This document shows, piece after piece, positions 1 to 37,958 of a DNA stretch of 37,958 nucleotides (position 1 is the stretch's first letter; every line of letters begins with the position of its first letter). The position numbers and the translations under genes are program-made. The notes beneath the pieces are model-generated. The model did not search any database, was not told the DNA's origin, and saw only the letters and a program-made list of their open reading frames with translations. The stretch is from Bradyrhizobium sp. LHD-71. Lineage in GTDB: Bacteria; Pseudomonadota; Alphaproteobacteria; Rhizobiales; Xanthobacteraceae. The stretch is taken from contig NZ_JAVIFX010000050.1 of the NCBI RefSeq assembly GCF_031157255.1, positions 1 through 37,958 of the forward strand, in the 5' to 3' direction.

Positions 1-633
1 CAGAAGGGATACCACGGCGTGGCGATCGTCTCGCGGCTTCCTTTCGACCAGACCGACATTCGAACCTTCTGCGGCAAGATCGACTCGCGCCACGTTTCGG
101 TTTCGCTCGGCAATCGGGCAGGTCTGCAGGAGCCGCTGACGCTGCACAATTTCTATGTGCCTTCGGGCGGCGACATTCCCGACGCTTCAATCAATCCGAA
201 GTTCGAGCACAAGCTCTCGTTCCTCGACGAGATGGCCGCATGCGAACCGCTGCACGCCAACGGCGGCGATCGGCATGTCCTGGTCGGCGATCTCAACGTC
301 GCTCCGTACGAACATGACGTCTGGTCGCACAAGCAGCTTCTCAACGTCGTTTCGCACACCCCGGTCGAATGCGAGAAGCTGCTGGCGGTGAAGGCACGCG
401 GCAACTGGATCGACGTCGCCCGCACGCGCATCCCTGAGCCGGAGAAGGTTTACACCTGGTGGAGCTATCGCGCCGCCGACTGGACGCTGTCCGATCGCGG
501 TCGCAGGCTGGATCATATCTGGGTGTCGCAATCTCTGGGAGATCGGGTCAGCGAGTTCGCAATCACTCGCGACGCGCGCGGGTGGGAGCGGCCATCCGAT
601 CATGTGCCGGTGACCGCGGCACTGGAAGTGTGA
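1..633 (+). CDS. xth: Exodeoxyribonuclease III, 3' part (gene enters from the left edge)
   Basis: The reading frame is open from base 1, so this is the C-terminal 210 residues of a longer protein; the N-terminus lies outside the window. It belongs to the exonuclease III/AP endonuclease family (endonuclease/exonuclease/phosphatase fold), which cuts DNA at abasic sites in base excision repair and trims 3' ends. Visible family motifs are GDLNVAP (catalytic Asp and Asn), RRLDHIWVS and the C-terminal SDHVPV (catalytic Asp-His pair), plus the NVVSHTPVE stretch typical of the bacterial XthA branch. The gene converges with the cNMP-domain gene on the other strand, with a palindromic repeat between them. 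The family call is firm. Confidence 0.93.
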   Translation, partial: QKGYHGVAIVSRLPFDQTDIRTFCGKIDSRHVSVSLGNRAGLQEPLTLHNFYVPSGGDIPDASINPKFEHKLSFLDEMAACEPLHANGGDRHVLVGDLNVAPYEHDVWSHKQLLNVVSHTPVECEKLLAVKARGNWIDVARTRIPEPEKVYTWWSYRAADWTLSDRGRRLDHIWVSQSLGDRVSEFAITRDARGWERPSDHVPVTAALEV

Positions 634-644
634 CTCCAGCTCGA

Positions 645-687
645 GCATTTTCCGGAAAAGTGGACACCGGTTTTCCGCAGAAAATGC
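645..687. repeat. Palindromic intergenic repeat, possible bidirectional terminator
   Basis: An imperfect inverted repeat: GCATTTTC at the left pairs with GAAAATGC at the right, around the inner arms CGGAAAA and TTTTCCG. It lies between the convergent ends of xth and the cNMP-domain gene, so it could end transcription from both sides. Its core matches a second, more decayed element at 36486-36530 at 17 of 25 positions when one is reverse-complemented. Palindromes of this look are common between genes in rhizobial genomes; that part is general knowledge, not a search result. Confidence 0.6.
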
Positions 688-704
688 GACCAAATAAACG
701 AAAT

Positions 705-1157
705 CTAGGGCGCCAACTTGCTGCTGGCGATAATCATGTCGCTCGCCGCCTGACTGGTGCGGCTGGCCAGGTCGTCGCGCAAACGTCGTGCCGCATCGGG
801 ATGTCCTTCCAGCACGCGCTGAAACATGCTTCGCGAGATGCGCAGCACCGAGGATTCCGAAATCGCAACTGCCGTCGATGGCCGCTGCATCTCCACCAGC
901 AGCGCGAGCTCGCCGATCAGCACGCCGGGGCCGGCCACGACCTCGCGGTACCCGCCTTCATCTTCGTGGGACACGCGGAGTGCGCCGGCCTGCACAACGT
1001 AGCCGGCATCGGCGGTATCGCCTGCGCGAAATAGCGCTTCGTCGCGGCGGACTCGGCGTGTCTCCGAGCCGATGGCGAGAACCCGCAAGGCGTCGATGCC
1101 CAACAACTGCAATGTCGGCACGCTTGCTAGCAGCCTGACGTCATCCTCGATCGACAT
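705..1157 (-). CDS. Cyclic nucleotide-binding domain protein (no DNA-binding domain)
   Basis: A 150-residue protein made almost entirely of a cNMP-binding (Crp-like) beta-barrel domain: the GDTADAGYVVQAGALRV segment and the GELALLVEMQRPSTAVA segment, which sits at the phosphate-binding-cassette position (GE..L....R...A). After the barrel there is only one helical stretch and no helix-turn-helix, so it is not a Crp/Fnr transcription factor by itself. It probably senses a cyclic nucleotide or acts through a partner protein. It lies 38 bp downstream of the response regulator gene on the same strand, probably in one transcript. No good ribosome-binding site is seen before this ATG, so the start is less certain than the family. 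Confidence 0.8.
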   Translation of the reverse strand: MSIEDDVRLLASVPTLQLLGIDALRVLAIGSETRRVRRDEALFRAGDTADAGYVVQAGALRVSHEDEGGYREVVAGPGVLIGELALLVEMQRPSTAVAISESSVLRISRSMFQRVLEGHPDAARRLRDDLASRTSQAASDMIIASSKLAP

Positions 1158-1195
1158 TCAGAAACATCACGGCGAATCGTTTCCGCAAAGCCTTA

Positions 1196-1882
1196 TCATG
1201 GCACCAATTTGTAGCCGCCGGATTCCGTCACCAGAATTGCCGGGCTGGCGGCGTCGAGTTCGATTTTCTGACGCAGGCGGTAGATGTGCGTCTCGAGCGT
1301 GTGCGTGGTGACGCCGGAATTATAGCCCCAAACCTCCTGCAGCAGGGTTTCACGCGAGACCGGCGCCTGACCCGCGCGATACAGAAACCTCAAGATCGCG
1401 GTTTCCTTTTCCGTCAGCCGCACCTTCTTGGCGTTAGCGCCGATCAGCATCTTGGAGCCGGGCCGGAAGCTATACGGGCCGACCGAGAATACCGCATCCT
1501 CGCTCGCCTCATGCTGGCGGAGCTGCGCACGAATGCGTGCCAGCAGCACTGCGAAGCGAAAGGGCTTGGTCACATAATCGTTCGCGCCCGACTCGAGCCC
1601 GAGGATCGTATCCGAATCGGTGTCGTGCCCGGTCAGCATGATGATCGGCGCCTTGAAGCCGGATTTCCGCAGGCTGCGAACGACTTCCCGCCCGTCGGTG
1701 TCCGGCAAGCCGACGTCGATGATCATCAGGTCCGGCGAATGGGTTTTTGCCGCTTGCGCGCCCTTCGCTCCGGTATCAACTGCGGACGCCTCGAACTCCT
1801 CGTGCAGGGCCAGTTGCTCGACCAGCGTGTCGCGCAGATCGTCGTCGTCATCCACGATCAAAATCTTGCGGGCGGTGGCCAT
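1196..1882 (-). CDS. OmpR/PhoB-type two-component response regulator
   Basis: A 228-residue regulator: receiver domain at about residues 6-118 with acidic residues at 11-15, phospho-acceptor Asp56 (IIDVGLPDTDG), switch Thr84 and conserved Lys106 (NDYVTKPF), followed by a winged-helix DNA-binding domain at about 130-228 (LTEKETAILRFLY, THTLETHIYRLRQKI). No histidine kinase gene is next to it, so it is an orphan here. The ATG is preceded by AAGGA at a workable distance. The gene is divergent from the L,D-transpeptidase gene and upstream of the cNMP-domain gene. Target genes and partner kinase cannot be told from the sequence. Confidence 0.9.
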   Translation of the reverse strand: MATARKILIVDDDDDLRDTLVEQLALHEEFEASAVDTGAKGAQAAKTHSPDLMIIDVGLPDTDGREVVRSLRKSGFKAPIIMLTGHDTDSDTILGLESGANDYVTKPFRFAVLLARIRAQLRQHEASEDAVFSVGPYSFRPGSKMLIGANAKKVRLTEKETAILRFLYRAGQAPVSRETLLQEVWGYNSGVTTHTLETHIYRLRQKIELDAASPAILVTESGGYKLVP

Positions 1883-2047
1883 CAGTTAGAATCCTTGAAT
1901 CACAGTCTGAGGGAGTAAACACCGGTGTGCGAATTAATTGCGGCAACGCAGCTTCGCGGGGCGGAATCGGTTCCGCCTGTGGACGACGGAGGTAACGCGA
2001 AATAAAGCATTCCGCCAGCGCCGCGCAAGCACGACTTCGGCATCAGG

Positions 2048-2611
2048 ATGAGAAGATTCACGTTTCCAATGACTTACGAGAAAACTCCCCATGTGGGCGC
2101 AGCTACGATCACCGTTCGGCGCACCGGCGCGCCGACGCGAGGCATTCTGGTCCTTGACGGGGCGCCCATCCCGGTCGCGCTTGGACGCGGAGGCTTGAAG
2201 GCGAACAAGCGCGAAGGTGACGGCGGGACGCCGACCGGCACATTCCGACCGGTCCGCCTGTGGTGGCGGAAGGACCGGCATGCGCGTCCAAGAACGCTGT
2301 TGCCGGTCCGCGCCATCGGTCCAGGCGATGGTTGGTGTGAGGATCCGGCCGACCGTCGCTACAACCAGCCGATCCGGCTTGCCGGGGACAGCAGCGCTGA
2401 TCGTTTGATGCGCGCGGACCATCTCTACGACTTCATCATCGAGATCGATCACAACACGCAGCCGCGTATTGCCGGACGGGGCAGCGCCGTCTTTTTGCAC
2501 TTGGCGCGGCCGGGCTTTGCGCCGACGGCTGGATGCATCGCAATGACACGCGGATCGATGCTTCGTCTGCTCGGGCGGCTGACGCGCGGAACGCGAATTA
2601 TCGTGCGCTAG
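2048..2611 (+). CDS. L,D-transpeptidase (YkuD) family protein
   Basis: A 187-residue protein with the YkuD catalytic fold. The active-site block is seen at FLHLARPGFAPTAGCIAM, with the conserved His and the catalytic Cys in GCI, and the domain starts with GGLKANKREGDGGTPTGTF. The family makes 3-3 peptidoglycan cross-links or attaches proteins to peptidoglycan in the periplasm. Oddly, no signal peptide or membrane segment is visible at the N-terminus from ATG 2048 or from the in-frame ATG at 2069, so the export route is unclear. It converges with yggS; the two coding regions overlap by about 14 bp at their 3' ends. Confidence 0.85.
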   Translation: MRRFTFPMTYEKTPHVGAATITVRRTGAPTRGILVLDGAPIPVALGRGGLKANKREGDGGTPTGTFRPVRLWWRKDRHARPRTLLPVRAIGPGDGWCEDPADRRYNQPIRLAGDSSADRLMRADHLYDFIIEIDHNTQPRIAGRGSAVFLHLARPGFAPTAGCIAMTRGSMLRLLGRLTRGTRIIVR

Positions 2612-3299
2612 TCATCGTCGTGCGGTGCCCGAAGATCGCCGATCCGACGCGGATATGCGTTGCGCCCATTTGAATGGCGACCGGGAAATCGGCGCTCATG
2701 CCCATCGACAGCAGCTTCAGGCCGTTACGCGCGGCGATCTTGGCGAGAAGTGCAAAGTGAGGTGCCGGCGCCTCCTCGAGCGGAGGGATGCACATGAGCC
2801 CCGCGATCGACAGGCCGAAATCCCTTCCGCACGTTGCGATGAACGCGTCGGCCTCCGCCGGCGAGATGCCGGCCTTCTGCGCCTCTTCACCGGTGTTGAT
2901 CTGCACAAACAGGGTGGGCGAACGCCCCTGCTTCTCGATCTCCTTGGCTAGCGCCTCGCAAATGCTTGGACGGTCGACCGAGTGGATGGCATCGAACAGC
3001 GCGACCGCTTCCTTGGCCTTGTTGGATTGCAACGGTCCGATCAGATGCAACTCCATGTCAGGCGTGCCGGCTATGATGGACGGCCATTTTGCCTTGGCCT
3101 CCTGCACGCGGTTTTCGCCAAAAACCCGTTGGCCGGCCGCCAGCACTGGTGCAATTGCGTCCGCGCCGAATGTCTTGGAAACCGCGACGAGCTGAACCGA
3201 ACTCCGGTCGCGGCCCGCATCCAGGCACGCGCGCGCGATCTCGCTTTCGACGGTCGCAAGCTCCGGCGGTGCATCGGTAGTGAGATTTGCAGTCATCAT
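2598..3299 (-). CDS. YggS/PROSC-family PLP-binding protein
   Basis: A pyridoxal-phosphate-binding TIM-barrel protein of 233 residues, involved in PLP balance and amino-acid homeostasis in the family members studied. The PLP lysine is Lys42 in LVAVSKTFG. Other family blocks are FGENRVQEA, HLIGPLQSNKAKEAV, VQINTGEEAQKAGI and the C-terminal SMGMSADFPVAI...GATHIRVGSAIFG, which binds the phosphate. The frame stays open upstream to 3650, but that part runs antisense to the next gene and has no family match. The start is placed at the double ATG at 3294-3299. It diverges from the diguanylate cyclase gene. Confidence 0.93.
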   Translation of the reverse strand: MMTANLTTDAPPELATVESEIARACLDAGRDRSSVQLVAVSKTFGADAIAPVLAAGQRVFGENRVQEAKAKWPSIIAGTPDMELHLIGPLQSNKAKEAVALFDAIHSVDRPSICEALAKEIEKQGRSPTLFVQINTGEEAQKAGISPAEADAFIATCGRDFGLSIAGLMCIPPLEEAPAPHFALLAKIAARNGLKLLSMGMSADFPVAIQMGATHIRVGSAIFGHRTTMTSAR

Positions 3300-3417
3300 G
3301 CGACCGAAGGTTATTGCGAACGAAGGTTCCGGAATCGAATCGTTTCGAATTTTAGCGATTGTACAAAACCCTCCTTGAGCCGCGCTCACTATGGTGAACA
3401 GGGGACAAGGGATTGTT

Positions 3418-5088
3418 ATGTTCAGCTTCAGTGTCCAGCGCTGTCTGGCAAAACTCAAGACCATTTTTGACGTGCGGGCGCGCCTCGTTCTGCTGGCGCT
3501 GATCCTGGTCGTGCCGCTGATGCTGGACCGGGTGCATATCCTCGAGAGTTCTCGCGCCAGCCAGGTCAAGGCTGTTTCGGCAGAGCTTGCCAACGTTGCA
3601 GACCGCGGCGCCGAGTCGCAGCGCGAAATGATCAAGACGGTCCAAGGCATTCTGCAGACCGCAGCGTCGGTCTATGTTTACGCGTACCACGCCGGACGCC
3701 CGTGCGAAATGCTCAACTCCGGCCTGAAGATGAACCTGCACGGCATCGGCAACATCTCGGTGGTCGGCAGTGACGGCCGCATTGTCTGTTCGACGCTGCC
3801 GGTCCTGGTCGGCGTCGATGTCAGCGACCGGCACTATTTTCATGACGCACTCGCCGAACGCCGACTCGTGCTCAGCAATTATCTCATCGGCAAGTCCTAC
3901 GGCGATCCATCGATCATGGCGGCGTTTCCGACCACGGTGATCGATAGCCGGGTCGAGGCCGTCATCGTCACCTCGGTCACGCTGAACTGGCTGGAAGAAC
4001 TTGTCGGCCAGGCACCCGCCGCGACCGGCATGACCGTCACGCTAATCGACGGCAAAGGCACGGTGCTCGCCTCCAAGCCGGCGCTTGACGATTCACCCGC
4101 CGCGCGCGCAGTGATCGATCAAGCGATGGCCACAGCCGGTGACGAAAACTCTGGTACAGCCGTGCCGGCAGGTTCGAGCGATGGCCGCATGTTCGCGTCG
4201 GCACGCGTACCAGACACCAACGCACGCTTGATCGTCAGCATCGACGAACGCGCCACGCTGGGGTCGATCGACCGCGACATTCGCGCTGCCTATCTGCAGC
4301 TCGGTCTGGTCGGATTGCTCGTGCTGGTCGGCGCCTGGTTCCTGAGCGAGCGGCTGATCATCCGGCCGATCCGCCTTCTCACCAACGCGGCGACGCGGCT
4401 TGGCGCGGGCGACCTGTCGGCCCGCACCGTGCGGAGCGGACTGCCGCCGGAGTTCATCCCGCTGGCGCAGGCCTTCAATGCGATGGCCAAGCGCCTGGCC
4501 GAACGCGAACGCGACCTGCTCAGTGCAAACAGGCAGCTCTCGGTGCTGGCTTCGATCGACACATTGTCGGGGCTTGCCAACCGCCGCGCATTCGACAGCC
4601 GTTTGAACGTCGAATGGATGAAGGCCGAGCGAGAAAACGGCCAGCTCGGACTGGCGATGGTCGATATCGATCACTTCAAGACATACAACGATACGTACGG
4701 CCATCTCGACGGCGATGCCTGTCTGACCAAGGTGGGCGCGGCCCTGATCAGGATCGCCACCGAGGTGAAAGGCTTCAGCGCACGCTATGGCGGCGAGGAG
4801 TTTTCGCTGATGCTGCCGGATGCAGATTCGGCGCGGATGGCCGAGGTTGGCGAAATGATCCGCGCCAGCATCGCAGCGCTCGAGTTGCCGCATGACAGCG
4901 CACCGCTCGGACATATCACTGTCAGCGTGGGTATCGCCGCCGTGGTGCCGGTCGCCGGCCAGGACCCGCACGACCTGATCGAAGCGGCCGACGCCGCGCT
5001 CTACATGGCCAAGCGGCGGGGCCGGAACACGGTCGTCGCCCATGGCGACATCCGTGCCGCCGACCAGGTGGCGGCGCGGGCGGTCTGA
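3418..5088 (+). CDS. Membrane diguanylate cyclase (periplasmic Cache-like sensor, HAMP, GGDEF)
   Basis: A 556-residue sensor enzyme predicted to make cyclic di-GMP. Order: short cytoplasmic tail, membrane helix at about 22-38, periplasmic Cache-like sensor at about 40-290, second helix at about 293-312, HAMP at about 313-365, GGDEF domain at about 375-545. The active site reads GGEEF (458-462), with metal and substrate residues in LAMVDIDHFKTYNDTYGHLDGD, so it should be active. The usual RxxD inhibitory site nine residues before the GG is absent (EVKG at 449-452). ATG 3418 is chosen because AAGGG lies 6 bp upstream; an in-frame ATG at 3391 has no such site. The ligand is unknown. Confidence 0.9.
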   Translation: MFSFSVQRCLAKLKTIFDVRARLVLLALILVVPLMLDRVHILESSRASQVKAVSAELANVADRGAESQREMIKTVQGILQTAASVYVYAYHAGRPCEMLNSGLKMNLHGIGNISVVGSDGRIVCSTLPVLVGVDVSDRHYFHDALAERRLVLSNYLIGKSYGDPSIMAAFPTTVIDSRVEAVIVTSVTLNWLEELVGQAPAATGMTVTLIDGKGTVLASKPALDDSPAARAVIDQAMATAGDENSGTAVPAGSSDGRMFASARVPDTNARLIVSIDERATLGSIDRDIRAAYLQLGLVGLLVLVGAWFLSERLIIRPIRLLTNAATRLGAGDLSARTVRSGLPPEFIPLAQAFNAMAKRLAERERDLLSANRQLSVLASIDTLSGLANRRAFDSRLNVEWMKAERENGQLGLAMVDIDHFKTYNDTYGHLDGDACLTKVGAALIRIATEVKGFSARYGGEEFSLMLPDADSARMAEVGEMIRASIAALELPHDSAPLGHITVSVGIAAVVPVAGQDPHDLIEAADAALYMAKRRGRNTVVAHGDIRAADQVAARAV

Positions 5089-5100
5089 GCGGGCGCGAAA

Positions 5101-5114
5101 GCCGTTTCGACGGC
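5101..5114 (+). terminator. Short hairpin with TTCG loop after the diguanylate cyclase gene
   Basis: GCCGT-TTCG-ACGGC forms a perfect five-pair stem closed by a TTCG loop, 12 bp after the stop codon. No T-run follows, so it is only a weak candidate terminator or 3'-end stabiliser. Confidence 0.3.
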
Positions 5115-5134
5115 CTGCATTAGCGCACAAGGCG

Positions 5135-5164
5135 TTGACCCTTCGGGGCATTTCGTGGCCTAGT
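5135..5164 (+). promoter_or_regulatory. Possible leuS promoter
   Basis: TTGACC at 5135-5140 and CCTAGT at 5159-5164 are separated by 18 bp, about 40 bp before the leuS start. The -35 box is good and the -10 box poor (3 of 6 consensus bases). The 116-bp gap before leuS makes a promoter here plausible. Confidence 0.3.
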
Positions 5165-5204
5165 CCGGCGAACTTTTTGACCTGTCGACAGACCTGACGA
5201 TTCG

Positions 5205-7832
5205 ATGACGACCGACCGCTACAACGCACGCGAGGCCGAGCCGCGCTGGCAGAAGATTTGGGACGAGCAACAGACCTTCGCCGCGAAGAACGATGATCCG
5301 CGGCCGAAATACTATGTGCTCGAGATGTTCCCCTATCCGTCCGGCAAGCTGCATGTCGGGCACGTCCGCAACTACACCATCGGTGACGTCGTCGCGCGCT
5401 ACAAGCGTGCCCGCGGGTTCAATGTGCTGCACCCGATGGGCTGGGATGCTTTCGGCCTGCCGGCGGAAAACGCCGCGATGGAACGCAAGATCCATCCCAA
5501 GGGCTGGACGTTCGCCAACATCGAGACGATGAAATCGCAGCTTAAGCTGATGGGCCTGTCGCTGGACTGGGCGCGGGAGATCGCAACCTGTGATCCCTCC
5601 TACTACAAGCATCAGCAGCGGCTGTTCCTCGACTTTCTGAAGGTCGGGCTGGCCGAACGCGAGAAGCGCAAGCTCAATTGGGATCCGGTCGACATGACCG
5701 TGCTCGCCAACGAGCAGGTGATCGACGGTCGCGGCTGGCGTTCCGGCGCAGTCGTCGAGCAGCGCGAGATGAACCAGTGGGTCTTCAAGATCACGAAGTA
5801 CGCACAGGAACTACTGGACGCACTGGATACGCTCGACCGCTGGCCAGACAAGGTGCGGCTGATGCAGCGCAACTGGATCGGCCGTTCTGAAGGCCTGCAG
5901 ATCCGCTTCGCGCTCGATCCATCGACGACGCCGAACGGCGAGACGGAGCTGACGATCTTCACGACGCGTCACGACACGCTGTTCGGCGCGAAGTTCATGG
6001 CCATTGCGCCCGACCACCCGTTGGCGCAGGCCGCGGCGTTGAAGAATCCGAAACTCGCGGAATTCATCGCCGAGACCAAGCGCCACGGCACCGCGCAGGA
6101 AATCGTCGATACGCAGGAAAAGCTCGGCTTCGATACCGGCATCGAGGCCGTTCATCCGTTCGATGCGACCTGGAAATTGCCGGTCTATGTCGCCAACTTC
6201 ATCCTGATGGAGTACGGCACCGGTGCGATCTTCGGCTGCCCGGCGCACGACCAGCGCGATCTCGACTTCGTCAACAAGTACGGCCTCGGCAACACGCCGG
6301 TGGTGTGTCCGGAAGGTCAGGATCCGGCGACGTTCGTCATCACGGACACGGCCTATGACGGCGACGGCCGCATGATCAATTCGCGTTTCCTCGACGGTAT
6401 GACCATCGAGACCGCGAAGGAAGACGTCGCAAAGCGGCTAGAAAGCGAAACGCGAGGCAACGCGCCGGTTGCCGAGCGGCAGGTGAATTTCCGTTTGCGC
6501 GACTGGGGTATTTCACGCCAGCGCTATTGGGGCTGTCCGATCCCGATCATCCACTGCCCGAAATGCGATGTCGTGCCGGTGCCGGACAAGGACCTGCCTG
6601 TCGCGCTGCCCGAAGACGTCACGTTCGACAAGCCCGGCAATGCGCTCGACCATCACCCGACCTGGAAGCACGTGACGTGTCCGCAATGCGGCGGCAAGGC
6701 GTTGCGCGAGACCGACACGATGGACACGTTCGTCGACTCATCCTGGTATTTCGCAAGGTACACCGATCCCTGGATCACCACGGCGCCCACTGACCGGGCC
6801 GTCGTCGATCACTGGTTGCCGGTCGATCAGTACATCGGCGGTGTCGAGCACGCAGTCCTCCACCTCCTGTATTCGCGCTTCTTCATGCGGGCGATGAAGG
6901 CCACCGGTCACGTCGACGTGGAAGAGCCATTCGCCGGCATGTTCACGCAGGGCATGGTGGTGCACGAAACCTACCGGAAGGCTGACGGCACCTACGCCGA
7001 ACCGAGCGAGGTGACGATCGACACATCCGGCAACGACCGTCGGGCCGTGCTCACTGCGACGGACGAGCCGATCACCATCGGCCCCAACGAGAAGATGTCG
7101 AAGTCGAAGCGCAACACGGTTGGCCTCGACGAGATTGCCGGCACCGCAGGAGCCGACACCGCGCGCTGGTTCATGCTGTCGGACTCGCCGCCCGAACGAG
7201 ACGTGATCTGGACTGAGGAAGGCGCGCAGGGCGCTTACAGGTTCGTGCAGCGGTTGTGGCGCCTCGTCGGCGATGCCGCGAAATGCGCCGCGCCGCAGAA
7301 CGCGCCGAGACCCGCGCAATTCGGGGACGCCGCCACCACCTTGCGCAAGGCGGCGCATCGAGCACTGGCACGCGTCACCGACGACATCGAGCGTCTTCGC
7401 TTCAACGTGTGCGTTGCGAACATCTACGAGTTCGCGAATGCGTTCGGCACCTCCCTCGGCAGCATCGATCAGGAGCCGACGGACGACTATCGCTTTGCCG
7501 TACGAGAGGCGGCCGAGATTCTGGTGCGGCTGTTCCACCCCATGATGCCGCATCTGGCCGAGGAATGCTGGGCGATGCTGGGTCATCAGGACCTCGTTTC
7601 GCAGGCGGCGTGGCCTCAAATTGAGCCCGATTTGCTGGTAGAGGACAGCATCACCCTTCCCGTCCAGGTCAATGGCAGGAAGCGGGCGGATGTCACCGTA
7701 GCGAGGGACGCCGGGACGACGGAAATTGAGACTGCCGTTCTGGCGCTTGATGCGGTAAAACGGGCGCTCGATGGCAAGGCGCCGCGAAAGATCATCGTGG
7801 TGCCGCAGAGGATCGTGAATGTCGTTGGTTAA
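5205..7832 (+). CDS. leuS: Leucyl-tRNA synthetase
   Basis: An 875-residue class I aminoacyl-tRNA synthetase that charges tRNA-Leu, at the usual full bacterial length. The HIGH-type motif is HVGH in [19 protein letters not shown] near residue 50; the KMSKS motif is in [17 protein letters not shown]. The CP1 editing domain is present ([25 protein letters not shown], and [18 protein letters not shown] with the editing-site Asp), so proofreading should be intact. Zinc-binding-type CPKC and CPQC pairs are seen at 6556-6702. It is the first gene of leuS-lptE-holA; its stop codon lies inside the start of lptE. Confidence 0.98.
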
Positions 7833-8400
7833 CGGTCGTAACGCTGCAAGACTTACCGCTGCAAGACTTATTGCGGCAAGGCTCGCGACAGTCACACTTC
7901 TGGGCCTCATGACGGCGGGCTGCTTTCAGCCGATGTACGCCGAGCGTACGCTGACCGGCGAGCCCGCGCTGCGCGAAAAGCTCTCGGCCGTGGACGTGAA
8001 CGACATTGAGACCGCGCGAGCGGACGATGCCCGGCTGGTCGTCGAGTTGCGCAACGGCCTGATCTTCAACTTCACCGGCGGCGCCAGCCCGGCGGCGCCG
8101 ACGCACAAGCTCGTCGTCCGCATGTCGACCACCAGGACGTCGGCCATCGTCGACCTGACGACGGCGCGCCCCGACATCGAGAATTACGGCATCGACGTCT
8201 CCTACGAGCTGCGTGAGATCGCGACCAACCGGCGCGTGCTCCATGCGACCACCTTTGCGCGCGTGTCCTACGACATTCCGGGACAGGAGCAGCGGTTCGC
8301 ACGCCTTCGCGGCATGCGCGATGCCGAGAGCCGGGCGACCAAACAGATCGCGGAAAACATCAGCCAGCGACTATCGTCGTTCTTCGTCGCAGGCACCTGA
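7819..8400 (+). CDS. lptE: LPS assembly lipoprotein LptE
   Basis: A 193-residue outer-membrane lipoprotein. The lipobox is LMTAGC with Cys35 as the predicted lipidated residue, followed by FQPMYAE, as in alphaproteobacterial LptE. LptE plugs the LptD barrel that inserts LPS into the outer membrane. The gene overlaps the end of leuS by 14 bp, and the leuS-lptE-holA order is typical of the group. The region before the hydrophobic core of the signal peptide is unusually long and contains three imperfect copies of an AARL-type unit encoded by a 15-bp tandem repeat. Confidence 0.9.
7844..7888 (+). repeat. 15-bp tandem repeat inside the lptE signal peptide
   Basis: Three adjoining 15-bp units begin CTGCAAGACTTACCG, CTGCAAGACTTATTG and CGGCAAGGCTCG. 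The first two differ at 2 bases. They encode repeated (A)ARL blocks in the positively charged start of the LptE signal peptide. Confidence 0.75.
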
Positions 8401-8419
8401 GCAACGGGACGCCTCGACA

Positions 8420-9448
8420 GTGGTCGCGATCAGCAATCGCGAGATTGACGCCTACATCGCGAAGCCGAACCCGGCACATTCGGTCATCCTCGTGTTCGGT
8501 GCCGACGTCGGCCTCGTCCGCGAGCGCGCGGACTCGCTGATCGCCACTGCTGTCGACGACGTCAATGATCCGTTTTCGCTGGTGCGGCTCGAGGGCGATG
8601 ACCTCGCTTCCGAACCATCGCGGCTTGTCGATGAGGCGATGACCGTGCCGCTGTTCGGCGGCCGACGCGCGATTCGCGTCCGCGCCGGAGGCCGAAGCTT
8701 CGCCAGCGGCGTCGACGTGCTGCTGAAGGAGCCGCCTAAGGACTGCCGAATCGTAATCGAGGCGGGCGAGTTGCGCCGCGATTCCCCGTTGCGCGCCATG
8801 TGCGAGAAGGCGAAGACCGCAGCAGCGATTCCCTGCTACGCGGACACGACGCGCGATCTCGCAAAACTGATCGACGACGAGCTGCGGCTTGCGAACCTCC
8901 GTATCGCGCCGGATGCGCGCGCGGCACTGACCGAACTGCTCGGCGGTGATCGCCTGGCGTCACGCAACGAGATCCGCAAGCTGGCGCTCTACGCCCATGG
9001 CGCCACCGAAGTCGGACTCGACGATGTCGCTGCCGTCGTCACGGATGCGTCGAGCCTGGCGCTCGATCCGATCATCGACAGTGCGTTCGCCGGCAAACCG
9101 GCCGAGCTTGAGACCGCGTTTGCCAAGGCGATCGCCGCAGGCATCAATCCGAACGGGATCATGTTCGCCGCGCAGCGGCAGGCAGCGCAGTTGCACAGAG
9201 CGCGCGCAGCGATGGACGAGGGCCAGCCGCTTGAGAGCGCCTGCGAACGTGCCTTTCCGCGGCTGCATTTTTCGCGGAAGGATCAGATTGCGCAGGCGCT
9301 GCGCAATCTGTCTGCGGAGCGGCTCGCGCAAGCGATCATTCAGTTGGGCGAGGCCGCTCTGGAGGTGCGCCGGCGCGCACAACTCGCCGAATCGATCGCA
9401 CAGCGCGCGCTGATGGCGATCGCCGTGAATGCAAGGCGGCGCGGCTAA
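8420..9448 (+). CDS. holA: DNA polymerase III subunit delta
   Basis: A 342-residue HolA-family protein, the clamp-loader subunit that opens the beta sliding clamp. Supporting segments are the N-terminal SVILVFGADVGLVRERAD, the RRAIRVRAGG strand, the GDRLASRNEIRKLALYA block and the C-terminal helical SCRIB domain. The length matches the family. The start is placed at GTG 8420 (reading MVAISNREIDAYI), 19 bp after lptE; the frame is open further upstream but overlaps lptE there. It is the last gene of leuS-lptE-holA and converges with parB. Confidence 0.93.
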   Translation: MVAISNREIDAYIAKPNPAHSVILVFGADVGLVRERADSLIATAVDDVNDPFSLVRLEGDDLASEPSRLVDEAMTVPLFGGRRAIRVRAGGRSFASGVDVLLKEPPKDCRIVIEAGELRRDSPLRAMCEKAKTAAAIPCYADTTRDLAKLIDDELRLANLRIAPDARAALTELLGGDRLASRNEIRKLALYAHGATEVGLDDVAAVVTDASSLALDPIIDSAFAGKPAELETAFAKAIAAGINPNGIMFAAQRQAAQLHRARAAMDEGQPLESACERAFPRLHFSRKDQIAQALRNLSAERLAQAIIQLGEAALEVRRRAQLAESIAQRALMAIAVNARRRG

Positions 9449-9622
9449 GGCTCTGTGTCCACAGTGCTGCTCATTATGACGAATACCGTTCGAGACGGCG
9501 TTGCCGTCGCTTGCCTATGGCGACGAAGCGGCCCGGCGCGGCAGTTGGCGCGGGTTCCGCGCTGGGCACGTCGCTTCGCTGGCAAAGATGAAAGTCTGTC
9601 AGCCGGCAGCGATCGGCATCGC

Positions 9623-10495
9623 CTAACTGCGCTCGCCGATTCGCCGCACGATCTCATCGAACTGCTCGAGCGTGCGATAGTGAATTTGAACCGTTCCGCC
9701 GGGCTCCTTGTGATCGACGTTGACGCGCAGACCCATCGCGTCGCTCAGGCGTTTTTCGAGCTCCAGGATGTTGGCGTCCTTGCGCGCCTTCTGCGCGCCG
9801 GTCTTTCGCGACGGTACGCCACCCTCATGGGCAAGCGCCTCGGTCTGCCGAACGCTTAAGCTTTCGTCGATCACGCGAGCCGCCGCCTGCGATGGATCGG
9901 CAAGCCCGATCAGCGCGCGCGCGTGACCGGCCGACAGCTTGCCGGATGAAATCATGTCCTGGACGTCCTGCGGCAGCTTTGTCAGCCGCATCATGTTCGC
10001 CACATGACTGCGACTTTTGCCGACGGCCTTCGCAACGTCCTCGGTCGAGTGCTTGAATTCGTCGACCAGCAGGTGATATCCGCGCGCCTCTTCCATGGCG
10101 TTCAGATCTTCGCGCTGCACGTTCTCGACGATCATGATCTGCAGCGCGTCGTTGTCGCTGACCTCGACTGGAACGATCGGCACGTCGTGCAGGCCCGCGC
10201 GCTGCGCCGCGCGCCAGCGCCGCTCGCCGGCGATGATCTCGAACTGGTCTGATGCACCGCGAATTGCGCGGGCGACGATCGGCTGAATCACGCCATGCTG
10301 ACGGATGGACTCCGCAAGCTCGTCGAGCTCGGCATCGACAAACGTCTTGCGAGGGTTGCGCGGATTCGGCTTCAGAAACTCGATCGGCACGCGGCGCTGC
10401 GCGCGCGCACGTTCCGCTTTCGCCTGCTCGCCGCCGACGTCACCGATCAGGCTCGCGAGCCCCCTGCCCAATCGCGATCGCGTTTCCTCCGCCAT
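9623..10495 (-). CDS. parB: Chromosome partitioning protein ParB
   Basis: A 290-residue ParB/Spo0J CTPase that loads at parS sites and spreads along DNA to form the segregation complex. The N-terminal MAEETRSRLGRGLASLIGD is the ParA-interacting segment. The CTP-binding domain has GERRWRA (90-96) and the ENVQRE block (124-129). The helix-turn-helix for parS lies at about 152-172 (DVAKAVGKSRSHVANMMRL), and the C-terminus is a dimerisation domain. ATG 10495 is chosen because AAGGAG lies six bases before it; an in-frame GTG at 10525 is worse. It follows parA with a 33-bp gap. Two matching parS sites lie upstream in the same cluster. Confidence 0.97.
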   Translation of the reverse strand: MAEETRSRLGRGLASLIGDVGGEQAKAERARAQRRVPIEFLKPNPRNPRKTFVDAELDELAESIRQHGVIQPIVARAIRGASDQFEIIAGERRWRAAQRAGLHDVPIVPVEVSDNDALQIMIVENVQREDLNAMEEARGYHLLVDEFKHSTEDVAKAVGKSRSHVANMMRLTKLPQDVQDMISSGKLSAGHARALIGLADPSQAAARVIDESLSVRQTEALAHEGGVPSRKTGAQKARKDANILELEKRLSDAMGLRVNVDHKEPGGTVQIHYRTLEQFDEIVRRIGERS

Positions 10496-10528
10496 CGCTC
10501 GCTCCTTAGGACTCAAAGCATGCACTCC

Positions 10529-11401
10529 TCACGCAAATTCGCTTGCACGCAGCTCGCGCTCACGTTGGATCACTTCGGTCGCAAGCCTGAGATAGGCTTC
10601 GCTGCCAACGCATTTCAGGTCGTAGACCAGCACCGGCTTTCCATGGGACGGCGCTTCGGAAATGCGGACGTTGCGCGGGATCATCGTGTCATAGACCTTC
10701 TTGCCCATGAACTGCCGCACATCGGCGACCACCTGGTTGGAGAGATTGTTGCGTGAGTCGAACATCGTCAGCACAACACCATGGATCGTCAGGTTCGGAT
10801 TAAGTGTCGAGCGTACCTGCTCGACGGTTTGCAGCAGTTGCGACAGACCCTCGAGCGCGAAGAACTCACACTGCAACGGAACGAGGATCGCGTCCGCAGC
10901 GGCCATGGCGTTGACCGTGAGGAGGTTGAGCGACGGCGGACAGTCGATCAGCACATAGGTGTAGGCAGGCTCGGCCGGGTTGGTACCATTCAACACGCCC
11001 AGTGCATTGCGCAGACGAAACGCGCGATCGCGCTCGGTGCCAAGTTGGAGCTCGAGACCGGACAGGTCCATGGTGGAAGCGGCGATATGCAGACGCGGCA
11101 CCGCGGTGGGCAACACCGACTGGCGAAGCCGCGCTTCGCCGATCAACACATCGTAGGTGGAGCATTCGCGCTTGTTGCGATCGATGCCGAGACCGGTCGA
11201 AGCATTGCCTTGCGGATCAAGGTCGATGATCAGCACGTGTTCGCCGGTTGCAGCAAGAGCAGTACCCAGATTGATGGCAGTGGTCGTCTTGCCGACGCCT
11301 CCCTTCTGGTTGGCGAGGGCGATGATCCGCGGCCGGATCGGGCGAGGGTCCGGCTGCGTTTCGTTAAGGATCTGTAAATTGCGGGCGATGTCTTCCGTCA
11401 T
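10529..11401 (-). CDS. parA: Chromosome partitioning ATPase ParA
   Basis: A 290-residue ParA/Soj ATPase that moves ParB-parS complexes by forming a gradient on the nucleoid. The deviant Walker A box KGGVGKTT is at residues 33-40, with LIIDLDPQGNASTGLG and the Walker B region YVLIDCPPSLNLLT after it. The ATG at 11401 overlaps the rsmG stop codon (ATGA), so translation is probably coupled. The frame runs open further upstream into rsmG, but that part is not ParA-like. It is followed by parB in the same direction. Confidence 0.97.
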   Translation of the reverse strand: MTEDIARNLQILNETQPDPRPIRPRIIALANQKGGVGKTTTAINLGTALAATGEHVLIIDLDPQGNASTGLGIDRNKRECSTYDVLIGEARLRQSVLPTAVPRLHIAASTMDLSGLELQLGTERDRAFRLRNALGVLNGTNPAEPAYTYVLIDCPPSLNLLTVNAMAAADAILVPLQCEFFALEGLSQLLQTVEQVRSTLNPNLTIHGVVLTMFDSRNNLSNQVVADVRQFMGKKVYDTMIPRNVRISEAPSHGKPVLVYDLKCVGSEAYLRLATEVIQRERELRASEFA

Positions 11402-12120
11402 GATCGCTTGCCCCCTCGCTCCGCCAGCGATGCTCCCCTTGCGGACACCTGATCGACCTCGACGATCCGGCCACCTGGATTGGTCCGGCTCAAATGCAGC
11501 TTTGAGCTGACAGTCCAATATTTTGTGGCTTCCGTCAATTCAGCCTCAACATCTTGGCCCTTTGGAAACAGAGCCTTGGCGCCCCGCTGGATCAACGGCG
11601 CTGCGAGTCCGAACAGGACATTAAGCGGCGCGAGCGCTCTCGCGGTGACGTAATCCGCCGCCGGTGGATCGCTATCCACGAAATCCTCGATATCCGCGAG
11701 GTGGACGGTGCCGTGTCCACCGCTGATTCGCAACGCCTCGCGAAGAAACGCAGCCTTCTTGGTATTGCGTTCGACCAGATGGACATGACCGCCGCCATCG
11801 GCGAGGGCACAGGCCAGGACAATGCCGGGAAAGCCACCGCCGCTGCCGAGATCGATCCAGGTCTTTCCGGAGGACACCAGGTCAAGGAGTTGGAGGGAGT
11901 CGGCGACGTGCCGCTCCCAGAGCGAACCAAGCGTGGAGGGGGCAACCAAATTCGTTTTCGGCTGCCACGCGCGTAGCAGCGCAATGTAGCGTTCCAGCCG
12001 CTCCTCTGTTTCACGTGAAACAGGACAAAGCTTCAGAGCTGCTCGCTTGTCCGCGGCTTCGTCGATCGAAGACTGACCCGAAGTCCGACCCGCAATCGCC
12101 TTCGCCATGGAGATGGCCAC
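11398..12120 (-). CDS. rsmG: 16S rRNA (guanine527-N7) methyltransferase RsmG (GidB)
   Basis: A 240-residue SAM-dependent methyltransferase that modifies G527 of 16S rRNA; loss of the family gives low-level streptomycin resistance in several bacteria. The SAM motif is DLGSGGGFPG at residues 90-99, followed by the HLVERNTKKAAFL acidic loop and the VTARALAPL segment. The start may be GTG 12120 (used here) or ATG 12108; both have purine-rich sequence nearby. Codons 34-38 (VSRET) are encoded by the parS palindrome at 12007-12022. It lies 15 bp after mnmG and overlaps parA by 4 bp. Confidence 0.95.
   Translation of the reverse strand: MAISMAKAIAGRTSGQSSIDEAADKRAALKLCPVSRETEERLERYIALLRAWQPKTNLVAPSTLGSLWERHVADSLQLLDLVSSGKTWIDLGSGGGFPGIVLACALADGGGHVHLVERNTKKAAFLREALRISGGHGTVHLADIEDFVDSDPPAADYVTARALAPLNVLFGLAAPLIQRGAKALFPKGQDVEAELTEATKYWTVSSKLHLSRTNPGGRIVEVDQVSARGASLAERGGKRS
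12007..12022. promoter_or_regulatory. parS site inside rsmG
   Basis: TGTTTCACGTGAAACA, a perfect 16-bp palindrome that fits the universal chromosomal parS consensus bound by ParB. It lies in the coding sequence of rsmG, near its 5' end, about 1.5 kb from parB and about 11 kb from the predicted origin. Confidence 0.93.
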
Positions 12121-12135
12121 CTTCCCTCGCCGGCC

Positions 12136-14016
12136 TCAGCCCGCGGCTTTTCTCGGCCCGCTGCGCGGCTTTCGGCGAAGGTGCGCGATCAGCAGGGTCA
12201 GCGCCGCCGGCGTGATTCCATCCATGCGGGCAGCCTGGCCGATGGTCGCAGGCCGCGCCGCCTCAAGTCGCTGCCGGGCTTCGTTCGACAGACCTGTCAC
12301 GGCGGCATAGTCGATGCTTTCGCCGAGCTTCAAATTCTCGTCCCGCCGCAACGCTTCGATATCTTCGATCTGGCGGGAGACATAGACATCGTATTTCGCG
12401 TCGATCTCCAGGTGGGTGGCGATGGCCGGATCGAGCGCCGCGAACTCCGGCCAGATCTTGGAGATGCTCGCAAGATTGATGTCCGGGTACGCCAGCAGTT
12501 CAAACGCCGTCCGGCGCTGACCATCCCGGTTGAGGACCAATCCGTGGCGCCCGGCCTCATTCGGTGTCACAGAAAGACTGCGGGCGAGGCTCTTGGCGCC
12601 CTCGAGCGCTGCCATCTTACGGGTGTGAAAGGCGGTCCGACCAGATCCGACGCATCCGAGCGTGACGCCCTGGTTCGTCAGTCGCTGGTCTGCATTGTCG
12701 GCGCGGAGCGACAACCGAAACTCGGCGCGTGACGTGAACATGCGATACGGCTCAGCAACGCCACGGGAAACGAGATCGTCGATCATCACCCCGAGATAGC
12801 CATGGGCGCGGTCGAATACGGTGGTCTCGCCACCCGACGCCCGCAAGGCCGCATTGATGCCCGCGACAACCCCTTGCGCGGCCGCCTCCTCATACCCGGT
12901 CGTGCCGTTGATCTGACCCGCGAGGAAAAGACCCTTGAGCCGTTTCGTCTCCAGCGAAGGCATCAGTTCACGTGGATCGACGTAGTCGTATTCGATGGCA
13001 TAGCCCGGCCGGACCATCCGGGTCTTCTCGAGGCCCGGGATCGTCCTGAGGAGCGCGAGCTGAACCTCCTCCGGCAGCGACGTCGAAATACCATTGGGAT
13101 AGACGGTCGTGTCGTCGAGACCTTCAGGTTCAAGAAAGACCTGGTGGCCGTCGCGCTCGCCGAAACGGACGATCTTGTCCTCGATCGAGGGGCAATAGCG
13201 CGGTCCCCTGCTCTGGATCTGGCCCGAATACATCGGCGACCGATGCACATTAGCGCGGATCACCTCGTGGGTTTCGGCGGTCGTGCGGGTGATGCCGCAC
13301 TGGATCTGCGGGGTCGTAATCTGCCGGGTGAGCACTGAGAACGGCTCAGGCGGATCGTCGCCGGGCTGCATCTCGACAGCACCCCAATCGATCGTCGTGC
13401 CGTCCAACCGTGGTGGCGTGCCGGTCTTCAGGCGTCCGAGTGCAAAACCGAGCCGCTCAAAGGCCCGAGACAGCCCGAGCGCCGGCGCCTCCCCGACCCG
13501 GCCAGCAGGCCAGCTCTTTTCGCCCAGGTGGATCAGGCCTCGAAGAAACGTACCCGTGGTGACAACCACAGCCGCGGCCGTGAGCCTACGACCATCGGCC
13601 AGGACGACACCCCGGGTCCTCCCGTCCGTCATCGTGAGGTCGTCGGCCTCGCCTTCTATCACGGTCAGGTTCGGGGTCTCGGTGAGCGCCGCCTGCATCG
13701 CCGCTGCATAGAGCTTGCGATCAGCCTGCGCGCGCGGCCCACGCACGGCCGGGCCTTTGCGGCGGTTGAGGAGCCGAAATTGGATGCCGGCCTGATCGGC
13801 AACGCGGCCCATGAGCCCGTCCAGGGCGTCGACTTCGCGCACGAGGTGGCCCTTGCCGAGCCCGCCGATGGCCGGGTTGCAGGACATGACGCCAATTGTC
13901 GCGAACTTGTGGGTCAGGAGCGCGGTTCGAGCACCCATGCGCGCGGCCACGGCGGCCGCCTCGCAGCCGGCGTGGCCGCCGCCGATGACAATCACGTCGA
14001 ACGATGTCTGGGTCAT
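12136..14016 (-). CDS. mnmG: tRNA uridine-5-carboxymethylaminomethyl modification enzyme MnmG (GidA)
   Basis: A 626-residue FAD enzyme that works with MnmE to make cmnm5U at the wobble position of certain tRNAs. The FAD-binding Rossmann motif is [11 protein letters not shown] near residues 11-21. Other family signatures are [23 protein letters not shown] (with the catalytic Cys), [25 protein letters not shown] and the second FAD region [21 protein letters not shown]. Length is as expected. The partner mnmE lies upstream in the same direction; rsmG and the par genes follow. A promoter candidate lies 25-53 bp before the start. Confidence 0.98.
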
Positions 14017-14040
14017 GGGATTTACCGCAATTCCGCGGCC

Positions 14041-14069
14041 CTTCTAAGCCCGTGATCGTCGAGCGTCAA
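14041..14069 (-). promoter_or_regulatory. Possible mnmG promoter
   Basis: On the minus strand, TTGACG (14064-14069) and TAGAAG (14041-14046) are separated by exactly 17 bp, a sigma-70-like spacing, about 25 bp upstream of the mnmG start. It lies downstream of the parS site, so ParB spreading could in principle affect it. Confidence 0.45.
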
Positions 14070-14098
14070 AGCGGATAAATCGCAGCGGAGCGTCATTC

Positions 14099-14114
14099 TG
14101 TTTCACGTGAAACA
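14099..14114. promoter_or_regulatory. parS site between mnmE and mnmG
   Basis: A second perfect copy of the 16-bp palindrome TGTTTCACGTGAAACA, identical to the one in rsmG and 2.1 kb from it. It is intergenic, about 8.6 kb from the predicted origin. Two identical matches beside parA and parB make the assignment very likely. Confidence 0.95.
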
Positions 14115-14116
14115 AC

Positions 14117-14146
14117 GATAGAAATGAATATATTTTCATTTCTATC
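14117..14146 (-). terminator. Perfect 12-bp AT-rich inverted repeat after mnmE
   Basis: GATAGAAATGAA at 14117-14128 and TTCATTTCTATC at 14135-14146 are perfect complements around a 6-bp loop. The hairpin starts 6 bp downstream of the mnmE stop codon and 2 bp from the parS site. It is strikingly AT-rich for this GC-rich genome. It could end mnmE transcription before parS; a classic T-run is missing, so the role is inferred. Confidence 0.55.
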
Positions 14147-14152
14147 TGCTGA

Positions 14153-15493
14153 CTACTTTCCTATACAGAAATCCTTGAATATTTTCTCAAGAATATCTTC
14201 CACGTCGACCTTCCCCAATAATCGCCCCAACGCCTGCGCCGCAACGCGCAGTTCCTCCGCAAGAATCTCATCGGCGCCCGACGCAACACCTCCCGCCCGA
14301 CGCAACGCCGACGCAGCCGCCTCAAGCAGGGCCTTCTGACGCGCGCGTGTCACCAGCGCCGCTTCGCCCGCGCCGAAATAATCCGCAGCGAACCGTCCAA
14401 GCTCATCTGTCAGCTCGGCAATCCCCTGGCCCTGGGTCGCGGAAACCTGAAAGACCCGCCCTGCCACATTCGACGCCCGGACCTGCTGTGTGCGATCCAT
14501 CAGATCGATCTTGTTCAGCACCAGCCAAAGCCTGCTCTCCGCGACAGGATCCGATCCGCGTACGACCGGGTCGGCCATTGAATCAGTCAGCCAGAGAACC
14601 AGGTCCGCATCAGCGGCGCGCTCGCGCGCCCGCCGAACGCCCTCCTCCTCGACCGGATCGCTGGTCTCGCGAATCCCTGCGGTGTCGAGCAGCACCACCG
14701 GAAAACCACCAAGATCGAGATGCACCTCGATCACGTCGCGTGTCGTTCCGGCATAAGGCGAGACGATCGCCGCTTCGCGCCGTGCCAGCCGATTCAACAG
14801 CGTGGACTTGCCGGCATTGGGCGGCCCCGCGATCGCCACCACGAGCCCATCGCGCAATCGTTCGGCAGTGGTGGACGCAGCCAGCACCACTTCGATTTCA
14901 TTTTGCAGGCGCGCGACTTTGTCACGCGCCGGCGCGATCAGTTCGTCAGGCACGTCGCCTTCATCGGAGAAATCGATGCCTGCTTCCACAAGCGCCAATG
15001 CTTCAATGATCTGACGACGCCAGGTCTCCGCGCGCTCGCCGAGCAGACCCTTGAACTGCCGCAAGGCCTGCCGCCGTTGCGCTTCCGTATCCGCATGAAT
15101 CAGATCGTCGAGTCCCTCCGCCTCGGTCAGATCGAGTTTGCCGTTCTCGAACGCGCGGCGGGTGAACTCGCCAGCTTCAGCGGCGCGCATGCCCGAGATC
15201 CTGCCGATCTCTTCGAAGATTGTTGCCAATACGGCGCGGCTGCCGTGAACCTGCAACTCGGCCAGGTCTTCACCCGTCGCGCTGTTGCTTTCCGGAAAAT
15301 ACAGGACAACGGCATCGTCGATCGCCGCGCCAGACATACTGTGCAGCGTTGCAAAGGTCGCAACGCGCGGCGCGGGAACGCGCCCCGCAAGCGTCTCCAA
15401 AGCGGTGCGCGCCGCAGGGCCGGAGATCCGCACGATCGCAATCGCGGCGGGCGGCCGTCCTGTTGAGAGAGCGAAAATCGTGTCGCGAGCCAT
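14153..15493 (-). CDS. mnmE: tRNA modification GTPase MnmE (TrmE)
   Basis: A 446-residue GTPase that partners MnmG in making cmnm5U/mnm5U at tRNA wobble positions. The N-terminal tetrahydrofolate-binding domain (residues 1-120) starts [12 protein letters not shown]; the inserted G domain has GPPNAGKS (223-230), TTRDV (250-254), DTAG (270-273) and NKID (327-330). The C-terminus FCIGK carries the conserved Cys443 needed for catalysis in the family. The gene follows the VOC gene of the ArsR cassette by 34 bp, so it may share that transcript or have its own promoter. Confidence 0.97.
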
Positions 15494-15527
15494 CGAACCG
15501 TAGGTCTGTGTGTCAGGGCGCTCTCGG

Positions 15528-15896
15528 CTATCCGCCCGCTTGGAAGAGCTCGATCGGATTGCCGGAGGGATCCTCGCAAAGAATCTGTTGTCCGCCCGGG
15601 CCTACGACAATATCGTTTCGAAATCTGACCCCGAGCTGCCGAAGCTCGCTGACCATCGTTTGCAGGTCATCGACCTCGATCACGAACCTGTTCCAGCCGC
15701 CGGCCTCGGGTTTGCGGCCATCCGGCATCGGCCGCGCCGCTGAAGCGCCCGGCCCCGCGAGCCACAATCTCAACTCATCACGTTCCATGATCGCCATCGC
15801 GGCACCGAACTGCTGCTCCAGCTTGAAACCAAGCCGATCCCGATAGAACGCAACGGCGCTGTCCACGTTGTGAACCAGATATCTCACGATCACCAT
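15528..15896 (-). CDS. VOC (glyoxalase/bleomycin-resistance) family protein
   Basis: A 122-residue single-domain protein of the vicinal-oxygen-chelate fold, with two beta-alpha-beta-beta-beta halves: [23 protein letters not shown] at the start and the terminal [13 protein letters not shown]. The Glu in the ending PIELFQ is a metal-ligand position in many members. Family members act on varied small molecules, so the substrate cannot be named. ATG 15896 is preferred because GAGGG precedes it; an upstream in-frame ATG at 15932 would add 12 residues without family character. It lies 72 bp after the SRPBCC gene in the same direction, probably the fourth gene of the cassette. Confidence 0.82.
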
Positions 15897-15968
15897 CGAT
15901 ACCCTCGCCTCGCCAGCGAATGCATCGTCCAAGTATGGCGGCTTCGATCGGCGGCGTCAGCGGAAATA

Positions 15969-16439
15969 TCAAGGCGTCAGGCGCACGCGGAACGCAGCGA
16001 GCAACTGCTGCCACCACTCCGCGTGCCTTCGCAGGAACAGACCATCGGGGAAGGAATGGCGTGCCACGTGATCCTGCGGAACGCTGTCCCAGCCGGTGTG
16101 GGTGACGGTGATACGCGTCTCATCACCGACCGGCTCGAACAGCACTTCGACATGCGTTGACTGGTCCGGCGCGAATGTCGCCTGCCGCCAGGTCAATGCA
16201 AGCCGCACACCCGGCTGCCATTCGGTGACGCGCCCGATTTCGAACACCTTGCCGTTGGCAAGCGTTTCGGTGAAGCGACCGCCCTCACCCGGCTCCAGTG
16301 CGATCCTGCCCGGCGATCGCGGCGTAAAGTGAAACAGCTCGTTCGGCTGCCACCATCTTCCGATGTCCTGGGTGAAGACCTCAAACGCACGCAATGGCGC
16401 TGCCGCCACGCGCAGCGAGACGATCACGCGCGAGTTCAC
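15969..16439 (-). CDS. SRPBCC (AHSA1-like) domain protein
   Basis: A 156-residue protein of the START/Bet v1-like fold, AHSA1 branch. Visible parts are SRVIVSLRVAAAPLRAFEVFTQDIGRWW, the GRFTETLANGKVFEIGRVTEWQPGVRLALTW strands and the C-terminal helix HAEWWQQLLAAFRVRL. Such proteins bind hydrophobic ligands, and small AHSA1 proteins are often encoded beside ArsR regulators, as here. The start is placed at GTG 16439, which overlaps the stop codon of the ArsR gene (GTGA); this suggests coupled translation. The ligand is unknown. Confidence 0.85.
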   Translation of the reverse strand: MNSRVIVSLRVAAAPLRAFEVFTQDIGRWWQPNELFHFTPRSPGRIALEPGEGGRFTETLANGKVFEIGRVTEWQPGVRLALTWRQATFAPDQSTHVEVLFEPVGDETRITVTHTGWDSVPQDHVARHSFPDGLFLRRHAEWWQQLLAAFRVRLTP

Positions 16440-16765
16440 GCGTTCTCCACGTGCGCCTTGAATGCCGCGAGCTGCTGCGTCCAAAGCCGTTCGGTGTCGT
16501 CGAGCCAGGTCTTCAGTTGCGCCATCGGCTCCGGTCTCAGTCTATAGATGCGCACGCGCGCGTCGAATTCCGGATGCGATTCCTCGATCAACCCGGTCGA
16601 TCGCAACGTGCGCAGATGCCGACTCATCGCCGGAGCCGTCAGGCCGATCGCGCTTGCGAGCTCGCCGGCGCGCCGCGGCCGTTCGCGTAAAAGGTCGACG
16701 ACACGGCGACGCGTCGGATCGGCCAGCGCGGCAAGCGTACGGTCGATGGCGAGATCTGCCGTCAA
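16436..16765 (-). CDS. ArsR-family transcriptional regulator
   Basis: A 109-residue winged-helix repressor. The opening DRTLAALADPTRRRVVDLLRERP is the standard ArsR start, and the recognition helix lies in LTAPAMSRHLRTLRSTGLIEE. The CxC metal-binding motif of arsenic sensors is absent (no cysteine at all is visible), so it is not a classic metal sensor; regulators of this kind next to AHSA1 genes probably respond to a small organic ligand. Its ATG overlaps the stop of the upstream VOC gene (ATGA) and its stop overlaps the SRPBCC start. The palindrome at 17246-17260 is its likely operator. Confidence 0.92.
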   Translation of the reverse strand: MTADLAIDRTLAALADPTRRRVVDLLRERPRRAGELASAIGLTAPAMSRHLRTLRSTGLIEESHPEFDARVRIYRLRPEPMAQLKTWLDDTERLWTQQLAAFKAHVENA

Positions 16766-17223
16766 TGCCAGCCCTCGATCTTCAGGCCGCTGGCTTTCTC
16801 CGCATCTTCGCGTGAGACCTTCTTCGTCGTCTGGCCGAAGCTCCAGACATGGCCTTCCGGATCGCGAGCCGAATACGTCCGGTCACCATAGAACTGGTCC
16901 GCGAGCTCACGCACGATCACCGCGCCGGCTGCCTTCGCGCGCTCGCAATGCGCATCGATGCCGTCGGCCAAATGCACATGGATCGACTGCGTGTTGCGGC
17001 CACCCGCGGATGCGGGGCTTGCGACGTAATCGGTCCATTCGGTGCCAACCATGATCTGGCCCTCACCGAACTTCATTTCGGAATGGGCCAGATTCCCGTC
17101 CTTGTCGGTGATCAGCATGACCCGCTCAAAGCCGAACGCCTTCTCCAGCCAGTCCAGCGCAGCCATCGGGTCCTTGTAGACAACGGCGGAAACAAACACC
17201 GGGCGGTGAAACGGATCGTCCAT
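16762..17223 (-). CDS. VOC family protein (PhnB/glyoxalase-like), first gene of the ArsR cassette
   Basis: A 153-residue VOC-fold protein: PVFVSAVVYKDPMAALDWLEKAFGFE at the start, then HSEMKFGEGQIMVGTEW, SIHVHLADGIDAHCERAKAAGA, and the terminal YSARDPEGHVWSFGQ. It resembles the PhnB-like branch, which often lacks a proven reaction. A good ribosome-binding site (GGAGAGGAG) precedes the ATG. It is the promoter-proximal gene of VOC-ArsR-SRPBCC-VOC, the first three of which overlap or touch. The substrate is not known. Confidence 0.85.
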   Translation of the reverse strand: MDDPFHRPVFVSAVVYKDPMAALDWLEKAFGFERVMLITDKDGNLAHSEMKFGEGQIMVGTEWTDYVASPASAGGRNTQSIHVHLADGIDAHCERAKAAGAVIVRELADQFYGDRTYSARDPEGHVWSFGQTTKKVSREDAEKASGLKIEGWH

Positions 17224-17245
17224 TGGCTGATCTCCTCTCCTACGA

Positions 17246-17282
17246 CGTTAATATTTAACGATATACGAAACTATTTTGTCAA
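17246..17282 (-). promoter_or_regulatory. Promoter and palindromic operator of the VOC-ArsR-SRPBCC cassette
   Basis: On the minus strand a perfect -35 box TTGACA (17277-17282) is followed, after 18 bp, by TTAAAT (17253-17258). The -10 box lies inside the perfect palindrome CGTTAA-TAT-TTAACG (17246-17260). An ArsR dimer bound there would block the promoter, so self-repression is the simplest reading. The site lies 22 bp from the first start codon of the cassette and about 120 bp before the divergent DUF255 gene. Confidence 0.7.
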
Positions 17283-17381
17283 GTCATGCCCTCCGTTGCG
17301 ACCAGCCGCCGATCATGGGCATTTCAGGAACCATCCCGGTGCGCCGGCCGTCAGAGAACAGGTCGCTCGCGGAGTATTTCC

Positions 17382-19415
17382 ATGGCCAAGGCTACGGCGC
17401 ACACCAACCGGCTCGCAACCGAAACCAGCCCCTATCTGCTGCAACACCAGCACAATCCGGTGGACTGGTGGCCGTGGGGTCCCGCAGCTCTGGACGAAGC
17501 CCGGCGGACCAACCGGCCGATCCTGCTCTCGATCGGCTACGCCGCCTGTCATTGGTGCCACGTCATGGCGCATGAAAGCTTCGAAGACGCGGCAACCGCC
17601 AAAGTCATGAACGAGCTATTTGTGAACATAAAGGTCGACCGCGAGGAGCGGCCGGACGTCGATCAGATCTACATGAGCGCCTTGCATCATCTCGGCGAGC
17701 AGGGCGGCTGGCCACTGACAATGTTTCTCAACCCGGACAGTGAGCCTTTCTGGGGCGGAACCTATTTTCCGAAGGCAGCCCAATTCGGCCGTGCCGCATT
17801 CGTCGACGTGCTTCACGAAGTGAACCGGGTCTTTCATGCTGAGCCAGCACGGATCGACCAAAACCGTCGGGCACTCGTCGCCCGGCTGAAACAGCGCGGC
17901 GAGGCGAAGAGCGCCGTCACAATCGGCCCGGGTGAGCTCAACAATATCGCCGAATCGATTGCCCGCGCGACGGACCCCGTGCATGGGGGGCTGCGCGGTG
18001 CGCCCAAATTCCCTCAATGCACAATGCTCGAGTTCATCTGGCGCGCCGGCGCACGCGCCGGTGATGCACGCTTCTTCAAGACGACTGAGCTCGCGCTGAC
18101 CCAGATGAGCCAGGGCGGCATCTACGATCACCTGGGCGGCGGCTACGCCCGCTACTCGGTCGATGAAAGGTGGCTGGTGCCGCATTTCGAGAAAATGCTC
18201 TACGACAATGCACAGATCCTCGATCTTTTGGCGCTCGACTATGCGCAGACGAAGAACCCGCTCTATCGCGAGCGCGCGATTGAAACCGTCGGCTGGCTCC
18301 GGCGGGAAATGAAGACCGCCGAGGGCGCGTTCGCATCGTCGCTCGACGCTGATTCGGAAGGCGAGGAGGGCAAGTTCTACGTCTGGTCGGCCGCGGAAAT
18401 ACAGGAGGCGTTGGGCCCAGAGGACGCCGCGCTCTTTGCAACGAAATACGATATCTCCAGCGCCGGGAATTTCGAGGGGCACAACATTCCCAACCGGCTT
18501 GCTCATCCCGACGACACGCCGGAGGAGACCGCGAAGCTCGCCGTGCTCCGGCAGATGCTGCTGCAACGGCGCAGCACACGGATCCGTCCTGGCCTGGACG
18601 ACAAGATCCTCGCGGACTGGAATGGGCTTATGATCGCCGCGCTGGCCAACGCCGCGGTCGCCTTCGACCAGCCGGACTGGCTCAGCGACGCAAAGACGGG
18701 CTTCAACTTCGTGGCGCGCTCCATGACTCGCGGCGATCGTATTGGGCATTCCTGGCGGGCAGGGAGCTTGTTGCTTCCAGGCCTTGCGTCCGATTACGCG
18801 GCGATGATCCGCGCGGGCCTCGCCCTGTACGAAGCAACCGGCGAAGCCACCTGGCTATCGCACGCCGTCAAATGGCAGCGCACCCTCGACGCGCATCATG
18901 CGGACAACACGCATGGCGGTTACTTTCTGACCGCCGACGACGCGGAGGGCCTGATTATTCGGCCGCATTCGACCGTCGATGACGCGATCCCGAATCACAA
19001 CGGCCTGATTGCACAAAACCTCATTCGCCTTGCCGTTCTGACCGGCGACGACAGTTGGCGGGCCAAGGCTGACGCCATGTTCGACGCGATCCTGCCGCGC
19101 GCAACCGATCACCTGTTCGGCCATCTGTCTCTGTTGAATGCGCTCGACATGCGCCTAACGTCATCGGAAGTCGTGGTCGTCGGGCAGGGCGCCCAGGCTG
19201 AGGCGCTGCTACGCACGGCGCGAAGCCTGCCGCACGCCAGTCGCATCGTATTGCATGCAAGCGACGGCACGGGCCTTGCCGACGATCATCCAGCCAAGGC
19301 AAAGCTCTCGACTGTCTCGGAAGCGGCCGCCTTTGTCTGCCGGGGCCAAGTCTGTTCGCTGCCCGTGACTGATCCCGCGGACCTCGCGACGATCGCGTTA
19401 CCCGCGGGCTCTTAA
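17382..19415 (+). CDS. DUF255 thioredoxin-fold protein (YyaL/SSP411 family)
   Basis: A 677-residue protein of the YyaL/spermatogenesis-associated-protein-20 family. The N-terminal thioredoxin-like domain has [25 protein letters not shown] and the redox motif C56-H-W-C59 in [15 protein letters not shown]. The remaining 500 residues form an alpha/alpha-barrel similar to N-acylglucosamine 2-epimerases and cellulases ([33 protein letters not shown] region). The reaction is not established for the family. ATG 17382 has GGAG upstream and fits the conserved start; the frame is open back to 17286. It stands alone, divergent from the ArsR cassette. Confidence 0.9.
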
Positions 19416-19456
19416 AGCATGATGAAATTAGGTTTGTTGCCGACCACACACATTCA

Positions 19457-19595
19457 GCGTCATCCGCGCGAAGGCTGGGAACCAGTATCCCAGAGCGCCG
19501 GAGCTTAGATCGCTGACGCTGCGGTGTACTGGATGCCCGCCGGAGCCTGTCCTCGGGCCGGGCTTCGCGCGGACCCAGGGGCCGGGCACGACGAC
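19457..19595. repeat. Intergenic repeat-like element with imperfect ends
   Basis: The 272-bp gap between the DUF255 and rho genes holds a structured GC-rich segment. It begins CGTCATCCGCGCGAAGG, contains GAACCAGTA and, about 60 bp later, TGTACTGGATGCCCGCC as partly complementary arms, and ends GGGCACGACG, which is an imperfect inverse of the start. Its look is that of dispersed repeats known from Bradyrhizobium-type genomes; only one copy is in the window, so its repeat nature is inferred. Confidence 0.45.
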
Positions 19596-19687
19596 GGAGA
19601 TTCGGCTTAAAATCATTACGCCGTAACGCGGGATTTCCTCTCATCCCCACCTGTGTCTGCGCGAGCAACCTGCTCGCGCAGCACCGC

Positions 19688-20953
19688 TCACGTGTTCATC
19701 GACTCGAAGAACTCGCCGTTGGTCTTGGTGTTGCGCAACTTGTCCAGCAGGAAGTCGATCGCATCCATCGTGCCCATCGGATTGAGGATACGGCGCAGCA
19801 CATACATCTTCTTGAGCTGCTGCGGATCGGTGAGCAGCTCTTCCTTGCGGGTACCGGAGCGGGTGATGTCGATCGCCGGGAACGTCCGCTTGTCCGCGAC
19901 CTTGCGATCGAGGATCAGCTCCGAGTTACCGGTGCCTTTGAACTCCTCGAAGATGACTTCGTCCATGCGGCTGCCGGTATCGATCAACGCCGTTGCGATG
20001 ATCGTCAACGATCCGCCTTCCTCGATATTGCGTGCGGCACCAAAGAAGCGCTTCGGCCGTTGCAGCGCGTTGGCATCGACGCCGCCGGTCAGCACCTTGC
20101 CTGATGACGGCACGACGGTGTTGTAGGCCCGACCCAGGCGAGTGATCGAATCGAGCAGGATGACGACGTCACGTCCGTGCTCCACCAGGCGCTTGGCCTT
20201 TTCGATCACCATCTCGGCAACAGCCACGTGCCGCGTCGCCGGCTCGTCGAAAGTTGACGAAACGACCTCGCCCTTCACTGAGCGCTGCATATCGGTGACT
20301 TCTTCCGGACGCTCGTCGATCAGAAGCACGATCAGATAGCATTCCGGGTGATTGGCGGTGATCGCGTGTGCGATGTTCTGCAACAGGACGGTCTTGCCGG
20401 TGCGCGGCGGCGACACGATCAGTGCGCGCTGACCCTTGCCGATCGGCGCTACGATATCGATGACCCGCGCCGACAGGTCCTTCTTGGTCGGATCCTCGTG
20501 CTCCATCTTCAACCGCTCGTCGGGATAGAGAGGCGTCAGGTTGTCAAAGTTAACCTTATGCTTCGACTTCTCCGGGTCCTCGAAGTTGAGCGAATTGACC
20601 TTGAGCAGCGCGAAGTAGCGCTCGCCTTCCTTCGGCGAGCGGATCTGCCCGTCGAGCGTGTCGCCGGTGCGCAGGCCGAACCGGCGGATCTGTGACGGCG
20701 AGACGTAGATGTCGTCAGGGCCAGGCAGGTAGTTGGCATCTGGTGAGCGGAGAAAGCCGAAACCGTCCGGCAGCACCTCGACCACACCTTCACCGATGAT
20801 GTCGGTTTCCTGGATCGCGAGCTGTTTAAGGATCGCGAACATCAACTCTTGCTTGCGCATCGTCGAGGCATTCTCGACCCCGGACTCTTCGGCGAACGAC
20901 ACAAGTTCGGCGGGGGATTTGGCCTTGAGGTCCTGAAGCTTCATTTCCGGCAT
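19688..20953 (-). CDS. rho: Transcription termination factor Rho
   Basis: A 421-residue hexameric RNA helicase that ends transcription of untranslated RNA. It has the N-terminal helical region, a cold-shock-type RNA-binding domain at about 50-125 (GFGFLRS at 64-70), the P-loop SPPRTGKTV at about 181-189, [13 protein letters not shown], and [16 protein letters not shown] with the Walker B Asp. The length is the usual one for the group, and the start [10 protein letters not shown] fits alphaproteobacterial Rho. It lies downstream of hemE and hemJ but is separated from them by a 297-bp gap with its own promoter candidate. Confidence 0.98.
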
Positions 20954-21250
20954 AGGGGTAGTCCTGTGGAAAATTTTCAGCGCCGGGGTTCAAAATGACC
21001 AAATGCGGCGCGGGAAGAGGAGGGAGGGGGTCGCAGAGTCTGGATGCAGATCGTCGAGCTTTAAGAAGTTCCAAGATCAGGTCTTCTAAGGTGATCGGTC
21101 CCGACGGGGCCTTGAACCTGATGCGACAGCCGGTCTGCCGAGAGGGGACCGGGCCACATCCGCCTGCGTTCGGTGGGATACGTCGAAAATATATTCAAGC
21201 AGCGCGACTTACGCAAGGTAGCGGGATCGCCGTCGCCCACAGATAAACGG
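20954..21250 (-). promoter_or_regulatory. Long rho leader with sigma-70-like promoter
   Basis: This 297-bp gap has no gene. On the minus strand TTGCGT (21211-21216) and TATATT (21188-21193) are separated by exactly 17 bp, a strong promoter candidate. Transcription from it would give a leader of more than 200 bases before rho. The leader holds several short complementary stretches, for example AGAAG and CTTCT around 21065-21090, and a purine-rich stretch near 21010. Rho leaders in other bacteria carry autoregulatory termination signals; a similar role here is inference. Confidence 0.6.
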
Positions 21251-21673
21251 TCAAAACGGCTTTACGATTACCAAAATGACGATACCGACCATTAAGACTG
21301 CAGGTACTTCATTGATAATACGATAAAATTTCTGACTCCGGGTATTCCGGTCGGCATCAAATTCGCGCCAGCAACGCACCAGGAAGCCGTGCAGCGCCGA
21401 CAGCAGGATGACCAGCGCAAACTTGGCATGCATCCAGCCCGCCGCGTACCAGCCTCCGAGCCAGACCAGTGCCAGCCCGAGCAACCAGGTCAGAATCATC
21501 GCCGGATTGATGATGGCCTTCAGAAGGCGCCGCTCCATGACCTTGAACGTTTCGGACTGCTTCGATCCGATCTGCGCATCACAGTGATAGACGAACAACC
21601 GCGGCAGATAGAGCATCCCCGCCATCCATGAGATGACGGCAATGACGTGAAAGGCCTTCACCCACTCGTACAT
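21251..21673 (-). CDS. hemJ: Protoporphyrinogen IX oxidase HemJ
   Basis: A 140-residue membrane protein of the HemJ family (formerly UPF0093), which oxidises protoporphyrinogen IX to protoporphyrin IX in many bacteria without HemG or HemY. It shows about four hydrophobic segments, the conserved His in WVKAFHVIAVISWMAGMLYLPRLFVYH, and HAKFALVILLSALHGFL in the second half. It begins 9 bp after the hemE stop with AGGAAG as ribosome-binding site, so the two heme genes are co-transcribed. It is followed by the rho leader. Confidence 0.93.
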   Translation of the reverse strand: MYEWVKAFHVIAVISWMAGMLYLPRLFVYHCDAQIGSKQSETFKVMERRLLKAIINPAMILTWLLGLALVWLGGWYAAGWMHAKFALVILLSALHGFLVRCWREFDADRNTRSQKFYRIINEVPAVLMVGIVILVIVKPF

Positions 21674-21682
21674 CGCTGCTTC

Positions 21683-22708
21683 CTATTGTCCCCGCACTCG
21701 GTGGAGCATCCGCTCCACATGCGCGATCGGCGTTGCCGGCAGGATGCCGTGACCCAAATTGAAGATGAAGCGGCCTTTCCCAAAATCGTGCAGGATGACA
21801 TCGACCGCACGATCAAGCGCATCGCCGCCAACCAGCAGTGCAAGAGGATCAAGATTTCCCTGGACTGCAACGCGAGCCTGTACGCGCTCGCGAATGAACG
21901 TCCGGTCGGCCGTCCAGTCGACGCTGACGGCGTTCACCGGCACACCATCCACATATTCTGAAAGCAGGTGCCCCGCGCCGCGCGGAAATCCAATGACCCG
22001 CGCGTTCGGCACCTTCCGCCGAAGCTCGCTGACAATCTCTGCAGCCGGCGCAATGCACCAGCGCCTGAACTCTTCCGGCGGCAGCACACCCGCCCAGGTG
22101 TCGAACAGCTGCACGGCTTCGACGCCTGCTTCGAACTGCTTCTCGAGGTAGACTACTGAGTTCTCGATCAGGCGGTCGATCAGCTTCGCAAACGCTTTCG
22201 GCTGTTCGTAGGCAAATATGCGGGCCGGTGCCTGGTCGCTGGTGCCATGACCGGCAATCATGTAGGTCGCGACCGTCCAGGGAGCGCCGCAAAATCCGAT
22301 GAAGGCCGTCCTCTCATCGAGTTGCGGCTTCACCTGCCGCACCGTCTGATAGATCGGCGAGAGGATCGCTTGATCCACCATGCGCGGCAATCGATCGATC
22401 GCGTGTTCGTTCGTGAGCGGATCCAGGCGAGGGCCTTCGCCCGCCTCGAACCTCACTGTTTGGCCCAGCGCATGCGGGATAACCAGAATGTCGGAAAACA
22501 GGATCGCCCCATCGAATTGAAACCTGCGAATCGGCTGCAGCGTGATCTCGGCGGCAAGTTCCGGCGTAAAGCAGAGTTTCATGAACGAGCCCGCCTGCTC
22601 CCGCAGCGCGCGATACTCCGGCAGATAGCGGCCCGCCTGCCGCATCATCCAGACGGGCGGTGTGGCCGTACGCTGTCCATCCAGCACGTTCAGAAAAGCG
22701 TTGCTCAC
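21683..22708 (-). CDS. hemE: Uroporphyrinogen decarboxylase
   Basis: A 341-residue enzyme that removes four carboxyl groups from uroporphyrinogen III to give coproporphyrinogen III in heme synthesis. The first family signature is [17 protein letters not shown], with the substrate-binding Arg residues; [17 protein letters not shown] is the second. The start is set at GTG 22708 because GAGGA lies 7 bp upstream; an adjoining TTG at 22711 would be too close to it. The gene starts at the edge of the predicted origin and runs away from it, as in Caulobacter and Rickettsia. Confidence 0.97.
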
Positions 22709-22711
22709 CAA

Positions 22712-23116
22712 GGTTTCCTCAAGGGGCTCTTCTCTTAAAACTATCTATTTCAAGATTCTAGTTAGTAGCTGTTAGGCCGTGGATTTGACTCACGACTCGA
22801 AGCCCAGGACTTATCCAGCGATCATCCACACCCTCCCGCGACTGTGCCCATATTCAACAGGGCCGTCATCGAGCCAAATAACATCGGCTTTATCGGCTTC
22901 CTGCTGCATTGCTGGTCCGAATATCAAGAGACAAGTCCACATAACCCCATTATCATCGTTTCCGGAGCCTGAAATTGTCCCCGCGAGGGTGTTTGTGAAC
23001 GACTTTGCCGCTTATCCCGCTCGGGAATACCGACGAATGGATTTGCGTCGATTCCTCAACATCAATTCACAATCCATGCCGATATCCGAGGATGACCGAC
23101 CGGATCGCCTGTTGCC
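22712..23116. other. Predicted chromosomal replication origin (oriC)
   Basis: A 405-bp stretch without a gene between hemE (leftward) and the DUF299/RP001 homologue (rightward). This gene pair flanks the proven origin of Caulobacter crescentus and the proposed one of Rickettsia. It holds DnaA-box-like sites: TCATCCACA at 22822-22830 (8 of 9 to TTATCCACA), TTATCCAGC at 22811-22819 (7 of 9), and weaker ones near 22778-22786 (reverse), 22934-22942 and 23012-23020. There is an AT-rich stretch at 22733-22770, a direct repeat ATCGGCTT at 22883 and 22892, and four GANTC (CcrM) sites at 22754, 22787, 22794 and 23050. No origin activity can be shown from sequence alone. Confidence 0.75.
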
Positions 23117-23962
23117 ATGATTGTCTCGTCTGCCAGCTATTTCCACTTGCATATGGTGTCCGATTCCACCGGCGAAACGCTGATCACTGTCGCGCGTGCC
23201 GTCGCCGCCCAGTACACGAATGTGACGCCGATCGAGCATGTCTATCCGCTGGTGCGAAGTCAGAAGCAGCTCGACCGGGTTCTGAGCGAGATCGAGGAAT
23301 CGCCAGGCATCGTGCTGTTCACCTTGCTGGACGACGAGCTCGTGGACCGGCTGCAGAAGAAATGCACGGAGATCAATATCCCGAGCCTCTCGATCATCGG
23401 GCCGGTGCTGCAATTGTTCCAGGCCTATCTCGGTGCGGAAACCTCCCACCGAGTCGGCGCGCAGCACGTGCTGAACGCGGAGTACTTCAAACGGATTGAT
23501 GCGCTGAACTACACGATGCTGCACGACGATGGTCAGCACACCGAAGGATTGGAAGAAGCGGAGGTCGTGCTCGTTGGCGTGTCGCGAACGTCGAAGACGC
23601 CGACGTCGATCTATCTTGCCAACCGCGGCATTCGCACCGCGAACATTCCGCTTGTTCCAGGCATACCGCTTCCGGCGGAATTGGAGACCCTCACACGGCC
23701 GTTGATCGTCAGCCTGCATGCGACGCCGGAGCGCTTGATCCAGGTCCGGCAAAATCGCCTGCTCGGTCTTGGTGCACAACAGATGGACAGCGACTCTTAT
23801 GTCGACAAGCAGTCGGTCACGGACGAGGTCATGTTTGCCCGCAAGCTCAGCGCAAGGCATGGCTGGGCGCAACTCGACGTTACGCGTCGCTCCATTGAGG
23901 AGACTGCTGCCGCCATCATCAAGCTTCTGTCCGATCGGCAACGCCAGCGGAGTTCGCCATGA
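23117..23962 (+). CDS. ppsR: Pyruvate,phosphate dikinase/PEP synthase regulatory protein (DUF299)
   Basis: A 281-residue bifunctional kinase/phosphorylase of the DUF299 family, which switches pyruvate,phosphate dikinase or PEP synthetase off and on by reversible threonine phosphorylation. The N-terminal [14 protein letters not shown] and the P-loop GVSRTSKT (154-161) followed by [10 protein letters not shown] are the family hallmarks. Which of the two partner enzymes it regulates is not decided by the sequence. This is the homologue of Rickettsia RP001, which marks the right side of the origin. Its stop codon overlaps the maf start (ATGA). Confidence 0.9.
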
Positions 23963-24567
23963 CGCTGTGGTCCGACGACAGACCGCTTGTTCTTGCCTCG
24001 CAAAGCAAGTCCCGACAGGCGTTATTGAAGGGTGCCGGTATCCCATTCGAAGCGATACCTGCAGACATCGATGAGCGCGCAATCCAGCTCGCATCAGAGC
24101 TGAAGGATGCCGCCGCGATTGCGACCCTGCTTGCCAAGTCGAAAGCGCTGTACGTCGCATCGCGCAATGCTGGACGTTTTGTGGTTGGCGCCGACCAGAC
24201 CCTGTCGCTGAAAGACAGGCTCTTCAACAAGCCAGCCGACCGCACTCAGGCGGCCGACCAGATTCGATCGCTGGCCGGCAAAACGCACGAATTGCATTCT
24301 GCAATTGCATTGGCAAAAGATGAGCGAATTCTGTTTGCGCATGTTGCAGTGGCGCGAATGACCATGCGCAGCTTCAGCGAAGCGATGATCGACAATTATC
24401 TTGATGCGGCTGGCGATGCGGTGACGACCAGTGTCGGGGCCTATCAACTTGAGGGTCTCGGGGTGCACCTGTTCGAACGCATCGAGGGCGATCATTTTAC
24501 GATCCTCGGATTGCCATTATTGCCGCTGCTCGCGTCCTTGCGCGACATGGGCCTCGTTGCCGAATAA
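23959..24567 (+). CDS. Maf-family nucleotide pyrophosphatase
   Basis: A 202-residue Maf protein, a family that hydrolyses non-canonical or bulky nucleoside triphosphates (house cleaning) and affects septation in some bacteria. The N-terminal [18 protein letters not shown] is the nucleotide-binding start, although it has Lys where most members have Pro or Arg. VGADQTLS replaces the more usual GADT, as in one branch of alphaproteobacterial Maf proteins. [16 protein letters not shown] and [10 protein letters not shown] end it. It lies between ppsR (overlap) and coaE (18-bp gap). The exact nucleotide preference is open. Confidence 0.9.
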
Positions 24568-24585
24568 CAAGAACAAGAGAAGCAG

Positions 24586-25194
24586 ATGCGGATCATTGGA
24601 TTGACCGGGTCGATCGGGATGGGCAAGTCGACCACCATGCAACTATTCGCGGATCAGGGTGTACCGGTCTACGACGCGGACGCCGCCGTGCATGCCGTCT
24701 ATGCGGGTGAAGCTGCGCCGGCGGTTGAGGCAGCGTTCCCGGGCACGACCCGCGATGGCAAGGTCGATCGTCAGAAGCTTTCGGCCAAGGTGCTGGGACA
24801 TCCAGAGGAGTTGAAGCGACTGGAGCAGATCGTGCATCCGATGCTCGGCGCCCATCGCAAGAGGTTCCTCGACGATGCGGAAAGGGCCGGAGCGCCCGTC
24901 GTGGTGCTCGACGTGCCGCTGCTGTTCGAAACAGGCGGCGAAAAGCGCGTCGACGCTGTGGTCGTCGTGTCGGCGCCGGCCGAGATCCAGCGCGCTCGCG
25001 TGCTGGCGCGCGAGAACATGACTCAGGACAAGCTGGACGCAATCCTGGCGCGACAAACGCCCGACGTAGAAAAACGCGCCCGCGCCGACTTTGTCGTGGA
25101 TACATCTTCTGGAATAGAGCCGGTGAGCGCCCGGATTCGCGACATCCTCGCCGAAGTCGTTAAGATGCCGATCAGACGGCGTGATTCGGCCTGA
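24586..25194 (+). CDS. coaE: Dephospho-CoA kinase
   Basis: A 202-residue kinase for the last step of coenzyme A synthesis, phosphorylating dephospho-CoA at the 3' hydroxyl of its ribose. The P-loop GSIGMGKS is at residues 8-15, VYDADAAVH provides the conserved Asp pair, [19 protein letters not shown] is the substrate region and REN...ARQ the lid. ACAAGAGAAG precedes the start. It follows maf by 18 bp; in Caulobacter and Agrobacterium aroE sits between these two genes, but here it does not. Confidence 0.96.
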
Positions 25195-25234
25195 TCAACG
25201 CCGCTGATGGTCTTCATCCTGCGCGAACTGGATC

Positions 25235-25921
25235 ATGCGCGAAATTGTTCTCGATACTGAAACGACGGGGCTCGATCCGCTGCGCGGGGATCGTCTGGTC
25301 GAGATCGGCTGCGTCGAGATCTTCAACCGCATGCCGACCGGGCAAACATTCCATCGCTACATCAATCCGCAGCGTGAGATGTCGAAGGAGGCTTTCGACG
25401 TCCACGGCCTGTCGACTGAATTTCTTGCAGACAAGCCGGTGTTCTCGGCCATCGCCGAAGAGTTCCTGGAATTCGTCGGCGAGGCGCCGTTGGTAATCCA
25501 CAACGCATCGTTCGACATCGGCTTCATCAACGCCGAGCTCGAAAGAACTGCGCGCACGCCGATTCCTCGCGAACGGCTGGTCGATACACTGCTGCTCGCG
25601 CGCCGAAAGCATCCCGGCGTTTCCAACCGCCTGGACGACCTCTGCTCGCGCTACGCGATCGACAACTCACACCGGACCAAGCATGGCGCTCTGTTGGATG
25701 CGGAGCTATTGGCCGAGGTGTACATCGACCTGATCGGTGCTCGTCAGTCGCAGCTCATTCTGGCGGAGAGAGTCGAGATCCGCGTCGGCACACAGGCTGA
25801 TGCGCCGCGACGGCAGCGGATGGAACCGCTGTTGCCACGACTGTCTGAGTCAGAGCTGGCCGCTCACCAGGCCTTCGTCGCGACGCTCGGCGACAAGGCG
25901 CTGTGGGGCGAGTACGCCTAG
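25235..25921 (+). CDS. dnaQ: DNA polymerase III epsilon subunit (3'-5' proofreading exonuclease)
   Basis: A 228-residue DEDDh exonuclease, the proofreading subunit of DNA polymerase III. Catalytic residues are all visible: Asp7 and Glu9 (DTET), Asp94 in HNASFDIGF, His150 and Asp155 in HGALLDAELLAEVY. The C-terminal tail, which binds the polymerase subunit, is present. It follows coaE by 40 bp and is the last gene of the rightward ppsR-maf-coaE-dnaQ series. It converges with secB. Confidence 0.97.
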   Translation: MREIVLDTETTGLDPLRGDRLVEIGCVEIFNRMPTGQTFHRYINPQREMSKEAFDVHGLSTEFLADKPVFSAIAEEFLEFVGEAPLVIHNASFDIGFINAELERTARTPIPRERLVDTLLLARRKHPGVSNRLDDLCSRYAIDNSHRTKHGALLDAELLAEVYIDLIGARQSQLILAERVEIRVGTQADAPRRQRMEPLLPRLSESELAAHQAFVATLGDKALWGEYA

Positions 25922-25926
25922 CGCCC

Positions 25927-26070
25927 GGTTCTAAGGTTCGCATTGCTTTGCGGCCGCCGCCTGTCTGCGAACGACCGAGCGTGACAGGACATCACCGGCA
26001 AGTTTGTGCGCATTCCGGGTTTGACGTCGTACCGAGAACTCGCGTCATGCCGGTACGAACGTCGGACCCG
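25927..26070. repeat. Composite palindromic repeat, copy 1 (between dnaQ and secB)
   Basis: The most decayed of three copies. Palindrome 1 has left arm TTCTAAGGTTCGCA (25929-25942) and a damaged right arm with TGCGAAC. It is followed by GCAAGTTTGTG, then palindrome 2: TTTGACG-TCGTACCG pairing with CGGTACGAACGTCGGA (26020-26066). It lies between the convergent ends of dnaQ and secB, where it could end transcription from both sides. Confidence 0.7.
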
Positions 26071-26089
26071 GCCGATCAGATCGAACGGC

Positions 26090-26572
26090 TCAGCTTGGCT
26101 GCTGTTGCTGCTGCGTCGTCTGGGCGGCCAGATTCTGCCGGTACAATCCGACAAAGTCGACCGGGTCGAGCAGCAGCGGCGGAAACCCGCCATCCCGCAC
26201 CGAGGTGGCGATGATCTCGCGGGCGAACGGGAACAACAGCCGCGGACATTCGATCATGACCACAGGGTGAAGGTTCTCCTGTGGAACGTTCTGAATGCGG
26301 AACACGCCGGCATAGGCTAGTTCGAAATTGAACAAAACCATGTCACCAATTTCGGCCTTCCCCTCGATCGAGAGCGTGACCTCGTAATCCTGCTCCGCGA
26401 CGGCATTGGCTCCGACGTTGATCTGGATATTGATCGCAGGCTGCTGTTGCTGCGGCCCCAGCGAACGCGGCGCGTTGGGGTTCTCGAACGAGAGATCCTT
26501 GGTGTACTGCACTAGGACGTTCAACTGCGGGGCCGGGACGTCAGATCGGGGCGAACCATTGCCATTGGTCAT
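26090..26572 (-). CDS. secB: Protein-export chaperone SecB
   Basis: A 160-residue tetrameric chaperone that keeps precursors unfolded and hands them to SecA. The family segments are [55 protein letters not shown] and [29 protein letters not shown]. Glutamine runs occur at about residue 41 (QQQQ) and near the C-terminus (QQQQQ), a feature seen in rhizobial SecB. The gene stands alone on its strand, flanked on both sides by copies of a composite palindromic repeat. Confidence 0.96.
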
Positions 26573-26593
26573 TTGAATGCGTCTCCTGCGGGA

Positions 26594-26764
26594 GCTGGTG
26601 TCCCGATTCTAACGTTCGTATCGCTTGGCTGCCCTCGTCTGCGAACGTTAGAACCCAGAGGGAGGCCAGCAACTTTATGAAGCTAGTGCGCTTTTTCGAT
26701 CCGACGCTTGCGCTGATGACTGGCGGGCAGCGCTGGTCCGAACATCAATCCAGCGCACTAGCGC
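26594..26764. repeat. Composite palindromic repeat, copy 2
   Basis: Palindrome 1 is TTCTAACGTTCGTA (26607-26620) against TGCGAACGTTAGAA (26640-26653), 13 of 14 pairing. It is followed by GCAACTTTATGAAG (from 26669) and an outer pair, GCTAGTGCGCT (26682-26692) and AGCGCACTAGC (26752-26762), which encloses a decayed palindrome 2. The order of parts is the same as in copies 1 and 3. Confidence 0.8.
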
Positions 26765-26810
26765 CCTGATTGCGGCGAGTGGCTAACACAGGGCTCCGGT
26801 CGGGGACAAG

Positions 26811-26955
26811 GACGCTCGTGTCCCGTCCAACGCTTGCATCATGCGCATCAGGTCCGGGCGGGCTCACGAGCAACTTTGTGAGGCTCGTGTGCGTTGACGT
26901 TCGTATGCGGGGCCAGCCGCAAGCCGGTACGAACGTCAAATCCAGCACGCTGGCC
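26811..26955. repeat. Composite palindromic repeat, copy 3
   Basis: The first part starts CTCGTGTCCCG and closes with CACGAG before GCAACTTTGTGAGG (from 26870). Palindrome 2 is perfect: TTGACGTTCGTA (26894-26905) against TACGAACGTCAA (26928-26939), followed by ATCCAGCACGCTGGC. The GTGTCCC box is exactly 220 bp from that of copy 2, so these two copies form a near-tandem pair. Confidence 0.8.
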
Positions 26956-27240
26956 TGCATCTGCAAAAGGTTGGCCGGTGCCACCGGATGGTCTAGAATT
27001 CGGCAGATTTGGCGCCCATGTCCGCGGAAGAGAGCGAACCGGCCCCGTGGGCGGAGCCTGAAGAAGTCGCCAGAGCCTAAAGAAAAACGCGTCAATTTGC
27101 GCAGCCGCCAGGGACCAATCGGCCGACGGCGGGGTTGGCTCAGTCAAGGTTCAGGCTTACATGGAGGTGTGCTGCGGATGGCCTGAGCGGATCGTACTGT
27201 GCGCAGGCCGGCACACCGCCGACTGGAAGGTACACGCGAC
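26956..27240. other. Gene-free stretch between the repeat array and the Tim44-like gene
   Basis: Together with copies 2 and 3 of the repeat, this stretch makes up a 668-bp gap between secB and the next gene. No convincing coding region, RNA gene or promoter was found in it. The open frames that cross it on either strand show no recognisable protein and run through the repeats. Confidence 0.5.
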
Positions 27241-27957
27241 GTGGATATCTACACCATCATCTTTCTGGCGCTGGCCGTCTTCATCTTTTTGCGGTTGCGC
27301 AGCGTCCTCGGCCAGCGCACCGGGAGCGAGCGGCCGCCCTACGACCGGCCCGCACGAGATGTTTTGCAGGGCCGCGGCGGTGATGCGTCCCGCGGTGACA
27401 ACGTCGTGCCGATTCCGGGCACGATCATCGACCAGGCGCCGCTGGCACCCGCCGATCCTGCGCCGACCTCCGAGCGGTGGAAGGGAACTGCCGAGCCGGG
27501 CTCCGATCTCGCTCGCGGTCTCGACGGCATTGCCAAGGAGGACTCTTCTTTCGATCCGAAGCATTTCGTTGCCGGCGCCAAGGGCGCCTATGAGATGATC
27601 GTGATGGCGTTCGCCCAAGGTGATCGGCGCACGCTGAAGGATCTGCTGTCGCCGGAAGTCTTCGAAAGCTTCGACGGTGCGATCCGCGAGCGCGAGCAGC
27701 GTGGCGAGCGGATGGAGCGCAAGTTCGTGGGCATCGACAAGGCCGAGATCGTCGGCGCCGACCTGCGTGGCCGCGTAGCGAGCCTTACAGTGCGCTTCGT
27801 TTCGCAGATGATCTCGGTGACTAGCGACAAGGCTGGCGCGGTCGTCGACGGCAGCCCGGAATCGATCACCGATGTCACCGATGTCTGGACGTTCTCCCGC
27901 GATATGGCCTCGCGCGATCCGAACTGGAGGCTGGTTGGCACCGAAGGCGGGCAGTAA
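27241..27957 (+). CDS. Tim44/TimA-domain protein, membrane-anchored
   Basis: A 238-residue protein: N-terminal membrane anchor (MDIYTIIFLALAVFIFLRLRSVLG), a Pro- and Asp-rich linker to about residue 75, then a Tim44-like domain (FVAGAKGAYEMIVMAFAQGDRRTLKDLLSPEVFESF...). Mitochondrial Tim44 descends from this alphaproteobacterial family; the bacterial member is an inner-membrane protein whose role is not settled. The start is GTG 27241, as the family begins just before the hydrophobic segment, with GGAAGG 10 bp before it. The gene leads Tim44-mltA-smr, all overlapping. Confidence 0.88.
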   Translation: MDIYTIIFLALAVFIFLRLRSVLGQRTGSERPPYDRPARDVLQGRGGDASRGDNVVPIPGTIIDQAPLAPADPAPTSERWKGTAEPGSDLARGLDGIAKEDSSFDPKHFVAGAKGAYEMIVMAFAQGDRRTLKDLLSPEVFESFDGAIREREQRGERMERKFVGIDKAEIVGADLRGRVASLTVRFVSQMISVTSDKAGAVVDGSPESITDVTDVWTFSRDMASRDPNWRLVGTEGGQ

Positions 27958-29437
27958 ACGCTCGCGCCGTTGGTGGTATGCCAGCACTCTCAGTCTGTTC
28001 CTGTGCGGCCCGCTCCTGATATCGCCTGCCGCCTTCGCCAAGCGCGGCGGCGCGCCGATGCCGCTTGAGATCGCCGGCAGTCAATATGAACCGCTAAAAT
28101 GGGCGGACATCCCGGGCTGGGCCGAGGATGACCAACAGGCCGCTTTCGAGACTTTCCTAGCAAGCTGCAAACCGATCGTCGCGCGGCGCGAACCGCCGAA
28201 GGAGCCGAAAGCGCTCGGCTCCTCGCTCAGCGAGCCATGCCGCGCAGCGCGCGCGGCGCACGTCAGGAGCAGCGACGAGGCGCGTGCCTTCTTCGAGCGG
28301 CATTTCGTACCCTTGCGCATCTCGCGCCTTGGTGAAACTGAGGGTCTTGTCACCGGTTACTATGAGCCGGTGCTCGAGGGTTCGCGCACCTACAGCGAGC
28401 AGTTTCCGGTGCCCGTCTATCGCCGGCCGTCGAACCTGTTCGTTCGCGGCGTGCGCTCGAGCACGGCAAGCTTGCCAAACAAGGGCGACGTGTTTCGCAA
28501 GATCGGCCGCCGCAAGCTCGTGCCGTACTACGATCGCGCGGAGATCGAGGATGGCATCCTGAGCGGACGCGGCCTGGAAATCTGCTACGTCAAGAACTTC
28601 ACCGAGCTGCTGTTCATGCAGATTCAGGGATCGGCGCGCATCAAGCTCGAGGATGGATCGGTTATCCGCATCAACTATGATTCCCACAATGGCCAGGCTT
28701 ACACGCCGGTGGGCCGCATCCTGATCGAGCGCAACATCATTGCGCGCGAGGACATGTCGATGCAGCGTATCCGCGACTACATGGCTAGCAACCCGGACCT
28801 TGCAAAGGAACTCCGTCGGCAGAACAAGGCCTATGTGTTCTTTCGCGAGGTCCAGTTGTCCGACAAGGACGAAGCCATCGGTGCGCAGGGGATTCCGCTG
28901 ACCGCAGGCCGCTCGATTGCCGTCGATCGCCTGCTGCACGTCTACGGCACGCCGTTCTTCATCGAAGCCAAGCTGCCAATCGAGTCCGAACGATCGCAAA
29001 CGCCCTTTCGCCGGTTGATGGTGTCGCAAGACACGGGCTCTGCGATCGTCGGTCCGGCGCGCGCAGATATCTACTTCGGCGCCGGCGCGGAGGCCGGTCG
29101 CATTTCCGGCCGATTGAAGCACGGCGCGCGCTTCATCATGCTGGTGCCGAAAGGCCTTGATCCTGTGGCTGCCGGCAAGCGGATGATCCTGCCGGACGCG
29201 CGGCCGTCCGCCAAAATTGCCAAGCTGTTTCCGCCTGCGAAGGACGCACCGAAAGAGGGGCCCAGCGAGGCCCCCAAGAACACGCAGCCGAAGGGTGACA
29301 ACAAGCAGACGCCCGTGGCGGACTCGAAGGATGGAACGGTTGCGACCGATGCGGCGCCTGCCGCCGTTCCGTTGCCACAGGCCCGTCCCGACGGGCCGCC
29401 TCCGCGCCGCAAGACCTTTCGCCGTTACCTCCGATGA
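27935..29437 (+). CDS. mltA: Membrane-bound lytic murein transglycosylase A
   Basis: A roughly 500-residue periplasmic enzyme that cleaves peptidoglycan glycan strands to 1,6-anhydro products. It has a signal peptide (SLFLCGPLLISPAAFA, then KRGG), the MltA domain with GLVTGYYEPVLEGSRT and LLFMQIQGSARI, and the C-terminal 3D domain with LMVSQDTGSAIVGPARADIYFG, including the catalytic Asp. No lipobox is seen, unlike E. coli MltA. The tail after about residue 425 is Pro/Lys-rich. The start is uncertain: TTG 27935 is chosen because GGAGG lies 4 bp before it. It overlaps the Tim44 gene by 23 bp. Confidence 0.88.
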   Translation: MAPKAGSKRSRRWWYASTLSLFLCGPLLISPAAFAKRGGAPMPLEIAGSQYEPLKWADIPGWAEDDQQAAFETFLASCKPIVARREPPKEPKALGSSLSEPCRAARAAHVRSSDEARAFFERHFVPLRISRLGETEGLVTGYYEPVLEGSRTYSEQFPVPVYRRPSNLFVRGVRSSTASLPNKGDVFRKIGRRKLVPYYDRAEIEDGILSGRGLEICYVKNFTELLFMQIQGSARIKLEDGSVIRINYDSHNGQAYTPVGRILIERNIIAREDMSMQRIRDYMASNPDLAKELRRQNKAYVFFREVQLSDKDEAIGAQGIPLTAGRSIAVDRLLHVYGTPFFIEAKLPIESERSQTPFRRLMVSQDTGSAIVGPARADIYFGAGAEAGRISGRLKHGARFIMLVPKGLDPVAAGKRMILPDARPSAKIAKLFPPAKDAPKEGPSEAPKNTQPKGDNKQTPVADSKDGTVATDAAPAAVPLPQARPDGPPPRRKTFRRYLR

Positions 29438-30003
29438 GGAAAGTGCTGCCGGCGCACGGGCGCAAGCGCGCGTTGAGCGAGGAAGAAAAAGCGCTGTGGC
29501 ATGCGGTTGCGAAATCAACAACGCCGCTGCGTCGCCGCAAGCGCATCGTTCCTGACGACGTCGAGAGTGATGCTGCAGAAGCCATTCAGCAGCCTTCCCG
29601 GTCAATCAAGCCGGCCGCGGTGCGACGATCCGTGGCACCGGTTGCTCAACCTTCACTGCCGCCGCTGGCGCCACTTGGACGACGGCAGCGGTCGCGACTT
29701 GCCAAAGGACGCAACCAGATCGACGCCAGGCTCGACCTGCATGGCATGACCCAGGCACGGGCGCATCGAACGCTGACTGCCTTCCTGCAACGTGCGCACG
29801 GCGACGGTGCGACGTTCGTTCTGATCATTACCGGAAAGGGCCGTGCATCCGCAGCCGAAGGCGAACGCGGCATCCTGCGGCGCCAGGTGCCGCTCTGGCT
29901 CGGCCTGCCGGAACTGCGCAGCCTGATCGTCGGATTCGAGGAAGCGCACATCGGCCATGGCGGCGAGGGCGCGCTTTACGTGCGATTGCGGCGGACGCGA
30001 TAG
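29434..30003 (+). CDS. Smr-domain protein
   Basis: A 189-residue protein with a basic, low-complexity N-terminal half and a C-terminal Smr (small MutS-related) domain: DARLDLHGMTQARAHRTLTAFL (the DxH box), LIITGKG and the final [12 protein letters not shown]. Smr domains are nucleases or RNA/DNA-binding modules; stand-alone bacterial members are implicated in ribosome rescue or RNA cleavage in some species, and the target here is unknown. Its ATG overlaps the mltA stop (ATGA). A possible small ORF begins inside its 3' end in another frame. Confidence 0.9.
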   Translation: MRKVLPAHGRKRALSEEEKALWHAVAKSTTPLRRRKRIVPDDVESDAAEAIQQPSRSIKPAAVRRSVAPVAQPSLPPLAPLGRRQRSRLAKGRNQIDARLDLHGMTQARAHRTLTAFLQRAHGDGATFVLIITGKGRASAAEGERGILRRQVPLWLGLPELRSLIVGFEEAHIGHGGEGALYVRLRRTR

Positions 30004-30127
30004 CGACGAAGCCATCTGGGCCGCGCACGAGACAACGCCGCGCTGGATTGCCTCCCTTCAGCCGAGCGAACCGATGCCGTTCGTCGAACGGCAATGGCGC
30101 GCAATAACGAAGACGCTCGTCAGCTAA
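29957..30127 (+). CDS. Possible small ORF, 56 residues, overlapping smr
   Basis: An open frame from ATG 29957, in another frame inside the end of smr, runs through the whole smr-hslU gap to TAA 30125-30127. After the smr stop it reads [18 protein letters not shown] then [18 protein letters not shown], which looks protein-like (three Trp, no repeats). About three quarters of the codons after the smr stop end in G or C, as in real genes here. No ribosome-binding site is obvious and I do not recognise the protein. It could be a small gene or the remnant of one. Confidence 0.35.
30076..30092. terminator. Hairpin between the convergent smr and hslU genes
   Basis: GCCGTTC-GTC-GAACGGC, a perfect seven-pair stem in the 120-bp gap between converging genes. 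It may stop transcription from both sides, although it lacks a T-run and lies inside the possible small ORF at 29957-30127. Confidence 0.35.
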
Positions 30128-31425
30128 AGAATGAACCGGCTCAGATCCGCATTCTTGGCGAGATCACCAATGTGCTTGTTCACATAGGCCGCGTCGATGC
30201 GGATGGTTTCTCCGTGGCGGTCGGGAGCCGCGAATGAAATCTCGTCCAGCACCCGCTCCATGACGGTCTGCAGCCGCCGCGCCCCGATATTCTCAACCGT
30301 GCTGTTGACGCCGACGGCCACGTCAGCGATGGCGTCGATCGCGTCGGCGGCGAACTCAAGGTTGACACCCTCGGTCTGCATCAGTGCGACGTACTGCTTG
30401 ATCAGCGAGGCTTCAGGTTCGGTGAGGATGCGCCGAAAGTCGTCGCGCGTCAGCGCCTGCAGCTCGACCCGGATCGGCAGGCGGCCCTGTAGTTCCGGCA
30501 GCAGGTCGGAGGGCTTGGCGATATGAAAGGCGCCTGACGCGATGAACAGGATATGATCGGTCTTCACCGCGCCGTGCTTGGTGGTGACCGTCGTACCCTC
30601 GATCAGCGGCAGAAGATCCCGCTGCACGCCTTCGCGTGATACGTCGCCGCCGACGCGTTCACCGCGGGCGCAGATCTTGTCGATCTCGTCGAGGAACACG
30701 ATGCCGTTGTTCTCGACGACGTGGATCGCTTCCTGAACCAGCTGCTCGGTATCCAGCAGCTTGTCGGATTCCTCCGCAACGAGGATCTCATGGGAATCGG
30801 CGACAGTAATGCGCCGCGTGCGGGTGCGGCCCCCGAGCTTGCCGAATATGTCTCCGATGGAGATCGCGCCGATCTGTGCGCCGGGCATGCCGGGGATCTC
30901 GAACGTCGGCATGCCGCCGGACGTCTGCGTCTCGACTTCGATCTCCTTGTCGTTCAGTTCGCCGGCGCGAAGCTTGCGACGAAACGAATCGCGCGTGGCG
31001 GCACTGGCATTGGCGCCGACCAGCGCATCGAGCACGCGTTCCTCGGCGGCCACCTCCGCGCGCGCTCTTACATCCTTGCGCTTGCGCTCGCGGGTCTGGG
31101 CGATGGCGACCTCGACGAGGTCGCGAACGATCTGTTCGACGTCGCGGCCGACGTAGCCGACCTCGGTGAACTTGGTCGCTTCGACCTTGATAAACGGCGC
31201 GCCCGCAAGCTTGGCGAGGCGGCGCGAGATTTCGGTCTTGCCGACGCCGGTTGGGCCGATCATCAAGATGTTCTTCGGCAGCACCTCTTCCCGCAGTGTG
31301 CCGTCGAGCTGCAGCCGGCGCCACCGGTTTCGCAACGCGATCGAAACCGCGCGCTTGGCGTCCGCCTGCCCAACGATGAAGCGGTCGAGTTCGGAGACGA
31401 TTTCGCGGGGAGAGAAGTCGGTCAT
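30124..31425 (-). CDS. hslU: ATP-dependent protease ATPase subunit HslU
   Basis: A 433-residue AAA+ unfoldase that feeds substrates to the HslV peptidase. It begins [34 protein letters not shown], with the Walker A GPTGVGKT at 57-64, the pore motif in [25 protein letters not shown], the inserted I domain, Walker [12 protein letters not shown], and the sensor regions through the C-terminal DLSRFIL, whose tail docks into HslV. It is separated from hslV by the DUF2585 gene (39-bp gap to it), whereas in many bacteria hslV and hslU adjoin. Confidence 0.98.
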
Positions 31426-31464
31426 GTCGGCTAATTATTGTCCCGTTGTGGCTTGCGCAAGCAG

Positions 31465-32082
31465 CTAGATGATCGGCGGTCCACTCTGCCATTGGCGAAT
31501 GGTGTCATTCGGGTAGATCAGCATGATGACGTTCAGAAGGAGGTTGTCGCGGATGTGGAGGCCGACGGCGATCTCGAACACCAGCACCAGCGCGATCGTG
31601 AATGCTACCGGCAGTTTCATGGCGAGCAGAAAGCCCGCAATCATGAAGGCCATGTCGGCGACGGAATTGACGATGCTGTCGCCGTAATAGTCGAGCGACA
31701 CCGTTGCCGTACGGTAGCGATCGATGATGAAACTCGAGTTTTCGATCAGCTCCCAGCCGCCTTCGATCACCATCGCGATCAGGAGCCGTATGGTCCAGTC
31801 GGTGCGTGGCAGCACGAAGCGGGTGGCCGCGTAGAACAGGAATCCGTGGATCACATGGGAGAATGTGTACCAGTCGGCGATCTGTTGGGAATTCTCCGAG
31901 CTTTGCACCACACCATGCCACAGCTTTATGGTGCCACAGGCGCAGATCGGAAGACGGCCCATCCAGAATAGCAGCGCAGCCTGCAGCGCGATCAATGCTG
32001 CGACCGCGAGCGATGTCTGCATCAGGCTGAGCTTGGCGCCGGATGGCCTCGCGACGTCAACCGCGGTCGAACTCGTGGACAT
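31465..32082 (-). CDS. DUF2585 (UPF0314) membrane protein
   Basis: A 205-residue integral membrane protein with about five hydrophobic segments (for example [75 protein letters not shown]). The [15 protein letters not shown] and [17 protein letters not shown] motifs identify the DUF2585 family, found mainly in Hyphomicrobiales. Function unknown. It starts 3 bp after the hslV stop and precedes hslU, so it is in the protease transcript. Confidence 0.88.
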
Positions 32083-32085
32083 CGC

Positions 32086-32646
32086 TCAGGCCGCCGGCAG
32101 CGTTTCGATCGTCAAATTCCGGTTGGTGTAGACGCAGATGTCGGCGGCGATATCCAGTGCACGACGCACGATCGCCTCTGCGTCCTTGTCGCTGTCGGCA
32201 AGTGCCCGGGCTGCCGCGAGGGCGTAGTTGCCGCCGGAGCCGATCGCCATCAGCCCGCCCTCCGGTTCGAGCACGTCGCCGGTGCCGGTCAGCACCAGCG
32301 ACACGTCCTTGTCTGCGACAATCATCATCGCCTCGAGCCGCCGAAGGTAGCGATCGGTGCGCCAGTCCTTCGCAAGCTCGACGGACGCGCGGGTCAATTG
32401 TCCGGGATACTGCTCCAGCTTGCTTTCCAGCCGCTCGAAAAGCGTGAAGGCATCGGCGGTTGCGCCGGCAAAGCCGCCGATGACGTCCCCCTTGCCGAGC
32501 TTGCGGACTTTTTTGGCGTTCGACTTGATGACTGTCTGACCGATCGACACCTGGCCGTCGCCGCCGATCACCACCTTGCCGCCCTTGCGGACCGTGACGA
32601 TGGTCGTGCCGTGCCACGTGAGCTGGGCGGATTGCGGTGCTTGCAT
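32086..32646 (-). CDS. hslV: ATP-dependent protease peptidase subunit HslV
   Basis: A 186-residue proteasome-like peptidase. The catalytic N-terminal threonine is exposed after removal of a 13-residue propeptide ([25 protein letters not shown]), and the Lys/Asp residues of the active site follow. Further marks are [29 protein letters not shown] and [17 protein letters not shown]. It is first in hslV-DUF2585-hslU, and diverges from hisB with a 202-bp gap that holds a heat-shock-like promoter candidate. Confidence 0.98.
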
Positions 32647-32669
32647 GAGCGGGTCCCTCTAAACGGCAG

Positions 32670-32697
32670 ATCTAGACATGATGTTTGCGGCTTCAAG
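32670..32697 (-). promoter_or_regulatory. Possible RpoH (heat-shock) promoter of hslV
   Basis: On the minus strand CTTGAA (32692-32697) is followed after 16 bp by CTAGAT (32670-32675), about 24 bp before the hslV start. The CTTGAA box fits the heat-shock sigma-factor -35 element; the -10 box is a fair match only. A second CTTGAA lies a little further upstream. hslVU is a heat-shock operon in other proteobacteria, so the assignment is plausible. Confidence 0.4.
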
Positions 32698-32848
32698 CGC
32701 AAGCCTTCAATTCAAGCCCTGCGCAGTGATCCGGTCACCATAGCGGCAAATGGGCCGCAAAATGGGTCAGTAGGGACACTAGCCGGTGGCGAAAGCCGAT
32801 TTCGCCTGTTAAAAGACCCCCGTTTTTCAGGCGGAGAGCGAGCTTTTC

Positions 32849-33442
32849 ATGCGCAAGGCGACGATCAAGCGCAAGACGAAAGAGACGGATATCGAGGTCA
32901 GCGTCAACCTCGACGGCACCGGCGCGTCCGCGTCGGCAACCGGCATCGGATTCTTCGATCATATGCTTGACCTGCTCGCCCGCCATTCGCGCATCGACAT
33001 CGCGGTCAAGGCGGATGGCGATCTGCATGTCGATCACCATCACACCACGGAAGACGTCGGCATCGCGCTCGGCCAGGCGGTGAGGCAGGCGCTCGGCGAT
33101 ATGAAGGGCATCACCCGCTACGCCAGCGTGCACATGCCGATGGATGAAACCCTGTCGCGCGTGGTGATCGACATCTCGGGACGGCCGTTGCTGGTGTTCA
33201 ACGTTGCCTTCGCACGGGACAAGATCGGCGAATTCGATACGGACCTCGTGCGCGAGTGGTTCCACGCGTTCGCGATGAATGCCGGCATCACACTGCACGT
33301 TGAAACGCTGTATGGCGAGAACGGCCACCATATCGCCGAGTCATGCTTCAAAGGGCTGGCGCGGGCGCTGCGAATGGCGGTCGCCATCGACCCGAAGGCC
33401 GCTGGCGAAGTGCCCTCGACCAAAGGTTCGCTAGGCGCCTAG
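32849..33442 (+). CDS. hisB: Imidazoleglycerol-phosphate dehydratase
   Basis: A 197-residue enzyme of histidine synthesis (IGP to imidazoleacetol phosphate), monofunctional without the phosphatase domain found in E. coli HisB. Manganese-binding signatures are [33 protein letters not shown] and the second set [13 protein letters not shown]...[19 protein letters not shown]. It is the first gene of the rightward his series. GGAG lies upstream of its ATG. Confidence 0.98.
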
Positions 33443-33489
33443 CCTAGCCGGGTTCACGGCGCCGGTCGTCGACGAACGAGTTAGTTGTA

Positions 33490-33511
33490 ATGTTTGTGAG
33501 ATGACAAACAT
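33490..33511 (+). repeat. Hairpin over the start of the DUF2628 gene
   Basis: ATGTTTGT (33490-33497) and ACAAACAT (33504-33511) are perfect complements with a 6-bp loop. The start codon ATG 33501-33503 lies in the loop and part of the second ATG (33510) in the stem, so the structure might tune translation of this gene within the his operon. Confidence 0.4.
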
Positions 33512-34007
33512 GCCGGTCTACACAGTTCATGCACCATCCGCTCCGGAAGCGCTTGGGGATACGGACAGGTTTGTCTTCCTGCGCGACGGCTTCCATTTCT
33601 GGGCGATGGTGTTCGGCCCGATCTGGTTGATCTGGCACCGCTTGTGGCTGGTGCTGATCGGCTACCTCGCCGTAAGCGTTGTGGTTGGCAGCGCCCTGGC
33701 GCTGCTCGGGGCGTCGTCTGGTGTGCGCACCCTCGTGTTGCTGTTGCTCGCGATCCTGATGGGTCTGGAAGCGGGCAGCCTTCGGCGCTGGACCTATTCG
33801 CGGGGAAAGTGGCGGCAGATCGACTTTGTCGTTGCCGATGACGAGGAGGCTGCCGAACGGCGCTTCTTCGATCGCTGGACCGAACAACAGGACGCGGCGT
33901 TGCCGCCCACCTACACCGTGCCGACGGCGCCCAACCAGCCGCGGGCGCCGTCCTCGGCGCCGCAGGGCATCATCGGTCTGTTCCCTGAGCCCGGAGGATC
34001 GCGATGA
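33501..34007 (+). CDS. DUF2628 membrane protein in the his operon
   Basis: A 168-residue protein: short N-terminal strand ([15 protein letters not shown]), the family block [25 protein letters not shown], two or three hydrophobic segments to about residue 90, then a soluble tail ending in a Pro-rich region. DUF2628 proteins are small inner-membrane proteins of unknown function. The gene sits between hisB (58-bp gap) and hisH (ATGA overlap), the usual place in this group of bacteria. The start may be ATG 33501 or the in-frame ATG 33510. Confidence 0.85.
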
Positions 34008-34654
34008 CTGTCGCTATCATCGACTACGGCTCGGGCAACCTGCATTCGGCGGCGAAAGCCTTCGAGCGGGCTTCGCGGAGCATGGAGCGTCCCGCGCCGG
34101 TTCTGGTCACTCGCGATCCGGATCGTGTCTGGCGCGCAGACCGGGTCGTGCTGCCGGGCGTTGGTGCGTTTGCTGACTGCCGCAAGGGCCTCGACGCGCT
34201 GGACGGCATGGTTCAGGCCCTGAACGAAGTCGTGCGCGACAAGGCGCGCCCGTTCTTCGGCATCTGCGTCGGCATGCAGCTGATGGCCGAGCGCGGGCGC
34301 GAGTATGTCGTGACCGAAGGCCTTGGCTGGCTTGCCGGCGACGTCGAAAAGATCGTGCCCAACGACGAAGGCCTGAAGATTCCGCACATGGGCTGGAACA
34401 CGCTCGAGCCTCTGCGCGAGCATCCGCTGCTGGACAGGCTGCCGCTCGGCGACCAGGGGCGCCATGCCTACTTCGTGCATTCCTACCACCTGAAGGCGGC
34501 AAACGAGGCGGACGTGCTGGCGCGCGCGAGCTATGGCGGCCCGGTGACCGCGATTGTCGCGAAGGATACCGCTGTCGGCACGCAGTTTCATCCCGAGAAG
34601 AGCCAGCGCTTCGGGCTCGCGCTGATCGCCAACTTTCTGAAGTGGAAGCCGTGA
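34004..34654 (+). CDS. hisH: Imidazole glycerol phosphate synthase, glutamine amidotransferase subunit
   Basis: A 216-residue class I glutamine amidotransferase that makes ammonia for HisF. The nucleophile is Cys88 in [11 protein letters not shown]; the rest of the triad is His196 and Glu198 in [10 protein letters not shown]. The N-terminal [11 protein letters not shown] is typical. It overlaps the upstream DUF2628 gene (ATGA) and the downstream hisA (GTGA), which suggests coupled translation of the his genes. Confidence 0.97.
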
Positions 34655-35406
34655 TCCTCTTTCCCGCCATCGATCTCAAGAACGGCGAATGCGTGCGGCT
34701 CGAACAGGGCGACATGGCGCGGGCGACCGTGTTCAACACGAATCCCGCGGCACAAGCGTGCGCGTTTGAGCAGCAGGGATTCGAGTATCTGCATGTCGTC
34801 GATCTCGACGGCGCGTTTGCCGGCAAGCCGGTCAACGCCCTGGCTGTCGAGGCGATGCTGAACGCCGTGTCGATGCCGGTGCAGCTCGGCGGCGGCATAC
34901 GCGACATGAAGACGGTCGAAGGCTGGCTGGGCAAGGGTATCGCCCGCGTCATCATCGGCACTGCCGCGGTGCGTGATCCCGCCTTCGTCAAGGAAGCGGC
35001 AAGAACGCATCCCGGCCGCGTGGCCGTCGGCCTTGACGCGCGTGACGGCAAGGTCGCGGTCGAAGGCTGGGCGGAGACCTCGCAAGTCACTGCGTTGGAG
35101 ATCGCGAAACGATTTGAGGACGCAGGCGTCGCGGCAATCATCTTCACCGACATTGCACGCGACGGGTTGCTGAAGGGCCTGAACCTAGACGCAACGATTG
35201 CGCTTGCGGACGGTGTTTCCATTCCGGTGATCGCTTCGGGCGGGCTCGCCTCGCTGGACGACGTCAAGGCGCTGCTGGCGCCGCGCGCGCAGAAGCTCGC
35301 AGGCGCGATCTCGGGCCGTGCCCTTTACGACGGCCGTCTCGATCCGGCTGCGGCCATCGCCCTGATCAAGCGCTCCGGCGTCGCCCGGCGCGCAGGCCTG
35401 TCGTGA
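34651..35406 (+). CDS. hisA: ProFAR isomerase (phosphoribosylformimino-AICAR ribotide isomerase)
   Basis: A 251-residue TIM-barrel isomerase of histidine synthesis. The start is GTG 34651, overlapping the hisH stop, and gives the family N-terminus [17 protein letters not shown] with catalytic Asp8; the second catalytic Asp lies in [29 protein letters not shown] and [13 protein letters not shown] hold phosphate-binding residues. An in-frame GTG at 34642 would add three residues. It is followed by a small membrane-protein gene. Confidence 0.97.
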
Positions 35407-35645
35407 TGGACAATCGGCAGCCGAACCCGCGGACGGACAAGCTGGCGCCAACGTTTGAAAAGGCGTTGACCCCGATCTTCGTGTTTGCATTACCCAATGC
35501 GATCGTGTGCTGGACCGCAGCATGGGTGTTCAAGGAGACGTACGCGTTTTCCGCATTGCTGTTGAGCCTCGGCGCCTTCCCGATCGTCGTCGCCGTGTGT
35601 GCGTATCTGCTGGTTCTGGTCAACAAAGTCGGGCGCGGGAGCTGA
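35406..35645 (+). CDS. Small hypothetical membrane protein between hisA and hisF
   Basis: A 79-residue protein starting at ATG 35406, whose A is the last base of the hisA stop (TGATG); a GTG at 35403 is an alternative start. A polar N-terminal part ([20 protein letters not shown]) is followed by two hydrophobic segments, [19 protein letters not shown] and [21 protein letters not shown], and a short basic tail. I do not recognise a family. The tight spacing to hisA and hisF, 10 bp before hisF, and GC-rich third codon positions support it as a real gene. Confidence 0.72.
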
Positions 35646-35655
35646 ACGAAGGCCG

Positions 35656-36432
35656 ATGTTCAAGGTTCGTGTCATTCCCTGTCTCGACGTGAAGGACGGT
35701 CGAGTCGTCAAGGGTGTCAATTTCGTCGATCTGCGCGACGCCGGTGACCCGGTGGAAGCGGCGATCGCCTACGATGCCGCCGGTGCAGATGAGCTGACGT
35801 TTCTCGACATCACCGCAAGCCATGAGAATCGCGGCACCATGCTCGACGTGGTGCGGCGGACGGCGGAGGCCTGCTTCATGCCGCTGACGGTCGGCGGCGG
35901 AGTGCGCACGCTCGAGGACATTCGCGTGCTGTTGAGTTCGGGTGCTGACAAGGTCTCGATCAACACTGCGGCCGTGCACCGGCGTGATTTCGTCAAGGAA
36001 GCCGCGGAGAAATTCGGCGATCAATGCGTGGTGGTCGCGATCGACGCCAAGCGCGTAACCCGCGCGGGCGGTTCCGACCGCTGGGAGATCTTCACCCATG
36101 GCGGACGAAAAGCCACCGGGATCGACGCGATCGAATATGCGCAGGAGGTGGTTTCGCTCGGAGCGGGCGAAATTCTGCTGACTTCCATGGATCGCGACGG
36201 CACCCGCCAGGGGTTCGATATTCCTTTGACCCGCGCCATCGCTGATAGTGTGACAGTACCAGTGATAGCCTCGGGCGGCGTCGGCAATCTCGACCACTTG
36301 GTGGAAGGCATCCGCGACGGCCACGCGACGGCGGTGCTGGCGGCCTCGATTTTTCACTTCGGCGAGCACACGGTTCGGGCGGCGAAGGAACATATGCTGC
36401 GTGCGGGCTTACCGATGCGGCTGGACCCGTAA
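35656..36432 (+). CDS. hisF: Imidazole glycerol phosphate synthase, cyclase subunit
   Basis: A 258-residue TIM-barrel cyclase that uses HisH ammonia to form IGP and AICAR, the usual HisF length. It starts [23 protein letters not shown] with catalytic Asp11; the second catalytic Asp is in [28 protein letters not shown] and [16 protein letters not shown] bind phosphate. The start is ATG 35656, as the upstream open part overlaps the small membrane-protein gene. It is followed by a 166-bp gap with a repeat. Confidence 0.98.
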
Positions 36433-36485
36433 GGCCCTGGTCCGGTCCTTGCCGGATCGGGATCAGCGCTCAAGCTTCGGTTTGG

Positions 36486-36530
36486 GCATGATCTTAGCCG
36501 AAAGCCTACCTCCAGTTTTCGGATCTAGCC
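36486..36530. repeat. Decayed palindromic repeat between hisF and hisE
   Basis: GGCATGATCTTAGCCGAAAG at the left and TTTTCGGATCTAGCC at the right form an imperfect inverted repeat. The core resembles the reverse complement of the element at 645-687 (17 of 25 positions), so both appear to be members of one intergenic palindrome family. Confidence 0.5.
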
Positions 36531-36598
36531 TTAATTCTTAAATTCTGTCGGGACTTTGCGCTCCCCGGGGTGCTGGCGGGATGGTAAAAGACACCACG

Positions 36599-36922
36599 AT
36601 GACACGCTTTACGATCCATGATCTTGCCGCGACAATCGACGCCCGCGCAACCGCGAGCGGCGATGTGTCATACACGCGCAAGCTGCTCGACAAGGGTCCG
36701 GCCCATTGTGCGAAGAAGTTCGGTGAGGAAGCGGTCGAAACCGTGATCGCTGCGGTGGAAGGCGACAAGAATGCGCTCGTCGCTGAAAGCGCGGACGTGA
36801 TCTACCACCTGCTCGTTCTGCTGAAATCCCGCGGCCTTGCACTTGCCGATGTCGAGGCCGCGCTGGCCCAGCGGACGGGCATGTCGGGTCTGGAAGAAAA
36901 AGCAGCACGCAAGCGCCAATGA
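36599..36922 (+). CDS. hisE: Phosphoribosyl-ATP pyrophosphatase
   Basis: A 107-residue enzyme for the second step of histidine synthesis (PR-ATP to PR-AMP), of the MazG-like all-alpha fold. It shows [14 protein letters not shown], the [10 protein letters not shown] segment, the metal-binding [14 protein letters not shown] and [21 protein letters not shown] 36599 (MTRFTIHDL) fits the family start; an in-frame ATG at 36581 would add six residues. Its stop overlaps the coaA start (ATGA). It lies 166 bp after hisF. Confidence 0.95.
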
Positions 36923-37890
36923 GAAGTAACGCACTCATGGATGTGAGAGCCGAACAGCATTATACGCCCTATCGCACCTTCACGCGCGAAGAGTGGGCAG
37001 CCAAACGTGACGACACGCCGATGACGCTCGCCGCAAGCGAAGTCGCCGCGCTGCGGTCGCTGCACGACCGGCTCGACATCCGCGAGGTCGAGGAGATCTA
37101 TCTGCCGCTGTCGCGCCTGTTGTCGCTCTATGTCGAGGCGACCCAGGAGCTGTTCGTCGCGCAGAAGCGGTTTCTGCACTCCGACGAGCCGAAGATGCCT
37201 TTCATCATCGGCGTCGCAGGGTCGCCGGCCGTCGGCAAGTCGACCACCGCGCGCGTGCTGCAGGCGCTGCTGAAGCGCTGGCCGCCAAAACCGAAGGTCG
37301 ATCTGGTGACGACCGATGGATTCCTCTACCCGACTGCCGTGCTCGAGCGGGAAGGGCTGATGCAGAAGAAAGGCTTTCCCGAAAGCTACGACCTGCCGAC
37401 GCTGCTGTCGTTCCTGAGCGATATCAAGGCCGGCCGCCGACCGGTGCGCGCGCCGATCTATTCGCACATCACTTACGACATTGTTCCGAACGAATGGGTG
37501 CAGATCGACCGGCCGGACATCCTGATCGTCGAAGGCTTGAACGTTCTGCAAGCCGGCCGGCTGCCGCGTGACGGCAAGGCGATCCCTTACGTGTCAGATT
37601 TTTTCGACTTCTCCGTCTACATCGATGCGGAAGAGCCGGTATTGCGGAAATGGTATGTCGAGCGTTTCCTCGCGCTGCGTGATACAGCGTTCCACGATCC
37701 ACGTTCGTATTTCCGTCGCTATGCCAATCTTTCGGACGAGGAAGCGACGGAAGTTGCGCTGTCGATCTGGAAGGAGATCAACCTCAAGAATCTGGTTGAG
37801 AACATCCTGCCGACGCGGCCGCGTGCGACGCTGATCCTGAAGAAGGGCGGCGACCACGTTATCGAGGCCGTCTCGCTGCGCAGGCTCTAG
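36919..37890 (+). CDS. coaA: Pantothenate kinase (type I)
   Basis: A 323-residue CoaA, the first and rate-limiting enzyme of coenzyme A synthesis, inhibited by CoA in the family. It shows the start [14 protein letters not shown], the P-loop GSPAVGKS at 101-108, [31 protein letters not shown] and a C-terminal [21 protein letters not shown]. The ATG at 36919 overlaps the hisE stop; an in-frame ATG at 36937 is an alternative start. It ends the his operon. The second CoA gene of the window, coaE, is 12 kb away. Confidence 0.97.
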
Positions 37891-37895
37891 TGTCG

Positions 37896-37952
37896 TGGAT
37901 CAGAAATTCGCGCCATCGTTGCCGCGAGTCCATCGTGCGAATTTCTGATCCA
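37896..37952. repeat. Perfect 16-bp inverted repeat downstream of coaA
   Basis: TGGATCAGAAATTCGC (37896-37911) and GCGAATTTCTGATCCA (37937-37952) are perfect complements around a 25-bp loop, 6 bp after the coaA stop. The arms are AT-richer than the surroundings. It could be a terminator or one member of a dispersed rhizobial palindrome family; only one copy lies in the window. Confidence 0.7.
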
Positions 37953-37958
37953 TAAACG

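Follow-up and report, generated by a model that had tools for sequence, protein, structure and literature searches.

The gap between hemE and ppsR in Bradyrhizobium sp. LHD-71 (22709-23116) is very probably a DnaA-dependent origin of chromosome replication (oriC), a reading to which we assign a probability of about 0.93. A sequence-only reading of this DNA had proposed an origin here, and the proposal is supported by a GC-skew minimum in the same gap of a congener, by a match of the gap to a profile of corresponding loci from outside the genus, and by parS sites beside parAB.

The gap and its setting

The window, by which we mean the whole stretch of 37,958 nucleotides that was analysed, is one contig of a 7.48-Mb draft genome in 82 contigs. 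Its minus strand carries the order parB-parA-rsmG-mnmG-mnmE ... rho-hemJ-hemE, followed by the gap; beyond the gap, ppsR-maf-coaE-dnaQ are on the plus strand, and then secB on the minus strand. The flanking genes named in the sequence-only reading are confirmed by profile scores above the cut-offs, hemE (21683-22708, minus strand) scoring 404.6 bits with TIGR01464 (cut-off 302.95) and ppsR (23117-23962, plus strand) 344.2 bits with NF003742 (cut-off 225). The closest named relatives of HemE are from Bradyrhizobium, Nitrobacter and Rhodoplanes (64-66%), which places the genome near these genera in Hyphomicrobiales. We take the PPDK/PEPS regulator PpsR to be the protein known as DUF299. Of the 80 named hemE loci retained, 59 likewise have hemE and the DUF299 gene diverging from a gap, and contig ends truncate some of the remaining 21.

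The gap measures 408 bp when counted from the GTG start of hemE, and its GC content is 50%, against 62% for the window. An AT-rich stretch had been claimed, and one is present beside hemE (22724-22778); AT reaches 68% in the 40-bp window that begins at 22724 and 65% in the one that begins at 22739. This stretch is the candidate unwinding element. Other gaps likewise have their AT peak at 40-80 bp from the start of hemE. Two other readings of the gap were rejected: as a structured RNA (no Rfam match reached the gathering score within the window), and as coding sequence (a congener's gap is longer by 20 bp, a difference that is not a multiple of three).

Sibley reportedly found in 2006 that the chromosomal origin of Sinorhizobium meliloti has the same gene order. 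The claim that the origins of Caulobacter and Rickettsia are flanked by the same two genes agrees with passages of PMC1914354, where the name DUF299 also appears; the Caulobacter crescentus origin Cori and the Rickettsia prowazekii origin are further alike in having similar size, an AT-rich block and DnaA boxes. For Cori the same passages report five sites for CtrA and one for IHF, whereas neither a CtrA pair nor an IHF consensus is present in the window gap.

GC skew

In the window, which is a single 38-kb contig of a genome split into 82, cumulative GC skew reaches its minimum at 24288, a position 1.2 kb past the gap (p 0.002 by 1000 block shuffles), with the best change point at 24310. The clearest view comes from G001, the sole genome of the same genus among the 60 relatives, which is in seven contigs and was sampled as 38 stretches of 20 kb. 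On its 2.9-Mb contig the skew is negative in all eight stretches to the left of the hemE-ppsR gap and positive in all ten to the right. Within the 40 kb around that gap, the minimum (1555697) and the best change point (1555565) both fall inside the 428-bp gap itself (1555524-1555951), which is the only clear minus-to-plus switch among the 38 stretches. The only clear plus-to-minus switch, a terminus, lies on another contig, C7 (plus in 4/4 stretches, then minus in 6/6); contig C4 is minus in 6/6 stretches, and two contigs of 145-147 kb have a skew near zero (four stretches). This pattern fits one origin and one terminus. Skew had been put forward as a test of the proposed origin, and in the congener the switch is at the hemE-ppsR gap.

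Relatives assembled as single contigs are less regular: skew is noisy in G014 (14 stretches), and in G028 it is negative to the left and about zero to the right (20 stretches). G025 has no skew; its 8.0-Mb single contig (L137-L156) is almost skewless, with absolute values of at most 0.022 in 20 of 20 stretches.

Conservation of the element and departure of hemE

Of 61 genomes, 57 yielded ppsR, and the loci of 30 of these, one being the window's own, were analysed. Among the 29 relatives, 19 have hemE divergent from ppsR, and 10 have no hemE within about 1.5 kb. An nhmmer profile built from 21 other loci, none of them from the window's genus, matches the window gap at 22724-23023 (E 2.3e-19); a reversed-sequence control of this search gave no match at E up to 10. 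The profile also matches DNA upstream of ppsR in the hemE-less loci L005 and L007-L011 (1.4e-6 or better) and, more weakly, in L012 (0.0092) and L006 (0.034), so that the element lies beside ppsR in 8/8 of the hemE-less loci L005-L012. Other hemE-less loci with matches are L017 (2.4e-16) and L031 (2.1e-5, part of the profile). By contrast, no match was found in six Bradyrhizobium or Nitrobacter loci of 18.6-21 kb that contain hemE (L033-L035 and L037-L039).

Gene order in the hemE-less regions is constant, being parB-parA-mnmG-mnmE-rho-hemJ-element-ppsR-maf in all ten regions of 35-41 kb (loci L195-L204, L207-L214 and L141-L142). Five of the ten are from named genomes (Bradyrhizobium JYMT SZCCT0428, dw_78, LTSP849 and CSS354, and Nitrobacter Nb-311A) and five from others; in the genome search from the named loci, six of seven loci were taken and L037 was left out. 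For G025, ppsR falls outside the analysed region and was detected in the genome separately. Judging from these gene orders, hemE has left the origin in the Bradyrhizobium/Nitrobacter branch, and the element has stayed beside ppsR, with hemJ, rho and the par cluster in order.

These observations bear on whether the gap is merely a conserved divergent promoter region of hemE and ppsR. In favour of this, the gap is where the two genes diverge, and GANTC sites, like AT content, are most frequent at 40-80 bp from the hemE start, a position that would suit a promoter. Because the element stays beside ppsR where hemE is gone, however, it is not a hemE promoter: its neighbour in the ten hemE-less regions is hemJ, and the six Bradyrhizobium and Nitrobacter loci to which hemE belongs have no match to the profile. 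Promoters alone also leave the skew switch unexplained. We consider a promoter region as the whole explanation to be highly improbable, the least likely of the readings weighed here, although promoter activity may be true in addition, and the element may also serve hemJ or ppsR. The preferred reading is that of an origin. Taken by itself, the window has neither a significant GANTC count nor a significant count of close DnaA boxes; it is conservation on which the case rests.

Conservation within the gap was followed in an alignment of 33 rows from the family, of which 10 are the 400 bases upstream of ppsR and not whole gaps. L001, a copy of the window gap (L003), was dropped; L036 and L041-L043, from the named search, are counted within the 33 without a kinship label; and columns filled in fewer than 60% of rows received a conservation of zero. 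L025 was left out of the alignment and counted among 56 gaps of other families. In that locus (ppsR identity 67%) the hemE-ppsR gap is 116 bp and holds the right half of the element only (profile positions 191-367); its unwinding part may be missing, lie elsewhere or have been lost in assembly.

DnaA-box-like sites and other short sequences

The pair of DnaA-box-like sites that had been singled out is present, with TTATCCAGC at 22811-22819 (plus strand, two mismatches; TCCA or TCCC in 17/33 rows) and TCATCCACA at 22822-22830 (plus strand, one mismatch; a [CTG]CACA-type core in 19/33 rows) separated by 2 bp. The pair is outside the 25 best conserved 9-bp stretches of the gap. Better conserved sites lie closer to ppsR: TCGTTCACA on the minus strand at 22994-23002 (TGTGAACGA on the plus strand), with TGTG[AG] in 28/33 rows, and CAATTCACA at 23063-23071 (plus strand), with [TC]CACA in 26/33, are both among the best conserved stretches. 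Two further plus-strand sites are AAGTCCACA at 22933-22941, within AGACAAGTCCACA (core in 20/33 rows), and TTATCCCGC at 23012-23020 (TTATCCCG in 10/33). The sequence AGACAA[AG]TCCACA is found in seven of 33 rows, namely the window, its congener and five of the eight hemE-less loci L005-L012.

Chance levels in the window were taken from dinucleotide shuffles of the gap itself. DnaA boxes with at most one mismatch number 1 (shuffle mean 0.10, P 0.10), those with at most two mismatches 2 (1.13 in shuffles, P 0.32, not significant) and those with at most three 17 (8.2 in shuffles, a count that none of 500 shuffles reached). Over the 33 aligned gaps there are 128 boxes with at most two mismatches, against 27.1 +/- 5.1. 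It is as a set counted over the 33 gaps that several DnaA boxes are attributed to the element; the window alone is not significant at up to two mismatches. In its DNA-binding domain the DnaA of this genome is of the E. coli type and carries GGRDHTTVLHA, which is also present in 1J1V. No exact TTATCCACA is present in the gap.

At 22779-22792, beside the AT-rich part, is a GTGGATTTGACTCA box that includes a second conserved GANTC (22787-22791; 23/33 rows). Strict GATTNGACTCA is found at this box in 15/33 rows, whereas other places of the alignment average 0.3 rows. As an order-wide box GATTNGACTCA was rejected, the exact sequence occurring in those 15 rows and in none of the 56 further gaps. Also rejected was a DnaA-trio or BUS reading of the TAGTAG beside this box. 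The BUS rule of a DnaA box plus a DnaA-trio, as taken from passages of PMC8287927, calls for a run of at least three NAN trios starting within 16 nt of the box; such a run occurs in 2/33 rows, less than in shuffles (0.27 of shuffles), and the window has a run of two. The claimed tandem ATCGGCTT pair does exist, at 22883 and 22892, and was discarded as an origin element, being present in one of 33 gaps, that of the window.

The IHF consensus, which we take to be WATCAANNNNTTR, has no exact copy in the gap. No CtrA pair (TTAA-N7-TTAA) is present in the gap or in the whole window, which bears out the earlier statement; its absence is usual here, the pair being present in four of the 33 aligned gaps. 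The genome does encode CtrA (422.4 bits, over the cut-off) and GcrA (two matches), together with a CcrM-like gene whose 608.6 bits are below that model's cut-off of 830. In Brucella, according to passages of PMC2877005, the origin is not bound by CtrA.

AGANTCT in the likely unwinding region

GANTC sites lie at 22754, 22787, 22794 and 23050 in the window gap. Four had been claimed, in excess of chance; all four are there, and the excess is not significant (shuffle mean 2.64, P 0.26). Over the 33 aligned gaps the sites number 131, against 59.7 +/- 7.7. GANTC sites are conserved in the AT-rich region, as would be expected of an origin under Dam/SeqA-like methylation control; set against AT-matched windows, plain GANTC stands out weakly (median fraction 0.21).

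The longer motif AGANTCT is more distinctive. In the window it is AGATTCT at 22753-22759, where GANTC occurs in 27/33 gaps, and the other six of the window's seven copies are outside the gap. The 33 gaps contain 39 copies, against 2.8 +/- 1.5 in shuffles, and the 56 further gaps 59, against 5.7 +/- 2.7; the motif is present in 27 of the former and 40 of the latter, and missing from six and 16, respectively. It is found in 8/8 of the hemE-less loci L005-L012. With 98 copies in the 89 gaps, it is the commonest palindrome of the form 3-N-3, the next being TCTNAGA (50). In 46 loci, each of at least 15 kb, its density is 2.49 per kb in the gaps and 0.068 per kb in the rest (37-fold). Within bases 20-110 of the 56 gaps, a stretch picked after the motif peak had been seen, the density is 10.9 per kb, against 0.111 per kb in AT-rich windows outside, a figure that rests on four sites in 36 kb. 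Mesorhizobium ciceri (L065) and Rhizobium rhizogenes (L095) have related hemE-ppsR gaps that carry AGANTCT; the gap of R. phaseoli (L106) has none.

In E. coli, AGATCT lies in the 13-mers of oriC. As in the hemE-ppsR gaps, an AGA..TCT motif is thus placed in the AT-rich region, although AGANTCT is one base longer and holds GANTC, not GATC. AGATCT is cited in passages of PMC10225481 as the 6-mer of E. coli bound by ATP-DnaA, and from this likeness we infer that AGANTCT may be a site for DnaA-ATP.

Control through methylation would be the weaker proposal. Several GANTC sites are known in Caulobacter-type origins, according to passages of PMC3973325. Caulobacter without CcrM, however, has a DNA content profile like that of the wild type, unlike Dam mutants, and the authors of that paper consider CcrM not to be required for the control of initiation in Caulobacter. 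In Agrobacterium, CcrM affects ori2 and has no significant effect on ori1, as passages of PMC11514494 report. AGANTCT was not found in the passages searched on GANTC and origin control. It is doubtful, in view of the normal DNA content of Caulobacter without CcrM, that AGANTCT acts through methylation, and we regard such action as improbable.

parS and the published gidA origins

The par cluster of the window comprises parB (9623-10525, minus strand; PF17762, PF02195 and PF23552) and parA (10529-11518, minus strand; PF13614). Exact parS sites (TGTTTCACGTGAAACA) are present at 12007-12022 and at 14099-14114; they are the only two exact copies in the draft genome, and they lie 10.7 and 8.6 kb, respectively, from the gap, beside parAB. 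The palindrome with at most one mismatch occurs in 41 of 41 genomes, the window's own included. G002 (L247-L252) is exceptional in having 59 such palindromes, against 1-5 in each of the other 40; a diverged repeat of about 100-150 bp that carries the palindrome is common to 6/6 flanks examined, and it looks like a dispersed short repeat carrying parS.

The site at 14099-14114 is in the gap between mnmG (gidA; 12136-14016, minus strand; PF01134) and mnmE, and it is here that a different origin has been proposed. Ori-Finder took TGTTTCACG as the DnaA box of Bradyrhizobiaceae and placed their oriCs beside gidA, in sequences containing TGTTTCACGTGAAACA (passages of PMC2275245); this 2008 proposal was reused for the Oligotropha origin, called by the same motif (PMC3091675, in part), and TGTTTCACG is among the motifs used for Rhodobacteraceae (PMC6699656, in part). 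That box is half of the parS palindrome, in the window as in the relatives (L195-L214). The full palindrome served as the parS oligonucleotide in a Hyphomonas ParB binding assay (passages of PMC6650430) and fits the Caulobacter parS consensus (passages of PMC7022226); parAB adjoin it, and the E. coli-type DNA-binding domain of the genome's DnaA also speaks against TGTTTCACG as its box. The Ori-Finder origins share the neighbourhood of the element and occupy a different gap: a parS-like palindrome (at most two mismatches) is found by mnmG/mnmE in 14/14 regions, 3.6-8.6 kb from the element, with no exact palindrome there in G028 and G064.

Skew favours the ppsR gap, unevenly. The minimum lies away from the gidA site in both the window and G001; in G001 a distance of 7.5-8 kb separates it from the parS-like sites of the mnmG-mnmE gap and of mnmG. 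By change-point score the ppsR gap is the better place in 10 of 14 regions; the score is nil in two, and it leans to the parS site in G025 (-0.3) and G064 (-7.9). The scores exceed 2 for the ppsR gap in five regions only (the window, G001, G063, G062 and G006) and sum to +23.5, of which 18.1 comes from the window and G001; in the ten hemE-less regions the sum is about +12.7. The local cumulative minimum is slightly nearer parS than the element in the hemE-less G026 and G027 and far from both in G028 and G064, and in G064 (Rhodoplanes serenus) a minus-to-plus switch is lacking at both places. Because the change-point scores are mixed, the case in the Bradyrhizobium branch rests on the conserved element and the identity of the palindrome, and less on skew. 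We judge it very unlikely that the mnmG-mnmE gap is the origin, and the origins published for Bradyrhizobium relatives may be misplaced by a few kilobases. No published correction of the gidA/TGTTTCACG origins was found in titles, abstracts and passages, a scope outside which most subscription journals lie.

Implications

If the hemE-ppsR gap is the origin, its operation can be envisaged as follows. DnaA-ATP would bind the degenerate boxes (about 22811-22830, 22933-22941, 22994-23002, 23012-23020 and 23063-23071), the strands would part within the AT-rich block next to hemE (22724-22778), and forks would depart both ways from the opened block. The conserved AGANTCT and GATTNGACTCA boxes would be parts of the opening region, where their role may involve DnaA-ATP, methylation or both. 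The copied origins would then be separated by ParB bound to the two parS sites, which lie 9-11 kb off.

A more tentative proposal, which we rate at clearly less than even odds, joins two claims: that AGANTCT is a specific unwinding-region element in the hemE-ppsR origins of Hyphomicrobiales and Sphingomonadales, where it would correspond to the E. coli AGATCT and bind DnaA-ATP, perhaps under tuning by methylation of GANTC; and that the gidA/TGTTTCACG origins published for Bradyrhizobiaceae are parS sites, the true ones lying some 4-6 kb off beside ppsR. The normal DNA content of Caulobacter without CcrM led us to lower our estimate of this joint proposal slightly.

Finally, we note that the location of the origin is the one expected for its group; what is newer is the presence of AGANTCT in the likely melting region and the possible misplacement of Bradyrhizobium origins. 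The role of AGANTCT there, whether as a DnaA-ATP site, through methylation or both, is directly testable. In Bradyrhizobium and Nitrobacter, skew is weak in the sampled regions, and a predictor in wide use has relied on an apparent parS half-site; the element that stays with ppsR offers a way to place the origins of these genera.
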